Of a DNA stretch of 64,000 nucleotides, positions 1 to 64,000 are shown in pieces. Source of the DNA: Comamonas testosteroni (GTDB lineage: Bacteria; Pseudomonadota; Gammaproteobacteria; Burkholderiales; Burkholderiaceae_C). The notes under the pieces were generated by a model. That model made no database searches, was not told where the DNA came from, and saw nothing but the letters and a program-made list of their open reading frames with translations. The position numbers were made by a program, and so were the translations under genes. The stretch lies in NCBI RefSeq assembly GCF_030505195.1, contig NZ_CP129672.1:3382501-3446500 (forward strand). Reading direction: 5' to 3'. The stretch's first letter is position 1, and each line of letters begins with the position of its first letter.

Positions 1-1340
1 GCGCGCATCTGGACCAGCGGCCCATGACGACCTTCCAGTGGTCGGTCATCGCGGTATGCATGGCCCTGAACATGATTGATGGTTTTGACGTGCTGGTGAT
101 GGCTTTTACGGCATCGGCGGTGTCCGGGCACTGGAAGCTCAGTGGATCGGAGCTGGGCTTTTTGCTCAGTGCCGGCCTCTTCGGCATGGCCGCAGGTTCG
201 CTGCTGCTGGCGCCCATGGCCGACAAGCTGGGGCGTCGTCCCCTGATTCTGCTGTGCCTGGCCGTATCCGGGCTGGGCATGCTGGCGTCGGCCTGGAGCC
301 AGACGCCTATGCAGCTTGCGGTGCTGCGCGTGATCACGGGCCTGGGCGTGGGGGGCATCCTGGCGTGCAGCAACGTGATTGCCAGCGAATATGCCTCGCT
401 GCGCTGGCGCAGTCTGGCGGTCACGCTGCAATCGACCGGCTATGCGCTGGGAGCGACCATTGGCGGCAGCATTGCGGTCTGGCTGCTCGCGCACCATGGC
501 TGGCGTTCCGTCTTCATGTTCGGCGGATTTTCCACGCTCGCGGTGCTGGTTCTGGCCTGGTTCGCCTTGCCTGAGTCCATGGACTTTCTGCTGGTCAAGC
601 GGCCCGCCAATGCGCTGCAGCGTCTCAATGCACTGATCCGCAAGATGGGCCTGCCCGCAATGGGCTCCTTGCCTCAGGCCGTGGTGGCCGGCAGTGGTGA
701 AAGCAAGCGCATGGGCCCGTTGCAGCTGCTGTCTCCCCAGCTGCTGCGCCCCACGGTGCTGGTCTGGCTGTCCTTCTTCTCGGTGATGTTCGGCTTCTAT
801 TTCGTGATGAGCTGGACGCCCAAGCTGCTGGCAGCCTCGGGCCTGACGCCCGAGCAGGGTGTGACCACGGGCGTGCTGCTGAGCCTGGGCGGCATTCTGG
901 GCGCGACCTTGCTGGGCCTGCTGGCGGCGCGTTTTGCGATTCACCGTGCGCTGGCGGTCTTCATGCTGGTGACGGCAGTGCTGCTGTGCTTTCTGGTGGG
1001 CAGCTCCGGTGCGCTATGGATGTCGTACACGCTGGCCTTCCTGATCGGCATGTTCGTGAACGCCTGCGTGGCCGGCCTTTATGCGATTGCGCCCGTGGTC
1101 TACGGCAGCGATGTGCGCGCCACCGGCGTGGGCTGGGGCATCGGCATCGGCCGCATCGGTGCGATTGTGTCGCCGCTGGTGGCCGGAGGACTGCTGGATG
1201 CCGCCTGGTCGCCCGATCAGCTGTACCTGGGTTATGGCATGGCCTTTGTCCTGGCTGCCGTCATCGTGTCCCTGCACCGCATTGCCGGTCCGCAGGCCGG
1301 GCACAGGCGCACCGCGTCCGAAGCCGTGGCCGCTCATTGA
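1..1340 (+). CDS. AAHS-family MFS aromatic acid permease (5' partial)
   Basis: Inner-membrane major facilitator of the aromatic acid:H+ symporter type (PcaK/BenK/VanK-like), expected to import an aromatic carboxylate by proton symport. The N-terminal helix carries the family signature NMIDGFDVLVMAF, and the loop between helices 2 and 3 carries the MFS motif DKLGRR; about 12 hydrophobic segments follow. The first in-window ATG is at 24, but the reading frame is open back to the edge and the residues before it (AHLDQRP) look like the cytoplasmic N-terminus of this family. The true start therefore lies upstream of the window. It is followed 14 bp later by the Rieske oxygenase gene, so the permease probably imports that enzyme's substrate. 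The substrate cannot be read from the sequence. Confidence 0.9.
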   Translation, partial: AHLDQRPMTTFQWSVIAVCMALNMIDGFDVLVMAFTASAVSGHWKLSGSELGFLLSAGLFGMAAGSLLLAPMADKLGRRPLILLCLAVSGLGMLASAWSQTPMQLAVLRVITGLGVGGILACSNVIASEYASLRWRSLAVTLQSTGYALGATIGGSIAVWLLAHHGWRSVFMFGGFSTLAVLVLAWFALPESMDFLLVKRPANALQRLNALIRKMGLPAMGSLPQAVVAGSGESKRMGPLQLLSPQLLRPTVLVWLSFFSVMFGFYFVMSWTPKLLAASGLTPEQGVTTGVLLSLGGILGATLLGLLAARFAIHRALAVFMLVTAVLLCFLVGSSGALWMSYTLAFLIGMFVNACVAGLYAIAPVVYGSDVRATGVGWGIGIGRIGAIVSPLVAGGLLDAAWSPDQLYLGYGMAFVLAAVIVSLHRIAGPQAGHRRTASEAVAAH

Positions 1341-1354
1341 GCAGGGAGACTTCG

Positions 1355-2434
1355 ATGAACCAGATTTCTCACACCATGAGCGCAGCCGTGCCGGCCTTTG
1401 CGCTGGATCAATGGTATGTGGCGGGCTTTGCCTGGGAGCTCAAGGACCAGCCGCTGGCGCGCACCTTGCTGGGCCAGCCGGTGGTCTTGTTCCGCACGCA
1501 AGATGGCCGCGTCGCGGCGCTGGAGGATCGCTGCTGCCACCGCGAGTTGCCGCTGTCCTGTGGCACGGTGGAAGCTGCGGGTCTGCGCTGTGGCTACCAT
1601 GGCCTGCTCTTCAGCCATGAGGGGCGTTGCCTGGAAATACCGGGCCAGGAACGGATTCCGGCCATGGCCTGCGTGAAGCCCTTCGAGCTGCGCGAGCGCG
1701 ACCAGATTCTCTGGATCTGGATGGGAGCGACGCCGGATTCCGTGCCGGGCACGGAGCCGCCGGCCTATGCCGTGCACAGCGACCCGCAATACCGTTTTGG
1801 TGGCGGCGTCTACCACTATGACGCACCGTATCAGCTGATTCACGACAACCTGCTGGATCTGAGCCATCTGGGCTATGTGCATCTCAAGACCATCGGCGGC
1901 AACGCCAGGGTGCATATGAACGCGGATCTCAAGGTCAGCCAGGACGGGGACTGCGTGAAGGTCGTGCGCTGGATGCCGGACTCCGATCCCCCGCCCACCT
2001 ATGCGCAGGCCTGGCCGTTTCAGGGTCGCATCGACCGCTGGCAGGAAGTGGAATTCCACCCCTCGCATGTGCGTATCTGGACCGGTGCCATGGATGCCGG
2101 CCAGGACAGACTGGACAACCCGGCGCGCGAAGGATTCCATATGCGCGGCTTTCACGGCGTGACGCCGGAGACGGAGACCAGCGCGCATTACTTCTGGACG
2201 ATTGCGACCAATCCGCATCCGCAGATGCAGGACACGACACAGCTGGTGATCGATCAGACGGCGGCCACTTTCGAAGAAGACAAGGTGGTCATCGAAGCCC
2301 AGTTCCGCAACCAGCAACGCTTTGGCTCACGCGCCGTGGTGGATATCCATGTGGATGTGGGCCCCAACCGTGCGCGGCGCGTGATCGAGCGCTTGCGCCA
2401 GGCCGGCGCGCAGGCCTCGCAGGCGCTGGCCTAG
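1355..2434 (+). CDS. Rieske non-heme iron oxygenase, VanA-like O-demethylase/hydroxylase alpha subunit
   Basis: Oxygenase component of a two-component aromatic oxygenase, 359 aa, the length of vanillate O-demethylase (VanA) and phenoxybenzoate dioxygenase alpha subunits. The Rieske [2Fe-2S] ligands are visible as C60-x-H62 and C79-x2-H82. The mononuclear iron site follows in the motif NLLDLSHLGYVH, with D168, H171 and H176. The start is the ATG preceded by GGGAG eight bases upstream; the frame extends further upstream but overlaps the permease. Its reductase lies 30 bp downstream, giving a permease-oxygenase-reductase transcription unit. The likely substrate is a methoxylated or aryloxy benzoate, but vanillate itself is not proven, because the AAHS gene and the 2-hydroxyacid dehydrogenase are not diagnostic. 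Confidence 0.9.
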   Translation: MNQISHTMSAAVPAFALDQWYVAGFAWELKDQPLARTLLGQPVVLFRTQDGRVAALEDRCCHRELPLSCGTVEAAGLRCGYHGLLFSHEGRCLEIPGQERIPAMACVKPFELRERDQILWIWMGATPDSVPGTEPPAYAVHSDPQYRFGGGVYHYDAPYQLIHDNLLDLSHLGYVHLKTIGGNARVHMNADLKVSQDGDCVKVVRWMPDSDPPPTYAQAWPFQGRIDRWQEVEFHPSHVRIWTGAMDAGQDRLDNPAREGFHMRGFHGVTPETETSAHYFWTIATNPHPQMQDTTQLVIDQTAATFEEDKVVIEAQFRNQQRFGSRAVVDIHVDVGPNRARRVIERLRQAGAQASQALA

Positions 2435-2464
2435 CAACGCACAAGCAAAAGAGAAGTACCCGAG

Positions 2465-3433
2465 ATGAAGAGTGAAACCACGTTCGAGGTGCGCATCGCG
2501 CACAAGCAGGAGCAGGCGGCTGGCATCTGCAGCCTGGAATTGCGGGCTCTGGAAGGCAGCAGCCTGGCGCCGTTCAGCGCCGGCGCGCACATCGATGTGC
2601 ACCTGCCCGGAGGGCTGGTGCGCCAGTACTCGCTGAGCAACGACCCCGCAGAGCTGGACCGCTATGTGATTGCCGTGCTGCGCGAGCCTGCCTCGCGCGG
2701 CGGCTCGGCGGCCGTGCATGAGCAGTTGCAGGCCGGCCAGCAGATCACCATCAGCCAGCCGCGCAACCATTTCGAGCTGCATGCGCCGGCCCGCAAGCAC
2801 CTGCTGCTGGCAGGCGGCATAGGCATCACGCCGATTCTGGCCATGGCGCGCAAGCTGGCGCGTGACGGTGCGGACTTTGCCTTGCACTACTGCGGCCGCT
2901 CGCGCGAGCGCATGGCTTTCGCCCAGACCATCGAGGCGGCGCAGTGGGCTGACAAGGCGCAGATCCATGTGGATGACGCCCATGGAAAGTCGTCGCTGAG
3001 CTTGAGCGAGTTGCTGCAGGTGGTAGAGCCGGACCAGCATCTGTATGTCTGCGGGCCCAAGGGCTTCATGGACGCCGTGCTCGATACGGCGCGAGCGGCG
3101 GGCTGGCCTGCCGAACAGTTGCACTACGAGTTCTTTGCCGCCGAAGTGGAGCACCGCGACGACGACGAGAGCTTCGAGGTGGAAGTCGCCAGCAGCGGCC
3201 AGGTGGTGCGCGTCACGCCGGCGCAGACCGTGGTGCAGGCGCTGGAGTCCATCGGCGTCTGCGTGCAGACCTCGTGCGAGCAGGGCGTCTGCGGCACCTG
3301 CCTGACGCGCGTCATCTCGGGCAAGCCCGATCACCGCGATATGTATCTGACGGAAGACGAGCAGGCGGCCAATGACCAGTTCCTGCCCTGCTGCTCGCGC
3401 GCCAAGTCGGGCCGTCTGGTGCTGGATCTGTGA
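2465..3433 (+). CDS. Class IA (phthalate dioxygenase reductase type) oxygenase reductase, VanB-like
   Basis: Single-chain reductase (322 aa) that passes electrons from NAD(P)H through flavin and a plant-type [2Fe-2S] centre to the upstream Rieske oxygenase. Domain order is FMN-binding (R53-Q-Y-S motif for the flavin phosphate), NAD-binding (LLAGGIGITPIL near residues 115-126; YVCGPKGFM near 195), then a C-terminal ferredoxin with ligands C271, C276, C279 and C309. This order is characteristic of the phthalate dioxygenase reductase/VanB family. It is transcribed with the oxygenase. A perfect inverted repeat (3497-3515) lies in the 112-bp gap to the next gene. Confidence 0.92.
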   Translation: MKSETTFEVRIAHKQEQAAGICSLELRALEGSSLAPFSAGAHIDVHLPGGLVRQYSLSNDPAELDRYVIAVLREPASRGGSAAVHEQLQAGQQITISQPRNHFELHAPARKHLLLAGGIGITPILAMARKLARDGADFALHYCGRSRERMAFAQTIEAAQWADKAQIHVDDAHGKSSLSLSELLQVVEPDQHLYVCGPKGFMDAVLDTARAAGWPAEQLHYEFFAAEVEHRDDDESFEVEVASSGQVVRVTPAQTVVQALESIGVCVQTSCEQGVCGTCLTRVISGKPDHRDMYLTEDEQAANDQFLPCCSRAKSGRLVLDL

Positions 3434-3496
3434 TGCAGGGCCGGGGGCGGGCTTTGACCATGCGCGGGCAGGGCTGGCGCAGCATGCTCAAAATAG

Positions 3497-3515
3497 GCGC
3501 TTTCCATGAAAGCGC
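3497..3515. promoter_or_regulatory. Perfect inverted repeat between reductase and 2-hydroxyacid dehydrogenase genes
   Basis: GCGCTTTC-CAT-GAAAGCGC forms a perfect 8-bp-arm hairpin or operator. There is no T-tract, so it is not a canonical rho-independent terminator. It could be an RNA processing or attenuation hairpin inside the operon, or a protein site. Function is inferred only from symmetry and position. Confidence 0.4.
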
Positions 3516-3545
3516 TGTGTGAAGCCAGAGCGCTGCGTTCCCGCC

Positions 3546-4487
3546 ATGAAGCCTGCCCTGCTAGTTCTGAACCTCCAGGTCCCCGCCCATCTGCAGCAGA
3601 TGGAGCAGACCTTTGCCGACTTTGATGTGATCTATGCGCCCGAGGCCGATCAGACCGAGGCCGCAATCGCCGCCCACGGCGCGCGCGTGCAATGTGTGTG
3701 CACGATTGGCGCGACGGGCCTGTCGGCCGCGCAGATGCAGCGCATGCCCGGGCTGTCGCTGGTCTGCGCCATGGGCGCGGGCTACGAGAACATCGATGTG
3801 GCCTATGCCAAGGCGCACGGGATTGCCGTCGGCAACGGCGTGGGAACGAACGACGACTGCGTGGCCGACCACGCCATGGGCCTGCTGATCGCCGCCGTGC
3901 GCGGCATCGTCAAGCTGGACAAGGCCACGCGTGCCGGCGTCTGGCGCTCGGCCCTGCCGCTGCCGGCCAATGTCTCGGGCAAGCGCCTGGGCATCGTGGG
4001 ATTGGGCCAGATTGGCGCCAAGATCGCCAGGCGCGCGGCCGCGTTCGATATGCCCGTCGGCTATCACAACCGCAAGCCCCGCGAGGGAGTCGAGCACCAG
4101 TACTTCGACGATCTGCTGGCGCTGGCCACCTGGGCCGATGTGCTGCTGGTGGCCACGCCGGGCGGCGCCGGCACCCGCCATCTGATCAATGCCGAGGTGC
4201 TCGATGCACTGGGCGAGAAAGGCGTGCTGGTGAATATCGCGCGCGGCTCGGTGGTTGATACCGCAGCGCTGGCCGAAGCCGTGCGCGCAGGCCGTCTGGC
4301 CGGTGCCGGGCTGGATGTCTACGAAAGCGAGCCGCTGCCGCCGCAGGAGCTGATCGATCTGGACGCCGTGGTGCTGACGCCCCATGTGGGTGGCTGGTCG
4401 CCCGAGGCGGTGCAGAACTCGGTGGACCGCTTCATCGCCAATATGCGCTGCCATCTGGATGGCAAGCCCTTGGTCTCGCCCATCTGA
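3546..4487 (+). CDS. D-isomer-specific 2-hydroxyacid dehydrogenase (GhrB/hydroxypyruvate reductase-like)
   Basis: NAD(P)-dependent reduction of a 2-keto acid to the D-2-hydroxyacid, or the reverse; 313 aa, typical length. Visible features are the Rossmann motif GIVGLGQIG after residue 140, the substrate-binding and catalytic Arg in NIARGSVVD, the Glu in YESEP and the catalytic His in LTPHVGGWSP. The ATG at 3546 is chosen because the family begins close to the strand PALLVLN; a GTG in the same frame at 3519 would add nine residues, and neither has a strong ribosome site. It follows the oxygenase genes on the same strand after 112 bp, so it may be co-transcribed. Glyoxylate or hydroxypyruvate are the usual substrates of close relatives; the physiological substrate here is unknown. 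Confidence 0.88.
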   Translation: MKPALLVLNLQVPAHLQQMEQTFADFDVIYAPEADQTEAAIAAHGARVQCVCTIGATGLSAAQMQRMPGLSLVCAMGAGYENIDVAYAKAHGIAVGNGVGTNDDCVADHAMGLLIAAVRGIVKLDKATRAGVWRSALPLPANVSGKRLGIVGLGQIGAKIARRAAAFDMPVGYHNRKPREGVEHQYFDDLLALATWADVLLVATPGGAGTRHLINAEVLDALGEKGVLVNIARGSVVDTAALAEAVRAGRLAGAGLDVYESEPLPPQELIDLDAVVLTPHVGGWSPEAVQNSVDRFIANMRCHLDGKPLVSPI

Positions 4488-4489
4488 GC

Positions 4490-4593
4490 GCTATTGAATT
4501 GGAAGCTGCTTGCGCTTGATATTGTTGTATTTCAATATGATTTGACTTTGAAATTCACTTATATCAAGCGCTTATAGCTTTGATATTCATAGC
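4490..4593. repeat. Family A intergenic palindromic repeat, copy 1
   Basis: Long imperfect hairpin with left arm 4504-4522 (AGCTGCTTGCGCTTGATAT) and right arm 4561-4579 (ATATCAAGCGCTTATAGCT), plus outer arms GCTATTGAAT and ATTCATAGC. It lies in the convergent gap between the 2-hydroxyacid dehydrogenase and dctP, directly before a rho-independent terminator. Related copies are at 12963, 26744, 33592 and 51845. Confidence 0.7.
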
Positions 4594-4596
4594 AAT

Positions 4597-4633
4597 AAAA
4601 ATCCCCGCCACGGAAAGCCGTGCGGGGATTTTT
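4597..4633. terminator. Bidirectional rho-independent terminator
   Basis: The stem AATCCCCGC/GCGGGGATT, containing an inner CACGG...CCGTG extension, is flanked by AAAAA on the left and TTTTT on the right. It can end transcription from the upstream plus-strand dehydrogenase operon, and, read on the minus strand, from dctQMP. Confidence 0.85.
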
Positions 4634-4681
4634 ACTATCTGCGGCGCCATGAAGCTGGCGCGGACCAAACCAGTGACACCA

Positions 4682-4773
4682 AGCAAGGGCCGCCCCGCAG
4701 CGAGGGTGTCGTCCCCCTCCCGAAGAGAGAGGGGGAAGCCGCGGGGCCGCCTAGGCGTAGCGGCTCAGGGGCG
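4682..4773 (-). repeat. Family B GC-rich 3'-end repeat, copy 1
   Basis: Read on the minus strand it begins immediately after the dctP stop codon (CCCCTGAGCCGCTACGCC), contains a hairpin of CCCCCTCTC and GGGAGGGGGA type, and ends in CTGCGGGGCGGCCCTTGCTTGG. A homologous block follows the gltK-like stop codon at 12002-12090 in the other orientation. Neither copy has an ORF. Confidence 0.7.
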
Positions 4774-4774
4774 C

Positions 4775-5812
4775 TTATTTCTGGCTGGCGGCAATGGCCT
4801 TTTCGGCCTTGTCGACCAGCGGTGCGCCGATCTGGCTCTTCCACTTGTCGTAGACGGGGCGGGTGGCCTTGACAAAGGCTTCGCGCTCGGCGGCGTTAGG
4901 GGTGGTCACGGTCACGCCCAGGCCGGCCAGGTCCTTGAGCAATGGCTTGTCGGCTTCCACCAGGCCCTTGCGTGCAATGGCGATTTCTTCCTTGGCGGCG
5001 TCCAGCGCGGCCTGCTTGACGATGGCCTGGTCGGCAGGCGTCCAGCTGGCCCACACGTCCTTGTTGACGACAAAGATCAGCGGGTCGTTCATATAGCCCC
5101 ACATGGTCAGATGCTTCTGGCCCACGGACTGCAGCTTGGCAGCCATGTACACGCCAATGGGGTTCTCCTGGCCGTCCACGGCACCACTGGCCATGGCTGG
5201 CTGGGCATCGGCCCAGCTCATCTGCGTGGGGTTGGCGCCCAGGGCCGTGAAGGTGTCCAGGAACAGGGGCGAGCCCACGACGCGGATCTTCATGCCCTTG
5301 AGGTCGGCGGGAGTCTTGATGGCGTGCTTGGAGTTGGAGATTTCGCGGTAGCCGTTCTCACCCCAGGCCAGGGGCACCACGCCGCCTTTTTCCAGGGTCT
5401 TGAAGATTTCCTGGCCCACTTCGCCCTGGGTCACGGCATCCACGGCCTTGAAGTTGGGGAAGAGAAAGGGCATGGAGAACAGGTTCAGCGACTTGACCTG
5501 GGGCGACCAGTTGATGGTCGAGCCCACGGCCATGTCGATCACGCCCTGGCGCAGCGCGGAGAACTCGCGCGTCTGGTCGCCCTGCACCAGCGAAGTGCCG
5601 GGGTAGAGCTTGATGTTGATGCGGCCCTGGGTGCGCTCGCGCACCTTGTCGGCCCACAGCTCGCCGCCCTTGCCCCAGGGGAAGGCCGTGCCCAGCACCA
5701 GGGACATGCGGTATTCGCTCTTGTACTTGGTCTGTGCCATGGCCATGGGTGATGCAAAGGCCAGAGCGGCGGCAGTGGCCACGGCGGATGCGAGGAAGGT
5801 ACGAAGTTTCAT
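4775..5812 (-). CDS. dctP: TRAP transporter solute-binding protein DctP
   Basis: Periplasmic receptor of a tripartite ATP-independent transporter for an organic acid. It has 345 aa; residues 1-26 are a Sec signal peptide ending at AMAQ. The body shows the DctP fold pattern, including WADKVRERTQGRINIKLYPG near residues 53-72, a conserved Arg region MKIRVVGSPLF, and a C-terminal YDKWKSQIG segment. The start is the ATG preceded by GGGAGA; the frame is open far upstream but only antisense-like through dctM. It is the last gene of dctQ-dctM-dctP, 83 bp after dctM, and is followed by repeat B and a terminator. Ligand unknown; the neighbouring aromatic operon makes an aromatic or keto acid possible. 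Confidence 0.93.
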   Translation of the reverse strand: MKLRTFLASAVATAAALAFASPMAMAQTKYKSEYRMSLVLGTAFPWGKGGELWADKVRERTQGRINIKLYPGTSLVQGDQTREFSALRQGVIDMAVGSTINWSPQVKSLNLFSMPFLFPNFKAVDAVTQGEVGQEIFKTLEKGGVVPLAWGENGYREISNSKHAIKTPADLKGMKIRVVGSPLFLDTFTALGANPTQMSWADAQPAMASGAVDGQENPIGVYMAAKLQSVGQKHLTMWGYMNDPLIFVVNKDVWASWTPADQAIVKQAALDAAKEEIAIARKGLVEADKPLLKDLAGLGVTVTTPNAAEREAFVKATRPVYDKWKSQIGAPLVDKAEKAIAASQK

Positions 5813-5895
5813 TTGGTTTGTCTCCCTTTTTAGAAACGAAAAAACTGGAAAGCAGGAATGAGCAGTTGCAGCCTCCAGGGCCGCAACTGCTGGAA

Positions 5896-7194
5896 TCAAT
5901 AGCCCATCTTTGAGGGAAGCCACAGTGCGAGCTGCGGGAAGGCAATGACCAGAATCATCACGGCGAACATGGACAGCAGCATCCAGCCCACCCAGCGCAC
6001 GGTGGACTCCATGCGCACGCCCGCAATGCGGCAGCTGACCATCAGGTTCACGGCCAGCGGCGGCGTGAACTGGCCCAGTGCCACCTTGAGCGTGAGGATC
6101 ACGCCAAACCAGACGGGATCCCACTGGTAGTGATTCATGATGGGCAGCAGCAGCGGCACAAAGATCAGGAAGATCGAGATGCCGTCCAGGAACATGCCCA
6201 CGGTGATCAGCAGCAGGATCAGCAGGCCCAGCACGCCGTATTCGCCGAGACCGGAATTCACGATGGCATTGGCCACCGGATCGATCACGCCCAGCGTGGA
6301 CAGCGAGAAGGCAAAAATACCGGCCAGCGACACCACCAGCAGGATCACGGCCGACAGCTCGCCCGCTTCGCGCAGAATCGGAAACAGGTCGCGCACGCCG
6401 ATGGTGCGGTGAATCACCATGCCGACGAACAGCCCGTAGAACACGGCAACCACGGCGGCCTCGGTGGGGGTGAACCAGCCCATGCGCATGCCGCCCAGGA
6501 TCAGCACCGGAGCTGCCAGGCCCCAGGAGGCCTCGCGCAGGCTCTTCCAGAACGGCGGGCGGGGCATGGAGGCTTCGAGCGCGCCCATCTTGTGCTTGCG
6601 CGACATCCACACGGCGGGAATGATGAGCGCGATACCCGCCAGCACGCCGGGAATCATGCCTGCCGCGAACAGGGCCGGCACCGAAGCGCCGGGCACCAGC
6701 ACCGAGTAGATGATGAAAGCCACCGAAGGCGGAATCAGAATGTCCGTCGCTGCGGCTGCTCCGACCACGCTGGCGGAGAAGCTCTTGGGATAGCCGGCGC
6801 GGCTCATGGCGGCAATCATCACGCCGCCCACGGCCGCTGCATTGGCCGGCCCGGAGCCGGAGATGCCACCCAGGAACATGGCCACGGCGATCGCCACCAG
6901 CGGCAGCATGCCGGGGCCGCGGCCCACGATGGCCACGGCAAAGTTCACCAGCCGCAGGGCAACGCCCGAGCGATCGAAGATGGAGCCCACCAGCACGAAC
7001 ATGGGAATGGCCAGCAGCGGATATTTGCCCAGTCCGGCATAGAAATTCTGCGGCACGGCCAGCAGGCCGAACCACTGCGTATCGGCATTGGCAAGAGCAA
7101 TCGCGGCCACCCCGGCCAGACCGAGGGCCGCGCCGATGGGCACGCCAATGAACATCAGGCCCAGAAAGGCCACGAACAGCAAGGTGGCGATCAT
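5896..7194 (-). CDS. dctM: TRAP transporter large permease DctM
   Basis: Large integral membrane subunit that carries out Na+-coupled solute translocation with DctQ and DctP. At 432 aa it has the normal DctM length, with about 12 hydrophobic segments and the family motifs GGISGSGPANAAAVG (near residues 100-114), IPPS and a C-terminal TPPLAVNLM. The start codon overlaps the dctQ stop by four bases (ATGA), which indicates translational coupling. The normal length contrasts with the enlarged DctM at 33711. Confidence 0.95.
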   Translation of the reverse strand: MIATLLFVAFLGLMFIGVPIGAALGLAGVAAIALANADTQWFGLLAVPQNFYAGLGKYPLLAIPMFVLVGSIFDRSGVALRLVNFAVAIVGRGPGMLPLVAIAVAMFLGGISGSGPANAAAVGGVMIAAMSRAGYPKSFSASVVGAAAATDILIPPSVAFIIYSVLVPGASVPALFAAGMIPGVLAGIALIIPAVWMSRKHKMGALEASMPRPPFWKSLREASWGLAAPVLILGGMRMGWFTPTEAAVVAVFYGLFVGMVIHRTIGVRDLFPILREAGELSAVILLVVSLAGIFAFSLSTLGVIDPVANAIVNSGLGEYGVLGLLILLLITVGMFLDGISIFLIFVPLLLPIMNHYQWDPVWFGVILTLKVALGQFTPPLAVNLMVSCRIAGVRMESTVRWVGWMLLSMFAVMILVIAFPQLALWLPSKMGY

Positions 7195-7754
7195 GCGATC
7201 TCCTTGCTGTGGTCTTTTTCCACGGGCTCGTCAGGGATGGCGCCGGGCTTGCCCTGGCGGATGAACAGCCCGATGGCGCGCGCGGTGATCAGGGCTGATA
7301 CCAGGGGCAGCCAGATCGAATACCACCACTGGGGCAGGCCGATGCCGGGCGAGGTCTCCTCGAAGCGGAAGTCGTCCCAGACCACGCGCACGCTGAGCAC
7401 GGCGATGATGGCAAACAGCAGCGCCACCATCAGAGAGCCGAACCGGGCCAGAGCCTTGCGGCGCTGGAGCGAGCCGCTGTCCGAGAAAAACTCGATGCGG
7501 ATATGCTGATTGCGGGCCACGGCGGCAGAGCCTGCGACCAGGGCCAGCAAAATCATCAGAAAGACGGAGATCTCCTCGGTCCAGGCGAAGGAGGAGTTGG
7601 TGAAGTAGCGCACCAGCACATTGGCAAACGTGATCAGGGCCAGAGCGGCCATGATGATCACGGTCAGCCAGTCTTCGATGCGCAGGGAGCGAGGCTCGTC
7701 CGGGCGCGCGCCGGTATCGGCGGCACCATCGGTCTCGGGAGGAGTGGAGGACAT
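7191..7754 (-). CDS. dctQ: TRAP transporter small permease DctQ
   Basis: Small membrane subunit (187 aa) with four predicted transmembrane segments after a hydrophilic N-terminus of about 25 residues. Characteristic features are NVLVRYFTNSSFAWTEEISVF and the NQHIRIEFF loop. It is the first gene of the dctQMP operon; its promoter must lie in the 425-bp gap shared with the divergent LysR gene at 8180. A 22-bp motif at 7837-7858 resembles one upstream of the gltI-like gene. Confidence 0.92.
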   Translation of the reverse strand: MSSTPPETDGAADTGARPDEPRSLRIEDWLTVIIMAALALITFANVLVRYFTNSSFAWTEEISVFLMILLALVAGSAAVARNQHIRIEFFSDSGSLQRRKALARFGSLMVALLFAIIAVLSVRVVWDDFRFEETSPGIGLPQWWYSIWLPLVSALITARAIGLFIRQGKPGAIPDEPVEKDHSKEIA

Positions 7755-7836
7755 GAACGCGGAAAGTCAGAAAAACACACAGGAGTCAGGGCAGCTCGCC
7801 TGAATGGCGTGATCCGCGCGCACTCGATGAGAATGC

Positions 7837-7858
7837 CCTTATGTTCACGACTTGCGCA
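7837..7858 (-). promoter_or_regulatory. Candidate operator upstream of dctQMP, resembling one upstream of gltI
   Basis: Read on the minus strand: TGCGCAAGTCGTGAACATAAGG. The plus-strand sequence at 9260-9279, ahead of the gltI-like gene, is TATGCAAGTTGTGCATAAGG. The two share GCAAGT-x-GTG and CATAAGG, differing by a 2-bp gap. Both are oriented toward the transport operon they precede, and the LysR gene lies between them. Confidence 0.4.
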
Positions 7859-8140
7859 AAACGGGTTTAGACAAGACGATTGCCTCAGGAGGCAGGCCGT
7901 CGTTGCATTCTTGTTTGCGTAAGTCCTTATGTTGTTCCTTGACCTTCACGGCGTTGTGCGCCGGGATGGCTTGGAGCGAGTAGACACACCGGATAGATGT
8001 GAACAAATATTATCAAGGTATCTATGCCGCAGGGCTTACGTCCGGCGGCAGGCATTACCCTAGGGTCTGGCGACCAAGGCATGGCTCATCGTCGAGTCTG
8101 TGTTTTGTCCCGTTTACCAGCCAACAAGGATTACCTCCGT

Positions 8141-8157
8141 TGCACAGCTTTGGTGCA
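8141..8157. promoter_or_regulatory. LysR-type T-N11-A dyad before lysR
   Basis: TGCAC-AGCTTTG-GTGCA has perfect 5-bp arms and lies 23 bp before the lysR start codon. This arrangement fits autoregulation by a LysR protein. Inferred from symmetry only. Confidence 0.4.
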
Positions 8158-8179
8158 GGGCAGCGGATAATGAGAGTCT

Positions 8180-9130
8180 ATGGAAACCAAATGGCTTGAA
8201 GATTTTGTCAGCCTTGCTGAAACCCGCAGTTTCAGCCGCTCGGCCCAGCTGCGCCACGTTACGCAGCCTGCGTTCTCGCGCCGTATCCAGGCGCTGGAGG
8301 CCTGGGCGGGAACCGATCTGGTCGACAGAAGCTCGTATCCGACGCGCCTGACGCCAGCAGGCAAGACCATGTACGAGCAGGCGCTGGAGATACTGCAGTC
8401 CTTGCAGAGCACCCGAACCATGTTGCGCGCCCACGTCAGTGCGGGCAAGGGCATGGTGGGCTTTGCCGTGCCGCATACCTTGGCGTTCACGTTCTTCCCG
8501 AACTGGGTTTCGGCCGTGCACGAGAAGTTCGGCCCCTTCCGCAGCCGTCTGTTTGCGCTCAATGTGCACGATGCGGTGATGCGCCTCGTGGAAGGCGGCT
8601 GCGATCTGCTGATTGCTTACTACCACTCTTCTCAGCCCTTCCAGCTGGACCCTTCGCGCTATGAGATGGTGAGCCTGGGGCATGAGGTGCTGGCTCCCTA
8701 CTCCAAGCCGGACGAGAACGGCAACCCCATCTTTGTTCTGCCCGGCCGCCAGGGTCAGCCGCTGCCATACCTGGGCTATGCCGCTGGTGCCTATCTGGGT
8801 CGGGTGACGGAGCTGATCCTCAAGGAGGCGGCCGAGGCCGTGCACCTGGAGCGCGTCTATGAAACCGATATGGCCGAAGGCCTCAAGGCCATGGCGCTGG
8901 AAGGTCATGGCGTGGCTTTTCTGCCCTACAGCGCAGTACGCGGCGATCTGGAGTCCGGTCGACTGGTGCGTGCCGTGCCGGAAGGCGTGACCGGTTTTCA
9001 GATGGACATGGAAGTGCGGGCCTATCGGGAAAAACCCACGGGCGATGCTCCTCAGGGAGGCGCGGCCGCGCTCTGGAACTTCCTCAAGGAGCAGGGCGAG
9101 ATTGCGGGTGGCGAGGTCAAGGCTGTGTAA
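8180..9130 (+). CDS. LysR-family regulator, HypT (YjiE)-like subgroup
   Basis: Transcription factor of 316 aa with an N-terminal winged helix-turn-helix (METKWLEDFVSLAETRSFSRSA, then the recognition region TQPAFSRRIQALE, residues 18-40) and a C-terminal effector-binding domain. The ETKWL-DF opening and overall pattern resemble HypT of Escherichia coli, a hypochlorite-responsive LysR protein, rather than CysB- or BenM-like proteins. It lies between dctQMP (divergent) and the gltIJKL-like operon (same strand, 430 bp downstream), and could control either or both. A terminator follows at 9156. Effector unknown; redox sensing is not demonstrated by sequence. Confidence 0.88.
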   Translation: METKWLEDFVSLAETRSFSRSAQLRHVTQPAFSRRIQALEAWAGTDLVDRSSYPTRLTPAGKTMYEQALEILQSLQSTRTMLRAHVSAGKGMVGFAVPHTLAFTFFPNWVSAVHEKFGPFRSRLFALNVHDAVMRLVEGGCDLLIAYYHSSQPFQLDPSRYEMVSLGHEVLAPYSKPDENGNPIFVLPGRQGQPLPYLGYAAGAYLGRVTELILKEAAEAVHLERVYETDMAEGLKAMALEGHGVAFLPYSAVRGDLESGRLVRAVPEGVTGFQMDMEVRAYREKPTGDAPQGGAAALWNFLKEQGEIAGGEVKAV

Positions 9131-9155
9131 CCGGGTCGCGTGTTGCTTTTCTTCC

Positions 9156-9180
9156 AAAAGGGCCAGTTGGCCCTTTTTTT
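9156..9180 (+). terminator. Rho-independent terminator after lysR
   Basis: AAAAGGGCC-AGTT-GGCCCTTTT followed by a T-run, 26 bp after the lysR stop codon. It separates lysR from the transporter operon. Confidence 0.92.
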
Positions 9181-9259
9181 GCTTGTGTGACCAGCATGTC
9201 GTGATTTCAGGCATTTTCCTGGTGAAAACCCTAATGTTATGCATCGGGTTAATACTGAA

Positions 9260-9279
9260 TATGCAAGTTGTGCATAAGG
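9260..9279 (+). promoter_or_regulatory. Candidate LysR operator upstream of gltI-like gene
   Basis: Contains the perfect inverted repeat TATGCA-AGTTG-TGCATA (9260-9276) followed by AGG. It resembles the minus-strand motif at 7837-7858 and fits a LysR-type binding site. Confidence 0.45.
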
Positions 9280-9451
9280 ATTTTTACCATCGGCATTGGC
9301 TTGTGAAATCACGAAAGCATTAGAGTTCGCAGCTTGCACAAAAAGAGGTGCTGCTCTGCAACACAAGATTGAGGCGGTAAGTAGGTGGTTGCCTTTCTGA
9401 ATTGCCTACGGGAAAAGTCTTAGAAATGATTGCATTTCAGCCATCTTCATG

Positions 9452-9470
9452 ACTGCACAATGTGTGCAGT
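9452..9470. promoter_or_regulatory. Perfect dyad upstream of gltI-like gene
   Basis: ACTGCACA-ATG-TGTGCAGT has 8-bp perfect arms and lies 91 bp before the gltI-like start codon. It is a strong operator candidate, for example for a dimeric repressor. The binding protein is unknown. Confidence 0.5.
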
Positions 9471-9560
9471 ACATTTGTTAACGCAACCTGTCCACCCTCA
9501 CAAAGGGCGATGCGTTAAGGAGTGGCAAGCGTTTTTGGTCCTTACCAATAGGAGATCCGT

Positions 9561-10460
9561 ATGAAGAAGCATTTGTTGGCCATCGCCGTAACCGCACTGG
9601 CAACTGGCACCGTGTTTGCCCAGGCCAATGACACCTTGGCCAAGATCAAGTCCACCGGTAGCGTCACTCTGGGCGTGCGTGAATCGTCCGGCCTGGGCTA
9701 TACGCTGGGCAATGGCAAATATGTAGGCTTCCATACCGAAATGGGTGAGCGCATTCTCAAGGACATCCAGAAGCAACTGGGCCTGACAGCGCTGGAAGTG
9801 AAGTACCAGCCTGTGACCTCGCAAAACCGTATTCCTCTGGTGCAGAACGGCACCGTGGACATCGAGTGCGGCTCCACCACCAACAACACGGCTCGCCAGA
9901 AGGATGCAGCCTTCGCCTTCACCACCTATGTGGAAGAAGTGCGCATTGCCACCCGTGCCAACTCCGGCATCACCGGCATCAAGGATCTGAACGGCAAGAC
10001 CATCGTGACCACGACGGGTACGACTTCCGTGCAGACCCTGCGCAAGAACAAGCGCGCCGACGGCCTGACCTTCAAGGAAGTCATGGGCAAGGACCACGCC
10101 GACAGCTTCCTGATGCTGGAAACCGGCCGCGCCGATGCCTTCATCATGGACGGCTCCATCCTGGCCGCCAATATTTCCAAGTCCAAGACTCCCAACGATT
10201 ACAAGATCGTGGGTGAAGTGCTTTCGGTGGAACCCATCGCTTGCATGATGCGCAAGGACGATCCCGCCTTCAAGAAGGCTGTGGACGAATCCATCGTGCG
10301 TCAGATCAAGGATGGTTCTCTGACCAAGCTGTACGACAAGTGGTTCCTGCAGCCCATTCCTCCCAACAACGTGAAGGTGGGTCTGCCACTGTCGGCAGCG
10401 ACCAAGGATGCGTGGGCTCACCCCAACGACAAGCCGATGGAAGCTTACGAAGTCAAGTAA
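9561..10460 (+). CDS. gltI: Glutamate/aspartate ABC transporter periplasmic binding protein
   Basis: Receptor of a polar amino acid ABC importer, 299 aa with a Sec signal peptide (residues 1-20, ending VFAQ). It belongs to the SBP family 3 fold: the N-terminal lobe includes GVRESSGLGYTLG and the Glu/Asp-type motif VDIECGSTTNNTARQ near residues 96-110, characteristic of GltI/DEBP. The ribosome site TAGGAG is 6 bp upstream of the ATG. It is first in a four-gene operon with two permeases and an ATPase, which strongly supports the amino-acid assignment. A terminator-like hairpin at 10480 between this gene and the next probably leaves more receptor than membrane components. Confidence 0.93.
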   Translation: MKKHLLAIAVTALATGTVFAQANDTLAKIKSTGSVTLGVRESSGLGYTLGNGKYVGFHTEMGERILKDIQKQLGLTALEVKYQPVTSQNRIPLVQNGTVDIECGSTTNNTARQKDAAFAFTTYVEEVRIATRANSGITGIKDLNGKTIVTTTGTTSVQTLRKNKRADGLTFKEVMGKDHADSFLMLETGRADAFIMDGSILAANISKSKTPNDYKIVGEVLSVEPIACMMRKDDPAFKKAVDESIVRQIKDGSLTKLYDKWFLQPIPPNNVKVGLPLSAATKDAWAHPNDKPMEAYEVK

Positions 10461-10479
10461 TCCCGCCTATAGGTGTACC

Positions 10480-10514
10480 GCCCCTTCTGCCAAGCGGTTA
10501 GAAGGGGCTTTTTT
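10480..10514 (+). terminator. Intra-operon attenuator/terminator after gltI
   Basis: GCCCCTTC ... GAAGGGGC followed by TTTTTT. It lies between the binding-protein gene and the first permease gene, the usual place for partial termination that favours receptor synthesis. Confidence 0.85.
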
Positions 10515-10573
10515 GTTGCGAGGGCCGGTGTGAGCGTTTGCCCTCATAAACCGAGAATGAAAGAGGTGCTCGT

Positions 10574-11326
10574 ATGAGTTGGGATTGGCAGGTGTTCTGT
10601 CAGGACACCATTACCCAAGAGGTCGGGCAGAGTTGTTTTGGCAAGAACGGTGACATCACCTATCTGGACTGGATGCTGTCGGCCTGGGGCTGGACCGTGT
10701 CGGTGGCATTGCTGTCGCTGGTCATCGCTCTGGTGTTGGGCGCAGTCATCGGTACCTTGCGTACCTTGCCCGATCGTCCGTGGATCGTGCGCCTGGGCAA
10801 TGTCTGGGTGGAGTTGTTCCGCAATATTCCGTTGCTGGTCCAGGTGTTCATCTGGTACCACGTGGTTCCGGCCATCTTCCCTGCAATGAAGTCCCTGCCG
10901 GGCTTTGTGCTGGTGGTGTTTGCGATCGGTTTCTTCACCTCGGCGCGTATCGCCGAGCAGGTGCGCTCCGGTATTCAGGCTTTGCCGCGGGGCCAGCGCT
11001 ATGCCGGTATGGCCGTGGGGTTCACAACCTTCCAGACCTACCGCTATGTGCTGTTGCCGATGGCGTTTCGCATCATCATCCCGCCGCTGACCAGCGAGGC
11101 CATGAACGTGTTCAAGAACTCGTCCGTGGCGTTTGCCGTGTCCGTGGCCGAGCTGACCATGTTTGCCATGCAGGCCCAGGAAGAGACTGCTCGCGGCGTC
11201 GAAATTTATATGGCTGTGACAGGTCTGTATGTGATTTCTGCCTTCATCATCAACCGCATCATGGCCTTCATCGAGAAGCGTTCGCGCGTTCCCGGCCTGA
11301 TTGCAGCCAGCGGTGGAGGCCACTGA
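10574..11326 (+). CDS. gltJ: Glutamate/aspartate ABC transporter permease 1
   Basis: Inner-membrane permease of the HisM/GltJ type, 250 aa with about five transmembrane segments. The EAA-type coupling region is visible as SGIQALPRGQRYAGMAVG-type sequence near residues 133-152, and the membrane motif VELFRNIPLLVQVF near residue 80 is typical of amino-acid permeases. The start has an upstream GAAAGAGG. It ends one base before the second permease ATG (TGA-T-ATG), so the two subunits are translationally linked and probably form a heterodimer. Confidence 0.94.
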   Translation: MSWDWQVFCQDTITQEVGQSCFGKNGDITYLDWMLSAWGWTVSVALLSLVIALVLGAVIGTLRTLPDRPWIVRLGNVWVELFRNIPLLVQVFIWYHVVPAIFPAMKSLPGFVLVVFAIGFFTSARIAEQVRSGIQALPRGQRYAGMAVGFTTFQTYRYVLLPMAFRIIIPPLTSEAMNVFKNSSVAFAVSVAELTMFAMQAQEETARGVEIYMAVTGLYVISAFIINRIMAFIEKRSRVPGLIAASGGGH

Positions 11327-11327
11327 T

Positions 11328-11999
11328 ATGAATCTCAACCTTGACTGGTCGTTTTTCTCGCCGGGCCTTTTCAGCAACTATGTGCTCAAAGGCCTGTATT
11401 TCAGTCTCACGCTGACGGTGATTGCCACATTGGGCGGCATCTTCTTTGGCACGCTGCTGGCGCTGATGCGTCTGTCGGGCAAGAAGTGGCTGGACCTGCC
11501 TGCCACCATCTATGTCAACGGCATGCGCTCCATCCCGCTGGTGATGGTGATTCTGTGGTTCTTCCTGCTGATGCCCATGCTTATCGGCAAGCCCATCGGC
11601 GCGGAAACCTCGGCCATCATCACCTTTGTGGCGTTTGAGGCCGCATATTTCTCTGAAATCATGCGCGCCGGCATTCAGTCCATTCCACGTGGTCAGGTGT
11701 TTGCCGGCCAGGCGCTGGGCATGACCTATGGTCAGAACATGCGTCTGGTGGTGCTGCCTCAGGCCTTCCGCAACATGCTGCCCGTGCTGCTGACGCAGAC
11801 CATCATCCTGTTTCAGGACACTTCGCTGGTCTATGCGATCGGCGCCTACGACATGCTCAAGGGCTTCGAGCTGGCGGGCAAGAATGATGGCCGGCCGATT
11901 GAATCCTATCTGGCGGCTGCCGTGACCTATTTTGTGATCTGCTTTGCACTGTCTTGGTTCGTCAAGCGTCTGCACAAGAAGATCGCCATTATTCGATGA
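11328..11999 (+). CDS. gltK: Glutamate/aspartate ABC transporter permease 2
   Basis: Second permease subunit, 223 aa. The start at 11328 follows the gltJ stop by one base and gives MNLNLDWSFF; a further in-frame codon at 11301 would overlap gltJ and is rejected. Family features are YVNGMRSIPLVMVILWF and the coupling loop AGIQSIPRGQVFAGQALG (near residues 118-136). It pairs with gltJ and the gltL ATPase. Repeat family B begins directly after its stop codon, in the gap before gltL. Confidence 0.94.
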   Translation: MNLNLDWSFFSPGLFSNYVLKGLYFSLTLTVIATLGGIFFGTLLALMRLSGKKWLDLPATIYVNGMRSIPLVMVILWFFLLMPMLIGKPIGAETSAIITFVAFEAAYFSEIMRAGIQSIPRGQVFAGQALGMTYGQNMRLVVLPQAFRNMLPVLLTQTIILFQDTSLVYAIGAYDMLKGFELAGKNDGRPIESYLAAAVTYFVICFALSWFVKRLHKKIAIIR

Positions 12000-12001
12000 A
12001 A

Positions 12002-12090
12002 CACCCCCTGAGTCGCTTTGCGCCCTCCCCCTCAAGGGGGACGACGGCCTCGGCTGCGGGGCGGCCCTTGCTGGCCGTCCCTGGCCTGAC
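12002..12090 (+). repeat. Family B GC-rich 3'-end repeat, copy 2
   Basis: Begins a few bases after the gltK stop codon with CACCCCCTGAGTCGCTTTGC, continues with the perfect hairpin TCCCCCT-CA-AGGGGGA (12026-12041) and ends near GCGGGGCGGCCCTTGCTGG. It is homologous to the minus-strand block at 4682-4773. It sits inside the gltK-gltL gap, so the operon tolerates it. Confidence 0.7.
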
Positions 12091-12142
12091 CGAGCCCGTT
12101 GCAGGCGCTGCGATGGATCACTGACAAAAGTCGGAGTGAAAA

Positions 12143-12880
12143 ATGATTGAACTCAAGAACGTTTCCAAGTGGTACGGCAGCTTTCAGGTGCTGTCCGATT
12201 GCTCCACCAATATCAACAAGGGCGAGGTGGTGGTGGTGTGCGGCCCTTCGGGCTCCGGCAAGTCCACGCTGATCAAGACCATCAATGCACTGGAGCCTTT
12301 CCAGAAGGGCGAGATCTTTGTGGACGGCACGGCAGTGCACGATCCCAAGACCAATCTGCCCAAGCTGCGCAGCCGCGTGGGCATGGTGTTCCAGCACTTT
12401 GAGCTGTTCCCCCACCTGTCGGTGACGGAGAACCTGACCATCGCTCAGATGAAGGTGTTGGGCCGCAGTGCAGCCGACGCCAAGACCCGTGGCCTGAAGA
12501 TGCTGGACCGTGTGGGCCTGACCGCTCACAAGGACAAGTTCCCCGGCCAGCTCTCCGGTGGCCAGCAGCAGCGCGTGGCCATTGCGCGCGCTCTGTCGAT
12601 GGATCCCATCGTCATGCTGTTCGACGAACCCACTTCGGCGCTGGATCCTGAAATGGTGGGCGAAGTGCTGGACGTGATGATGGGCCTGGCACATGAAGGC
12701 ATGACCATGATGTGCGTGACCCACGAAATGGGATTTGCGCGCAAGGTGGCCAGCCGTGTGATCTTCATGGACGTGGGCGGCAAGATTCTGGAAGACTGCA
12801 GCAAGGACGAGTTCTTCGGTCATCCCGAAAACCGCCAGCCGCGTACCAAGGAATTCCTCAACAAGATCCTGCAGCATTGA
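12143..12880 (+). CDS. gltL: Glutamate/aspartate ABC transporter ATP-binding protein
   Basis: Cytoplasmic ATPase of the amino-acid importer, 245 aa, the normal GltL/GlnQ length. Walker A is GPSGSGKST (residues 34-42). The Q-loop is in [11 protein letters not shown], the ABC signature is [15 protein letters not shown], Walker B is [13 protein letters not shown] and the switch His lies in CVTHEMGFA. It is the last gene of the operon, separated from gltK by repeat B (143 bp in all), and is followed by a clear terminator. Confidence 0.95.
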
Positions 12881-12900
12881 TGCTGCTGCCCTCTGGGTCC

Positions 12901-12927
12901 AAGGCGCTCCTCGTGAGCGCCTTTTTT
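12901..12927 (+). terminator. Terminator of the gltIJKL operon
   Basis: AGGCGCT-CCTCGTG-AGCGCCT followed by TTTTTT, 21 bp after the gltL stop. Confidence 0.92.
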
Positions 12928-12962
12928 CCTGGTTCGGCCGTGAGAAGGTTTGAATAAAAGAT

Positions 12963-13051
12963 GAGCTGGAATCGCCTGTCAATCAAGAAGTATGGATATG
13001 AAAGTATTCAGATTTATTGACTGGTAAGCGATGACAGCTCCTATTTTTTAA
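12963..13051. repeat. Family A intergenic palindromic repeat, copy 2
   Basis: Left arm GAGCTGGAATCGCCTGTCAA (12963-12982) and right arm ending GCGATGACAGCTCC (13028-13041), followed by TATTTTTTAA. It lies in the convergent gap between gltL and a Bug gene. The central part contains ATTCAGATTT, related to the TCTGAAAT core of other copies. Confidence 0.6.
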
Positions 13052-13092
13052 TGTGAGTCCGACTGCATCAGGCGGGGCCTGGCCGGCGCGCG

Positions 13093-14088
13093 CTAGTCGA
13101 GCTGCACGCCGGTTTCCTTGACCAGCTGGCTCCAGTCGTCCAGGTCCTGGATCAGGGTCTGGGTGAATTGCTGGGGCGTGGTCATCGGCAGGTCCGAGAA
13201 GTTGAGCTCGCGCATGCGCTGGACCAGGGCTGGGTCGCGCAGCGCGCGCAGCACCTGTTCGTTGAGCCGCGCGACGATGGCCGGCGGGGTCTTGGCCGGC
13301 GCGAAGATGCCGTACCACGAGTAGTTCTTGAATGGGTAGCCGGCCTCGGTCATGGAGGGCACCTCGGGCAGGGACGGCAGCCGTCCCGAGCTGCTGTGCG
13401 CCAGCGCCTTCACGCGGCCGGCCTTGACCAGTTCCACGGTGGAGGAGGTGTCGCCGAAGCCCGCATCCACCTGCCCGCCCATGATGTCCTGCACGCAGGG
13501 GCTGGAGCCTTTGTAGGGGATGTGGGTCATGGTGATGCCGGCCTGCTTCTTCAGGCTTTCCATGGTCAGGTGGCCGCCCGAGCCCAGGCCCCAGGAGCAG
13601 TAGTTGAGCGTGTCGGGATGGGTCTTGGCATAGCTCACGAATTCCTGCAGCGTGTTGACGGGCAGATCCTTTCTGACCAGCAGCAGGTTGCCGCCGCGCC
13701 CGATCTGGGCGATGGGGGCGAAGTCCTTGAGCGGGTCGTAGGGCAGCTTGCGGTAGAGGCTGGGGTTGACTGCCATGGTGGCCGCGTAGGTGAACAGCAG
13801 GCGGTAGCCGTCGGCCGGGCCCTTGGCCACGGAATCGACGCCGATGATGCCGTTGGCGCCGGGGCGGTTGTCCACCACGAAGGGCTGCTTCATGGCCTTG
13901 CCCAGCGCGTCGGTGAACAGGCGGGCAATGGTGTCGGTGCCGCCGGCCGCCGCCGTGGGCACGATCAGGGCCACGGGCCGGCTGGGGTAGCCGGCGGTGT
14001 CTTGCGCATGGGCGGTGCCGGAGGTGGCGGAGGCCAGCGCTGCGGCGAGGGCCAGGCAGCGGCGCAGGTGGTGCGGTTGAGTGTGCAT
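13093..14088 (-). CDS. Bug/TctC-family tripartite tricarboxylate receptor, first of two in the cluster
   Basis: Exported solute-binding protein, 331 aa with a signal peptide ending near AHAQ (residue 29). It carries the Bug signature YPSRPVALIVPTAAAGGTDTIARL, the ligand-loop sequence NRPGANGIIGVDSVAKGPADGYRLL, and the second motif HIPYKGSSPCVQDIMGGQ. The start is supported by CAGGAG eight bases before the ATG. It is the last gene of the porin-to-Bug cluster (13093-22544), 35 bp after the metallo-hydrolase gene. No TctA/TctB membrane partner lies in the window, so it either works with a distant permease or is a sensory or orphan receptor, both common for Bug proteins in Burkholderiales. Confidence 0.9.
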   Translation of the reverse strand: MHTQPHHLRRCLALAAALASATSGTAHAQDTAGYPSRPVALIVPTAAAGGTDTIARLFTDALGKAMKQPFVVDNRPGANGIIGVDSVAKGPADGYRLLFTYAATMAVNPSLYRKLPYDPLKDFAPIAQIGRGGNLLLVRKDLPVNTLQEFVSYAKTHPDTLNYCSWGLGSGGHLTMESLKKQAGITMTHIPYKGSSPCVQDIMGGQVDAGFGDTSSTVELVKAGRVKALAHSSSGRLPSLPEVPSMTEAGYPFKNYSWYGIFAPAKTPPAIVARLNEQVLRALRDPALVQRMRELNFSDLPMTTPQQFTQTLIQDLDDWSQLVKETGVQLD

Positions 14089-14123
14089 GGATGTCTCCTG
14101 GATGGGACTGGCCAGCGGGCGGG

Positions 14124-15377
14124 CTAGCGGATGCCGAAGCGGCCCTGTGTGCCTTGCTCGATCATGTCGGCGCTGACCTTGTAGAGATTGCGCGATACAT
14201 AGCTGGCGACCTGGGCCGCGCGCTCGCGCAGCCAGGCGGCCTTGAGGGCACGCGCCTGGGTGAGTTCGGGTGCGTCGCCATGGGCGGTGGCCAGCAGGTC
14301 GATGACGTGCAGGGCCAGTTGCCACTGGCCGGCGTCGGCCAGGGCCTGGGCGCTGGCGATGACGGCGGGCTTGTCGGTGATGGCCCGGGCCACGGCGGCG
14401 CCCACGGCTTCGGGCGGCTCGGGGTGCAGGGTGGTGGGATTGCGGTCCCACCAGCCGTTTTCCGAGCGGTAGATGTCGCGCACGATGTAGCTGGGGTCGC
14501 CATAGGTGGGCTTCATCCAGGGCATGCCGAACAGCTCCTCGGGGTAGTGCATCCGGGCCAGCACCTGCTGCTCGCCCAGGCCCTGGTTCATGAGGCTGAC
14601 CACTTCGGCGCGCAGCCAGCGCAGCGCGCGGGCCGTGTGGGTGAGCACCTTCTGCACTTCGGCCTCGCCCTCGATCACAGGGCCGAATTCGCGCACGGCG
14701 ATGCGCGGATCGAGCGCGGCCAGGGCTTCGAGCGTGCCGGCCCAGCGCACGGTGTCGCGCAGCGTGCGAAACGGCGTTCCGATGTTGGGAATGGAGTCCA
14801 GCAGCGCTGCGCCGCCGTAGATCACGCGCTGCGCGGGGCTCCACAGGGCGATGGCGTCGTCGGTCTCGGACGGTGCCCACAGCAGTTCGATGCGCTGCTC
14901 GCCGCTGCCTATGACCAGGCACTGCTCAAAGGTCTCGGTGGGCTCGTGCATGGCCAGCCGACGCTCGAAGAAGCCGGGCGAGCGGTTGAACTGCACTTCG
15001 GCCATGCGGTGCTGCAGTGCCTGCGTCTCGCGGTAGCGTGCGTGGCGGCGCAGCACGTTGCGGTGGGCGATGAGGCGAGGCGCGGGCTCGCCGCGCTGGC
15101 GCGCATGCTCAAACCACTGGGGCACGCCGGCGTTGTAGCCGATGTGGCCGTGGCTGTAGCACAGCGCATGCACGGGGGCGTCGCTGAGCGCGCGCAGGCT
15201 GTCGATCATGCCCTGGGTGACGGAGCCGCCGGGGCCGGCGTCCACGACCACCAGGCCTGCGTCCGTCTCGGCCGCGAAGGACTGGCCCTGGCCGCGCAGT
15301 ATGTGCAGGCCCGGGGCCACAGTTTCGCTGCCCGTGCCCACGAGCAGGAAGGGCTTGTCGTCGTCTTTGCTGTCCAT
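14124..15377 (-). CDS. Alkylsulfatase-like metallo-beta-lactamase-fold protein with incomplete metal motif
   Basis: 417 aa; N-terminal metallo-beta-lactamase fold followed by a helical region resembling the alkylsulfatase dimerisation domain (MPWMKPTYGDPSYIVRDIY and ENGWWDRNPTTLHP, compare SdsA1/BDS1). The expected zinc motif H-x-H-x-D-H is seen as H76-G-H78-I-G80-Y81: the first two His remain, while Asp and the third His are replaced by Gly and Tyr. Sulfatase activity is therefore doubtful, or the metal site has changed. The ATG at 15377 has AGGAG eight bases upstream and sits one base after the preceding stop; a second ATG at 15395 lacks such a site. It is translationally coupled to the DUF1254 gene. 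No signal peptide. Confidence 0.82.
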   Translation of the reverse strand: MDSKDDDKPFLLVGTGSETVAPGLHILRGQGQSFAAETDAGLVVVDAGPGGSVTQGMIDSLRALSDAPVHALCYSHGHIGYNAGVPQWFEHARQRGEPAPRLIAHRNVLRRHARYRETQALQHRMAEVQFNRSPGFFERRLAMHEPTETFEQCLVIGSGEQRIELLWAPSETDDAIALWSPAQRVIYGGAALLDSIPNIGTPFRTLRDTVRWAGTLEALAALDPRIAVREFGPVIEGEAEVQKVLTHTARALRWLRAEVVSLMNQGLGEQQVLARMHYPEELFGMPWMKPTYGDPSYIVRDIYRSENGWWDRNPTTLHPEPPEAVGAAVARAITDKPAVIASAQALADAGQWQLALHVIDLLATAHGDAPELTQARALKAAWLRERAAQVASYVSRNLYKVSADMIEQGTQGRFGIR

Positions 15378-15378
15378 G

Positions 15379-16734
15379 TCAGGACTCCTGTTCATCGTTC
15401 AGGCGCTGCAGCGGCGGCAGTGCGTAGCGCCCGTTCAGCATGTCGGTGCGCGGCAGATAGGCGCGCAGGCAGAGGTAGAAGCGGCCTTCGGGCGCGGGCA
15501 GCCAGTTGGCGCGCGCGGCTTCACTGTGTGGCGCGGCGTGCTGTATGTGCAGGGTCAGGCCGCCGTCGGCGTCGTGCTGCATGCCGGTGCTGCGGTCGCC
15601 TATGGCGTAGCGGTCCAGCGGGTTGTCCACCAGCATGTAGCTGCGCGCGTCGTACAGGGTGATGGACCAGAACGCGTCCACGGGCGGCAGGGCCCCGGGC
15701 GCAAAGCGAAGGCGGTAGCGCGCGCCGCCGTCCAGAGGCTGGCCCCGGGCGTCGGTCCAGGCCATGGGGTAGATGGCTTCGCGCCCGTCCAGCATGCCTA
15801 TGTACTTGAGCGCCACCTGGGCGCGGGTGGCGTAGTCGTCACCGAAGCTGTCCATCACCAGCGGTGGCACGATCCAGCCCGAGGCCTGGCTCGTGCCGTA
15901 CTGTGCGCTGCGCAACCGCGGCAGCACGGCGTCCAGCGCCTGCTGCAATGCCCGGACCTGGGCGTCATCGAGCTCGGTGCAGCCGTTGCCCAGGCCCACG
16001 GCCGCAAAGCGCTCCACCAGTTCGCGCTGCGCAGCGGGCGGTGGATTCTCCCGCAGCGCGGCGTTGACCTGGGCGGCAAAGTGGTCTGCCGTGGCCGGGG
16101 CCTGCGGGTCGCAGTCCGGCGCAAAGGCCCGGGGCACGGGCGCGACTGCCGCCTGGCCGGCCAGCCAGTCGGCCAGCGGGGCCATGCTGAAGCCGTCCTG
16201 CAGCGCATGCGCGGCCGCCAGGTCCCGGGGGCCGTCCACCAGGATGCGGCCAATGACCCATAGCCAGCGCGTGGGCGCCTGGATGTGGGCGCCGGGCGCA
16301 TCGAAGCCCGCGGGCAGCGCGCCGCTCCAGCCTGGCGGCGTGACCAGGAAGGAGCGCGCCTGGGTACCGGTCAGGCGCGGGCCTATGTGGGCGAAGGGAT
16401 TGGTGTAGAAGTCCAGCAGGCCCAGCACGTAGTAACGCCCCGCGGTGTCGGGCACGTCGATGACCAGCGGTCCTGCGCCCAGGTCCAGCCAGGCATTGGT
16501 GTAGAGCGTGTCGTTGTTGGGTGTGACCACGCGGCTGGTGCCGGCGCGCAGCAGCTGGCGCGCGTGGGTGAAGAGGTTGCACCAGCGCATGCCTTCGGGC
16601 GCGGCCTGGCCCGCCTCGGTGCGCCGGGGCGAGGTGGCAGCGCGCATGCGGCGCATCTCGTAGAGCGGGTAGGCCCAGGTCACGGCTTGCTCGGCCAGGG
16701 CCTGCTGTGCGGCGGCCGTTGTGGTGGCCGTCAT
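15379..16734 (-). CDS. DUF1254/DUF1214 domain protein A
   Basis: 451 aa, two domains. The N-terminal DUF1254 spans about residues 15-160, with VTPNNDTLYTNAWLDL and the following YYVLGLLDFYTNPF strand. The C-terminal DUF1214 spans about 330-445, with FWSITLYDARSYMLVDNPLDRYAIGD-type sequence and NWLPAPEGRFYLCLRAY. The biochemical role of these domains is unknown. Many relatives are exported, but this one has no signal peptide and is probably cytoplasmic. Its ATG overlaps the stop of the next DUF1254 gene by four bases (ATGA), and the pair share domain order, so they are an ancient tandem duplication kept together. The first in-frame ATG is used. Confidence 0.85.
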   Translation of the reverse strand: MTATTTAAAQQALAEQAVTWAYPLYEMRRMRAATSPRRTEAGQAAPEGMRWCNLFTHARQLLRAGTSRVVTPNNDTLYTNAWLDLGAGPLVIDVPDTAGRYYVLGLLDFYTNPFAHIGPRLTGTQARSFLVTPPGWSGALPAGFDAPGAHIQAPTRWLWVIGRILVDGPRDLAAAHALQDGFSMAPLADWLAGQAAVAPVPRAFAPDCDPQAPATADHFAAQVNAALRENPPPAAQRELVERFAAVGLGNGCTELDDAQVRALQQALDAVLPRLRSAQYGTSQASGWIVPPLVMDSFGDDYATRAQVALKYIGMLDGREAIYPMAWTDARGQPLDGGARYRLRFAPGALPPVDAFWSITLYDARSYMLVDNPLDRYAIGDRSTGMQHDADGGLTLHIQHAAPHSEAARANWLPAPEGRFYLCLRAYLPRTDMLNGRYALPPLQRLNDEQES

Positions 16735-18119
16735 GCGTGCACCGCCTGTGCCTGCAGGGCGGGAATGCGCCAGCTCTGCACGCCGTCGTGCGGGTAGTAC
16801 ATGCGCAGTATCAGATAGAAGCGCCCGGCGGGCGAGGGAAGCCAGTTGGCTGCATTGGCGGGGCGCTCGTGGTCGATCTGTATCTCCAGGCTGCCGTCGG
16901 CGCCGAACTGAAGGTCTGGCGTGCGGTCGCCGATGGCGTGGCGGCGGATGTCGTTGGGGTAGAGAAAGCGGTCGCTGTCATACAGCGTCACGGACCAGAA
17001 GGCATCGGCCGGCGGCAGGTCGCCCGCTTCGAATCGCATCACATAGCGCTGCTGGCCGTTGAGCGGCTCGAGATCGGCGTCGTAGTGCGAGGCGGAGTAG
17101 ATGGCCTCGGTGGTGGCCAGCGCGCCCAGGCCCAGGTAGGCGGTGCGGGCGCGGATCAGGAAGTGGCTGCCGTAGCGGCCGGTATTGGTCGTCATGGTCC
17201 ACGGCCTGGGACGGCGGTTGCTGCCCATGGCCGCCACGGTCTGCACGCCGTCGGCAAAGCCTTCGATGAGGCCGGCGCGCGTGGGCTCGTCCAGTGCCTC
17301 CCAGGAAAAAGGCACGCCAGGCACCAGGCCGGCCTGGCCCAGCCAGGCGACCAGGCCGCGGTCCTCGATGCGGCCAGGCGCCTCGGCCAGCGCTTGGCAG
17401 AGATTGGTGAAAAAGCGCGGCGCCACCTGCTGCGCGGGCTCTCCGTTCTCGAAGGCTGCGGCCATGGCGTCCACGGGCTCGCCGCACCAGTGCGCGATGG
17501 CGGCGGGGCGACCCTGGAGCACGGTGCCTGGCGCGGGCTCCAGACGTATCTCCGACTGCAGTGCGCGCGCTGCGGGCCAGTCGCTCTCGTCGCCCGCGAG
17601 GATGCGGCCTATCAGCCAGACCAGGTGGGTGGGGCAGTGCACCGCGCGCAGATGGGACATCGATGGCGGCACCTGGCCGCCGGGGCCGAGCAGGACCACG
17701 GTCTCGCCTTCGGGATTGCAGTTGCGCGGACCCAGGTTCTCGAAGTTCTCGGTATAGGCGTCGTACAGCGGCAGCACGAAGTAGCGCTCCGGATGGCGGG
17801 CCGAGGACGGAATGGTCAGCAGCATGGGGCCGCCTTCCAGGTTCAGCCAGGCCATGGAATACAGCAGGTCGTTGGCCGGAGTGACCACGTCGCGATCCTC
17901 GTGGGTGGAAGGGCGCGGCGCATGGTGCAGCGTGTTCATGGGCGCGCGCACATCCGAGCCGGCCGAGCTGCCGGGGCGCAGCCGAGCCTGCTCGGCGGTC
18001 TGCAGGGCGCAGGTGCGGTAGGTCTCGGTGAGCGGGTAGCCGTAGACGAAGGCGGCCTGGCCTATGGAGCGGGCCAGGGCCTGGCGCGTCTGCTGCAGGG
18101 TCGTGGTGGACTGGGTCAT
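16731..18119 (-). CDS. DUF1254/DUF1214 domain protein B
   Basis: 462 aa paralogue of the protein encoded just downstream. Matching blocks are VTPANDLLYSMAWLNL (DUF1254), FWSVTLYDSDRFLYPNDIRRHAIGD and NWLPSPAGRFYLILRMYYP (DUF1214). The two proteins are clearly diverged, so both copies may be needed, perhaps as a heteromer. No signal peptide. The start is the ATG with AAAGG upstream; 56 bp separate it from the Bug gene before it. Function unknown; the setting between two solute receptors and an acyl-CoA synthetase suggests a step in degradation of an imported compound. Confidence 0.85.
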   Translation of the reverse strand: MTQSTTTLQQTRQALARSIGQAAFVYGYPLTETYRTCALQTAEQARLRPGSSAGSDVRAPMNTLHHAPRPSTHEDRDVVTPANDLLYSMAWLNLEGGPMLLTIPSSARHPERYFVLPLYDAYTENFENLGPRNCNPEGETVVLLGPGGQVPPSMSHLRAVHCPTHLVWLIGRILAGDESDWPAARALQSEIRLEPAPGTVLQGRPAAIAHWCGEPVDAMAAAFENGEPAQQVAPRFFTNLCQALAEAPGRIEDRGLVAWLGQAGLVPGVPFSWEALDEPTRAGLIEGFADGVQTVAAMGSNRRPRPWTMTTNTGRYGSHFLIRARTAYLGLGALATTEAIYSASHYDADLEPLNGQQRYVMRFEAGDLPPADAFWSVTLYDSDRFLYPNDIRRHAIGDRTPDLQFGADGSLEIQIDHERPANAANWLPSPAGRFYLILRMYYPHDGVQSWRIPALQAQAVHA

Positions 18120-18175
18120 GGAATCTACCTTTGCAAAAAGGAACAGGAAGGCGTTCGGGAAAAGGGGGCAGGGCT

Positions 18176-19288
18176 TCAGTTCGGCTGCACGCCGGTGGAC
18201 TGGGTCAGCGCAATGGCGACGGGCAGGTAGGACTGGTAGTCGCTGGCGGCCTGGGCGGGCGTGTTGCCTATGGGGTCGGCCCCCATTTCCTGCAGGCGGC
18301 GCAGCATCTCGGGCTGTCGGACCACCACGGCCACCTCGCGGCCTATGCGCTCGACGATGGCGTCGGGCGTCTTGGCCGGAGCCATCAGCGAGGTGGGTGC
18401 CATGAAGGTGTAGACGTTGTCCTTGAAGCCCTGTTCGGCAAAGGTGGGGACGTCGGGCAGGGCGGTGGTGCGGCTGGTGCCTGGCACGGCCAGGGCGCGC
18501 AGCCGGCCGGACTCGATATAGGGCTTGAGCGTGGAGATGGAGGCCGAGGTCATCTGGATCATGCCGCTGATGAGGTCGGAGACCATGGGGCTTTCGCCCT
18601 TGTAGGCGGCGTGCAGCACCTTGACGCCGTACTTGCGCTCCATGAAGGCCTGTATCTGGTGCGGCTGCGTGCCCGCGCCCCAGGAGCCCATTGCGTAGTC
18701 TCCGGGCGCCTTGCGCACCAGCTCGATCAGCTCGGCAAAGGTCTTGGCAGGCACGGAAGAGTGCACGGCCATGACGGTGCGCTGGCCAGCCACGTCCGAG
18801 ACCATGCGCAGGTCGGTGCGCGGGTCGTAGGGCAGCTTCTTGTACAGCACCAGGTTGGCGGCGATGGGGCCGGGCACGGTCAGCAGCAGGGTGTAGCCGT
18901 CCGCGGCGCTCTTGACCACGTAGTCCGTGCCAATGATGCCGCCGGCGCCGCTGCGGTTTTCCACGATGATGGGTTGGCCCAGGCGTTTGGACAGGCCGTC
19001 GCCCAGGGTGCGCGCGAGGATGTCGGAGGAGCCGCCTGCCGCGAACTGCACGATGATGCGCACGGGCCGGCTGGGGTAGCTGCTCTGGGCGTGCGCGGCG
19101 GCCGGAGTCAGGGCGAATACGGGAGCGAGTGCGGGAGCCAGGCCCGCCAGATGCCGCAGGCAGCTGCGCCGGGACAGGGCTGTGTAGTCGGTGCTGGAGT
19201 CGGCTGCGCAGCTGCCTGCAGGCAGGCCCGGCATGGCGCCGTCGTTGTGGCCGCCAGCGGCCGGGGCTTGGGTGTGATGGGTCTTCAT
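18176..19288 (-). CDS. Bug/TctC-family tripartite tricarboxylate receptor, second of the cluster
   Basis: Solute receptor of 370 aa. It has an unusually long N-terminus (about 68 residues before the mature start at AHAQSSYPSRP) containing the Tat-like motif LSRRSCLRHL, so export by Tat is possible. A shorter start at the Met 19 residues in is also possible. The body has YPSRPVRIIVQFAAGGSSDILAR, NRSGAGGIIGTDYV and HAAYKGESPMVSDLISG. It lies between the acyl-CoA synthetase (40 bp) and DUF1254-B. Two different Bug proteins in one operon may recognise substrate and product or two related acids. Confidence 0.9.
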   Translation of the reverse strand: MKTHHTQAPAAGGHNDGAMPGLPAGSCAADSSTDYTALSRRSCLRHLAGLAPALAPVFALTPAAAHAQSSYPSRPVRIIVQFAAGGSSDILARTLGDGLSKRLGQPIIVENRSGAGGIIGTDYVVKSAADGYTLLLTVPGPIAANLVLYKKLPYDPRTDLRMVSDVAGQRTVMAVHSSVPAKTFAELIELVRKAPGDYAMGSWGAGTQPHQIQAFMERKYGVKVLHAAYKGESPMVSDLISGMIQMTSASISTLKPYIESGRLRALAVPGTSRTTALPDVPTFAEQGFKDNVYTFMAPTSLMAPAKTPDAIVERIGREVAVVVRQPEMLRRLQEMGADPIGNTPAQAASDYQSYLPVAIALTQSTGVQPN

Positions 19289-19328
19289 GCGAATCCTTGG
19301 GTTGGGGCAGAGGGCATGCGGGCCGCGC

Positions 19329-21467
19329 TCAGCGGGCTGGGACTGTGCAGTGGTCGGCGCCTATCACCAGCGCATCGACCGCCACGCAGCCGCCCTGCTC
19401 CCGGGGCAGGGCGATCAGCGGGTTGATCTCGGCGCTGGACAGGGTGTCGCCGCAGCGCTGGGCAAAGTCGGCCAGGGCCAGCAGCGCATCGGCCAGCGCC
19501 TGCAGGTCTGCGGGCGGCTTGCCGCGCGCGCCGGCCAGGATGGGAAAGGTGCGCAGCTCCTGCACCATGGCCAGGGCATCGTCCCGGGTGATGGGCAGTG
19601 CGCGCAGCGACACGTCGCGCAGGATTTCGACGTGGATGCCGCCCAGGCCGAACATCAGCACCGGGCCGAACACCGGATCGCGGTGCACTCCCGCAATGCA
19701 TTCGACGCCGCCGTGCACCATGCGGGCGGCCAGCGCTCCGTCCAACTGCGCTGTGGGCCGTGCCTGGCGCGCACTGGCGAGAATGCGCTCGAAGGCGGCG
19801 CCCGCATCCATGGCCGTGCGCAGGTTCAGCGCCACGCCGCCGACCTCGGACTTGTGCGCGATGTCGGCGCTGGCCACCTTCAGCGCAATGGTTCCGCCCA
19901 GGGCCTGCACGGCCTGCGCCGCCTGCTGCTGGGTGCGCACCAATTGGTGGGGCACCACGGGCATGCCGGCCTCGGCCAGCAGTTCCATGCTGCGGGCTTC
20001 GGACAGGCTGCCCGGGGGCAGCTGCAGCGCGGACTGGGCCGGGAAGGCCGGCGGCAGCGGCGCTGCGCGCTGCGCATCGGCCAGCGAGGCCAGGGCGCCT
20101 ATGCAGCGTATGGCCGCGCTGGGGTCCGAGAACACCAGGCAGCCCAGGGCTTCCATCTCGGCGCGGCGCGCGTCGGAGCACAGCGTGCAGATAGCCAGCA
20201 GCGTGTCGGGGTGGGCGGCGCGCAGCTTTTCCACCAGGGAGCGCAGCACGGCCCAGAACGCGTCGGACAGGCCGCCCGCGGCGAAAAAGCCCAGCCAGCT
20301 CGCGAAGTTCCGATCCCGCATCATCAGCTCGGCGCTGCGCTCGAGCAGGGTGACATCGTTGGTAACCTGGCCCGTGATGTCCACGGGGTTGCGCGGCGCG
20401 GCAAACGGCACCCATTCGAGCAACTGGCGCTGGGCGGCCTCGGACAGGGGCTGCGCGTCGAGACCGGCGGCGCTGGCGTCGTCGGCCATCATGGCACCCA
20501 CGCCGCCCGAGACGGTGAGCAGGCCCAGGGAGTGGTTGCGCGGAATCGGCGCGATGGAGGCGCTGGCCGCCAGCGCGAAGAAGTCGCTGATGGTGTGCGC
20601 GCGCAGCACGCCGTACTGGCGGAACACGGCGTCATAGACGGCATCGTTGCCGGCCAGCGATGCCGTATGCGAAGCGGCCGCGGCCGCGCCCAGCTCGCTG
20701 GTGCCCACCTTGAACATGATCACGGGCTTGCCGTGCTCGCGCGCCAGTGCCAGGGCCGCGCGCAGGCGCTCGCCGTCGCGGCAGCCCTCCATGTAGGCCA
20801 TGATGACATCGGTCTCCGGATCGCGGGCCAGCCAGGCCAGGCCGTCGGCCAGCTGCACGTCGGCTTCGTTGCCCGTGGTCGCCCACAGGGACAGGCCCAG
20901 ACCGCGCTCGCGCGCCATGCTGTAGGCATAGGCTCCAAAGGCCCCGGACTGGCTGATCAGGCCTATGCGCCCGGGCTTGACGCGGCCCGCATTGGGGGCG
21001 GGCGAGAAGGTTGCATAGGTCTGGTGGCCGGGGCGCATGAAGCCCAGGCAATTGGGGCCTATGAGGCGTACGCCGGCTGCGCGGGCGCGTTCCTGCAGGG
21101 CCTGCTGGGCCGCCGCGCCTTCGGCGCCGGTCTCGGCAAAGCCCGACGAGAACAGCACCATGGAGCGCACGCGGGCCGCGGCCGCGTCCTCGAGCACTGC
21201 GGCCACATGAGCCTGGGGCACGGCCACGATGGCCAGATCCACGGGCTCGCGGATGTCGGTCAGCCGCGCGTGGGCCGGCAGGCCCTGCACCGTGGCCGCG
21301 CGCGGGTTCACGGCACGCAGGCGGCCCGTGTAGCCGAAGCGCAGCAGGTAGTCGAGCGGAATGCCGCCTATGCGCTGCGGCGAGTCGGTGGCGCCGACGA
21401 CGGCGATGGAGCGTGGCGAGAACAGGGCGTCCAGCCCGGCGAAATCGAAGTCCATGGATGGCTGCAT
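19329..21467 (-). CDS. NDP-forming acyl-CoA synthetase (acetate-CoA ligase alpha/beta fusion type)
   Basis: Activates a carboxylic acid to its CoA thioester with ATP, forming ADP through a phosphohistidine. 712 aa in the order CoA-binding Rossmann domain (FSPRSIAVVGATDSPQRIGG, residues 16-35), succinyl-CoA ligase-like domain with the phosphorylated His (ASHTASLAGND, H267), then a C-terminal ATP-grasp domain with ALKVASADIAHKSEVGGVALNL. The order and length match single-chain NDP-forming acetyl/acyl-CoA synthetases. It lies 12 bp after the porin gene and should supply the CoA-activation step of the cluster. Substrate not identifiable. Confidence 0.9.
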   Translation of the reverse strand: MQPSMDFDFAGLDALFSPRSIAVVGATDSPQRIGGIPLDYLLRFGYTGRLRAVNPRAATVQGLPAHARLTDIREPVDLAIVAVPQAHVAAVLEDAAAARVRSMVLFSSGFAETGAEGAAAQQALQERARAAGVRLIGPNCLGFMRPGHQTYATFSPAPNAGRVKPGRIGLISQSGAFGAYAYSMARERGLGLSLWATTGNEADVQLADGLAWLARDPETDVIMAYMEGCRDGERLRAALALAREHGKPVIMFKVGTSELGAAAAASHTASLAGNDAVYDAVFRQYGVLRAHTISDFFALAASASIAPIPRNHSLGLLTVSGGVGAMMADDASAAGLDAQPLSEAAQRQLLEWVPFAAPRNPVDITGQVTNDVTLLERSAELMMRDRNFASWLGFFAAGGLSDAFWAVLRSLVEKLRAAHPDTLLAICTLCSDARRAEMEALGCLVFSDPSAAIRCIGALASLADAQRAAPLPPAFPAQSALQLPPGSLSEARSMELLAEAGMPVVPHQLVRTQQQAAQAVQALGGTIALKVASADIAHKSEVGGVALNLRTAMDAGAAFERILASARQARPTAQLDGALAARMVHGGVECIAGVHRDPVFGPVLMFGLGGIHVEILRDVSLRALPITRDDALAMVQELRTFPILAGARGKPPADLQALADALLALADFAQRCGDTLSSAEINPLIALPREQGGCVAVDALVIGADHCTVPAR

Positions 21468-21479
21468 AAAGTTCCTCTG

Positions 21480-22544
21480 TCAGAAGTTGTGGCGCACGCC
21501 CAGTGCCAGCGAACGCACGCCGTTGCCGCTGTCGGCCACCACGGGCACGTTGGCGATGGATACCGAGGAGCCGCCCGCGTTGCTCAGTTGCAGCCAGCGC
21601 GCGTACAGCGTGGTGCGCTTGCTCAGGTAGTGGTCGTAGCCCAGGGTCCAGGCGGTCTGGCGGCGCTCGGATCCGTCGACCTTGCGGCGTGCCACCGATA
21701 GCAGCACCTTGGATGTGAAGGTTGCGCTCCACTCCGTGCCCAGCTGCAGGAGGCGGGCGTCGCCCGTACCCGCTTGGTTGATGCTGGCGCGGCTGTAGCT
21801 GCCGCTCAGGCGCAGCTTGGGCATGGCCTGCCAGCTGGTCACCAGCGTCTGGTAGCGGCTGGTGCGCGGCGTGGCCACGGGCGCTGCCGCGCTGCCCTCT
21901 GTGGAGTTCTGGACGCTGTAGGCCACGAAGAAGGGCTTCTGCCTCCAGCCCACGGTGCCGCCGTAGAGCCGGGCGTTGTTGCTGTTGGGCGAGGGCACCT
22001 CGCCGAAGGAGTAGGCCGGGTCCAGCACCAAGGGCTGGCCCTCGGGAAGGCGGTAGCGCACGAGATTGCTGCCGCGCGCGGCAAAGGCCTTCAGGTTCGG
22101 CTGGCCGTCAGTGCTATAGCCGAGGTTGGTGGGAGAGAACAGCGAATTCATGCCGAACGGATCGGCGCGGAACAGGGCGCTGAACATGGGCGTGTACATA
22201 CGGCCCATCTGGATGTGGCCCCAGGGCGCGCTCAGGCCGATGAAGGACTGGCGGGTGAAGGCCAGTGAAGGGCCGGGAATGGTGCCCATGCCGGTGTCCG
22301 GAGTGACGCCGGCCTCGAGCATGAAGCGGGCGCGCCAGCCGCCTCCCAGCTCCTCGACGCCGCGAAAGCCTATGCGCGAGGCGGCGCTGCCGCCGTCCTC
22401 CAGGCGTGTCAGCCGCGTGCCCCCCGATCGGGCGCTGTTGAGATGGACGTCCATGACGCCGAAGATCTCCACGCTGCTCTGCGCCCAGGCGGCACTGCCG
22501 AATATTGCCCAGCCTGTGGCGACCAGCCATTGCTTGTGCTTCAC
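21480..22544 (-). CDS. Gram-negative general porin
   Basis: Outer-membrane trimeric porin of the betaproteobacterial Porin_4/OmpC-like type, 354 aa, with a signal peptide (residues 1-21, ending AWAQ) and the diagnostic C-terminal phenylalanine after alternating hydrophobic residues (LALGVRHNF). The N-terminus SSVEIFGVMDVHLN and the internal SRIGFRGVEELGGGWRARF block are family hallmarks. It is the first gene of the minus-strand cluster and probably its dedicated entry pore. The promoter lies in the 165-bp gap shared with a Crp/Fnr-family gene, which holds a perfect palindrome at 22635. Confidence 0.92.
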   Translation of the reverse strand: MKHKQWLVATGWAIFGSAAWAQSSVEIFGVMDVHLNSARSGGTRLTRLEDGGSAASRIGFRGVEELGGGWRARFMLEAGVTPDTGMGTIPGPSLAFTRQSFIGLSAPWGHIQMGRMYTPMFSALFRADPFGMNSLFSPTNLGYSTDGQPNLKAFAARGSNLVRYRLPEGQPLVLDPAYSFGEVPSPNSNNARLYGGTVGWRQKPFFVAYSVQNSTEGSAAAPVATPRTSRYQTLVTSWQAMPKLRLSGSYSRASINQAGTGDARLLQLGTEWSATFTSKVLLSVARRKVDGSERRQTAWTLGYDHYLSKRTTLYARWLQLSNAGGSSVSIANVPVVADSGNGVRSLALGVRHNF

Positions 22545-22634
22545 GATGTGTCTCCTGTGTTTGTGCTTTGCACGGGCGCACAGCCTTGCGCTGCGGTGTG
22601 ACTGCTACTATCCGAACCAGTGCGGTTGGCACTC

Positions 22635-22650
22635 TGTCAACCCTTTGACA
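22635..22650. promoter_or_regulatory. Perfect palindrome between porin operon and Crp/Fnr gene
   Basis: TGTCAA-CCCT-TTGACA, arms of 6 bp with a 4-bp spacer, centred about 67 bp upstream of the regulator ATG and 98 bp upstream of the porin ATG. Size and symmetry fit a Crp/Fnr-family dimer, and the adjacent gene encodes such a protein. Inference from position. Confidence 0.55.
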
Positions 22651-22709
22651 ATTGGCGGCACTCAAGCCCGGGACTAACCCGGAGCCTGTTTTCCCGCACA
22701 CACAGGTCC

Positions 22710-23429
22710 ATGCCTCGCAAACACCACCCTGAAGCCGGTTCCGTGGCGCTGATACGGCGTGCCCTGAGGCTGTGCCCGCTGATGGGGCACTGGCCGGATG
22801 ACGTGCTGGACGAAGTGGTGGCCGTGGCGCGGCTGAGGCGCTATGACAAGCGAACGCCCCTCATGGTCGGCGAGCGATCGCGCCGCGAGGTGCTGGTGGT
22901 GGCTTCGGGGCGTCTGGCGGTGGAGGGCGTGGATGCAGCGGGCGTGCGCTTCGTGCTGTCGCTGCACGGCCCCGGAGAGATCGTGAGCCTGGTGCGCATG
23001 CTGGGCAACATCCGCTTCGTCTATCACTTCGTGGTGCAGGAGGGCACGGTGCTCGTGCACCTGCCGGGCGGGGCGTTCATGGCCGTGCTGGATGCGCATC
23101 CGGCGCTGTGGCGCGATGTCTGCATGCTGGTGCTGGAGCGCCTGCACGAGCAGATCGCCACCCAGCAGCGCCGCGCCCTGGGCGATACCGCCAACCATGT
23201 GGCCGATGCGCTGGCGCGGCTGGCGCTGATCCACGGCAAGCCCATCGAAGGCGGCCAGGCCGTGAGCCTGCGAATCTCGCAGGGCGATCTTGCGGCCATG
23301 CTGGCGGTCTCGCGCCAGACCGTGAACAAGGAGTTGCGCACGCTGGAGCAGATGGGCGTGATCAATGCGGCCTATGGGCGCGTGACCATCCGCGACCTCG
23401 AAGCCCTGCGCCAGGCGGGCGGCGGCTGA
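22710..23429 (+). CDS. Crp/Fnr-family transcriptional regulator
   Basis: 239 aa with an N-terminal cyclic-nucleotide-binding-type beta-roll (about residues 25-140) and a C-terminal winged helix. The recognition region ISQGDLAAMLAVSRQTVNKELRTLEQMG lies near residues 188-215. No N-terminal Cys cluster for an Fe-S centre is visible, so it is not a typical FNR oxygen sensor. The first ATG consistent with the domain is at 22710; a longer reading frame starting at 22620 would run through the intergenic palindrome. It is divergent from the porin/Bug/DUF1254 cluster and is its most likely regulator. It converges on the arginase gene. Confidence 0.85.
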   Translation: MPRKHHPEAGSVALIRRALRLCPLMGHWPDDVLDEVVAVARLRRYDKRTPLMVGERSRREVLVVASGRLAVEGVDAAGVRFVLSLHGPGEIVSLVRMLGNIRFVYHFVVQEGTVLVHLPGGAFMAVLDAHPALWRDVCMLVLERLHEQIATQQRRALGDTANHVADALARLALIHGKPIEGGQAVSLRISQGDLAAMLAVSRQTVNKELRTLEQMGVINAAYGRVTIRDLEALRQAGGG

Positions 23430-23457
23430 TCCGCCTGTGGCACGTGTGGTGCCGGCC

Positions 23458-24411
23458 TCAGCGCGGCGCTGCTTGTGGCGCGGGGCGCATCAGCGTGCTC
23501 TGGCCGAACAGGCTTTGCACCAGATCCACCACCAGCTCCGCCGTCTGGTTGCGCAGGTCCAGCGCCGGGTTGAGCTCCACAATGTCCAGCGAGGCAAGAC
23601 GGCCGGTGTCGGCAATCATTTCCATGCACAGCTGGGCCTCGCGGTAGGTGGGGCCGCCGCGTACCGGCGTGCCGGTGCCGGGAGCAATGTCGGGGTCCAG
23701 AAAGTCCACGTCGAAGCTCAGATGCAGGTGGATGTCCCTGTCGTTGCGTCCCAGCAAGGTGAGCAGTGCGCGGCGCATCACTTCACGCATGCCCAGCTCG
23801 TCAATGGCCCGCATGTCGTAGACCTCCAGCCCCAGCTCTCGGATCATGTGCTTTTCGCTCTCGTCCACGCTGCGCAGGCCGATCTGACAGAACGATGAGG
23901 CGGGCAGAGCGGGAGTCGTGCCCGACAGCGAGGCCAGCTCCGTCGGCCCCAGTCCGCAGAGGCTTGACACCGGCATGCCGTGCAGATTGCCCGTGGGCGA
24001 GCTTTCGGGGGTGTTGCAATCCGAGTGGGCATCGAGCCAGAGCACGCGCAGCTGCTTGCCCGTGGCGCGGCAATGGCGGGCCACGGCGCTGATGGAGCCT
24101 GTGGCAAGCGTATGGTCGCCACCCAGCAGTATGGGCAGCCGGTTTTGCTGCAGCACCTGCAGTACCGCGTCATGGGCGATCCGGTTCCAGCTCAGGCATT
24201 CGGCCAGATTGCGCAGACCCTGGGCATCGCGCGCGCCACGCGGGTTGGTGGGGCCGCTCAGATTGCCCAGATCGCTGACCTGCACGCCCAGCCGTTCAAG
24301 GGCTGGACCGAGCTGGGCCACGCGCAGGGCATCGGGTCCCATGGCCGCGCCAAGGCGTGAGGCACCGATATCGGTGGGCAGACCGATCAGTGTGGACGAT
24401 GTGTATGCCAT
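23458..24411 (-). CDS. rocF: Arginase
   Basis: Mn-dependent ureohydrolase converting arginine to ornithine and urea, 317 aa. Metal-binding motifs are complete: [31 protein letters not shown] and [22 protein letters not shown]. The ATG at 24411 is chosen because the family starts with a short strand like [15 protein letters not shown] precedes it, and an upstream in-frame codon at 24447 would overlap the cyclodeaminase gene. Placed 13 bp after the ornithine cyclodeaminase gene, it completes a two-step arginine to proline route. Arginase is preferred over agmatinase because of length, the NLHG motif and the neighbour. Confidence 0.88.
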
Positions 24412-24424
24412 GAGCCGCTCCGCT

Positions 24425-25531
24425 TCAGGCCGTCTTAAGGGCCGCAAGATGGATGATCTGGGGGGGCGATGCCTGTCTCACCATGGCAAACAGATCCTTG
24501 GGGTCGGCGAGCTCCGGCACCAGCTCGATCTGAGACAGCAGGCCCGCGCCTTGCGCCAGACTGTGCATGGTGCGCAGCGCCGAGTAGTCCTCCAGTGCGA
24601 AGCCCACGGAGTCGAACAAGGTGATCTGGGCGGCCGATGTCCGGCCCGGCGCCAGCTTCTGCAGCACGCGCCACAGCTCGGTCACGGCGAAGTCGGCAGG
24701 CATTTGCTGCAGCTCGCCCTCGACGCGCGTTTGCGGCTCGTACTCGACAAAGACCTGTGCACGTTGCAGGGCGCTGGCATCGAACTCTGTCTTGCCGGGG
24801 CAGTCTCCGCCCACTGCATTGATATGCATGCCGGGCTCCAGCAAATGCCCGGGAATGATGGTGGCGTGGGTCTTGTCGGCGGTGACGGTGGTCACGATGT
24901 CCGTGCCGGCCACGGCGTCCCGCACGCTGGTGCAGACGATGGCCGTGGCGCAAAAGTCGGGCAGGAACGGCTGCAGGTTGCGCAGCAGCTTTTGCGAGGC
25001 TGCAGGGTCGATGTCGAACAGGCGCAGCTCGCTCACGCCCAGCAACTCCATGAAGGCCAGCGCCTGAAATTCACTTTGCGAGCCATTGCCTATCAGCGCC
25101 ATGCTGCGGTTGCTGGTGCGCGCCAGATGACGCGCGGCCATGGCGGATGTGGCGGCGGTGCGCAAGGCCGTGGTCAGCGTCAGCTCGCTGACAAAGCGCG
25201 GCATGCCGGTGGCGACATCGGCCAGCGCGCCGAAGGCCATCACAGTGGGCAGTCCCAGGCGCGGATTGTGCGGGTGGCCGTTGACGTATTTGAAGGCGTA
25301 GTCCCGCGCATCGGCCACCGGCATCAGCTCGATCACGCCGCTGGCGGAATGGGCGGCCGTACGCGCGCTTTTGTCGAAGTCCTGCCAGCGGCCGAAGTCG
25401 GCCTCCAGGGCTTGGCTGATCAGGCGCAGCACCTGGGGGATGCCGATGCGCGCTACCAGCCGGGCTGCATCGCTGGCGCTGAGAAAGTCGGTCCGGAATG
25501 GTGTCCGGGCCAGAGCTTGAGGAACAGACAT
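24425..25531 (-). CDS. Ornithine cyclodeaminase
   Basis: NAD-dependent conversion of L-ornithine to L-proline and ammonia, 368 aa, the length of the bacterial enzyme (mu-crystallin superfamily). Visible features are the substrate-site stretch [17 protein letters not shown], the Rossmann segment [18 protein letters not shown] (near residues 140-158) and [14 protein letters not shown] with the catalytic Asp. It is first of an operon with arginase, so arginine is the expected source. The start is the ATG at 25531, which has an AGGAGG-like site upstream. No Lrp-type regulator lies nearby. Confidence 0.92.
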
Positions 25532-25702
25532 GAGACTTCCTCCTTGACCTCATTTTTGAGGATTTCGGCGCCAAATGCCAGAGAAATGCCTGGGAAATGC
25601 CCAAGAGGTGGACCCATGACCGCGCTGTACGCAGCTCCAGGGCATGGCCCGCATGGGTTTGAGCGCGGGCCTGTCGCCAGCGAAGATGGGACAATATCGG
25701 CC

Positions 25703-26740
25703 ATGACTCAGACCATCACGATTACCCGCCCCGATGACTGGCACCTGCATGTGCGCGATGGCAATGCCATGCGCTGCGTGGTGCCGCACACCGCCCGCCA
25801 GATGGGCCGCGCCATCATCATGCCCAATCTCAAGCCCCCGGTCACCACGGCAGAGATGGCGCAGGACTACCGTGCCCGCATTGTGTCGGCCGTGCCTGCA
25901 GGCAGCCGGTTCCAGCCGCTGATGACGCTGTATCTGACAGACAACCTGGGGCCCGAGGAAATTGTGCGCGCCAAGGCGGCCTGCGTGGTGGCCTGCAAGC
26001 TCTATCCCGCAGGTGCCACGACCAATTCCGACCATGGCGTGACCGATCTGCGCAAGATCTACCCGACGCTGGAGGCCATGCAGCGCGAAGGCCTGGTGCT
26101 GCTGGTGCACGGTGAAGTGACCGATCAGAGCATCGACCTGTTCGACCGCGAGGCCGTGTTCATCGAGCAGCAGCTCAAGCCTCTGCGCCAGGATTTCCCC
26201 GAGCTCAAGATCGGCATGGAGCACGTGACGACCAAGGAAGCCGCCGAGTACGTGGCCGCAGCCGATGATTTCCTGGCAGCGACCATCACGCCCCAGCATC
26301 TGCTGTTCAACCGCAATGCCATCTTCCTGGGCGGCGTGCGCCCGCACTTCTATTGCCTGCCGGTGCTCAAGCGCGAAACCCATCGCCTGGCACTGGTGCA
26401 GGCCGCCACCAGCGGCAGCCGCAAGTTCTTCCTGGGCACGGACAGCGCTCCTCACGCCGCGCACCTGAAGGAAGCCGCCACCGGCTGCGCCGGCTGCTAC
26501 AGTGCTCACGCCGCCATCGAGATGTATGCCGAGGTGTTTGACGGCGTCGGCGCCCTTGACAAGCTCGAAGCCTTTGCCTCCTTCAACGGCGCCGATTTCT
26601 ACGGCCTGCCCCGCAACACCGACACCATCACTCTGGTCAAGGAAAGCTGGACGCCGCCCGTGAGCTTTGAATACGGCGAAGGTGCGCAGCTCAAGCCGCT
26701 GCGCTTTGGCGAAGCCCTGCCCTGGAAGATGCTGGATTAA
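25703..26740 (+). CDS. pyrC: Dihydroorotase (type II)
   Basis: Third step of pyrimidine synthesis: cyclises N-carbamoyl-aspartate to dihydroorotate. 345 aa, typical of the PyrC class. Metal ligands H14 and H16 are in WHLHVRDG, the carboxylated Lys is in [12 protein letters not shown] (near 99), further His residues are in LVHGEV and GMEHVT, and the catalytic Asp is in GTDSAPH. The reading frame stays open about 1.8 kb upstream but that part is antisense to arginase and cyclodeaminase; the ATG at 25703 matches the family N-terminus [14 protein letters not shown]. Divergent from ornithine cyclodeaminase over 171 bp. Confidence 0.96.
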
Positions 26741-26743
26741 AAA

Positions 26744-26832
26744 CAGTAGCTGCAAGCGCCTGTATTCAGATGAATTTAAGGTTTTTTCACTCTGAAATCA
26801 AGAAAGGAGTTGCGCGAGCTGCTCCTTTTTTA
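26744..26832. repeat. Family A intergenic palindromic repeat, copy 3
   Basis: Starts 4 bp after the pyrC stop (AGTAGCTGCAAGCGCC), has the core TTTTTTCACTCTGAAATCA and ends GAGCTGCTCCTTTTTT (to 26832). It lies between two plus-strand genes, pyrC and the NYN gene. The right end resembles the T-tract of a terminator. Copy 5 read on the opposite strand shares CACTCTGAAAT. Confidence 0.6.
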
Positions 26833-26889
26833 ATTTGGCGTTGCGCAAGGCCTCGGTTAGGCTTGGCCAAACAGCGCTCAGGAGATTGC

Positions 26890-27771
26890 ATGCCCAACGA
26901 TGTCCAGCCCAAGATTGCCTTGCTGATCGATGCGGACAACGCGCCCGCAGAGATGATTGACGAGATATTGACCGAGCTGTCCACCTTCGGCCTGATCAAT
27001 ATCCGCCGTGCCTATGGCAACTGGACCAAGGCCGGTCTGCATGGCTGGCAGAGCAAGCTGCTCGAATATGCCGTGCGGCCCATGCAGCAGTTCGATTACT
27101 CCAAGGGCAAAAACGCGACCGACATGGCCATGACGGTGGATGCCATGGAGCTGCTCTATACCGAAAAGCCCGATGCCTTCGGCATCGTCTCCTCGGACGC
27201 CGACTTCACCCCGCTGGTCATGCATTTGCGCGCCAAGGGCGCTGCCGTCTATGGATTCGGTGCGGAGCAGACGCCCAGGGCTTTCGTCAACGCCTGCTCG
27301 CGCTTTCTGTATTTCGATGCGCTCAAGGAGCTGGGCGACGGCATTGTCAGCCGCAGCGAACGCCGTGAGGCTCTGGAGGCCGATGCAGTGCCACGTGCAG
27401 TGCCTGCGGCAAGCCAGCCGCAGGGATCGAGCCCCAACGCCGGCAATGGCCGGGTGGCTGGCGGCACCGGTGTGGCCGCACCCGCCTGCACCACGCTGCG
27501 CGTGCCTTCGCACATGCTCAAGGAAGACCGGCAACTCATCGCCATGCTGCGCGATGCCGTCAAGGCCACCCAGGACGAGGCCGGCTGGGCGCGTGTGGCT
27601 GCGGTGGGAACGCATATCGGCAACAAGCTGTCGTTTGATGCACGCAACTATGGCTATGCCTCGCTGACCAAGCTCATGGCCGCGACCCAGGTGTTCGAGC
27701 TGCGCGACGAAGGCACGGCCCGCGTGGCGGTGCGCGATCTGCGTGGGCATCAGGATGAGGTGCTGCCTTGA
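26890..27771 (+). CDS. NYN-domain (LabA/DUF88-like) protein with C-terminal LOTUS-like region
   Basis: 293 aa. The N-terminal NYN/PIN-like nuclease fold has the conserved acidic positions in LLIDADNAP (residues 13-21), the KGKNATDMAMTVDAME helix and the SSDADFTPLV motif near 104-113. These four Asp are expected to bind metal, suggesting an RNase. After a low-complexity linker (about 175-205) comes a C-terminal helical part (near 215-285) resembling OST-HTH/LOTUS RNA-binding domains, as in other bacterial LabA-type proteins. The ATG follows CAGGAG; an earlier in-frame ATG lies inside the repeat and is rejected. The last base overlaps the DUF3025 start (TGATG). Confidence 0.85.
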   Translation: MPNDVQPKIALLIDADNAPAEMIDEILTELSTFGLINIRRAYGNWTKAGLHGWQSKLLEYAVRPMQQFDYSKGKNATDMAMTVDAMELLYTEKPDAFGIVSSDADFTPLVMHLRAKGAAVYGFGAEQTPRAFVNACSRFLYFDALKELGDGIVSRSERREALEADAVPRAVPAASQPQGSSPNAGNGRVAGGTGVAAPACTTLRVPSHMLKEDRQLIAMLRDAVKATQDEAGWARVAAVGTHIGNKLSFDARNYGYASLTKLMAATQVFELRDEGTARVAVRDLRGHQDEVLP

Positions 27772-28604
27772 TGCAGCCAGCCGCAATGCAGTCAGCGGAT
27801 TGGGCCATTGACTGGCAGGCGCCCTGGCTGGCCTCGCTGCAGGTGCTGGGCCGCCAGGTGCATGACCGGGTGCAGGGCGGTGCCGGCGTGGCCCGGGCCT
27901 TGCAGGAGGTGGCTGCCGCTCACGGACTGCTGCCGGGCTGGCAGTTCGTCGATCAGCTGCAGCTGCCTGCCGGTCAGGCCTATGAGGCATTTATCCACAG
28001 CCAGCGCAGCATTCCCACGCGCGACAATCTGCACGACTTCTTCAACGGCCTGATCTGGCTGCACTGGCCGCTGCTCAAGCAGCGGCTCAACGCGCTGCAG
28101 GCGGCCGAGATCGCGCGCCAGGGAGTGGGGGCGCAGCGCGGGCGATTGCGCGACTCGATCACGGTGCTGGACGAAAACGGCGGCCTGCTGCTGGCACCTC
28201 AGGCCCTGTGCGATGCGCTGCGCGACAAGCGCTGGCAGGAGCTGTTTGTGGCCAGGCGTGCGCTATGGCAGCAGGCGCGCTTGCTTCCCATAGGCCATGC
28301 CCTGCTGGAAAAGCTGGTCCAGCCGCGCAAGGCCATCACCGCACATGTGATCTGCGTGCCGCTGGAGCAGGCGCCGCGCCTGGCATCGCTGGCCGAAGCC
28401 GATGGCTGGCTGGACGATCAGTTGCGGACCCAGTCTTGCAATCTGGCCAGCAAGCCCTATCTACCAATTCCCATATTAGGAATCCCGGACTGGTGCCTGC
28501 AAAACCAGAACTTTTCCTTCTATGATGACTCTCTAGTTTTCCGAGCCCCACGTACCGCACAAACAACACAACAACGGGTACCGCCAGAAAGAGAGCTGGC
28601 TTGA
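27771..28604 (+). CDS. DUF3025 family protein
   Basis: 277 aa, soluble, no signal peptide. It has the family pattern [20 protein letters not shown] (near residues 80-100) and a C-terminal [15 protein letters not shown] motif. The function of DUF3025 is unknown. The ATG at 27771 shares one base with the NYN stop codon, so the two proteins are translationally coupled and may act together; a TTG three bases earlier is not preferred. htpX follows 73 bp later. Confidence 0.82.
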
Positions 28605-28677
28605 TGAGCATTCGTCCTGCACAGGCGGTGCCTCAGGGGTTCTGGTCATTTTGTCCCCTGTGTGGAGTACACCCTCG

Positions 28678-29550
28678 ATGAAACGTATTGCCTTATTTTT
28701 ATTGACCAATATCGCCGTGGTGGCGGTATTGGGCATCGTCGCCAGCTTGCTGGGCGTCAACCGCTACCTCACTGCCAACGGCCTCAATCTGGGCGCCCTG
28801 CTGGGTTTTGCCTTCATCATGGGCTTTGGCGGCGCCATCATCTCGCTGCTGATCTCCAAACCCATGGCCAAGTGGACGTCGGGCGTGCAGGTCATCAACG
28901 AGCCGCGCAACGCCGATGAGGCCTGGATCGTCAACACCGTGCGCGGCTTTGCCGAGAAGGCCGGCATCGGCATGCCCGAGGTCGGCATCTATGAGGGCGA
29001 GCCCAACGCCTTTGCGACCGGCGCTTTCAAGAACTCGGCCCTGGTGGCCGTGTCCACCGGTCTGCTGGAAGGCATGACGCGTGAAGAGGTCGAGGCCGTG
29101 ATCGGTCACGAAGTGGCCCACATCGCCAATGGCGACATGGTGACCATGACGCTGATCCAGGGCGTGATGAACACCTTTGTGGTCTTCCTCTCGCGCGTGA
29201 TCGGCTATGCGGTCGACTCCTTCCTGCGCCGCAACGACGAGCAAAGCTCGGGCCCCGGCATCGGCTACATGATCACCACCGTGGTGCTGGATATCTTGCT
29301 GGGCTTTGTCGCCGCCATGATCGTGGCCTGGTTCTCGCGCCAGCGCGAGTTCCGCGCCGACGCGGGTGCCGCACAGCTCATGGGTCGCAAGCAGCCCATG
29401 ATGAATGCGTTGGCCCGTCTGGGCGGCATGCATCCGGGCGAGCTGCCCAAGAGCGTGGCGGCCATGGGCATTGCCGGCGGCATCGGCCAGCTGTTCTCGA
29501 CCCACCCGCCCATCGAGCAGCGCATTGCTGCACTGCAAAACGCCCGTTAA
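28678..29550 (+). CDS. htpX: HtpX membrane-bound zinc metalloprotease
   Basis: Inner-membrane M48 protease that degrades damaged membrane proteins, 290 aa. It has two N-terminal transmembrane helices (residues 4-25 and 38-60), the catalytic motif H144-E-V-A-H148, further helices near 155-175 and 190-215, and the third zinc ligand in [11 protein letters not shown] (near 222). Length matches E. coli HtpX (293 aa). The ATG at 28678 gives the standard start [11 protein letters not shown]. Related genes are often under envelope or heat stress control; no clear sigma-32 promoter was recognised here. A terminator follows at 29599. Confidence 0.96.
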
Positions 29551-29598
29551 GCGTACACATGTGTAAACGGCCGTAGCCGGTCTTTACCGCTGCTTCAC

Positions 29599-29630
29599 AA
29601 GCCCCTGTCAACAGCTGGCAGGGGCTTTTG
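29599..29630 (+). terminator. Terminator after htpX
   Basis: AAGCCCCTGTCA-ACAGC-TGGCAGGGGCTT followed by TT, 48 bp after the htpX stop. Long GC-rich stem with a short T-run. Confidence 0.85.
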
Positions 29631-29674
29631 CGTTGTAAGAGCATATACATGTCCCCGGACTTTCAGGAGTTGTG

Positions 29675-30052
29675 ATGTCCTTCATCTCTCAAACCATGAC
29701 CCGCCGCCTGCTGCCGGCCCTGCTGCTGGGCGGCTCGGCTGCCCTGCTTGCGGGCTGTGTGGTGGCCCCGGCCTATCCGGCTTATCCGGCGTATGGATCC
29801 GAGGTGGTCGCGGGCGACGTCTATGCACCCATGGCCCCGCCGCCCCTGATCAACGAGGTGATCCCGGTGGCTCCCTCACCGGCCTATGTCTGGATTGGCG
29901 GCGCCTGGGGCTGGGGCGGCGGACGCTACAACTGGCGTCCCGGTCGCTGGGCCATGCCGCCGCGCCCCGGCTACGGCTGGCATGAAGGGGGCTGGAACCA
30001 TGGCCCCGGCGGCTGGCATCATGGCGGTGGCCGTTGGGGACCGCGCCGCTGA
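29675..30052 (+). CDS. WxxGxW-repeat lipoprotein
   Basis: Predicted lipoprotein of 125 aa. The signal peptide ends at the lipobox LLAGC (C28). The mature part starts with proline/tyrosine repeats (APAYPAYPAYG) and ends in a Trp/Gly/His-rich region with WIGGAWGWGGGRYNW and further WxxGxW-type units, like the BcpO-related WXXGXW proteins of Betaproteobacteria. His/Trp-rich surface loops are visible (GWHEGGWNHG, GGWHHGGG). The ribosome site CAGGAG precedes the ATG; a GTG lies 3 bp earlier. Function unknown; an envelope or surface-associated role is inferred from the lipobox. Confidence 0.78.
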   Translation: MSFISQTMTRRLLPALLLGGSAALLAGCVVAPAYPAYPAYGSEVVAGDVYAPMAPPPLINEVIPVAPSPAYVWIGGAWGWGGGRYNWRPGRWAMPPRPGYGWHEGGWNHGPGGWHHGGGRWGPRR

Positions 30053-30138
30053 GGGCGTCCGCTAGGTGACAAGAGGTGGCACTGGCCCGCTAGGCGGTCC
30101 GTGCCAGCGTCGCTAGAGTCGGGTGCAGGAGGTTTGCC

Positions 30139-30933
30139 GTGAATCCTGCTCTTGTCACCCGCCGCGAAGGCGCTGTTCTCGTTCTCTCCAACAACAACCA
30201 GGCCGCGCGCAATGCGCTGTCGCCCGAGTATTACCACGCGGTCATGCAAGCGCTGCGTGGGGCCGGCACCGATGCCTCGGTGGCCGCCGTGATCCTCACG
30301 GGCGAGGGCGGTCATTTCTGCGCTGGCGGCGATCTGAACCAGCTGGCGACGCGGCGCGAGATGCCGCTGGCCGAACGCCGTCTCAGGCTTGAGGATCTCA
30401 ACCATCTGATGCGTGCCATACGCGACTGCCCCAAGCCCGTGATCGCGGCGGTGGAGGGCGCTGCTGCGGGTGCGGGCCTGTCTCTGGCCATGGCTTGCGA
30501 CATGCTGGTGGCGGCAAGGTCGGCGGTTTTCTCGGTGGCCTATGTGAAGGTCGGCCTCACCCCCGACGGTGGGGCGACGTCGTTTCTGGCCGAGTTCATG
30601 TCCCGCCAGTTGCTGACCGAGCTTTGCCTGACGGGCGAGCGCATCAGCGGCGAGCGCATGCATGCGTATGGCTGTATCAACCGTTTGACGGAGCCGGGCC
30701 AGGCCTTGGCCCAAGCGCTGGAGCTGGCCCGGCAACTGGCCCAGGGGCCGGAGGTGGCGACTGCGCGTATCAAGGCACTGTGCCGGGTGGCCCACCGCCA
30801 CAGCCTGGAGCAGCAGCTGGCGCTGGAGGCCGACCATATGGTCGAGGCCCAGGGCAGCGAGGAGTCCCGCGAAGGCATTGCGGCCTTTCTGGAAAAGCGT
30901 GCGCCCGACTTTGCCAGGCTGCGCGGAGCCTGA
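30139..30933 (+). CDS. Enoyl-CoA hydratase/isomerase family protein
   Basis: Crotonase-fold enzyme, 264 aa. The oxyanion-hole motif GHFCAGGDLNQLA is near residues 55-67, and AAVEGAAAGAGLSLAMACDM near 100-119 forms the CoA site. The residue at the usual first catalytic Glu position is Ser (GAGLSLAMA rather than GAGxELA), so hydratase activity is uncertain and isomerase or another crotonase reaction is possible. The start is GTG with AGGAGG upstream. Not obviously in an operon; a convergent gene follows 18 bp downstream. Confidence 0.85.
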   Translation: MNPALVTRREGAVLVLSNNNQAARNALSPEYYHAVMQALRGAGTDASVAAVILTGEGGHFCAGGDLNQLATRREMPLAERRLRLEDLNHLMRAIRDCPKPVIAAVEGAAAGAGLSLAMACDMLVAARSAVFSVAYVKVGLTPDGGATSFLAEFMSRQLLTELCLTGERISGERMHAYGCINRLTEPGQALAQALELARQLAQGPEVATARIKALCRVAHRHSLEQQLALEADHMVEAQGSEESREGIAAFLEKRAPDFARLRGA

Positions 30934-30951
30934 CAGGTCGTTCCCAGCGGC

Positions 30952-31527
30952 TTAGCGAACCGTGTAGTTGAGCTGGAACATCACGCCAGCATTGCCCAGC
31001 ACATTGATCTGGGCTCCCCAGTTGCGGTTGAAGTCATAGCCCACGGCCGGAATGGCCGTGATGCCCCAGCCATGCCGGTTGTTGAACGGGATCTTCTTGT
31101 TGTACGGAAACTTGTAGCCGTGAATTATGCCGCCCGTGACCTTGAAGAACAGGCCCGGTGTGCTGTCAAACGGCCTGAAGCGCCAGCCGTAATAGGCGTA
31201 CTGGCTGGGCTGACCGAATGAATTCCTGAAATAGGCAAAGCCTGCGATATGGCGTTCGTCCAGCTCCTTCTCGGCCTGGATCAGCCAGACATAGGCATGC
31301 TTTTGTTCATCGGGCTCGAAATCGTTTTCCTTTTTGGCATCGGAGAAATGCCAGTCCAGGGGGGCGTAGCCAAACATCCAGCCCGACAGCGCAGAGGGCT
31401 TGTCCACGGCAGTGTCTGCCGCAGCAGCGGAGTCACTGGTTTGTGCGCCGGCACTGGCGGCAGCCAGCCAGCAGGCCAGTCCCAGGGTTGCAAAAGCAGG
31501 TGCGAGTCGCAAAGGCAGAGGTTTCAT
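30952..31527 (-). CDS. Exported small outer-membrane beta-barrel-like protein
   Basis: 191 aa with a signal peptide (residues 1-28, ending ASAGAQ) and alternating hydrophobic/aromatic strands to the end (WHFSDAKKEN, FAYFRNSFGQPSQYAYYGW, INVLGNAGVMFQLNYTVR), suggesting an eight-stranded barrel of PagP-like size. Related Burkholderiales proteins are sometimes labelled as sn-glycerol-3-phosphate transporters, but nothing here supports that. PagP catalytic residues were not identified. Convergent with the crotonase gene at 30139 and upstream-facing towards 31706; monocistronic. Function unknown. Confidence 0.7.
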   Translation of the reverse strand: MKPLPLRLAPAFATLGLACWLAAASAGAQTSDSAAAADTAVDKPSALSGWMFGYAPLDWHFSDAKKENDFEPDEQKHAYVWLIQAEKELDERHIAGFAYFRNSFGQPSQYAYYGWRFRPFDSTPGLFFKVTGGIIHGYKFPYNKKIPFNNRHGWGITAIPAVGYDFNRNWGAQINVLGNAGVMFQLNYTVR

Positions 31528-31705
31528 GGTGACGCTTGGCGTGCGATGAAGCCCTCAGCGTACCGATGCTCAGCCTGGCGCACTGTCAGTCAGCGTCCAA
31601 AAACCTGTAGAGCCATGCCGTCAGGTATGGAAGAGCACCCATCAAAGGCAGCCAGCAGCAGGTCTGGCAGCCTGGGAGTGGGTGCAGTGAGGCTGTCTGC
31701 TTCGC

Positions 31706-33490
31706 TTACAGAGCGCCGCCCGAGCCGCGCGCGCCCGAGGAGGGGACTTCGACTCCGAGAATCGCAGCCGCCACGGCTTCGCCGACCTTGATGCCGTCCA
31801 CACCGGCCGACAGAATGCCGCCCGCGTAGCTGGCACCTTCACCGGCAGGGTACAGACCACGCGTGTTGTCGCTCTGGAAGTCGGCGCCGCGGCCGATCTT
31901 GACGGGGGACGAGGTGCGGGTTTCCACACCGGTCAGCACGGCATCCTTCATGTCGTAGCCGCGAATCTTCTTGCCGAAGGCGGGCAGGGCTTCGCGCATG
32001 GCCTCGATCGCATACGTAGGCAGGGCCTGGTGCAGATCGCCGAGGCTGATGCCGGGCTTGTAGGAGGGCTGAACTTCGCCTATCGCGCTGGAGGGCTTGC
32101 CGGCCACAAAGTCGCCCACGAGCTGGCCGGGCGCGCTGTAGTTCTGGCCGCCGAGCACATAGGCTTTGGACTCCAGCTGGCGCTGCAGCACAATGCCAGA
32201 GAGCGGGTGATGCTCGCCTTTTTGCAGCTTTTCGACGCCAAAGGTCTTGCCGTCGAAGGCCCAGGCAAAGCTCTCGGCGTCCTGCGGGTAGTCCTCAGGG
32301 CTGATGGCGCAGACCATGCCGGCATTGGCATTGCGCTCGGCGCGCGAATACTGGCTCATGCCGTTGGTGACTACGCGCCCGGGTTCGCTGGTCGCGGCCA
32401 CCACGGTGCCGCCAGGGCACATGCAAAAGCTATAGACGGCGCGGCCGTTTTTGGCATGGTGCACCAGCTTGTAGTCGGCAGCGCCCAGCAGCGGATGGCC
32501 GGCATCCTTGCCCCAGCGGGCGCGGTCGATCACGCTTTGCGGATGCTCGATGCGAAAGCCCACGGAGAAGGGCTTGGCCTCCATGGCCACGCCGCGCTCG
32601 TAGAACATGGCAAAAGTGTCGCGCGAGCTGTGGCCCAGAGCCATCACGGCGTGATGGGTGGGCAGTGCATAGCTTTGGCCCGTGGCCTGGTCGAGCACCT
32701 GCAGCCCGACCAACTGGCGCTGGCCGTCGACTTCTTCGATCTGTACATCGGTCACGCGCTGCTCGAAGCGGATTTCGCCGCCCAGGCGCACGATTTCCTC
32801 GCGAATGCCTTCGACCAGCTTGACCAGCTTGAAAGTGCCGATGTGGGGGTGAGCCGCATAGAGAATTTCGGGCGGCGCACCATAGGTCACGAACTCGGTC
32901 AGCACCTTTCGGCCCAGATGGCGCGGGTCCTTGATCTGGCTGTAGAGCTTGCCGTCGGAGAAGGTGCCGGCACCGCCTTCGCCGTACTGCACATTGGACT
33001 CGGGCGTCAGCTCGCGCTTGCGCCACAGGCGCCAGGTGTCCTTGGTGCGCTCGCGCACGGTCTTGCCGCGCTCCAGCACGATGGGCTTGAAGCCCATCTG
33101 GGCCAGCACCAGTCCGGCAAACATGCCGCAGGGGCCAAAGCCCACGACCACGGGGCGCTCGTCCAGATCCGCCGGGGCCTGGCCCACGGGCTTCCAGCTC
33201 ATGTCGGGCGTGGGATTGACATGCGGATGGTCGGCAAACTGCGTCAGCAGCGCGGCCTCCTGGCTTTCGTCGGCCAGCGTGATGTCGACGATGTAGACGG
33301 CCAGCAGTTCCGCCTTGCGCGCATCGAAGCTGCGCTTGTGCACATGCACATTGGCAATGGCGTCGGCCGCAAGGCCCAGACGCTCGGCCGCGAGCTGGGT
33401 GAGCTTGTCCGTGGGCTGGTATTCGGTGTGGTTCTCGGGGTGGTATTCAACCGCCGAGAGAGGGAGTTTGAGTTCTGCGATCCGGATCAT
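31706..33490 (-). CDS. FAD-dependent oxidoreductase, COG2509-like flavoprotein
   Basis: 594 aa cytoplasmic flavoprotein. An N-terminal extension of about 110 residues (HVHKRSFDARK near 50) precedes the dinucleotide-binding site VVVGFGPCGMFAGLVLAQMG near residues 115-134. A FAD-site motif EGGAGTFSDGKLYSQIKD occurs near 170-187, and GLYPAGEGASYAGGI near the C-terminus is the second FAD-contact motif. This arrangement is typical of the uncharacterised NAD/FAD-dehydrogenase group (COG2509); substrate unknown. Single gene, start at the first ATG of the family N-terminus. Repeat copy 4 lies between it and dctM downstream of the TRAP operon. Confidence 0.85.
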   Translation of the reverse strand: MIRIAELKLPLSAVEYHPENHTEYQPTDKLTQLAAERLGLAADAIANVHVHKRSFDARKAELLAVYIVDITLADESQEAALLTQFADHPHVNPTPDMSWKPVGQAPADLDERPVVVGFGPCGMFAGLVLAQMGFKPIVLERGKTVRERTKDTWRLWRKRELTPESNVQYGEGGAGTFSDGKLYSQIKDPRHLGRKVLTEFVTYGAPPEILYAAHPHIGTFKLVKLVEGIREEIVRLGGEIRFEQRVTDVQIEEVDGQRQLVGLQVLDQATGQSYALPTHHAVMALGHSSRDTFAMFYERGVAMEAKPFSVGFRIEHPQSVIDRARWGKDAGHPLLGAADYKLVHHAKNGRAVYSFCMCPGGTVVAATSEPGRVVTNGMSQYSRAERNANAGMVCAISPEDYPQDAESFAWAFDGKTFGVEKLQKGEHHPLSGIVLQRQLESKAYVLGGQNYSAPGQLVGDFVAGKPSSAIGEVQPSYKPGISLGDLHQALPTYAIEAMREALPAFGKKIRGYDMKDAVLTGVETRTSSPVKIGRGADFQSDNTRGLYPAGEGASYAGGILSAGVDGIKVGEAVAAAILGVEVPSSGARGSGGAL

Positions 33491-33591
33491 GGCTTGTACC
33501 TATCAAGCAAGGGTCTGGATGGTACGGCAAAGACCTGATGACTGCGCGACAAGGCCGTGGTGACCTCGACCTTTGTTGTGCTTATCGATTC

Positions 33592-33690
33592 TAAAAATAT
33601 AGCTGCTTGCGCTTGATGTATCTCATTTTTTCACATCTATGAGCACGAAGTTGATGTGTAACAAGAGCGGCAAGCTATGCATTTAATAGT
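33592..33690. repeat. Family A intergenic palindromic repeat, copy 4
   Basis: Left arm ATAGCTGCTTGCGCTTGATG (33599-33618) and right arm CAAGAGCGGCAAGCTAT (33662-33678), with a TTTTTTCAC core shared with copy 3. It lies just downstream of the enlarged dctM gene on the minus strand, in the 220-bp gap before the flavoprotein gene. Confidence 0.65.
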
Positions 33691-33710
33691 GATGTGCTGC
33701 TGGCCTTTTG

Positions 33711-35648
33711 TTATTTGTAGAGCAGTTGCGGCAGCCACAGACCGATCTGCGGCCAGATGTAGAGCAGCACGATGGCCAGGATTTGTATTCCCATGAAGGG
33801 CATCATGCCCAAGAAGATCTGGTTGAGCGTCACCGAAGGCGGCGCCACTCCCTTGAGGTAGAAGGCAGACATGGCCACGGGCGGAGAGAGGAAAGCCGTC
33901 TGCAGATTCAGCGCCACCAGCAGGCCGAAGAACAGCGGGTCAACGCCAAAGTGGTTGAGCAGGGGAATGAAGATGGGCATGAAGATGACGATGATCTCCG
34001 TCCACTCCAGCGGCCAGCCCAGCAGAAAGATCACGACCTGGGAGAGGATCATGAACTCGATCTTGCTGAGGTTCATGGACAGCACCCAGCGCTCTATGAG
34101 CTCCTGCCCGCCCAGCAACGCAAAGGCGGCGGAGAAAATGGCCGAGCCCACAAACAGCCAGCAAACCATGGCCGAGGTCTTGGCAGTCAGGTACACGGAC
34201 TCCTTGACGACATCGAGACTCAGGCGCTTGTAGGCAGCAGCAAGCACAAAGCCGCCCAAGGCACCCATGGCAGCCGCTTCGGTCGGCGTGGCCAGGCCAA
34301 AGACAATGGAGCCGAGTACGGTCAGGATCAGCACCACCAGCGGAAAGAACGAGCTCAGCAGCATCTTGAAGATTTCCAGCCGCGCAAAACTCAGAAACAG
34401 GTAGAACAGCGCTGTGCAGGTCCCCAGCATTGCAAAGCCAATCCACCACCAGGTGGGAGCTGGCTGGGTTTCAGCCTGGCTGGCAGCAGGCACGCCCGGT
34501 GCGTTGCTGCCTGTTTCAGGCTCTGCCGGCGCCGTTGCTGCCACCGGGGCGGAGGACTCTGAGCCGGGCGGCTCTTGCAGCCCTCCTTCGGTGGGTGGTT
34601 CCTGCAAGCCGCCTTCGATGGGCGGCTCGGCCAGGCCTGTGCCGGAGCTCGAGGAGCTGCCGCTTTCCATGCCTATGGGCTGGATCTCGAACTGTTCCTG
34701 CACTGTAGGCGTCGTCACTGCCCGCCAACTGCTGGCAGCCAGCAGCAGGAACAGCATTCCGGGCAGAACCACCACGGCCAGCTGGCGCAGCAGATAGCTT
34801 GTGGGAACCTGTGCATTGCGCTGGCCTTTGAGTGCGGCCAGCAGGCGCATGGGGGCGTATTGCTGAGCAGTGGCGGGCAGCTCTCGAGTCAGGGGCGGTA
34901 GAGCTACCTGGCGCTCGGCGGCTGACAGCGGCGGTGCCCAGGCCGGCTTGATCTTGGCCATGATAACCACATAGCCCAGGTACAGGCCGGCAAGCATCAG
35001 GCCAGGGAAGAAAGCGCCGGCATACAACTGGACGACGGAAACGCCTGCTGTCGCGCCATAGAGAATCAGCAGCACCGAAGGCGGTATCAAGATGCCAAGG
35101 CAACCACCCGCCGTGATGGCACCTGCCGCCATGGACGTGTTGTAGCCGGCGCGCAGCATGGTGGGCAGTGCCAGCAGGCCCATGAGCGTGACCACGGCGC
35201 CCACAATGCCGGTGGCCGTGGCAAACACGGCGCAGGTCACCAGCGTGGCCACGGCCAGCGAGCCCGGCACGCGGGCCATGGCCAGGTGCATGCTTTTGAA
35301 GAGTTTTTCGATCAGGTTGGCGCGCTCGACCAGATAGCCCATGAAGACGAACAGGGGGATGGCGATCAGCACATCATTGGTCATGCTCTTGTAGGCGGCT
35401 TGCACCATCAGGTCGAGAGTGCGTGTGGTGTCGCGCTCATAGGCCAGCCAGGTGAAGATCATGCCCATGCCCATCAGCGTGAACGCCGTGGGAAAGCCCA
35501 GCATGATGGCGACGACCACGAGTGACAGCATCAGCAGGCCCAGATGACCGTTGGTGATGGTCTCCACACTCAGCAGCAAGGCAATGGCCGACAGGACGAC
35601 CAGGGCCATGATGGAAAAGCCGAACCACAGTTCCTTGCGCATCTTCAT
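33711..35648 (-). CDS. dctM: TRAP transporter large permease DctM with central insertion
   Basis: 645 aa instead of the usual about 430. The N-terminal half (residues 1-238) has helices and motifs of DctM (AITAGGCLGILIPPSVLLILYG), and the C-terminal half resumes near residue 440 (VFGLATPTEAAAMGALGG) through to LWLPQLLYK. Between them lies an insertion of about 200 residues: one hydrophobic segment, then a Ser/Pro/Glu-rich stretch with imperfect repeats EPPIEGGLQEPPTEGGLQEPP (split 34500-34660), then another hydrophobic segment. Transport of a keto acid or chloroaromatic is possible for this enlarged TRAP subtype. Its ATG overlaps the dctQ stop by four bases. Confidence 0.88.
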   Translation of the reverse strand: MKMRKELWFGFSIMALVVLSAIALLLSVETITNGHLGLLMLSLVVVAIMLGFPTAFTLMGMGMIFTWLAYERDTTRTLDLMVQAAYKSMTNDVLIAIPLFVFMGYLVERANLIEKLFKSMHLAMARVPGSLAVATLVTCAVFATATGIVGAVVTLMGLLALPTMLRAGYNTSMAAGAITAGGCLGILIPPSVLLILYGATAGVSVVQLYAGAFFPGLMLAGLYLGYVVIMAKIKPAWAPPLSAAERQVALPPLTRELPATAQQYAPMRLLAALKGQRNAQVPTSYLLRQLAVVVLPGMLFLLLAASSWRAVTTPTVQEQFEIQPIGMESGSSSSSGTGLAEPPIEGGLQEPPTEGGLQEPPGSESSAPVAATAPAEPETGSNAPGVPAASQAETQPAPTWWWIGFAMLGTCTALFYLFLSFARLEIFKMLLSSFFPLVVLILTVLGSIVFGLATPTEAAAMGALGGFVLAAAYKRLSLDVVKESVYLTAKTSAMVCWLFVGSAIFSAAFALLGGQELIERWVLSMNLSKIEFMILSQVVIFLLGWPLEWTEIIVIFMPIFIPLLNHFGVDPLFFGLLVALNLQTAFLSPPVAMSAFYLKGVAPPSVTLNQIFLGMMPFMGIQILAIVLLYIWPQIGLWLPQLLYK

Positions 35649-36217
35649 GCTTTGCCCTCCTGCACCATTTCCTTGAGCTTTTCCACATCCACCTCTTCCA
35701 CATCACTGCCGCGCAAAGGCCAGACACCCTGGCGCAGACACAGCACGCAGCGTGCAATCTCGGCCAGCCCTTGCAACAGCAGTACGGCACCGGCCAGCGG
35801 GATCATGAATTTGAACGGGTACAGCGGCAGCGGGTGGGCGGAGAACGTCTGCTCGCGGATGGCCAGAGACTCGTTGGCGTAAGTCCAGCCCGCCCAGGTC
35901 AGGGCCAGTACGCCGGGCAGAAAGAACAGGATGTAAAGACACAGGTCCACGGCCGCTTGTGCACGCGGGCTGAAGAAGCCATACAGCACATCACCGCGTA
36001 CATGGCCGTTCTTGGACAGGGTGTAGGCACCGGCCAGCATGAACATGGTGCCGTAGAGCATGATCTGCGCATCCAGCACCCAGGCATGGGGTTGGTTGAG
36101 GACGTAGCGGGAGAAAACCTCCCAGCTGATCAGCAAAGTCAGCAGCACCACGGCCCAGGCCGCCACCTTGCCGATAAAGGTCGAAAACGCGTCGACAGCA
36201 AGCAGGATTTTTTGCAT
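35645..36217 (-). CDS. dctQ: TRAP transporter small permease DctQ
   Basis: 190 aa, four predicted transmembrane segments. The ATG at 36217 (MQKILLAVDAFSTFIG) matches where the family begins; the frame is open about 200 bp further upstream through the hairpin region and is not believed. Motifs are WEVFSRYVLNQPHAWVLDAQ and the GHVRGDVLYG loop. It overlaps the dctM start by four bases. A hairpin with A/T tract precedes it at 36294-36322. Confidence 0.88.
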   Translation of the reverse strand: MQKILLAVDAFSTFIGKVAAWAVVLLTLLISWEVFSRYVLNQPHAWVLDAQIMLYGTMFMLAGAYTLSKNGHVRGDVLYGFFSPRAQAAVDLCLYILFFLPGVLALTWAGWTYANESLAIREQTFSAHPLPLYPFKFMIPLAGAVLLLQGLAEIARCVLCLRQGVWPLRGSDVEEVDVEKLKEMVQEGKA

Positions 36218-36293
36218 GGCAGTCTCCGCTGCCACTTGCAGCGAGGTTTGCAAAGGGAGGCGGGCCAGTGCTCCGGTCTGGCCCCTGGACCAC

Positions 36294-36322
36294 AAAAAAG
36301 CGCAGCTGCTGGAGCTGCGCTG
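36294..36322 (-). terminator. Attenuator between dctP and dctQ
   Basis: On the minus strand: AGCGCAGCT-CCAGC-AGCTGCGCT followed by TTTTTT. It lies 8 bp after the dctP stop and 77 bp before dctQ, so it probably lowers expression of dctQM relative to the receptor gene. Confidence 0.85.
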
Positions 36323-36329
36323 TTGAGGA

Positions 36330-37445
36330 TTAACCGCGCTTTTGCGCGAAGTAGTGATTCCAGGCCATCTTGAAATCGATGTCAGTGTCGTTTTGCCAGC
36401 GTCCGCTGCGCTGGGCAAAAGTGCGCATGGAGTCCATGACTTTCTTGAACATCGGGTTCTCGGCGGATTTCTTGGTCGTCACCTTGTCCCAGGCGGCCAG
36501 CTGGGCGCGCAGGATGGCATCCGGCGTCTTGTAGAACTTCACTCCCTGCTTGGATTGCATCTCCGCATAGTCCTTGGCATAGCGGTCAGCGGCCTTCCAG
36601 CTCATGTCGGCGCTGGCTGCCTGCGTGGCGTATTCGATGATGGACTTGACCTCGGCGGGCAGGGCGTTGAACTTGGTCTTGTTGAACAGCACCTCGAACT
36701 GCTCGCTGGACTGGTGAAAGCTTTGCAGCATGCAGTTCTTGGCGACGTCGGGAAAGCCCAGTACCCGGTCGCTGGAGGCGTTGTTGAACTCGGCCGCATC
36801 CAGCAGGCCACGGTCCAGCGCGGGCACGATCTCCCCGCCGGGCAGCGGGTTGACGGCCACGCCCATCTCGGTAAACACATCGACCGCCAGGCCCACGGTG
36901 CGGAACTTCAGCCCCTTGAGGTCTTCCACCTTGGCCACCGGCTTCTTGAACCAGCCCAGCGGCTGGGTCGGCATGGGACCATAGAGCTTGGAGACCACGT
37001 CCATCTTCAGGCCGCCGTAGATCTCGTCCAGCAGCTCCTTGCCGCCGCCATAGTTGTGCCAGGCCAGCACCATATTGGCATCCATGCCAAAGGCCGGGCC
37101 AGAGCCCCACAGCGCCACGGCCTGGCTTTTGCCGTACCAGTAGGCAATCACGCCGTGGCCGCCATCGAGCGTGCCTTTGGAGACTGCGTCCAGCAATTGA
37201 AACGCAGGCACCACGGCACCTGCGGGCAGCACTTCGATCTTCAGGCGGTTGCCCGCCATTTCATTGATTTTCTTGGCCAGATCCTGGGCAAATTCGTGGA
37301 AGATGTCCTTGGCGGGCCAGGTACTCTGAAAGCGCCAGGAAATGGTCTGGGCCGTGCTTATCATGGGCACGGACATGGAGGAAGCAGCCACCGCGGCACC
37401 TTTGAGTAGGTTGCGGCGGCCAGCTTTTTGGGTCTCCTGTGTCAT
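36330..37445 (-). CDS. TRAP transporter solute receptor, TakP/chloroaromatic-type, Tat-exported
   Basis: 371 aa receptor. The signal peptide carries a twin-arginine motif (GRRNLLKG, R10-R11), so Tat export is likely; mature start near residue 33. The body matches the large DctP subgroup that includes TakP (keto acid receptor): WPAKDIFHEFAQDLAKKINEMAGNRLKIE, FDGG-like GGHGVIAYWYGKSQAVALWG and KFRTVGLAVDVFTEMG. This group is annotated broadly as mannitol/chloroaromatic TRAP receptors. It is first in dctP-dctQ-dctM and has its own promoter region upstream (37446-37784). Confidence 0.9.
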   Translation of the reverse strand: MTQETQKAGRRNLLKGAAVAASSMSVPMISTAQTISWRFQSTWPAKDIFHEFAQDLAKKINEMAGNRLKIEVLPAGAVVPAFQLLDAVSKGTLDGGHGVIAYWYGKSQAVALWGSGPAFGMDANMVLAWHNYGGGKELLDEIYGGLKMDVVSKLYGPMPTQPLGWFKKPVAKVEDLKGLKFRTVGLAVDVFTEMGVAVNPLPGGEIVPALDRGLLDAAEFNNASSDRVLGFPDVAKNCMLQSFHQSSEQFEVLFNKTKFNALPAEVKSIIEYATQAASADMSWKAADRYAKDYAEMQSKQGVKFYKTPDAILRAQLAAWDKVTTKKSAENPMFKKVMDSMRTFAQRSGRWQNDTDIDFKMAWNHYFAQKRG

Positions 37446-37784
37446 CTACTTCATCTCCTCAGGGTGGTTATCCTGGCCTTCCGCCAGTGCATGCATCTTT
37501 GAAGCGAGTGACAGGCCGGCGCAGAGGGTTAACACCAGACTTGATGGACGGGTGGCTGCTTGAATTCTTGATTTTTCTTTATTGAAATCAATCTATTGCG
37601 CCCGAAATTAAAGTGGTGTTTGCTATGGATTGGTGAGTGTTCGGCGGTGCTGGAGATCTGTCGGTTAAGGGTAATTTGGGGGGCGCTGCGTGGATGTATC
37701 GTTGCGGTAAAGCTCGCAAAGCAAGTGCCCGAATGACTTGCCGTGCACTAGCATGCAGTCAGTCTGACTTGACGCCCAAGCTCC
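37446..37784. other. 339-bp intergenic region, divergent TRAP receptor / intradiol dioxygenase-like
   Basis: No gene supported. It contains the promoters of the two divergent genes. AT-richer sequence near 37570-37620 (ATTTTTCTTTATTGAAATCAATC) lies about 125-175 bp from the TRAP receptor start and is the best place for a promoter, but no clear -35/-10 pair was read. Confidence 0.5.
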
Positions 37785-38738
37785 ATGTCCCATTCATCCC
37801 CCGACTCTTTCCCACCGCTTACCCGCAGGCATTGGCTGCAGCATTCCGGTGCTGTACTGGGGGCGCTGCCCGTCATTCCCTTGCTCGGCTGCGCAGCTCC
37901 CGCTGCGCAGTCGGTGAGGGGCGGAGGGCAAGCGGCTGCTCCATGGCTCAGCGGTGGTACGGCGGCCATCACAGCTGCTGCGCGCAGCATCAACCCGTTT
38001 GCCGGTGCCGGGCTGGCGGGCGGTTGCCGCCTGACCTGCGAGGCCACCATAGGCCCCTGCCACACGCTGTCGCCGCAGCGAACAGATATCAGCGATGGCT
38101 GGGATGGCCTGCCGCTGCATATGCAGATCCGCGTGGTCAACGAGCGCTGCGAGCCGGTGGCGGGAACGATTGTCGAGATCTGGCATACCAATCACACGGG
38201 CGGTTACTCGGGTCAGATTCACCGCATGTGCAACAACGATGCCGCCGATGCGAACAAGCAGTTCTTTCGAGGCTATCAGCGCACCGACGGCAATGGCGTG
38301 GCGCGCTTTGATAGCTGCTACCCGGGCTGGTACCGAGGCCGCGCCGTGCATGTGCACTTTCGCATTCTGCAAGGCAGCTACGACCCGTCAGACAACGCTG
38401 CATCGTGGCTGACCAGCCAGCTGTTGTTCAGCGATGCGCTCAACAGCGAAATCTTTGCGCAGGCGCCGCTTTACAGGGACAAGGGCCAGCCCGATACCCG
38501 CCTGGATGTGGATAACGTGGTCGGGCAAGAGCCGGACAAGACGGCTTATGTCTTCGATGTGCAGAACCTGGGCGGGGTGATGCTGGCATCGAAGACCGTG
38601 GTGGTGCGCAGCGATAGCACCGACAAGCTCTGCCAGGTCAAGGGTTCCATGCCGCCGGGCGGACCAGGCGGGCCGGGAGGTCCGGGGCGGCGGCCGCCGC
38701 GCCCGGGCATGGTGCCGCCACCTCAGCCCGGCACCTGA
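37785..38738 (+). CDS. Exported intradiol ring-cleavage dioxygenase-like lipoprotein
   Basis: 317 aa. The N-terminus has a twin-arginine-like motif (TRRHWLQ, R14-R15) and a lipobox LLGC (C36), so the protein is probably a Tat-exported lipoprotein. The catalytic domain (about residues 80-260) resembles intradiol catechol/protocatechuate dioxygenases: VEIWHTNHTGGYSG contains the first Fe Tyr ligand, and GWYRGRAVHVHF contains the second Tyr and both His ligands. The C-terminal tail (about 285-317) is Pro/Gly rich and disordered. Extracytoplasmic members of this superfamily exist in bacteria; substrate unknown. Monocistronic, divergent from the TRAP operon; convergent with sbcC over 8 bp. Confidence 0.82.
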   Translation: MSHSSPDSFPPLTRRHWLQHSGAVLGALPVIPLLGCAAPAAQSVRGGGQAAAPWLSGGTAAITAAARSINPFAGAGLAGGCRLTCEATIGPCHTLSPQRTDISDGWDGLPLHMQIRVVNERCEPVAGTIVEIWHTNHTGGYSGQIHRMCNNDAADANKQFFRGYQRTDGNGVARFDSCYPGWYRGRAVHVHFRILQGSYDPSDNAASWLTSQLLFSDALNSEIFAQAPLYRDKGQPDTRLDVDNVVGQEPDKTAYVFDVQNLGGVMLASKTVVVRSDSTDKLCQVKGSMPPGGPGGPGGPGRRPPRPGMVPPPQPGT

Positions 38739-38746
38739 ACCAGGCT

Positions 38747-41700
38747 TCAGATCACCAGTCTGGAGTAGCCGATTCCGGCCGCTTTTTCTACGCGGATCTG
38801 CGCCGGAATGCGCTCCTTGAGCGCTTCCACATGGCTGATGATGCCAATCATCTTGCCGCTGGCGTTGAGTGCGTCTAGCGCGGCGAGGGCCATCTCCAGC
38901 GTGTCGCCGTCGAGCGTGCCGAAGCCTTCGTCGAGGAATAGCGAGTCAATCGAGGTCTTGCTGCTGACCAGGTCGGACAGTGCCAGTGCCAGTGCCAGGC
39001 TGACGAGAAAGGCCTCGCCGCCGGAGAGCGTGCGCGTGTCGCGTGCCACATCACCCTGCCAGCCGTCCACGATGTCCAGCTCCAGCTCGCCAGTGGGCTT
39101 GCGCCGCAGCAGATAGCGACCGTGCAGGCGCTCGAGGTGCCGGTTGGCCAGATGCAGCAAATGGTCCAGCGTCAGCCCCTGTGCAAATTTGCGGAACTTG
39201 TCGCCCTTGGCCGAGCCGATCAGGCCGTCCAGCCGCTGCCACAGGTCGCAGTCTTTTTCCTGCTCGGCAATCTGGGCCAGCAAGGCCTGCTGGCCGGCGC
39301 GGCGGTCATCGTCATCTTTGAGGCGGGCGCGGTGTGCGCCCAGTTGTTCGGCCTGCTGGGTGCGTTCGGTCTCCAGCTGGGTAATGTGCTCGGTAATGGT
39401 TTCGGGTGCTTCATCACTGAGCGCCTGTGTTTGCAGTGTGGTCAGGCGCTGGCATGCGTCTGCCTGCAAGGTGGCCGCGCGTTGTGCCGCGCCCTGAAGC
39501 TGGTTGCTCAGTGCCTGCAGACCTTGCTGTTCGGCATCGGACAGCAGGGCTGCGGTGTACTGCGCCTCGTCGGAGAACGGGCTGGCCTGCAGCGCCTGCT
39601 GCCATGCGAGCAGGGCCGTCTGCGTCGATTGCTGCAACTGCTCGAGCGTGGCTTGGGCCTGGCTTGCCTGACCTTGAAGCGTGGCCAGCTGCTGCGCAGT
39701 CTGCTCGATCAGGATCTTGCACTCTTGCAGCGTGGCGGGGGGTTGCGCTGTACAGGCAGTGGCGTCGGCGGGGAGATCGGGCAGGGCCTGGCTGCGTTGC
39801 AGCCAGTGCTCGGCATCCTCTGCGGCTTGCTCGACCCGGCGTTGCAGCAGGTCGATCTGCTGGGCCAGCTCTTGCATTGCCTGTTGCTGGCGCTGCCATT
39901 GCTGCCATTCCTGCTGTCGTGCCGCCAGCCACTCTGTCGTGTCAGCGCTGTCGGGCAATGCGTAGCCTGCCGTTTGCAGAGCAAGCTGCAAGCGATTTTG
40001 CAGGTCGCCGGCCTGCTGCATCAAGGCTTGCAGTGCGTGATCGGTCTGCTGCTGCTGCGTCAGATTGTTCTGCCGAGCCTGCTGGGTGCTGGCCTGTGCA
40101 TGCTCGATCTGCTGCTGGTGCTGCACAGCCGCCTGGCAGGCGTCCTTGGCCTGTTGCAGCTGGCGTTCGGCGGCCTCGGCATCGGCCAGGCTCTGCTGCA
40201 GCTGCGCAATCTGCTGCCCGGCTTCAGCGCAAGCGGTGCGCAGTGCATCGGGCTGTTGCCATGCCGCCTCCTCCAGCGGCACCGCGCTCTGTGCGCGTAG
40301 GTCAGCCCAGCGTGCCAGCCATTGTTCAATCTGCTGGGCAATGACCTGATGCTGCTCCTGCTGCTGGTGCCGCTGACCCTGGGCAGTGGCCAGCGCGGTG
40401 TTCAGCTGCTCGCCCTGGCGCTGCAGCAACTCGAGTTCGCTCTGCGCTTGCTGCAGTGCAGCGGCAGTGGCCGATACATCCAGCGCCGCGTATTCGGTGA
40501 TGGCCGGGTGCTCGTGCGATCCGCACAGCGGGCAGGCTTCGCCGGGTTGCAGCGCGGCGCGGTGCTCCTGCAGGCTCTGGATGAGGCGCTCCTGGTCAAG
40601 CAGGGCTTGCTTGTCGGCCACCTTGTCCTTGAGCGCCTTGTACTGCGCACGCAAGTCATCGCGTTGCGCAAGCTGCTCCTGAATGCGGGCTTCAACGGAG
40701 CGCAACGCCTGCGCATTGCGTTGCTCTTGCGCATCCAGGGGCTGGCGCAGTGCGGCATGCTCCTGCAACTGCTGCCAGTGATGCAGCTGGCGCTGTGCGT
40801 TTTGCCAGTGGCTGCGCAGCTGAGGCAGACTGCCATGCATGGCCAGCTGCTGCTGCAGGGCTTGTTCAGCGGCCTGCTGCTGTTGCAGCGCCAGGGCGGC
40901 TTGTCGTGTCGACTGCATGCCTTGCTGTGCCTGCTCATCGGCCTGCTGCTGCAGCTGCCGGGCGACTTGCTGCAACTGCATGGCCTGCGCTTTTGTCTGA
41001 GCAGCTTGCTGCTGCAGGTGCTGGCCTTGCTGCAGCTGCTCGCGCCAGCCGCTGAGGTTTTCACCCAGCAGGGCGCGGCTGGCATGGACCTGCAGCCATG
41101 CGGCCAAATCAGCCTGCTGAGCCTGTGCAGACTGCAGTTGCAGCCGTGACTGCTGCAGCTGATCGCCAGCCAATTGCCGGGCCTGTTGATGTTGCTGCCA
41201 TTGCGCGCTTTGGGCTTGCAGCCGCAGGGTATGCAGTTGCTGCAATTGCGCGGCCTGTTCGCTTTGCTGGTCTTGCGCCTGCTGCCAGCGATGGTGCATG
41301 GGCTGGATTGCCTGCGCAGGTCCGTGGGCCTGCAGGCGCAGCAAATCGTGCGCGGCATCACTGAGCGCTTGCTGGGCGCTCGCTTGCGCATTGCGCGCCT
41401 GCTCCACCTCCTGCATGGCCTGCATGGTCTGCGCCTGCCAGCGTTGTACGGTTTGCAGCTGCTGGTGGCGTGCCTGCAGATCCGTCAAGCCGGTTTGCAG
41501 CAGCGCCGCCTCGGATTGCAGCTGCTCGCGCGTGCCTGCATCCAGCAGCTGCATGCCCTGGGCCTGTGCCTGTTGCTTTTCCAGGGCCTGGCGGGCGTCG
41601 CGGGCGCGTGCAAAGACGCTTTCCGAGATGCGACCGTAGATATCGGTGCCGGTCAGTTCCTCGAGCAGCTCGGCACGCTCATTGGCCGTGGCCTGCAAAA

Positions 41701-42178
41701 AAGCGGCAAAGCCGCCCTGGGCCAGCAGCATGGACTTGGTAAAGCGCGCAAAGTCCAGCCCGGTGATCTCGGCGATGCGCCGGGCTTTGTCCTTGATGTG
41801 GGTGGTGAGTATGCTGCCGTCCGCCACCAGTGCCAGCTCCACCCTGGGCGCTTGCAGGGCTGCGTCCGGCTTGCCGCGCGCGCGGCGCTGGCTCCAGAAG
41901 GCGCGGTAGGCCACACCTTTGACTTCGAACTCCACCTCGGCTTCGCACTCGCCGGTGTGGCGCGTCATGATGTCGTTGCTGCCGCTGATGCTGTCAAGGC
42001 GCGGCGTCTGGTGATAGAGCGCCAGGCAGATGGCATCGAGCAAGGTGGACTTGCCCGCGCCCGTGGGTCCGGTGATGGCAAACAGGCCGTTGTCGGCAAA
42101 GGGGGCGACGGTGAAGTCCACCTTCCACTCGCCCTTGAGCGAGTTCAGGTTCTTCAGGCGCAGTTTGAGAATTCTCAT
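38747..42178 (-). CDS. sbcC: Exonuclease subunit SbcC
   Basis: ATPase subunit of the SbcCD nuclease, which cuts DNA hairpins and protein-blocked ends; 1143 aa (the family is commonly about 1000-1200). The N-terminal Walker A is GPTGAGKST (near residues 38-46). Two very long Gln-rich coiled-coil arms are joined by a zinc hook with [10 protein letters not shown]. The C-terminal lobe has the signature [20 protein letters not shown], Walker [13 protein letters not shown] and the His switch ISHVEAL. The coiled-coil DNA is strongly Gln-codon biased. The ATG overlaps the sbcD stop by four bases. Confidence 0.96.
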
Positions 42179-43419
42179 GCCGCTGCTCCTTGCTCGTCAT
42201 GGAGGCCGTGCAGCACTTGTCGATAGCGCTCGGTCAGCGCCGATTGCAGCGGTGGCTCCAGGCTCTCCTGGGCCAGTCGGCGCGCAAACACATCGAGCGG
42301 AGTGAGTTCATCAAGCGATTCGCGGGCCTCGCCGGACAGCAGTGCCGCAGCCTGGCTGCGCTGGCGCTTGATGCGCAAAATCTCGACGGGCAGTGACTCG
42401 GCCATGGCCTGAACGCGCGCCGTGAGGTCGGACAGGTAGTCGTCTTCCTGCACCGTCACTTCCAGCCAGACAGGCAGATGGTTGCGGGTTTGAGCGGCGG
42501 CAGACTTCAGCAGCTCTGGCATCTGCGTCAGACTGCCGGTGATGGAGGCCATGGGCTGGAACACCGGCACGGGCAGGGCGGTGACGGCCTGCAGTCCGTC
42601 GGCATCCAGATCCACCAGCAGTACCTGCTTGGTCTGCCTAGCTTCGTCAAAGCCCAGCGCGATGGGTGAGCCGCTGTAGCGGATGTGATCGAGCCCGCCG
42701 ACGAGCTGCGGCTTGTGGATATGGCCAAGGGCGACATAGCAGGCTGGCGGGAAGGCATTGGTCGGAAAAGCCTCCAGTGCGCCCACATAGATTTCACGTA
42801 CCGATTCATTGCTGCTGGCCCCCACCGTGGTCAGATGGCCGGTGGCAATGATGGGCAGCAGCTCGCCCTGGCTGGCCTGTATCTCCTGCTGCGTTTGAAG
42901 GGCTGCGGCATACACGCGCTGGTAGGTGGACGCAATCGCGGTTTGCAGTGCCTGCTGCTTGTCCTGTGCGCTTTGTCCGGCCTGGCTTTGCTGCACATCA
43001 CGCGGGCGGATGAAGGGCAGGGCGCAGACGATGCAGCCGGGCTCCTGCGCTGTGCCACGCCGCGCCAGCGTGACGACATGCCGGGCCTCATCACCGGTCG
43101 AGCTGACCACCTGAGCGCCCAGGTAGGTCAGCAGCTCGCGGCTTTCATCGAGCACGCTGACCGAGTCATGATTGCCGGCCAGCAGCAGCAAGGCCGCGCC
43201 TGCGTCGTGCAGGCGCACGATGAGCTGGTTGTAGAGTTCGCGCGCATAGCTGGGCGGGGCTCCGGTGTCGAAGATGTCGCCGGCGATCAGCACGGCATCC
43301 ACGGCATGGGTCTGGACCTGGGTGAGCAACCAGTCGATCAGGGCCTGATGCTCGGTCTGGCGGCTGCGGCCCATGAAGTGCTGGCCCAGATGCCAGTCGG
43401 AGGTATGGAGAAGACGCAT
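42175..43419 (-). CDS. sbcD: Exonuclease subunit SbcD
   Basis: Mn-dependent nuclease subunit of SbcCD, 414 aa. Metallophosphoesterase motifs are in order: HTSDWHLGQ (residues 5-13), AGDIFDTG (near 46), AGNHDSV (near 80) and ALGHIHKPQ (near 232). Residues from about 300 form the capping domain. It is translationally coupled to sbcC; the ribosome site is not strong. Upstream lie two small genes on the same strand, so a longer operon is possible. Confidence 0.95.
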
Positions 43420-43466
43420 GCGGCGATGGTATGCCAGACGGGCCGACTGGCGGGCCAGGCGCTGTC

Positions 43467-43742
43467 TTATCCGCTATTGAGCCGTGCTTGCGACAGCTCT
43501 TGCTCGAACAATGCACGGCCTTTGGCCCAGCCGCCACCCCAGATCAGATCCAGGGTCTCGGCCAGCGCCTCCAGGCGCGGTTCGTAGAGGTCGCTGCGTG
43601 CATGTTCGGCCAGGTACAGGCGGTAGAGCGCGACCTGGCTCATACCTTCATCCCTGAGGGCATGCGCCAGCTTCTCTAACGCAGCCACAGTCGGTGCCGG
43701 CTGACCTGGCCGCAAAGCGGCTTGCAGGCGTCGGGCAGGCAT
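43467..43742 (-). CDS. Small protein of unknown function, next to DUF2164
   Basis: 91 aa soluble helical protein (RRLQAALRPGQPAPTV, then VAALEKLAHALRDEGMSQ and ELYRLYLAEHA-like helices). Not recognised. The ATG at 43742 is four bases after the DUF2164 stop, giving an operon order DUF2164-unknown-sbcD-sbcC; an in-frame codon at 43859 would overlap DUF2164. The EGMSQVALYRLYLAEHAR segment looks like a regulator of short length. Function unknown. Confidence 0.6.
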   Translation of the reverse strand: MPARRLQAALRPGQPAPTVAALEKLAHALRDEGMSQVALYRLYLAEHARSDLYEPRLEALAETLDLIWGGGWAKGRALFEQELSQARLNSG

Positions 43743-43746
43743 CGTT

Positions 43747-44013
43747 TCAGCGCTTGCCTGTGCGCTTGGCCGTCCAGTAGCTGAATTCTTCCTTGCCCAC
43801 TTCATAGTCCAGCTCCTGCAGCCGGGCCTGCAGGCTCTCCTGCACATCGGCCACGGCACGGTTGTAGATGCTGGGGCCTATTTCCGCGAGAAAGAAATTC
43901 AGCAGGGCACCGGATTGCATATTGCCTATGGGCTCGTCCATGTTTTCGCGGAAATAGCGTTCTATGGAGGCAATGGCCTGCTGCTGTGCGTGTTTGGGGA
44001 GTTCTATGCTCAT
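43747..44013 (-). CDS. DUF2164 family protein
   Basis: 88 aa. It has the DUF2164 pattern MSIELPKHAQQQAIASIERYF and GALLNFFLAEIGPSIYNRAV-type helices, with a C-terminal basic tail (AKRTGKR). The start is the ATG at 44013, since upstream sequence in this frame looks non-coding. It is the first gene of a minus-strand group leading to sbcCD. The function of DUF2164 is unknown. Confidence 0.8.
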   Translation of the reverse strand: MSIELPKHAQQQAIASIERYFRENMDEPIGNMQSGALLNFFLAEIGPSIYNRAVADVQESLQARLQELDYEVGKEEFSYWTAKRTGKR

Positions 44014-44113
44014 CGATCCAGCTTTCTTGTAAAACTTCTTTCGCTTCGGGCGTCTGATTTCGCTTCGTGACCTGGGTACAAGCTCAGGGTTTGAGGAAGA
44101 TATTGCTGCACCA

Positions 44114-44134
44114 CATGCACTTATTATGTGCATG
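44114..44134. promoter_or_regulatory. LysR-type dyad upstream of qor-like gene
   Basis: CATGCAC-TTATTAT-GTGCATG has 7-bp perfect arms and a T-N11-A core. It sits in the 187-bp divergent gap between DUF2164 and the reductase gene, whose operon ends in a LysR regulator that may bind here. Confidence 0.5.
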
Positions 44135-44200
44135 CGCTCATGTTGGTGCACGCAGATGGCACGAATACGATGGCTGCTTCATCATTCGCAAGGAAAAGCC

Positions 44201-45175
44201 ATGGCCCTCGCCATTCGAATCTACAGCTCAGGTGCACCCGAAGTGATGCAGCTCGAAGCGCTGGATCTGCCCTCTCCAGGCCCGGGCGAGGTTCTGCTTG
44301 AGCAGACCGCCATCGGTGTCAATCCTCTGGATGTCAATCAGCGCAAGGGCATGGTCCCGATTGCATTGCCTTCGGGTTTGGGCCTTGAGGGCGCGGGTAT
44401 CGTGGCCGCCGTGGGCTCGGGGGTGTCGGGTCTGAAGTCAGGCGATCGGGTCGGCTACGCCACCGGTCCCCTGGGCGCGTATGCCAGTGCGCGCCTGTTT
44501 CCCGCGGATCGCCTGATCAGGCTTCCGGACGCACTTGGGGACGAAGCTGCCGCAGCGGTCCTGTTCAAGGGCATCACGGCCCAGTACCTGCTCAAGACCA
44601 CCGGCCAGGTGAAGCAGGGCAGCCGCGTGCTGATCTATGGCGCTGCGGGGGCTCTGGGGCAACTGATGTGCGCTTGGGCAAAGCATCTGGGTGCCCAGGT
44701 TCTGGGCGTTGTCTCCAAGCCCGCCAGTGTGGAGCGCGCCAAGGCGGCAGGCTGCGACCATGTGTTTGTCTTCGAGGCGCAGTCACTGCCATCCCAGGTG
44801 ATGCAGGCCACGCAGGGCCAGAAGGTGGATGTGGTCTACGACTCCATCGGAAAAGACACTTTCTTCGCTTCGCTGGACTGCCTGCGACCCAGAGGGCTGA
44901 TGGTGTCGTTTGGGGCCACATCGGGCCTGCCGCCTGCCGTCGAGGTGGGCGTGCTCAATGCCAAGGGCTCGCTGTTTCTGACCCGTCCGTCTCTGGCCGC
45001 GCATACGGCAACGACAGAGGAGTATCAGAGCCGTGCGCAGGACGTGCTGGATGCCATCGCAGCCGGCATACTCACGCCTCGCATATGGAAAAGCTACGCG
45101 CTCAAGGACGCAGCCCTGGCGCACGCAGACCTGGAGCAAGGACGCTCGCAAGGCTCGATCATCCTCACCCCCTGA
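44201..45175 (+). CDS. qor: NADPH:quinone reductase-like zinc-independent alcohol dehydrogenase family protein
   Basis: 324 aa medium-chain reductase. The N-terminal GroES-like domain contains TAIGVNPLDVNQRKG, GLGLEGAGIVAAVGSGV and DRVGYA. The nucleotide-binding motif GAAGALGQLMCAWAKHLGAQV lies near residues 145-165 and is followed by VVYDSIGKDTF. The catalytic zinc Cys/His of alcohol dehydrogenases are absent, as in quinone reductases (QOR), which reduce quinones with NADPH. The ATG at 44201 matches the family; an upstream in-frame ATG lies in the operator region. A LysR gene follows 15 bp downstream. Confidence 0.9.
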   Translation: MALAIRIYSSGAPEVMQLEALDLPSPGPGEVLLEQTAIGVNPLDVNQRKGMVPIALPSGLGLEGAGIVAAVGSGVSGLKSGDRVGYATGPLGAYASARLFPADRLIRLPDALGDEAAAAVLFKGITAQYLLKTTGQVKQGSRVLIYGAAGALGQLMCAWAKHLGAQVLGVVSKPASVERAKAAGCDHVFVFEAQSLPSQVMQATQGQKVDVVYDSIGKDTFFASLDCLRPRGLMVSFGATSGLPPAVEVGVLNAKGSLFLTRPSLAAHTATTEEYQSRAQDVLDAIAAGILTPRIWKSYALKDAALAHADLEQGRSQGSIILTP

Positions 45176-45190
45176 ATCGCTATAGACACC

Positions 45191-46135
45191 ATGGAGATAT
45201 TCGACAGCCAGCACACGGATGAGCTCGCCACGCTGGTCGCACTGGCGGACCAGGGCTCGTTTGCCGCTGCGGGACGATTGCTGGCGCGTCACCCTTCGGT
45301 GCTCTCCAAGCGCATGCAGGCTCTTGAGCGAAGACTGGGCGTGCGTCTGGTGGAGCGCACCACGCGCCAGCTGCATTTCACCAACGAGGGCTGGCGACTT
45401 GTCGAAAAGCTGCGCCAGGCTGCCCATCTGATTCGGGATGCGGAGCAGGAAGCGGCTCAGGGAGCGCAGGAAGTGCGGGGGCGCCTGCGCTTGTCCATGC
45501 CCGCGACGATGGGGCGGCGGTGGATCAGCCCCATGCTGGCGGATTTTTCCCTGGCCTACCCGCAAGTAGCGCTCGAAGTGGAGTACAGCGAGCGCATCGT
45601 GGACATTGTGGGGGAGCGTTTTGACGCCGCCATACGTATCGGCAGTCTGGCGGACAGCAGGCTGGTGGCCACGCGGCTGTGCGATCAGTACCGCTTTCTG
45701 TGTGCATCCTCCAGCTATCTTGAGCGCCATGAAGCGCCAGGCAGGCCTGCGGATCTCGCCCATCACAACTGCCTGGGCTACACCGGCTTGCTGGACTTTC
45801 CGCAATGGCGGCTGGTTCAGTCGGCAGGAGAGAAGGTCGCCAGGGTTGCCGAGTCGGTGCGCGTCAGCGGCTCCATCCTCAGCAACGACAACGAAGCTTT
45901 GCTGCATGCGGCACTCAAAGGCGTGGGCATCATCGCCGGCAGTGACTGGCACCTCATGCCTTCCATCCATGCGGGAGAGCTGGTCCGCATATTGCCGCAA
46001 TGGACCTTGGGGGAAGCCGGCGGCATCTACCTGCTGCGACCTTCGGGGCAGTACAACACGGGCGCCATGAAGGCGTTCAAGCAATGGGTGACGGAGGCTT
46101 TTGCGGCGGCTCCCTGGCGGCCCTCGGACCGCTGA
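45191..46135 (+). CDS. LysR-family transcriptional regulator
   Basis: 314 aa; N-terminal helix-turn-helix with VALADQGSFAAAGRLLARHPSVLSKRMQALERRLG (residues 13-47) and a C-terminal substrate-binding domain. It lies 15 bp after the qor-like gene on the same strand, so it should regulate that operon, perhaps through the dyad at 44114. The domain pattern is that of the large CrgA/DmlR-like LysR group. Effector not predictable. Confidence 0.88.
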   Translation: MEIFDSQHTDELATLVALADQGSFAAAGRLLARHPSVLSKRMQALERRLGVRLVERTTRQLHFTNEGWRLVEKLRQAAHLIRDAEQEAAQGAQEVRGRLRLSMPATMGRRWISPMLADFSLAYPQVALEVEYSERIVDIVGERFDAAIRIGSLADSRLVATRLCDQYRFLCASSSYLERHEAPGRPADLAHHNCLGYTGLLDFPQWRLVQSAGEKVARVAESVRVSGSILSNDNEALLHAALKGVGIIAGSDWHLMPSIHAGELVRILPQWTLGEAGGIYLLRPSGQYNTGAMKAFKQWVTEAFAAAPWRPSDR

Positions 46136-46213
46136 GTAGCCCTGCCTGCCCTGCGGCTTCAGGGCGATGAGTACGGGCCGCTCAAGGCCTGAAGCGCGCT
46201 GGCCACGCGAGGA

Positions 46214-47497
46214 TCAGGTGCCGCTCCTGCTTCCCAGCCAGGCAGCGCTATTGAGAAAAAAGCGTACCAGCTCGCTTTGACGGCGGGCACCGGTCTTGGA
46301 GAAGATGGAGCGCAGGTGAGCTCTTGCGGTATTGAGGCGAATGCCCAGCGCTTTGGCGGCTTCCTCCAGCGTCAGGCCGTGGGTCAGCTGGATCACCAGC
46401 GCGGTCTCCGAAGACGTGAGCTGAAACAGCTGCTGGGCCAGGTGCGCCGACGGATCGGCCTTGTCATCGGTGTTGCGCATGAACACCGCGACGCAGGGAC
46501 GGGTCTTGGCCTCTGCGTTGTCACCCGAGCAAATGCTCTGGACGACAAGCCCCCAATTGAGCTGACCCGAGGGACGGGCAATCGAGATGCCTTCGGTCAT
46601 GACGGACGCCGATACCTGGGAGGAGATCAAGGCATCCTTGACCAATCGCTGGAGCTTTCGGTTGTCGCTGGCATATTCAGCCTCCAGCGTGCCGCCGGAG
46701 ATCCTGAGTCCATCCTGAGCATCGAGAATGCCTTTGGCCGCAGGATTGCTTTCCAGTAATTGGCCATTCTGGTCCAGGATGACGACACCGACCATCAAGC
46801 GAGCCGTGACAGTGCTGTACAGCGACATGACCTGGCGATCATGGTGCAGTGCCAGATGCATATTCAGCGCACGGCGGATATGGGGCATGATCATGCGCCC
46901 CAGATCCAGGTCCCGCTGGCTGAAGGCCGGTTCTGATTCGGGGCGCGTGATCCGCAGGCCGTAGACACTGCCGTCTGTGGTCACGATATCGGCAGCCATC
47001 ACATGGAAAATATTGTGCACACGGCACCAGTCCTTGTAATAGACGCTGCTGCGCCATTCGCTCTCGGACATCAGGTCGGGAATGGTCTTGAATTGCTCCT
47101 TGGGCATGCCAAGGAATGGACTGTGCTCGCTGTAGACGTCGTGCGTGAGCAAGCCCTCGAGCCCTCCGGATGCGGTGACCACCAAACCGATATTGTCCCC
47201 TGCGGTCTGGCGGATGATCAGCACGGCAAAATTGCTGCGCATATGCGTGCGAATCACCTCCAGGCAGGGAACCCAGGCCTCCGGCAAAGAAGCCGCGTCA
47301 TAGAGGTGGTTGATGAATTCGCTGAAGCGCTCCGCGCCGATCAGCTCTTCGGTCTCTGGGGTCTGAATTCCGGATGTCGGGCCATCTTTGAGCGCAAAAG
47401 TCATTGAGGCTTGTGCGTAATCGATGGGTTTGAGTTTGCCGTAGGTGGGGCTCATTGCGTTGACCTCTTGCTGTATTGCATTATTAGCGCCCCTCAT
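46214..47497 (-). CDS. LuxR-family helix-turn-helix regulator
   Basis: 427 aa. The N-terminal half (about residues 45-250) looks like a large sensor or PAS/GAF-like region with no recognised catalytic motif, and includes VVILDQNGQLLESNPAAKGIL, a PAS-like strand. The C-terminal LuxR/GerE domain is near 370-420: LTSSETALVIQLTHGLTLEEAAKALGIRLNTARAHLRSIFSKTGARRQSELVRF. The start is uncertain: ATG 47497 has AGAGG 7 bp upstream, ATG 47455 also has AAGAGG upstream, and an ATG at 47581 lies in the terminator of the convergent gene and is rejected. No cognate kinase lies next to it. Confidence 0.8.
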   Translation of the reverse strand: MRGANNAIQQEVNAMSPTYGKLKPIDYAQASMTFALKDGPTSGIQTPETEELIGAERFSEFINHLYDAASLPEAWVPCLEVIRTHMRSNFAVLIIRQTAGDNIGLVVTASGGLEGLLTHDVYSEHSPFLGMPKEQFKTIPDLMSESEWRSSVYYKDWCRVHNIFHVMAADIVTTDGSVYGLRITRPESEPAFSQRDLDLGRMIMPHIRRALNMHLALHHDRQVMSLYSTVTARLMVGVVILDQNGQLLESNPAAKGILDAQDGLRISGGTLEAEYASDNRKLQRLVKDALISSQVSASVMTEGISIARPSGQLNWGLVVQSICSGDNAEAKTRPCVAVFMRNTDDKADPSAHLAQQLFQLTSSETALVIQLTHGLTLEEAAKALGIRLNTARAHLRSIFSKTGARRQSELVRFFLNSAAWLGSRSGT

Positions 47498-47566
47498 CGG
47501 CTTGCCTCTTTCAATACCGTCGTGTGAACGACACAAAGCCATCTGGCAGCACTTGAATGGAAGCAT

Positions 47567-47592
47567 GCAAAAGGGGAGCAATGCTCCCCTTA
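47567..47592 (-). terminator. Terminator of the ABC exporter gene
   Basis: AAGGGGAGCA-A-TGCTCCCCTT, perfect 10-bp arms (47571-47591), followed on the minus strand by TTTTGC. It lies about 91 bp after the exporter stop codon and just upstream of the LuxR-family gene. Confidence 0.8.
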
Positions 47593-47682
47593 TGATCTAC
47601 GGCGCACTCATGCAATGAGCGGGGTACGCCCGTGTGTCAGGCGCTACCGGCGATGGTGGCCTGAGCGCACGACAACACTGGG

Positions 47683-49527
47683 CTATTGCACGGCCTCGTC
47701 CTGGTCGGCCAGGAAGCCGCCGCTTTGGTGCGCCCAGAGCTTGGCGTAGATGCCGCCGCGCTGCAGCAGTTGCTGGTGCGTGCCTTCTTCCACGATATGG
47801 CCTTCGTTCATGACGATCAGGCGATCCATGGCCGCGATGGTGGACAGGCGGTGGGCAATGGCGATCACGGTCTTGCCGTCCATCAGCGAGTCCAGGCTTT
47901 CCTGGATGGCCGCTTCCACCTCGCTGTCCAGTGCACTGGTGGCTTCGTCGAGCAGCAAAATCGGAGCGTCCTTGAGCATCACGCGTGCAATTGCCACGCG
48001 CTGGCGCTGGCCGCCCGAGAGCTTGATGCCGCGCTCGCCGACCTGGGCGTCATAGCCGCTGCGGCCTTTGAGGTCGGTCAGCGTGGCGATGAAGTCAGAA
48101 GCCTCGGCCTTGTCGGCAGCGGCGTGCATGTCGGCTTCGCTGGCGTCGGGGCGACCGTAGAGGATGTTGTCGCGCATGGAGCGGTGCAGCAGCGAGGTGT
48201 CCTGCGTCACCATGCCGATGGCGCTGCGCAGGCTGTCCTGCGTCACGCTGCGGATGTCCTGACCGTCGATGGTGATGCGCCCGCTTTGCGGCTCGTGAAA
48301 GCGCAGCAGCAGATTGACCAGCGTGGACTTGCCCGCGCCCGAGCGTCCGATCAGGCCGATGCGCTCGCCAGGGCGGATGTGCAGGTTCAGATGGTCCAGC
48401 ACCTTTTTGCCGTCCGCCTTGTAGCCAAAGCTCACATCCTCGAAGGCAATCGCTCCTCGCGTGACCTGCAGCGGTTTGGCGTCGGGTGCATCGACGATGG
48501 TGCGCGGCTTGGTCAGCGTGGTGATGCCGTCCTGGATGGTGCCCACGTTCTCGAACAGGCCCGTCATCTGCCACATCACCCAGTGCGAGTAGCCCATCAG
48601 CCGCAGCGCCATGGCAATCACGGCCGCCACCACGCCGGCGGAGGCCTGAGCCTGCGTCCACAGATACAGCGCCGTGCCGCCGCTGCCCAGCAGCAGCAGG
48701 GCAATCATCAGGTGGTTGGCGATCTCGAACAGGCTGACCAGACGCATCTGCGCATAGCCCGTGGCCTTGAAGGCCTCCATGGCATTGCGCGCATATTCGG
48801 CTTCGCGGCGCGTGTGGGCAAACAGCTTGACGGTGGCGATATTGGTATAGGCATCGGTGACGCGGCCCGTCATCATGGAGCGCGCATCGGCCTGCTCCTT
48901 GCCGATCTGGCCCAGGCGCGGCACGAAATAGAAGCAGGCTCCGGCATAGGCGACGAACCACAGCGCAAACGGAATCATCAGCCGCCACTCGAAGCTGGCC
49001 GCCAGAATCAGAATGCCGATCATGTAGACGCCCACGCCTACAAACACGTCCACCACCATGAACACCACTTCCCGCACCGACAGCGCGGTCTGCATGATCT
49101 TGGTGGTGATGCGGCCGGCAAATTCGTCCGCATAAAAGGACATGCTCTGGCCCAGCATCAGCTTGTGGAACACCCAGCGCAGCCGCATGGGAAAGTTGAT
49201 GGCCAGCACCTGGTGCATGACGGTGGTGTGCAGGGCCAGCAGCGCCACGCTGCCCAGCAAGATGGCGGCGATGCCCAGCACCATGGATTGCTGTTCGGCC
49301 CAGAAGTGGGCGGGCGAGACCGTGCCCAGCCAATCCACCACGCGGCCCATGATGGCGAACAGCACTGCTTCATAAGCGGCCAGCAGTGCCGAGGTGAGGG
49401 TCATCAGACCAATCCAGCCGCGCATGCCTTGCGTGCAGGCCCAGACAAAGGCAAAAAAACCTTTGGGCGGGACCTTGGGCTCCTGCGCGGGATAAGGTGG
49501 AACCTGTTTTTCAAAAAATCGGAACAA
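47683..49527 (-). CDS. ABC exporter, fused transmembrane/ATPase (MsbA-like half transporter)
   Basis: 614 aa half-size type I ABC exporter: six transmembrane helices in the first 330 residues, then a nucleotide-binding domain with Walker A GRSGAGKST, signature LSGGQRQRVAIARVML, Walker B ILLLDEATSALDSE and switch His IAHRLS. Monocistronic, with a terminator 91 bp downstream. The substrate (lipid, drug or peptide) cannot be told; N-terminal YPAQEPKVPPKGFFAFVW is not diagnostic. Multidrug and lipid exporters look alike at this level. Confidence 0.92.
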   Translation of the reverse strand: MFRFFEKQVPPYPAQEPKVPPKGFFAFVWACTQGMRGWIGLMTLTSALLAAYEAVLFAIMGRVVDWLGTVSPAHFWAEQQSMVLGIAAILLGSVALLALHTTVMHQVLAINFPMRLRWVFHKLMLGQSMSFYADEFAGRITTKIMQTALSVREVVFMVVDVFVGVGVYMIGILILAASFEWRLMIPFALWFVAYAGACFYFVPRLGQIGKEQADARSMMTGRVTDAYTNIATVKLFAHTRREAEYARNAMEAFKATGYAQMRLVSLFEIANHLMIALLLLGSGGTALYLWTQAQASAGVVAAVIAMALRLMGYSHWVMWQMTGLFENVGTIQDGITTLTKPRTIVDAPDAKPLQVTRGAIAFEDVSFGYKADGKKVLDHLNLHIRPGERIGLIGRSGAGKSTLVNLLLRFHEPQSGRITIDGQDIRSVTQDSLRSAIGMVTQDTSLLHRSMRDNILYGRPDASEADMHAAADKAEASDFIATLTDLKGRSGYDAQVGERGIKLSGGQRQRVAIARVMLKDAPILLLDEATSALDSEVEAAIQESLDSLMDGKTVIAIAHRLSTIAAMDRLIVMNEGHIVEEGTHQQLLQRGGIYAKLWAHQSGGFLADQDEAVQ

Positions 49528-49703
49528 GATGGAAATTCTCCCGGTTCATGCTTGTGGCATATCTTGTCCGCATGGTAGGGGAGTGTCCGGGATGGGTGTC
49601 AAGCGGACTCGATGACCGCTTGTCCCATGGGCCATTGGTGCGGGCCTGATGAGCGCATGGCGCGCTCGGGCTATAGCGGGTTATTGCGGCGGCCTGCGCG
49701 GCG

Positions 49704-49731
49704 AAAAAAAACGCCGCATCGTGTGCGGCGT
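49704..49731 (-). terminator. Terminator of cysK
   Basis: ACGCCGCA-CACGA-TGCGGCGT followed on the minus strand by TTTTTTT, 22 bp after the cysteine synthase stop codon. Confidence 0.92.
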
Positions 49732-49753
49732 GGCAGGAAAGCGCGCTGCGCGA

Positions 49754-50674
49754 TCAGGCGTTGGGCAGGAAGCCTTCCACCGACAGGTAGCGCTCACCCG
49801 TGTCGTAGGCAAAGCCCAGCACCCTGGCGCTGGGTGGCAGCTCGGGCAGCTTCTGGGCAATGGCGGCCAGTGTGGCGCCCGAGGAGATGCCGACCAGCAG
49901 GCCTTCCTCGCGAGCGGCGCGGCGCGCGTATTCGCGTGCGGGCTCGGCCTCCACCTGAATCACGCCGTCGAGCAGGCTGACGTCAAGATTCTTGGGCACA
50001 AAGCCGGCGCCAATACCCTGGATCGGGTGGGGCGCGGGCTGACCGCCGGAGATCACGGGCGATGCCGCGGGCTCCACCGCATAGACCTTGAGATTGGGGA
50101 ACTTGGCCTTGAGCACCTTGGCCACGCCGGACAGGTGACCGCCCGTGCCCACGCCGGTGATGAAGGCGTCGATGCCGTCGGGGAAGTCGCGCAGGATTTC
50201 CTGGGCCGTGGTGGCCTCATGCACGGCCACGTTGGCGGGGTTCTCGAACTGCTGGGGAATCCAGGCGCCGGGCGTCTGGGCGGCCAGTTCCTGGGCGCGG
50301 GCGATGGCGCCCTTCATGCCTTTTTCCTTGGGCGTCAGATCGAACGATGCGCCATAGGCCAGCATCAGGCGGCGGCGCTCGATGCTCATGCTCTCGGGCA
50401 TGACCAGGATCAGCTTGTAGCCCTTGACGGCCGCGACCAGGGCCAGGCCCACGCCGGTGTTGCCGCTGGTGGGCTCGATGATGGTGCCGCCGGGCTTGAG
50501 CGCGCCGGACTTTTCGGCGTCTTCCACCATGGACAGCGCAATACGATCCTTGATGGAGCCGCCGGGGTTGCTGCGCTCGGACTTGATCCAGACGTTGGTA
50601 TTGCTTCCGAACAGACGGTTGATGTGAATGACGGGCGTGTCGCCAATCGTTTGCAGAATGTTGTCAGCTCTCAT
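49754..50674 (-). CDS. Cysteine synthase (O-acetylserine sulfhydrylase)
   Basis: PLP enzyme forming cysteine from O-acetylserine and sulfide or thiosulfate, 306 aa. The PLP Lys is in NPGGSIKDR (near residue 43), and the substrate loop [13 protein letters not shown] is near residue 68. PLP-phosphate binding [13 protein letters not shown] is near 176 and the last PLP contact [11 protein letters not shown] near 262. The size and sequence fit CysK or CysM; the CysM/CysK choice is unclear, so no symbol is given. It is divergent from a LysR gene (50831) over a 156-bp gap with several symmetric elements, suggesting LysR regulation, although CysB is the common cys regulator. Confidence 0.94.
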
Positions 50675-50723
50675 CGGACCTCCGCGAATAAGGGGTGGTG
50701 GGACAGTGGATCACAGCGCAGGC

Positions 50724-50784
50724 TGTCTGCGCAGACACAGAGCATTGTGCACGCAAGCATTGTGCGAATGGGCTATATCGATAT
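50724..50784. promoter_or_regulatory. Cluster of repeats in the cysK / lysR divergent promoter region
   Basis: A perfect 14-bp palindrome TGTCTGC-GCAGACA (50724-50737), a 10-bp direct repeat AGCATTGTGC at 50741-50750 and 50756-50765, and ATATCGATAT (50775-50784) lie in the 156 bp between the two start codons. They are candidate binding sites for the LysR protein. Confidence 0.45.
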
Positions 50785-50830
50785 GACCCGAAAAGTGGGC
50801 AAGGCCGCAGGCGGTGATTAACATCGACCC

Positions 50831-51772
50831 ATGAATCTACGGTTTCTGGAAACCTTTGTGCTGCTGGCCGAGCTGCGCAACTTCCGCATGACGGCCGAGC
50901 GGCTGTTCACCACGCAGGCCGCCGTCTCCAGCCGCATCGCCACGCTGGAGCAGGAGTTCGGCGTGCGCCTGTTCGACCGCGGCGTACGCGAGGTCACGCT
51001 CACGGCCGACGGAGCCAAGGCCCTGGTGCATGCCGAGCGCATGCTCAGGCTGATGCGCGAGATGCGCGAGGACATGCTGGACAAGCAGGCCTACGCGGGC
51101 GTGATCCGCATCGGCGCCATCGAATCCATCGTGCACAGCTGGTTCCCCGACTTTCTCGCGCTGCTGCAGCAGCGCTATCCGCGGCTGCAGGTGGAGATCG
51201 CCTGCGACACCACGATCCATATGTCGGAGCAACTGCTCAAGGGGCAGCTCGATGTCTCGCTGCAGGCCAAGCCCGTGTCCAGCGGTGCCATCGCGAATCT
51301 GTCGCTGGGCGAGTTCGCCATGGCCTGGGTGGGCAGCCCCAAGCTGGGCATAGGCGACGAGACCCTGAGCCTGGCCGAGCTGGCGGCTTTTCCGATCATG
51401 AGCTTTGCGCGCGGCTCGGAGCCGTATGCGGTGATCGAGCAACTGTTCAGCGCCGAAGGCAGCGCCTCGCCGCACATGAACTGCATTGCCTCGGTGGCGA
51501 CCATGATCCGCGTGGTCTGCGACGGCCTGGGCGTGGCGGCCGTGCCGCCGGCCATCATCCAGCGCGAGCTGTCCGAGCAGCGCCTGCGCCTGCTGCGCGT
51601 GGATCGCGAGTTCCCCACGCTGCCGCTGGTGGCCTGCTGGCGCAACGACCACCATAACCCGCTGGCCGAAACCGTGGTGCGCGCCGCCGAAGAAGTGGCC
51701 ACGGCCTTTGCGCTGAACCACGGCCAGGCGGTGGCGCGGCTGCCCGGCACCCGTCTGGCAGGGGATGCATAA
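50831..51772 (+). CDS. LysR-family transcriptional regulator
   Basis: 313 aa; N-terminal helix-turn-helix (MNLRFLETFVLLAELRNFRMTAERLFTTQAAVSSRIATLEQEFG) and a C-terminal effector domain. It faces cysK divergently, so it may regulate cysK. The subgroup is not clearly CysB or Cbl, so an alternative is control of the amidase cluster downstream on the opposite strand. A repeat copy separates it from that cluster. Confidence 0.88.
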   Translation: MNLRFLETFVLLAELRNFRMTAERLFTTQAAVSSRIATLEQEFGVRLFDRGVREVTLTADGAKALVHAERMLRLMREMREDMLDKQAYAGVIRIGAIESIVHSWFPDFLALLQQRYPRLQVEIACDTTIHMSEQLLKGQLDVSLQAKPVSSGAIANLSLGEFAMAWVGSPKLGIGDETLSLAELAAFPIMSFARGSEPYAVIEQLFSAEGSASPHMNCIASVATMIRVVCDGLGVAAVPPAIIQRELSEQRLRLLRVDREFPTLPLVACWRNDHHNPLAETVVRAAEEVATAFALNHGQAVARLPGTRLAGDA

Positions 51773-51844
51773 GCGCAGGAGCAGGCACCAATGGTGCCCG
51801 CGCCAATGCCTGCCGTGCATTTGGGGTGTGCCTCAGTACCGAAT

Positions 51845-51938
51845 AAAAAAGGAGCTTTAACCGCTTGATGCATATGGATTTCAGAGTGTTTTCTATCTGA
51901 AATCGATTGCAGTCAAGCGGTAGTAGCTCCTATTTTTT
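51845..51938. repeat. Family A intergenic palindromic repeat, copy 5
   Basis: A six-A tract, then GGAGCTTTAACCGCTTGATG (51851-51870) and, symmetric to it, TCAAGCGGTAGTAGCTCC (51913-51930), followed by TATTTTTT. The flanks make it a bidirectional terminator-like hairpin. It sits in the convergent gap between the LysR gene and the amidase gene. Confidence 0.75.
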
Positions 51939-51948
51939 GGCTCTGCAA

Positions 51949-53313
51949 TCAGGCCCGGGCGAGCAGGGCCTCCACGGCCAGCGCCACCGACAGCAGGCGC
52001 TGGTCCTGGCCGGCCGTGCCGGCCAGGCTCAGGCCCACGGGCGCTTCGCCCGCGCGGTGGCAGGGCAGGGACAGCGCGCAGCCATCGAGGAAGTTGATCA
52101 GCGTGGGATTGCGCAGCATCAGTCCGTTGGCCGCGAAATAGGCCTCGTCGCTGGCCTCAAGCTCGGCAATCTTGGGCGCAATCACAGGCACCGTGGGCAT
52201 GAGCATCAGGTCGTGATCGGCCATCTGCGCCTGGACGCGGGCAATCCACTGCTGCCGCAGCGCCAGCAGCTCGATATAGTCGGCCGCGCTGATGTCCTTG
52301 CCGCGCAGAATGCGTGTGCCCACGCGCGGATCGTATTCGGCCAGGCGGCCGGCGCCGTCGATATGGCGGCGGTGCCAGGCCCAGGCCTCGGCGGCGGTGA
52401 AGCCGCCCTTGGCATTGATCTGCGCAAGCTCGGAAAAGGGCTGCACCACGGCCTCGGTGATCTGCACGCCGGCCGCGTACAGCAGCGACAGCGCACGCTG
52501 CCAGGCCGCAGCCACGGTGCTGTCCATGCCGTCCAGCACCACGTTCGTGGGCACCAGCAGGCGCAGGCCCTGCAGCGAGGCCGCGCGCAGCTCGTCATGC
52601 GACTGGCCCGACAGCACCGCGTCCAGCGCGGCGCAGCAGCGCACGCTGGGCGCCAGCGGGCCGATGGAGTCCAGATTGGCCGACAGCGGCAGCACGCCCT
52701 GCATGGAAACGCGCCGCGCCGTGGGCTTGAAGCCGGTCAGGCCGCACAGCGCCGAGGGAATGCGCACCGAGCCGCCGGTGTCCGAGCCGATGGCGGCCAG
52801 CGCCATGCCGTCGGTCACCGAGATGGCCGCGCCCGAGGACGAGCCGCCGGGAATGCGGCCGCCGTCGATATCGCGCTGCCAGGGATTGCGCGGCGTGCCG
52901 TAGTGCGGATTCAGCCCCAGGCCCGAGTAGGCGAACTCGGTCATATTGGTGGTGCCCACGATGACCGCACCCGCGCGGCGCAGGCGCTGCACGACTTCGG
53001 CAGTCTGCGTGGCGGGTGCGGCGCTGGCCAGCAGCCTGGAGCCGCCCAGCGTGGGGTGGCCGGCGATGTCGAACAGATCCTTGACCGAGATGGGCAGGCC
53101 TTCCAGGGGCGAGCGTGCCAGGCCGGCCGCGCGCAGCGCATCGCTGGCGCGGGCTTCGGCCAGGGCCTGCTCGCGCAGCACGCGGGTGAACACGCGCGGG
53201 CCTTCGCCTTGCGCGGCGCGGTCCAGCGCCTGCTCGGCCAGTTGCACGGCGCTGGTCTGGCCTTGGGCCAGGCGCTCGCAGACCTGGTCAAGGCGGGGGG
53301 AGATTGAAGTCAT
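51949..53313 (-). CDS. Amidase of the amidase-signature family
   Basis: 454 aa amide hydrolase. The Ser-cisSer-Lys triad is visible: Lys in GLPISVKDLFD (near residue 76), cis-Ser in GGSSSGAAISV (near 155), and nucleophile Ser in GSDTGGSVRIPSALCG (near 180). It matches GatA/AtzF-like amidases. It is the last gene of a three-gene cluster with a DUF2848 protein (16 bp before it) and an MFS permease, so a probable role is hydrolysis of an imported amide. Gat use is unlikely because no gatB/gatC lies here. Confidence 0.88.
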   Translation of the reverse strand: MTSISPRLDQVCERLAQGQTSAVQLAEQALDRAAQGEGPRVFTRVLREQALAEARASDALRAAGLARSPLEGLPISVKDLFDIAGHPTLGGSRLLASAAPATQTAEVVQRLRRAGAVIVGTTNMTEFAYSGLGLNPHYGTPRNPWQRDIDGGRIPGGSSSGAAISVTDGMALAAIGSDTGGSVRIPSALCGLTGFKPTARRVSMQGVLPLSANLDSIGPLAPSVRCCAALDAVLSGQSHDELRAASLQGLRLLVPTNVVLDGMDSTVAAAWQRALSLLYAAGVQITEAVVQPFSELAQINAKGGFTAAEAWAWHRRHIDGAGRLAEYDPRVGTRILRGKDISAADYIELLALRQQWIARVQAQMADHDLMLMPTVPVIAPKIAELEASDEAYFAANGLMLRNPTLINFLDGCALSLPCHRAGEAPVGLSLAGTAGQDQRLLSVALAVEALLARA

Positions 53314-53328
53314 GGGTAGCTCCGGTGT

Positions 53329-54006
53329 TCAGGCGACGATGTCCAGCAGCTCGCTGCGGTAGCGGTGGCGGATGCTGCGCTGGCTGCGCGGGTCGTGCAG
53401 CTCCATGGCGAACTGCGTGGCCGGGCGGATGCCGCCAATGGCAGCCATGGTGCCGCAGGTCATGCCGCTGCCTTCGGGCAGCAGACTCTGGCCGCCGGTG
53501 TAGCCCGCGATCAGGTCCCGGGGCGTGCGCAGGCTGGCCAGCGTGCCTTCCTGGTACAGCACCTCACGGCCGTCCTCCACGATCCACGAGCGCAGGATCA
53601 GCTCGTCCCAGTGGCCGGCCACGTCGGCAAAACGCCAGGCCTGGGTGGCCACGGGCTTGATGCAGGCCTGCTTGGAGAAGGCCACGCTATAGGCTTCGAG
53701 CTTGCGGTCGGTGTGGTCCGAGGCCAGGCTCACGAACATTTCGCCGTCATGGCTGAAGACGAAGACCTCGGCCTCGCCCGAGGAGTCCGGGCCCAGCACC
53801 TGCAGCAGGCTGCTCTGGCTCAGCTGGTTGCTGGCGATGCGGTAGTACAGCGGCACGGCGCTGGGGCGCGGAATGCCGAGCGCGGCCAGCTCCTCGATGT
53901 GGTGCTCGATGGCCGCATGGTCGCGTCCGGCCCAGCCGGCGACGATCAGGGTGTCGAAGAGGGGGGCCAGGGTCTGGCCTTCGGGGGTGGTGAATTGCAG
54001 TTGCAT
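53329..54006 (-). CDS. DUF2848 family protein
   Basis: 225 aa, soluble. Matching blocks are FVFSHDGEMFVSLASDHTDRKLEAYSVAFSKQACIKP near residues 82-118 and GYTGGQSLLPEGSGMTCGTMAAIGGIRP near 170-195. DUF2848 proteins resemble fumarylacetoacetate-hydrolase folds in a broad sense, but that relationship is my inference and function is unknown. It lies between the amidase (15 bp) and the MFS permease (76 bp), which suggests a joint pathway. The start is the ATG at 54006. Confidence 0.82.
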   Translation of the reverse strand: MQLQFTTPEGQTLAPLFDTLIVAGWAGRDHAAIEHHIEELAALGIPRPSAVPLYYRIASNQLSQSSLLQVLGPDSSGEAEVFVFSHDGEMFVSLASDHTDRKLEAYSVAFSKQACIKPVATQAWRFADVAGHWDELILRSWIVEDGREVLYQEGTLASLRTPRDLIAGYTGGQSLLPEGSGMTCGTMAAIGGIRPATQFAMELHDPRSQRSIRHRYRSELLDIVA

Positions 54007-54082
54007 GGCGGAAATCTCAAAAAAAGGGGAGTGCGAGGCCGTGGGCCCCGCAAAGCGGCGCTGCGCAGGCAGCGTCAGGCGG

Positions 54083-55402
54083 TCATTGCTTCTTGACGAA
54101 GAGCACGACCAGGAAGGCGGCGAGGAACTCCAGCGCGGCCACGAAGTACAGCCCCGAGGACAGCGAGCCGGTGCTGGTCTTGAGCGCGCCGATCATGTAG
54201 GGCGCCACAAAGCCGGCCAGGTTGCCGATGGAGTTGATGAGGGCGATGCCGCCTGCGGCCGCCGTGCCGGCCAGAAAGGCCGAGGGAATGGACCAGAACA
54301 CGGGGAAGGCGGCGAGGATGCCGACGGAGGCCAGCGTCAGCGCGCACAGGGCCAGCACGGCGTCGTGCAGGAACATGCCCGTCAGGATCAGGCCTGTGGT
54401 GGCGATCAGCGCGGGGATGGCGCTGTGCATGCGGCGCTCGCCGGTCTTGTCCGAATGCATGCCGTTCCAGACCATGGCCAGCGTGCCGGCCAGGAAGGGA
54501 ATGGCCGAGATCAGGCCGATCTGCAGATTGTTCTGGATGCCGATCTCCTTGATGATGGACGGCGACCAGAAGGCGATCGTGGCGTTGCCGCTGACGATGC
54601 AGAAGTACACGGCGGCGCACAGCCAGACGCGGTAGTTGCGGCAGGCGTCGGCGAAGGAATGCTGCTTGTGGCCCTGCTGGCTCTCCTGGGCCACGGCGGC
54701 GGTGACGGCGCGCTGCTCGGCGGCGCTCAGCCACTTGGCGTTCTCGGGTTTCTCGGGCAGCCAGGCCAGCACGAAGAAGCCGGCGATCACCGAGGGAATG
54801 CCTTCGAGAATGAACAGCCATTGCCAGTTGGCCAGATGGCCCACGTCCTGCATGCCGTTCATGATGGCGCCCGCGATCGGGCCGCCCACAGCGCCGGCGA
54901 TGGCGAACGAGGTCATGAACAGGCCGTTGATGCGGGCGCGGTGGCGGGCCGGGAACCAGTAGGTCAGATACAGCACCACGCCGGGGAAGAAGCCCGCCTC
55001 GACCACGCCCAGGATGAAGCGCAGCACATAGAACATGGTGGGCGTGGTCACATAGGCCATGGCCATGGAGGCCGCGCCCCAGAGGATGGTGATGCGCGCC
55101 AGCGTCTTGCGCGCGCCGATCTTCTCCAGCAGCAGGTTGCTGGGCACTTCGAACAGGAAGTAGCCGATGAAGAAGATGCCGGCACCCAGGCCGTAGATGG
55201 CCTCGCTGAACTGCAGGTCCTGCAGCATCTGCAGCTTGGCGAAGCCGACGTTGACGCGGTCTATCCAGGCCAGGACAAAGAGAAAGACCAGAAAGGGGAT
55301 CAGGCGCCAGGTGATCTTGCGGTAGGTGGCGTCCATGTCGGGGTGCGCGTGCGCACCGGCATGGCCGGCAAGAGGGTGGGTGGCGGAAGCCGGGCTGCTC
55401 AT
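54083..55402 (-). CDS. MFS transporter, anion:cation symporter (ACS) type
   Basis: 439 aa inner-membrane permease with 12 hydrophobic segments and an N-terminal motif ITWRLIPFLVFLFVLAWIDRVNVGFAKLQM typical of ACS-family MFS proteins that import organic anions (hexuronates, phthalate, tartrate and similar). The ATG at 55402 has CAGGAGACT upstream; a further in-frame codon at 55546 is unsupported. First gene of the amidase-DUF2848 cluster and its likely importer. Substrate unknown. Confidence 0.9.
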   Translation of the reverse strand: MSSPASATHPLAGHAGAHAHPDMDATYRKITWRLIPFLVFLFVLAWIDRVNVGFAKLQMLQDLQFSEAIYGLGAGIFFIGYFLFEVPSNLLLEKIGARKTLARITILWGAASMAMAYVTTPTMFYVLRFILGVVEAGFFPGVVLYLTYWFPARHRARINGLFMTSFAIAGAVGGPIAGAIMNGMQDVGHLANWQWLFILEGIPSVIAGFFVLAWLPEKPENAKWLSAAEQRAVTAAVAQESQQGHKQHSFADACRNYRVWLCAAVYFCIVSGNATIAFWSPSIIKEIGIQNNLQIGLISAIPFLAGTLAMVWNGMHSDKTGERRMHSAIPALIATTGLILTGMFLHDAVLALCALTLASVGILAAFPVFWSIPSAFLAGTAAAGGIALINSIGNLAGFVAPYMIGALKTSTGSLSSGLYFVAALEFLAAFLVVLFVKKQ

Positions 55403-55783
55403 GGGGAGTCTCCTGTATGCGAAAGTGCAGCGGGCACATGGGGCGCTTTTGCTGGCGCTCCTGTGTGTCTTGGAACATGGGGATGCGGCGCGGGCCGGTG
55501 TTCCTGTGGCGGCAGTATCGAAAGGCAGCGAGGGGCTGTCCAACAAGAAATTCTGAGCGGCCCTGAATGCAAATTCTTATGAGCAGAGGTGGTGCGGGCT
55601 GTGCACCGGCATGAGGCAGGCGTGCACCGATAAAACGCGGGAAAACCCTAGGGGTCAGGCACGCCCGATCGCGCTGCCGGGCCGCTCAAAGCCCCGGTCT
55701 GCGCCTGGTGTCAGGGATTGACGATTGATTCACATCAAGCCTAGGGGTGATGGCGTTTCCCCTGGGGCCTGCAATCGGGAACA
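55403..55783. other. 381-bp intergenic region between MFS and small membrane gene
   Basis: No gene supported. It contains the MFS operon promoter and the promoter for the small ORF at 55784. Two CCTAGGGGT copies are present (55646-55654 and 55740-55748), a direct repeat about 94 bp apart. No terminator. Confidence 0.5.
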
Positions 55784-55981
55784 ATGGAGCGAAGTCTGTT
55801 TGAGGGAGGACTGCTCTTGCTCACGTTCAACACAATTTTGATGCTGCTGGGGGCCTGCTGCGTAGGCCTGTTGGTCGGTTTTTCCTGGCGCGAGCAGCGC
55901 TGGGGGCCCTGGGTCATGCTGGTGTTCGTGGTGAGTCTGCTGTCGCTGATGAGTTACGCGATTCTCAATCTGCTGCTTTAG
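55784..55981 (+). CDS. Small two-helix membrane protein
   Basis: 65 aa, two hydrophobic segments (residues 8-32 and 42-64) separated by the basic loop SWREQRWGPW. Not assigned to a family. The ATG at 55784 has no strong ribosome site; the gene overlaps the convergent EamA gene by 17 bp at its 3' end. Codon use looks ordinary and the membrane pattern is regular, so it is listed with moderate confidence. Confidence 0.5.
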   Translation: MERSLFEGGLLLLTFNTILMLLGACCVGLLVGFSWREQRWGPWVMLVFVVSLLSLMSYAILNLLL

Positions 55982-56879
55982 CACTGCAGGCCAGGGCAGG
56001 CCGCGAGCGCAGCGGGGCCTTCCACAGCTCGGCCAGCAGCAGACCGGCAATCGTCATGATGCCGCCCACGGCGTGGTAGGCCGCCAGGGGCTCGTTCAGG
56101 GCGAGAGCCGCGATCAGGGCGGTGAATACCGGGATCAGATTGAAGAACATGCTCGATCGCCCGGGCCCCAGCGTCTGCACGGCCTTCATCCACAGCAGCG
56201 GCGCGGCGATGGAGGCCATGATGCCGGCGTAGCCCACCAGCGGCAGGTTGCTGGCGTCAAGCCCGGTCTTGGGCGAGAAGAGATAGAGCGGCAATTGCAC
56301 GATCACGGCAACCAGCACCTGCAGATACAGCAGCTGCACCGTGGCCAGGCGCGGCATGGGCCAGCGCTTGAGCAGGATGTTGTAGATCGCATAGGACAGC
56401 ATGGCCAGGAACATCATGGCATCGCCCAGGTTCAGGCCCTCGGAGGCCAGATGGCTGAGCCGGCCCGAGGAAACCACCAGCGCGACTCCCGCAATTGCCA
56501 GCAACGAACCCCAGATGCCGCCATGCGTGAGCGGCTGGCCCAGCATGAACACGGCCAGGGCCAGCACCAGCATGGGCGTGAGAGAGCCGATGATGCCCAT
56601 GTGCGTGGCCGTGGTGAAGTGGGCAGCGTAATAGGCCAGGCTTTGGTAGATGACCATGCCCAGCACGCCCAGCACGAGGATCCGCGGCAGCAGGGGCTTG
56701 ATGTCGGCGCGCTGGCGCCAGATCGAGGGCAGGACAAAGGGCGTGAACAGCACGGCAGCCACCAGCCAGCGAAAGAACCCGATCTCGGCCGCGCTGATGC
56801 TGTCTGCGGCCAGCTTGCTGACCACGGTGTTGACCGACCAGATCAGCACCGCGCCCAGTGGTAGTAGGTATGCACCCAT
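55965..56879 (-). CDS. EamA/DMT-family drug/metabolite transporter
   Basis: 304 aa inner-membrane protein with 10 hydrophobic segments in two EamA repeats, starting MGAYLLPLGAVLIWSVNTVVSKLAA. The ATG at 56879 has AAGGAG upstream; a longer frame reaches 57041 but runs into the AraC gene. Divergent from the AraC gene over 91 bp holding a perfect inverted repeat, so an AraC-regulated exporter is likely. Substrate unknown. Confidence 0.9.
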   Translation of the reverse strand: MGAYLLPLGAVLIWSVNTVVSKLAADSISAAEIGFFRWLVAAVLFTPFVLPSIWRQRADIKPLLPRILVLGVLGMVIYQSLAYYAAHFTTATHMGIIGSLTPMLVLALAVFMLGQPLTHGGIWGSLLAIAGVALVVSSGRLSHLASEGLNLGDAMMFLAMLSYAIYNILLKRWPMPRLATVQLLYLQVLVAVIVQLPLYLFSPKTGLDASNLPLVGYAGIMASIAAPLLWMKAVQTLGPGRSSMFFNLIPVFTALIAALALNEPLAAYHAVGGIMTIAGLLLAELWKAPLRSRPALACSAKAAD

Positions 56880-56903
56880 ATGAAACTCCTTGAGGTGCTT
56901 ATG

Positions 56904-56929
56904 ATGCGCTTGACGTATTTGAAGCGCAT
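56904..56929. promoter_or_regulatory. Inverted repeat in the EamA / AraC gap
   Basis: ATGCGCTT-GACGTATTTG-AAGCGCAT, perfect 8-bp arms with a 10-bp spacer, centred in the 91-bp divergent gap. It is a candidate operator for the AraC-type protein. Confidence 0.5.
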
Positions 56930-56970
56930 TGCTGATTTCAGACATTTCATCACTCAAGCCGGACGAACCC

Positions 56971-57795
56971 ATGCCCGCCTCCGCCCCGACTCCCGGTCCG
57001 GCCGCCAAGCGCCATGCCGTGCAGATACTGGACACCGACAAAGTGCCCGGCAGCTATTACTTCCGCTATGACGAGTTCGGCGAACACAGCGAGGCTCCGC
57101 CGCACAGCCATCGCTGGGGGCATCTGAACTATGCGGCACACGGCAGTCTGAGCATGGACGTGCCCACGGGTCATATCCTGTGCCCGCCGCAGCACGGGGT
57201 CTGGATACCGCCGGGCGTGGTGCACAGCTGTTATCTGCAGCATGCGGTGCAGTACCGCTCCGTCTATCTGGCCCCTGATCTGTGTGCGGATCTGCCGCAG
57301 ACGGCGGGCTGCATGCGCCTGGGGCCCATCGTCAAAGCCGTGCTGGCGGACTTCGGCGCCAGGGGCGTGCAGGTCCCGGTGACTGACGCAGACCTGCGGC
57401 TTGCCCGGGTGGTGCATGACCAGCTGCGTGCCACGCCGCTGGAGCTGAGCTTTCTGCCCGTGGCCCGGCATCCCGCGCTGGTGCAGGTGCTGGACGCCAT
57501 GCAGTCGCGCCCCGACGACCACCGCAGTCTGGCCGAATGGGCCGAGACCGTGCACATGACGGAGCGCACGCTGGCCCGCCACTGCCAGCGCGAGCTGGGC
57601 ATGAGTCTGGGCGAATGGCGCCAGCGCATGCGCTATCTGCAGGCAATCGATGCGCTGGAGGCCGGCCACACCGTGCAGCGCATCGCCTACGACCTGGGTT
57701 ACAGCACGCCTTCGGCCTTTATTGCCATGTTCCAGCGCGAGTCCGGCCTGCCGCCCGAGCAGTTCCGGCGCGAGTTCTGTGCAAGTTCTTTCTGA
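56971..57795 (+). CDS. AraC-family transcriptional regulator
   Basis: 274 aa. The N-terminal cupin-like sensing domain covers about residues 35-130 (HSHRWGHLNYAAHGSLSMD, with WIPPGVVHSCYL, typical of AraC cupins). The C-terminal double helix-turn-helix covers about residues 168-272 (ERTLARHCQRELGMSLGEWRQRMR, then QRIAYDLGYSTPSAFIAMFQRESGLPPEQFRRE). The start is the ATG at 56971; an earlier in-frame TTG at 56929 lies in the repeat and is not used. It probably controls the divergent EamA gene. Confidence 0.9.
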   Translation: MPASAPTPGPAAKRHAVQILDTDKVPGSYYFRYDEFGEHSEAPPHSHRWGHLNYAAHGSLSMDVPTGHILCPPQHGVWIPPGVVHSCYLQHAVQYRSVYLAPDLCADLPQTAGCMRLGPIVKAVLADFGARGVQVPVTDADLRLARVVHDQLRATPLELSFLPVARHPALVQVLDAMQSRPDDHRSLAEWAETVHMTERTLARHCQRELGMSLGEWRQRMRYLQAIDALEAGHTVQRIAYDLGYSTPSAFIAMFQRESGLPPEQFRREFCASSF

Positions 57796-57801
57796 ACGCG
57801 G

Positions 57802-57807
57802 GATAAT
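57802..57807 (+). promoter_or_regulatory. -10-like element of rnpB
   Basis: GATAAT 8 bp before the predicted 5' end of rnpB. A matching -35 was not clear. Confidence 0.4.
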
Positions 57808-57814
57808 GCGCGCC

Positions 57815-58175
57815 GTGAAGTGCGCCAGACCGCCGCTGGTACTAGCCGAAAGGCCAACGCTTGCGTTGGGTCGAAAGACCGTACTGGAGGAACGTCCGGA
57901 CTGCATAGGGCAGCGTAGCAGCTAACAGCTGTCCACCGTGAGGTGAGGATCAGAGCAACAGAGACGAGTCTGGCAGGAGTGCCGCAAGGCAGACCAACCA
58001 GGGTGAAACGGGCAATCTCTACGCGCAGCAATACCAAGTAGGCACACGTTGACGGGGCCCCCGGAGTGTGCGGGTAGGTAGCACCGAGCCATCAGGCGAC
58101 TGATGGCCAAGATTAATGGCGGTCACATGGCGGGCAACCGTTGTGCACAGAATCCGGCTTATCGGCGCACTTCAC
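57815..58175 (+). ncRNA. rnpB: RNase P RNA, bacterial type A
   Basis: Catalytic RNA of tRNA 5'-end processing, about 361 nt. The ends form a perfect 12-bp P1 helix: GTGAAGTGCGCC (57815-57826) with GGCGCACTTCAC (58164-58175). Conserved parts are present: GAGGAACGTCCGGACTGCAT (variant of the P4 strand), AACAGAGA, GGGTGAAACGGG, and the 3' segment CAGAATCCGGCTTATCGG. A -10-like GATAAT at 57802-57807 precedes it. The AraC gene ends 20 bp upstream. Absence of an ORF agrees with this. Confidence 0.95.
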
Positions 58176-58219
58176 ACTTTCTTTCTCGCTCGGGCAAAGC
58201 CCCGACGATTCCCCGGCAT

Positions 58220-59107
58220 TCACTCCACCATCAGCGCGAACAGCTGATGGCGGTGGTGGATATCGAGCCGCGCAAAGGCGCGGTTGCGATAGGTCTTCAC
58301 GGTGGCTGCGCTCAACCCGAGATCGGCCGCAATGCCGTCCTGGGTCATGCCGCGCAGCAGGCGCAGGCAGACCTCGAGCTCGCGCGCCGTCAGACCCGGT
58401 GCCAGCTTGTGCAGGCGAGTCGGCCATCTCTCATCGCCGGCAGCCATGTCCGCCGTCAGCGCCAGGTGCTTGTGCGTCAGAGCCATCAGCGCGCTGGACA
58501 GGTCCGCGAAGTCGCTCAGGTGCCGGTCGGCAAAGGGTTTCTGGTGCGCATGGCGATAGAGGTTGACGGCAAACACCGAGCCGTCTGCGCCGGGCTCGGC
58601 AATCGAGATGCGCTCTGCCACGCCATGGGCGTCATACACGCACTGGCGATGCAAGGGCGTGACCTCGTTGGCCTGCACATGGACCAGATTGCGGGCGCCT
58701 GGCGTTCGCATATGTCCGGGCCATTCCTGGCCCCAGCTTCTGTCCTCGTGCTGAGGTCCCGAGAGATAGGCGCTCCAGCACTGGCGCGTGGTGTCCGCAA
58801 CGCCCTGGGAGGCCGAGAGAAACAGCCGCGGCCGGCAACTGCCGATGCGATACACCGACAGCGAGGCCGTGGGCGCAATGGCGCTCAGCTGCGCGAGCGC
58901 GGCCTGGGCAAAACAGCCCTGTCCCAGATGCTCCACCAGACCGGCCAGCAAGGCGCTGGCCTGGGCCATGCTGCTGGCTTGGGCCCTATTGCCGGCCTGC
59001 ATGGCTTCAGTCGTCGAGGGTAGCTTCCAGGTTCTCATCGGTGTGCCTTGGCGTGGGCTGTCATCTTCTTGGGGGACAGCGAATTCTTCAACAGTGCTTA
59101 CGCTCAT
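58220..59107 (-). CDS. LuxR-family helix-turn-helix regulator
   Basis: 295 aa. The N-terminal region (about residues 35-200) is of unclear fold; the C-terminal GerE/LuxR domain covers about residues 220-290: APGLTARELEVCLRLLRGMTQDGIAADLGLSAATVKTYRNRAFARLDIHHRHQL. The start is uncertain: ATG 59107 is used; 59140 would overlap the divergent ATG, and 59038 is also possible. It is divergent from the DUF3237-Bug pair, and convergent with rnpB. A likely regulator of that pair. Confidence 0.78.
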   Translation of the reverse strand: MSVSTVEEFAVPQEDDSPRQGTPMRTWKLPSTTEAMQAGNRAQASSMAQASALLAGLVEHLGQGCFAQAALAQLSAIAPTASLSVYRIGSCRPRLFLSASQGVADTTRQCWSAYLSGPQHEDRSWGQEWPGHMRTPGARNLVHVQANEVTPLHRQCVYDAHGVAERISIAEPGADGSVFAVNLYRHAHQKPFADRHLSDFADLSSALMALTHKHLALTADMAAGDERWPTRLHKLAPGLTARELEVCLRLLRGMTQDGIAADLGLSAATVKTYRNRAFARLDIHHRHQLFALMVE

Positions 59108-59138
59108 GTCCCTGTGCTGAGACATCGCAAGGAGAGCC

Positions 59139-59624
59139 ATGCTGTCGCCAAACCATGATTTCCAGATTGCCGCTCCAAGGCTGCGCCACTTTGCCGAATT
59201 TCGCGTGCAGGTGGGGCAGGCGCAGGAGGTGGGCGCGACGACACGCGGCTTGCGGCGTGTGATCCCCATCGTCGGCGGGCAGGTGCAGGGACAGGACTGG
59301 TCGGCGCGTGTGCTGCCGGGCGGGGCCGACTTCCAGCTGCTGGTCAGCGAGGAAGTGGCCGAGCTGGACGCGCGCTATGTCATCGAAACCGACGGTGGCG
59401 ATCTGATCTATGTGAGCAACCAGGCGTTGCGCACCGGGCCGGCCGAGCTGATGGAGCGCCTGCGCCGTGGCGAGACGGTCGATCCCTCGGCGATCTACTT
59501 TCGCTGTGCGCCACGCTTTGAGACGGCCTCCAAGCGCTTTGCCTGGCTGGGGCAGCGCCTGTTCGTGGGCGCGGGAGCGCGCTTTCCGGAGCAGGTCGTC
59601 ATGCGGTTTTTCGAAGTGCTGTGA
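59139..59624 (+). CDS. DUF3237 family protein
   Basis: 161 aa, cytoplasmic. The whole protein fits DUF3237: RRVIPIVGGQVQGQDWSARVLPGGADFQLL (near residues 39-70), AELDARYVIETDGGDLIYV and the C-terminal YFRCAPRFETASKRFAWL. The fold is beta-barrel-like and the function is unknown; members often sit in aromatic or terpene degradation clusters (my inference). AAGGAG precedes the ATG. It is 27 bp before the Bug receptor gene, and faces the LuxR regulator. Confidence 0.88.
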   Translation: MLSPNHDFQIAAPRLRHFAEFRVQVGQAQEVGATTRGLRRVIPIVGGQVQGQDWSARVLPGGADFQLLVSEEVAELDARYVIETDGGDLIYVSNQALRTGPAELMERLRRGETVDPSAIYFRCAPRFETASKRFAWLGQRLFVGAGARFPEQVVMRFFEVL

Positions 59625-59651
59625 AACAGCATCGCAACAAGGAGACAAAAC

Positions 59652-60680
59652 ATGAAAGTACTGCAAGCCCGGAACCTGCCCGCACCCGCTTTGGCACAGG
59701 CCTGGCGACGTCGGCTGATGGCCCTGGCGCTGCTGGCCGGCAGCGGCGCAGCCGTAGGCATCGCTCAGGCCCAGACGGCTTATCCGAGCAAGACGGTGCG
59801 CATGATTGTGGGCTTTCCAGCGGGCACGGGACCCGATGTGGTGGCCCGGCTGCTGGCACAGAAGCTATCCGAAGCATGGGGCGGCGTGGGCGTGGTGGTG
59901 GACAACAAGCCCGGTGCCGCCGGCCTGATCGCAGCCAGCGAGGCGGCGCGCGCACCGGCCGACGGCTACACCATCATGCTGGCCGAGACAGGACAGCTCA
60001 GCATCGCTCCCAATACCTATCAACGGCTTGCCTACCAACCGAGCAAGGATTTCGCCCCCGTCAGCCAGGTGGTGAGTTCCGACTTCGTGCTGCTGGTCAA
60101 TCCCGAAAAGGTCAAGGCGCGTAACGTCAGGGACTTCGTGACCTGGACCCGGCAGCAAAACGGCTTGTTCATGGCCACTTTCGGAGCGGGCACGCCGGGG
60201 CATTTCGGGGCCTATATGTTTGGCGATGCCGTGCAGTCCAAACCCGAGGTGGTGCACTACAAGAGCACTTCGGATGCCTTGAGCGGCATTTTCAGCGGCG
60301 ATGTGCAGGGCGTGTTCGCTTCCTCCGGCATGGCGATCCCGCAGGTGCGTGCCGGCAAGCTGGTGGCCCTGGGAAGCACGGGCAGCGCGCGTGTGGAGCA
60401 GCTGCCCGAGCTGCCGACCATGAAGGAGCAGGGCTTTGGCAACCTGGAGTTCAGTTCCTGGTTCGGCATCGTGGCGCCAGCCAGGACACCTGCGCAAGTG
60501 GTGAGCAAGCTCAATGCCGATCTGCTCAAGGTCCTGCAATCGAGCGACGGCAAGGCGCGGCTGCAGGAGGCCGGCTTCAGGGTCACGGGCACCAGTGCGC
60601 AGCAGTTTGCCGACATCATTGCTGCCGATACCGTCAAATGGGGCAAGGCGGTGGCAGCGACGGGTTTCAAGGCGGATTGA
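59652..60680 (+). CDS. Bug/TctC-family tripartite tricarboxylate receptor
   Basis: Exported receptor of 342 aa; signal peptide to about residue 40 (AWRRRLMALALLAGSGAAVGIAQAQ). It has the Bug signature YPSKTVRMIVGFPAGTGPDVVARLL, VDNKPGAAGLIAASE, and DALSGIFSGDVQGVF. Paired with DUF3237 and a LuxR regulator, so perhaps part of a small uptake/response module. No TctA/B permease in the window. Confidence 0.9.
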   Translation: MKVLQARNLPAPALAQAWRRRLMALALLAGSGAAVGIAQAQTAYPSKTVRMIVGFPAGTGPDVVARLLAQKLSEAWGGVGVVVDNKPGAAGLIAASEAARAPADGYTIMLAETGQLSIAPNTYQRLAYQPSKDFAPVSQVVSSDFVLLVNPEKVKARNVRDFVTWTRQQNGLFMATFGAGTPGHFGAYMFGDAVQSKPEVVHYKSTSDALSGIFSGDVQGVFASSGMAIPQVRAGKLVALGSTGSARVEQLPELPTMKEQGFGNLEFSSWFGIVAPARTPAQVVSKLNADLLKVLQSSDGKARLQEAGFRVTGTSAQQFADIIAADTVKWGKAVAATGFKAD

Positions 60681-60737
60681 GCGGACCAGCGCGGGCTGCG
60701 GCTGAGTCCGGCGCGAGGCGCGCGAAGGTCGATCCGC

Positions 60738-61505
60738 TCAGAACCTTTCCCAGGGCATCAGATAGCGCCACTGCCCCTCGGGCACCTTGGCCAGCGAGAC
60801 GCGGCCAAGGCGCAGCCGGCGCATGCTGAGCACCGTCAGGCCGATGGCGGCGCACATCTTCTCGATCTCTTCGGGTGCAATGCCCTTGAGAGCGAAGCGC
60901 AGATGGTTGTCGCTTTGCCAGCTCACATGGCAGGGAGGCATGCGGCGATGGCCGTTGCCGCCGGGAATGGGCAGACCCTCGTACAGGATCTCCAGGCCAT
61001 CTTCAATGATCTGGCCTTCCACGCCGACGATGATTTCCTGTTCCAGCCAGATGCCTTCCTCGGTCAGCTTGCGTGCCACGCGCTTGTCCTGGGTGTAGAC
61101 GATGAGGCCGCTGGCAGGCAGGGGAATCGTCAGAAACGACTCCAGATTCCTGAAGTGATGATCCAGCACCAGCTGGGGCATGGGTGTGTCCAGCTTGGCC
61201 TTGGTGTCTTCGCTCAGCAGCGAATGCGCGCTGCGCACACGGCCATAGGCCGGGCCCTGGGTCATGCCCGCAGGCTTGTTCATCAGGATGGTGACGGGCG
61301 GAATGGCTTCAGGCTTGGCATCCTTGCGCAGGATCACCACCTGGTCGGGACGCACACGGGTTTCGGGCACTTGCACCACTTTGCCGTCCACATGGACATT
61401 GCCCGCGACGATATGGAGCTCGGCTTCGCGGCGCGAGCATTGTTCTTGCTCCGCCAGGCGTTTGGCCAGGCGGATGCTTTCTTGTTCAGGCAGGGATTCA
61501 GACAT
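60738..61505 (-). CDS. RluF/RsuA-type pseudouridine synthase-like protein lacking the usual catalytic Asp
   Basis: 255 aa. An N-terminal S4 RNA-binding domain (residues 8-58, RREAELHIVAGNVHVDG) is followed by a TruB/RsuA-like domain. The first family motif MNKPAG (residues 75-80) is present. The expected GRLDxxTxG motif with the catalytic Asp is replaced by LTIPLPASG (125-133), with Pro128 at the Asp position by my alignment. The protein may be inactive or use another residue. Monocistronic. Its downstream neighbour on the same strand is the Nudix fusion gene, upstream in orientation order. Confidence 0.78.
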   Translation of the reverse strand: MSESLPEQESIRLAKRLAEQEQCSRREAELHIVAGNVHVDGKVVQVPETRVRPDQVVILRKDAKPEAIPPVTILMNKPAGMTQGPAYGRVRSAHSLLSEDTKAKLDTPMPQLVLDHHFRNLESFLTIPLPASGLIVYTQDKRVARKLTEEGIWLEQEIIVGVEGQIIEDGLEILYEGLPIPGGNGHRRMPPCHVSWQSDNHLRFALKGIAPEEIEKMCAAIGLTVLSMRRLRLGRVSLAKVPEGQWRYLMPWERF

Positions 61506-61571
61506 GGCGAGAGCTTAATGCTCCGGCCATGTCCTAGTTGTCCACAGGTCTAGCGCGGCGGTCGCGGCGCG

Positions 61572-63266
61572 CTATCGGCCCAGGCAGAGCTTCTGAATGC
61601 GTTCCACATGCGCCAGCAGCGATTGCTGGGCCACGGGCCACAGGGCTTGCGGCGTGTCGGCATAGGCAATCGCAACCCAGTCCTGAATGCTGCCGTCCGG
61701 CTTGGTGCGCATGGCCTGATGCACCTTGGCCTCGCGCGCCAGGCGGTGGGCCTTGAGGCGGGTGATCTGGTGCGGAGCAAAGCCCAGCACGTAGCCGTGG
61801 GCGGGCAGGATGTAGCGAATGTCGTACTCCAGGCACATGGCGTGGAGCCGGTCCAGCGAATCGAGGTAATCGATCATGTTGCCGTCCGGCGGGCTGATGA
61901 CGGTGGTGCTGCCGTTGAGGATGTGATCGCCGCTGAATAGCAGCGCGTCCTCCTCCAGCACAAAGCACAGGTGGTTGGCCGCGTGGCCGGGCGTGAAGAC
62001 GGCTTGCAGCGTATGCGTGATTTCGCCCTCTGTGCCTTGTCCGGTAAGCGTGATGCGCTCTCCGTCCTGTAGCGTCACCTCGGGTCTGAAGCGACTGTTG
62101 GCACGTGCCGTGGGCGCTGAAGGCAGGCCCATGATAGGCGGCCTGGCGTGGCCGGAGAGCAGGACCATGGCCTGCAGCGGCGCAGCACCCGGCGAGTGAT
62201 CGGGGTGGGAATGGGTGCAGACGATGAAACGGATATCGCCGCCAGCTGCATCGTGCAGGCGCTGCAGATGCTCGGCATCGTCCGGGCCGGGGTCGATGGC
62301 GATATAGCCGGTATGCGCATCGCCGACCAGATAGCTGTTGGTGCCGGGGCCGGTCATCATGCCGGGGTTGGGGGCCGTCAGGCGCAGCAGGTTCTTGCGC
62401 AGCGGCACCGCTTTTTCAGGCTGCCAGTCCAGATGGTGAATGCCGTGGCCGTCGGGCAGCACCATTTCCAGCTCGCCATAGGCCATATCGGTTTCGGTAT
62501 GGCGCGTGTCTTTGCCTTTCAGGTGGCCGCCACGGGGACAGGCCCGCCATAGCGGCTTCTCGTTGATCAGGGTCTGGATCACGGCCTGGGTATCGGGCAG
62601 GTGAGCGATGCGCTGCAATGTACGCTGGGTGGGAAAGAGGATGAACAGCTTTTTCTCTTCAACGCGTGCAATCGCATCCTGCGCAGAGATCCAGGTGGGC
62701 TCGAACTGCTCGGTTTCGTCCGCCACCGCCGTCTGGCCCTCGGGCATGCGGGCCACAAAGAACGGCACGTCAAAGCGCTTGGGCAGGTCCAGTGGTGCGG
62801 TCCAGTGGGCCAGATACCAGAGCTGGTCCACGGCCAGCGTCCAGCCGCGCGCGCGGCATTGTTCATACAGCGATGCCTTGCGGTCCAGTTGCTGAACCTG
62901 GGCAGGTGGAACGGGTTGGCCGGCCTGGTCATAGGCCAGCAGGATGCCCAGCTCCTCAAAAGTCTCGCGAATGCCTGCCAGGGCCTGGGTGATGCGTTCA
63001 TCTCCCGCCTCGGCAATCATGCTGGGGCGCACGCGCGCCAGCGCATGACTGGCTGGGGCGGCATCTTCATCTTCCTGGCCGCCACCGGGGAAAACATAGG
63101 CATTGGCAAAGATGCCTTGATCGGCACGCCTTGTCATCAGCACTTCAAAACCGTTGCCGTCGGCGCAGTCGCGCAGCAACAGCAAGGTCGAGGCGTCACG
63201 CGTGGGCACCGGTTCGCGCTGGGGCAGAAGGAGCTGACTGGGACGGGGCTGGCTGGTTGATGTCAT
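61572..63266 (-). CDS. Nudix hydrolase-metallo-beta-lactamase fusion protein
   Basis: 564 aa. The N-terminal Nudix domain (residues 20-230) has the Nudix box with GIRETFEELGILL (G99 to L110). The C-terminal metallo-beta-lactamase domain (about residues 300-545) has the zinc motif THSHPDHSPG, further His in TPGHAANHLCFV, and FSGDHILNG. The latter resembles LACTB2-type hydrolases. Known fusions of this kind exist in Betaproteobacteria, so the protein could hydrolyse a nucleotide-derived or CoA-type compound in two steps; the role is unknown. No signal peptide. Confidence 0.88.
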   Translation of the reverse strand: MTSTSQPRPSQLLLPQREPVPTRDASTLLLLRDCADGNGFEVLMTRRADQGIFANAYVFPGGGQEDEDAAPASHALARVRPSMIAEAGDERITQALAGIRETFEELGILLAYDQAGQPVPPAQVQQLDRKASLYEQCRARGWTLAVDQLWYLAHWTAPLDLPKRFDVPFFVARMPEGQTAVADETEQFEPTWISAQDAIARVEEKKLFILFPTQRTLQRIAHLPDTQAVIQTLINEKPLWRACPRGGHLKGKDTRHTETDMAYGELEMVLPDGHGIHHLDWQPEKAVPLRKNLLRLTAPNPGMMTGPGTNSYLVGDAHTGYIAIDPGPDDAEHLQRLHDAAGGDIRFIVCTHSHPDHSPGAAPLQAMVLLSGHARPPIMGLPSAPTARANSRFRPEVTLQDGERITLTGQGTEGEITHTLQAVFTPGHAANHLCFVLEEDALLFSGDHILNGSTTVISPPDGNMIDYLDSLDRLHAMCLEYDIRYILPAHGYVLGFAPHQITRLKAHRLAREAKVHQAMRTKPDGSIQDWVAIAYADTPQALWPVAQQSLLAHVERIQKLCLGR

Positions 63267-63385
63267 GAGGTCACATTATGCGAAGTCGCAGGCTTCGTGC
63301 CTGTCACGCCCGGACTAGTTGTGCGCTACAGCACCCGAATCGGGGAAAGCACTGAGAGCAAATGTCCGGGGATGTCTTGCATTTA

Positions 63386-63400
63386 GTTATTTGAAATAAC
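63386..63400. promoter_or_regulatory. Palindrome upstream of the last crotonase gene
   Basis: GTTATTT-G-AAATAAC, perfect 7-bp arms with a one-base centre, 25 bp before the crotonase ATG. AT-rich palindromes of this size are typical of MarR/TetR operators. Regulator not in the window. Confidence 0.5.
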
Positions 63401-63424
63401 AATAATGTGGCAAAAGGAATGGTT

Positions 63425-64000
63425 ATGACTCATAAAGAAATTGCAGTTGAGTTCCGTGGCGAAGCCGAACAGGTTGCCGTCATTCGCCTGATGCGTGCCG
63501 CAAAGCGCAACGCCTTGTCCGATGGCCTGGTGCTGGGTCTGCGCGATGTATTCATGAATCTGCCCGCCAGTGTGCGCGCGGCCGTGGTGGATGGCGATGG
63601 ACCGCATTTCTGCGCCGGCCTGGATCTGAGCGAGCTCAGCGAGCGCGATGCGGCCCAGGGCGTTTTGCATTCGCGCATGTGGCATGAGGCGCTGCGCCAG
63701 GTGCAGTTCGGCCCGGTGCCCGTTGTCGCTGCCCTGCATGGTGCCGTGGTGGGCGGCGGCCTGGAGCTGGCCAGCGCCTGCCATATCCGTGTGGCCGACA
63801 GCAGCACCTTCTATGCCTTGCCCGAAGGTTCGCGCGGCATTTTCGTGGGTGGCGGCGGCTCGGTGCGCATCCCGCGCCTGATCGGAGCCGCACGCATGGC
63901 CGACATGATGTTCACCGGCCGTGTGTACAAGGCCGAAGAGGGTGAGCGCATTGGCCTGTCGCAATATCTGGTGCCCGAAGGACATGCATTGGACAAGGCC
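63425..64000 (+). CDS. Enoyl-CoA hydratase/isomerase family protein (3' partial)
   Basis: Crotonase-fold enzyme cut by the window end (192 codons present, no stop). It carries the oxyanion-hole motif GPHFCAGLDLSELS (near residues 59-72), the helix AALHGAVVGGGLELASACHIRVAD (near 101-124) with the first catalytic Glu in GLELA, and ALPEGSRGIFVGGGGS with the second Glu. Both glutamates are present, unlike in the crotonase at 30139. The ATG has AAAGGAA upstream and a palindromic operator candidate at 63386. Substrate unknown. Confidence 0.88.
   Translation, partial: MTHKEIAVEFRGEAEQVAVIRLMRAAKRNALSDGLVLGLRDVFMNLPASVRAAVVDGDGPHFCAGLDLSELSERDAAQGVLHSRMWHEALRQVQFGPVPVVAALHGAVVGGGLELASACHIRVADSSTFYALPEGSRGIFVGGGGSVRIPRLIGAARMADMMFTGRVYKAEEGERIGLSQYLVPEGHALDKA

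What the first reader, a model, noticed from the sequence alone, without database searches (positions are those of the whole stretch)
13093..22709. Seven-gene porin/Bug/DUF1254/acyl-CoA synthetase cluster with a divergent Crp/Fnr regulator
One minus-strand run encodes a porin, NDP-forming acyl-CoA synthetase, Bug receptor, two DUF1254/DUF1214 paralogues, an alkylsulfatase-like protein and a second Bug receptor, with overlaps or gaps of 4 to 56 bp. The divergent gene encodes a Crp/Fnr regulator and the gap has a perfect palindrome. The parts suggest entry, binding, modification and CoA activation of one class of acid, but DUF1254/DUF1214 have no assigned chemistry, and no membrane permease is present. 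I know of no described pathway with this layout.
Basis: partly seen in the sequence, partly recalled or inferred. Interest (0 to 1): 0.85.

Follow-up and report, generated by a model that had tools for sequence, protein, structure and literature searches.

The report
Acid-uptake operon with remodelled sulfatase relative
A conserved block of seven soil-bacterium genes, opposite what looks like its own dedicated regulator, resembles a pathway that takes up and activates an unidentified organic acid; it contains a sulfatase-like protein that has lost much of its metal site and two proteins of a family whose job is not known, so it gives a handle on what those proteins do.

Summary
In a Comamonas testosteroni-like genome, seven minus-strand genes (porin, NDP-forming acyl-CoA synthetase, Bug, two DUF1254/DUF1214 proteins, alkylsulfatase-like protein, Bug) lie opposite a Crp/Fnr gene. 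All eight genes recur together in 15 other loci (frames split in two), with differing flanks: a module. The palindrome TGTCAA-N4-TTGACA (22635-22650) is exact in 16 of 18 gaps examined, two mismatches in the other 2, and single in the 6.08-Mb genome, so probably a dedicated operator. New: the "alkylsulfatase" is not a canonical type III alkylsulfatase. Four metal-ligand positions are replaced (Asp to Gly, His to Tyr, bridging Glu to Ala/Pro, His to Phe); His-x-His and one Glu remain; the SCP2-like domain is absent. HxHxGY occurs in 117 of 117 and 118 of 118 long homologues listed, and the gene has the lowest dN/dS of the eight in two comparisons. DUF1254 genes lie near alkylsulfatase-family genes more often than uniform placement predicts (13 of 45 within 5 kb; 0.14 expected). 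Best reading: a locally controlled operon for uptake, modification and CoA activation of a carboxylic acid. Substrate and middle chemistry remain unknown; the missing permease is ordinary.

The parts
22710..23429 (+). Crp/Fnr-family regulator, divergent; recognition helix SRQT[V/I]NK conserved in orthologues (TRQT in L071)
   Evidence: Pfam HTH_Crp_2, cNMP_binding; helix columns 0.87 against 0.67 over the whole protein in 18 orthologues; only 2 Cys
22635..22650 (.). candidate operator TGTCAA-CCCT-TTGACA, 59 bp before the Crp gene and 90 bp before the porin start
   Evidence: exact arms in 16 of 18 gaps, two mismatches in the other 2; one site in the 6.08-Mb genome
21480..22544 (-). outer-membrane porin
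   Evidence: Porin_4, E 4.9e-40
19329..21467 (-). NDP-forming acyl-CoA synthetase, single chain, His267 in ASHTASLAG
   Evidence: Pfam; His aligned with that of solved 8wzu and 9y43
18176..19288 (-). Bug/TctC periplasmic solute-binding protein A
   Evidence: TctC; best solved matches 2dvz and terephthalate-binding proteins 8hka, 8hk9
16731..18119 (-). DUF1254/DUF1214 (VPA0735-like) paralogue a
   Evidence: of residues conserved in b and in the other family members, only Y102 and L342 differ in a
15379..16734 (-). DUF1254/DUF1214 (VPA0735-like) paralogue b; 4-bp overlap with a
14124..15395 (-). metallo-beta-lactamase-fold protein with alkylsulfatase dimerisation domain, HxHxGY type: keeps H82, H84, E177; G86, Y87, A196, F237 at metal-ligand positions; no SCP2-like domain
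13093..14088 (-). Bug/TctC periplasmic solute-binding protein B
   Evidence: TctC (scanned as 13093-14067); best solved matches 2dvz and BugD 2f5x

Best explanation
The eight genes are one locally controlled catabolic module for an organic acid. The porin admits it, the two Bug proteins bind it (or it and a congener) in the periplasm, a permease encoded elsewhere brings it in, the two DUF1254/DUF1214 proteins and the sulfatase-like protein (no signal sequence seen by eye, so probably cytoplasmic) change it, and the NDP-forming synthetase makes the acyl-CoA for beta-oxidation-type breakdown. The divergent Crp/Fnr protein controls both directions through the single palindrome. The sulfatase-like protein is not a canonical two-zinc alkylsulfatase: one metal site is replaced by Gly, Tyr and Phe with the bridging Glu lost, leaving 2 His + 1 Glu that could hold one metal; a changed activity is more likely than decay. 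Shown by computation: gene set, conservation, palindrome, ligand replacement, purifying selection. Inferred: single transcript, regulation, cytoplasmic location, order of steps. Unknown: the acid and the chemistry of the three middle proteins.
For: Set and order conserved in 12 of the 33 loci, all eight genes in 3 more, with several different flanks. Palindrome: 16 of 18 exact, 2 of 18 with two mismatches, one site in the genome; recognition helix conserved although the regulator is 40-58% identical in the more distant loci. Spacings -17 to +56 bp. The synthetase keeps the active-site His. In Cupriavidus campinensis the homologues sit near two acyl-CoA dehydrogenases, an enoyl-CoA hydratase, a CoA-transferase III, a thiolase and an AMP-forming ligase; in C. 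metallidurans CH34 near a thiolase, an acyl-CoA dehydrogenase and an AMP-forming ligase. HxHxGY in 117 of 117 and 118 of 118 listed long homologues, on one side of a tree branch (99/97); lowest dN/dS of the eight in both comparisons made, 0.13 and 0.15. Cupriavidus necator N-1 pBB2 carries synthetase + 3 Bug + two such proteins with no DUF1254 gene in the stretch, so this association does not depend on DUF1254.
Against: No transcript, growth or biochemical data. No sigma-70-like promoter was found in 12800-23500 (0 found, 0.7 expected), and terminator-like patterns (6 found, 3.7 expected) include three on the coding strand inside DUF1254a. No beta-oxidation gene is in the window cluster. In Cupriavidus sp. 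LEh25 (L020) and C. campinensis (L075) the sulfatase-like gene is on the other strand from the DUF1254 pair, and in G082 (L072) 6.8 kb away, and 17 of 33 loci are arranged otherwise: the parts are separable. By identity the sulfatase-like protein is the best conserved in 11 of 17 loci, DUF1254a in the other 6. Metal binding by the remaining His-His-Glu is not shown; the matching site is the one that SdsAP loses more easily (passage of PMC5426288).
Confidence: 0.6

Rival explanations
1. The sulfatase-like protein is a pseudoenzyme: a non-catalytic binding, scaffolding or regulatory subunit of the DUF1254/DUF1214 proteins or of the synthetase.
For: Four metal-ligand positions replaced; SCP2-like domain absent; the remaining site corresponds to the labile zinc site and lacks the bridging Glu; the tandem pair of such proteins in C. 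necator N-1 would suit a hetero-oligomer.
Against: H82, H84 and E177 are invariant in 49 of 49 aligned rows, together with G86, Y87 and F237; dN/dS 0.13 and 0.15.
Confidence: 0.28
2. The operon degrades a sulfate ester: the protein still cleaves a sulfate (or similar) ester with one metal, and the released alcohol is processed to an acid and to the CoA ester.
For: DUF1254 genes lie within 5 kb of alkylsulfatase-family genes in 13 of 45 cases against 0.14 expected; some of those partners carry the canonical HxHxDH (G173, G228, G131 and the second locus of this genome); a PF00884 sulfatase lies near a DUF1254 pair in L072; a full SdsA-type gene lies on the other strand after the pair in Limnohabitans L036.
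Against: The window's protein lacks the two-zinc site and the SCP2-like domain; no alcohol or aldehyde dehydrogenase among the eight genes; 7 of the 13 cases are the same inherited cluster, so they are not independent; 32 of 45 have no DUF1254 within 5 kb.
Confidence: 0.15
3. The genes are neighbours with separate roles (for example the Bugs as sensors) and not one pathway.
For: Bug genes are so common (112 matches in the genome) that some will adjoin any operon; rearranged versions exist.
Against: Fixed order in several genera with different flanks, short spacings, one palindrome.
Confidence: 0.08

Closest known systems
Type III alkylsulfatases SdsA1, Pisa1, SdsAP
   Different: Asp, second His, bridging Glu and last His of the metal sites replaced; no SCP2-like C-terminal domain; no signal sequence seen by eye, while four putative alkylsulfatases of SDS degraders have one (passages of PMC6107682)
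Persulfide dioxygenase / ETHE1
   Same: Metallo-beta-lactamase fold (passage of PMC12856154) with one iron held by 2 His + 1 Asp (passages of PMC6060420): a one-metal centre in this fold has a precedent
   Different: There the ligands are H57, H113 and D130 (A. caldus numbering); here they would be two His of one HxH motif and a Glu. Analogy only, no membership claimed
VPA0735/VPA0106 family (DUF1254/DUF1214)
   Different: I found no function for the solved members; here two paralogues are adjacent in a Bug/acyl-CoA synthetase cluster
ADP-forming acyl-CoA synthetases (4-hydroxybutyrate--CoA ligase 8wzu, 3-hydroxypropionate--CoA ligase 9y43; DMSP lyase 7cm9)
   Same: Aligned over nearly the whole length (8wzu, 7cm9) or in two pieces with swapped domain order (9y43), active-site His aligned in all three
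   Different: Far below the NCBIfam equivalog cut-offs (370 against 1300 bits for the best), so the substrate cannot be transferred
C. necator N-1 pBB2 cluster (synthetase, 3 Bug, two HxHxGY proteins, alpha/beta hydrolase, IclR)
   Same: Synthetase 53% identical, same receptor class, same unusual sulfatase-like type
   Different: No DUF1254 gene in the stretch; two sulfatase-like genes in tandem; IclR instead of Crp/Fnr

Membership tests
Type III alkylsulfatase | Metallo-beta-lactamase domain followed by alkylsulfatase dimerisation domain | tested here: met
Type III alkylsulfatase | HxHxDH plus Glu, bridging Glu and final His that hold two zinc ions | tested here: not met
   H82-x-H84-x-G86-Y87, E177 kept, A196, F237; ligands of SdsAP from passages of PMC5426288. 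F237 opposite His in the Pisa1 and MAFFT alignments; the SdsA1 alignment puts that His 3 columns away across a gap
Type III alkylsulfatase | SCP2-like C-terminal domain | tested here: not met
   423 aa, no PF14864 match, whereas Limnohabitans L036 has it
Type III alkylsulfatase | Hydrolysis of alkyl sulfates | not testable with these tools
   needs purified protein
NDP-forming acyl-CoA synthetase | CoA-binding, succinyl-CoA-ligase-like and ATP-grasp domains in one chain | tested here: met
NDP-forming acyl-CoA synthetase | active-site His that is phosphorylated | tested here: met
   H267 aligned with the His of SHT in 8wzu and 9y43; its role as phosphohistidine is recalled
VPA0735-like DUF1254/DUF1214 | both domains in order and the VPA0735 fold | tested here: met
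   (paralogue b modelled; a by sequence only)
Bug/TctC receptor | TctC domain | tested here: met
   signal sequence judged by eye only
Tripartite tricarboxylate transporter | TctA and TctB encoded with the receptor | tested here: not met
   the genome's two TctA matches lie at C1:1651501 and C1:1238914, outside the window; TctB not searched
Crp/Fnr regulator | cNMP-type sensor domain plus Crp helix-turn-helix | tested here: met
Crp/Fnr regulator, FNR iron-sulfur subtype | four cluster-binding Cys (recalled) | tested here: not met
   only Cys22 and Cys138

The most novel reading that the evidence does not exclude
The HxHxGY group is a new activity of the metallo-beta-lactamase fold that uses one metal held by His, His and Glu in place of the two-zinc alkylsulfatase centre, and it works in one pathway with the paired DUF1254/DUF1214 proteins, so that this operon would give the DUF1254/DUF1214 family its first assigned reaction.
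Probability: 0.3. Interest if true: 0.75.

Novelty: new variant of a known kind. Interest (0 to 1): 0.5.

Why it matters
DUF1254 proteins occur in 49 of 250 sampled genomes of the window's family and 12 of 120 of its order, and some have solved structures, but I found no assigned function. Here they sit in a small, conserved cluster with enzymes whose general role is clear, so removing one gene and growing on a panel of acids could assign a reaction. Where databases name members of the sulfatase-like group, names such as 'alkyl sulfatase' or 'uncharacterized sulfatase' appear, although the metal site has been replaced; that label is probably misleading for the group.

Tried and rejected
Rejected: that the sulfatase-like protein is a decayed gene (lowest dN/dS of the eight in both comparisons; 120 invariant columns in 49 rows that are 67-97% identical to it). 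Rejected: that one DUF1254 paralogue has lost the family's conserved residues. Of residues conserved in b and in the other family members only Y102 and L342 differ in a, and of those conserved in a and the others only R67 and V158 (besides gap columns) differ in b; at N73 and T76 of the NNDT stretch a has Ala and Leu, but other members vary there too. Rejected: missing permease as an anomaly.

Led nowhere: papers. DUF1254/DUF1214 gave 6 papers; I saw passages of 2 (PMC6710368; PMC6299218, where a protein group with DUF252 and DUF1254 domains near Argonaute genes is called putative HNH-type nucleases) and of the other 4 the listing only. PF and VPA names gave 6; passages seen of PMC4634964, PMC2744874 and PMC10734457, listing only for the other 3; PMC4634964 predicts a glycosyl-hydrolase-like jelly roll in Malassezia from a model. 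A combined Comamonas search gave 0; steroid/DUF1302/DUF1329 127 papers, 15 listed, none opened; dimerisation-domain names 4, one opened for passages; Bug/synthetase 1, passage only; locus tags of Variovorax homologues 0; pseudoenzyme search 2, listing only.

Limits of the counts: 117 and 118 are the homologues longer than 380 and 370 aa among the best 120 of 803 and the best 120 of 358; no sequence is identical between the lists. P0081 has GHGH for SHGH and still HxHxGY. For the final Phe, EFG was matched in 117 of 117 and in 102 of 118, with 3 EWG and 13 not matched by the pattern; SET[DE]D in 106 of 118, SETDD in 113 of 117. The tree report warns that long branches of two canonical groups meet; its root is a midpoint. 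The co-location test uses uniform placement, ignores contig ends and counts related genomes apart; 26 of the 71 matches were left out because their genomes have no DUF1254, and 8 matches under the cut-off were dropped. The partner in G046 was not resolved.
Full report
What is there. The window lies at C1:3382501-3446500 of a 6.08-Mb genome. The nearest named relatives found are Comamonas testosteroni ATCC 11996 and JL40 (92-98% protein identity over the eight genes). Seven minus-strand genes run from 22544 to 13093: porin, NDP-forming acyl-CoA synthetase, Bug A, DUF1254/DUF1214 a and b, a metallo-beta-lactamase protein with an alkylsulfatase dimerisation domain, and Bug B; a Crp/Fnr gene starts at 22710 on the other strand. 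Spacings are 12, 40, 56, -4, -17 and 35 bp.

Conservation. Of 33 loci found with DUF1254b in the species-representative genomes, 12 hold all eight genes in this order (L004-L008, L010-L013, L015, L017, L019, the frames being split in L005 and L017), 2 lack only the porin (L009, L016), 2 are cut by contig ends (L014, L018), and 17 are arranged otherwise. The genes beyond the cluster differ: the three Comamonas loci L004-L006 share the window's right flank (gene families f30-f36), six Variovorax loci share another (f8, f9, f17-f21; Xenophilus L010 has part of it), L068 and L069 share a third, and L009, L015, L016, L017 and L071 show none of these (the gene calls there are crude). A set that stays together while its surroundings change is a functional module.

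Regulation. The gap has a perfect 6-4-6 palindrome, TGTCAA-CCCT-TTGACA, at 22635-22650. In the 18 gaps examined (window included) it is exact in 16, with seven different spacers, and in the two Xenophilus loci (L010, L015) it has two mismatches in one arm. The chance of an exact site in 200 bp is about 1e-5 if bases are random, though the loci are related. The own genome holds exactly one such site. The regulators are only 40-58% identical outside the closest Comamonas loci, but the recognition helix is nearly invariant: mean column conservation 0.87 against 0.67 for the whole protein. A dedicated regulator acting on one site is the simplest reading; binding is not shown. The regulator has two Cys only, so it is not an iron-sulfur FNR (the four-Cys rule is recalled). 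No sigma-70-like promoter was found, and three terminator-like patterns lie on the coding strand inside DUF1254a, within the noise of such scans.

Other arrangements. Cupriavidus necator N-1 pBB2 has the synthetase, three Bug genes, two tandem HxHxGY proteins, an alpha/beta hydrolase and IclR, and no DUF1254 in the stretch. C. metallidurans CH34 has sulfatase-like, Bug B and a DUF1254 gene in a row, near a thiolase, an AMP-forming ligase and an acyl-CoA dehydrogenase, and a separate synthetase-Bug-DUF1254-DUF1254-Bug cluster; C. campinensis has porin, synthetase, DUF1254 pair and Bugs on one strand and sulfatase-like plus Bug on the other, with two acyl-CoA dehydrogenases, an enoyl-CoA hydratase, a CoA-transferase III, a thiolase and an AMP-forming ligase close by. 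Limnohabitans 2KL-51 has acyl-CoA dehydrogenases, synthetase, DUF1254 pair, AMP-forming ligase and, on the other strand, a complete SdsA-type gene. These neighbours say 'acyl-CoA breakdown', sometimes with a sulfate ester upstream.

Mechanism. Porin, Bug receptors, permease from elsewhere (112 Bug matches but 2 TctA in the genome), middle chemistry by the DUF1254 pair and the sulfatase-like protein, then CoA activation by the synthetase, whose His267 aligns with the active-site His of solved ADP-forming ligases. The substrate cannot be read from the sequence: the synthetase scores 370 bits against a 1300-bit cut-off for the best named family, and the Bugs match several different solved receptors about equally. 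The three middle proteins show no signal sequence by eye, whereas the second-locus DUF1254 and sulfatase-like proteins appear to have one; no predictor was run.

Verdict. The system is a new variant of a familiar kind (porin + Bug + acyl-CoA synthetase catabolic cluster; that this kind is familiar is recalled) with two unsolved parts. The strongest new point is the metal-site replacement in the sulfatase-like group. No paper with this layout came up in the searches made, in a library of open-licence papers only, of whose listed papers few were opened.

Noticed in passing
L067:6690-11105 (own genome C1:341690-346105): A second DUF1254 + sulfatase-like pair in the same genome, preceded by DUF1329; here the sulfatase-like protein keeps the canonical THFHADH motif and both proteins appear, by eye, to have signal sequences. 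In an unnamed relative (L088) the same pair lies near DUF1302, DUF1329, an MMPL protein and acyl-CoA genes.
   Followed up: partly
L074:10562-13224 (C. necator N-1 pBB2): Two HxHxGY sulfatase-like genes in tandem; several listed homologues seem to come in pairs from one contig, judged by equal contig lengths, which suggests a hetero-oligomer.
   Followed up: partly
L072:11344-18597: A PF00884 (formylglycine-type) sulfatase lies upstream of a DUF1254 pair in an unnamed relative.
   Followed up: no
L005:10001-11323 and L017:5868-13055: Frames of the DUF1254b gene (L005) and of synthetase, DUF1254a and sulfatase-like genes (L017) are split, either sequencing errors or broken copies.
   Followed up: no
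window 10574-12880 and 23458-25531: Neighbours outside the cluster: what looks like an amino-acid ABC transporter (plus strand) and an arginase-like plus ornithine-cyclodeaminase-like pair (minus strand); named by eye from the translations, not searched.
   Followed up: no
Bradyrhizobium diazoefficiens bll2664 (paper PMC6710368): A DUF1254 gene stands in the table of genes changed in a mutant of the Crp/Fnr-type regulator NnrR (value -2.3; passage), another possible link of this family to Crp/Fnr control.
   Followed up: no
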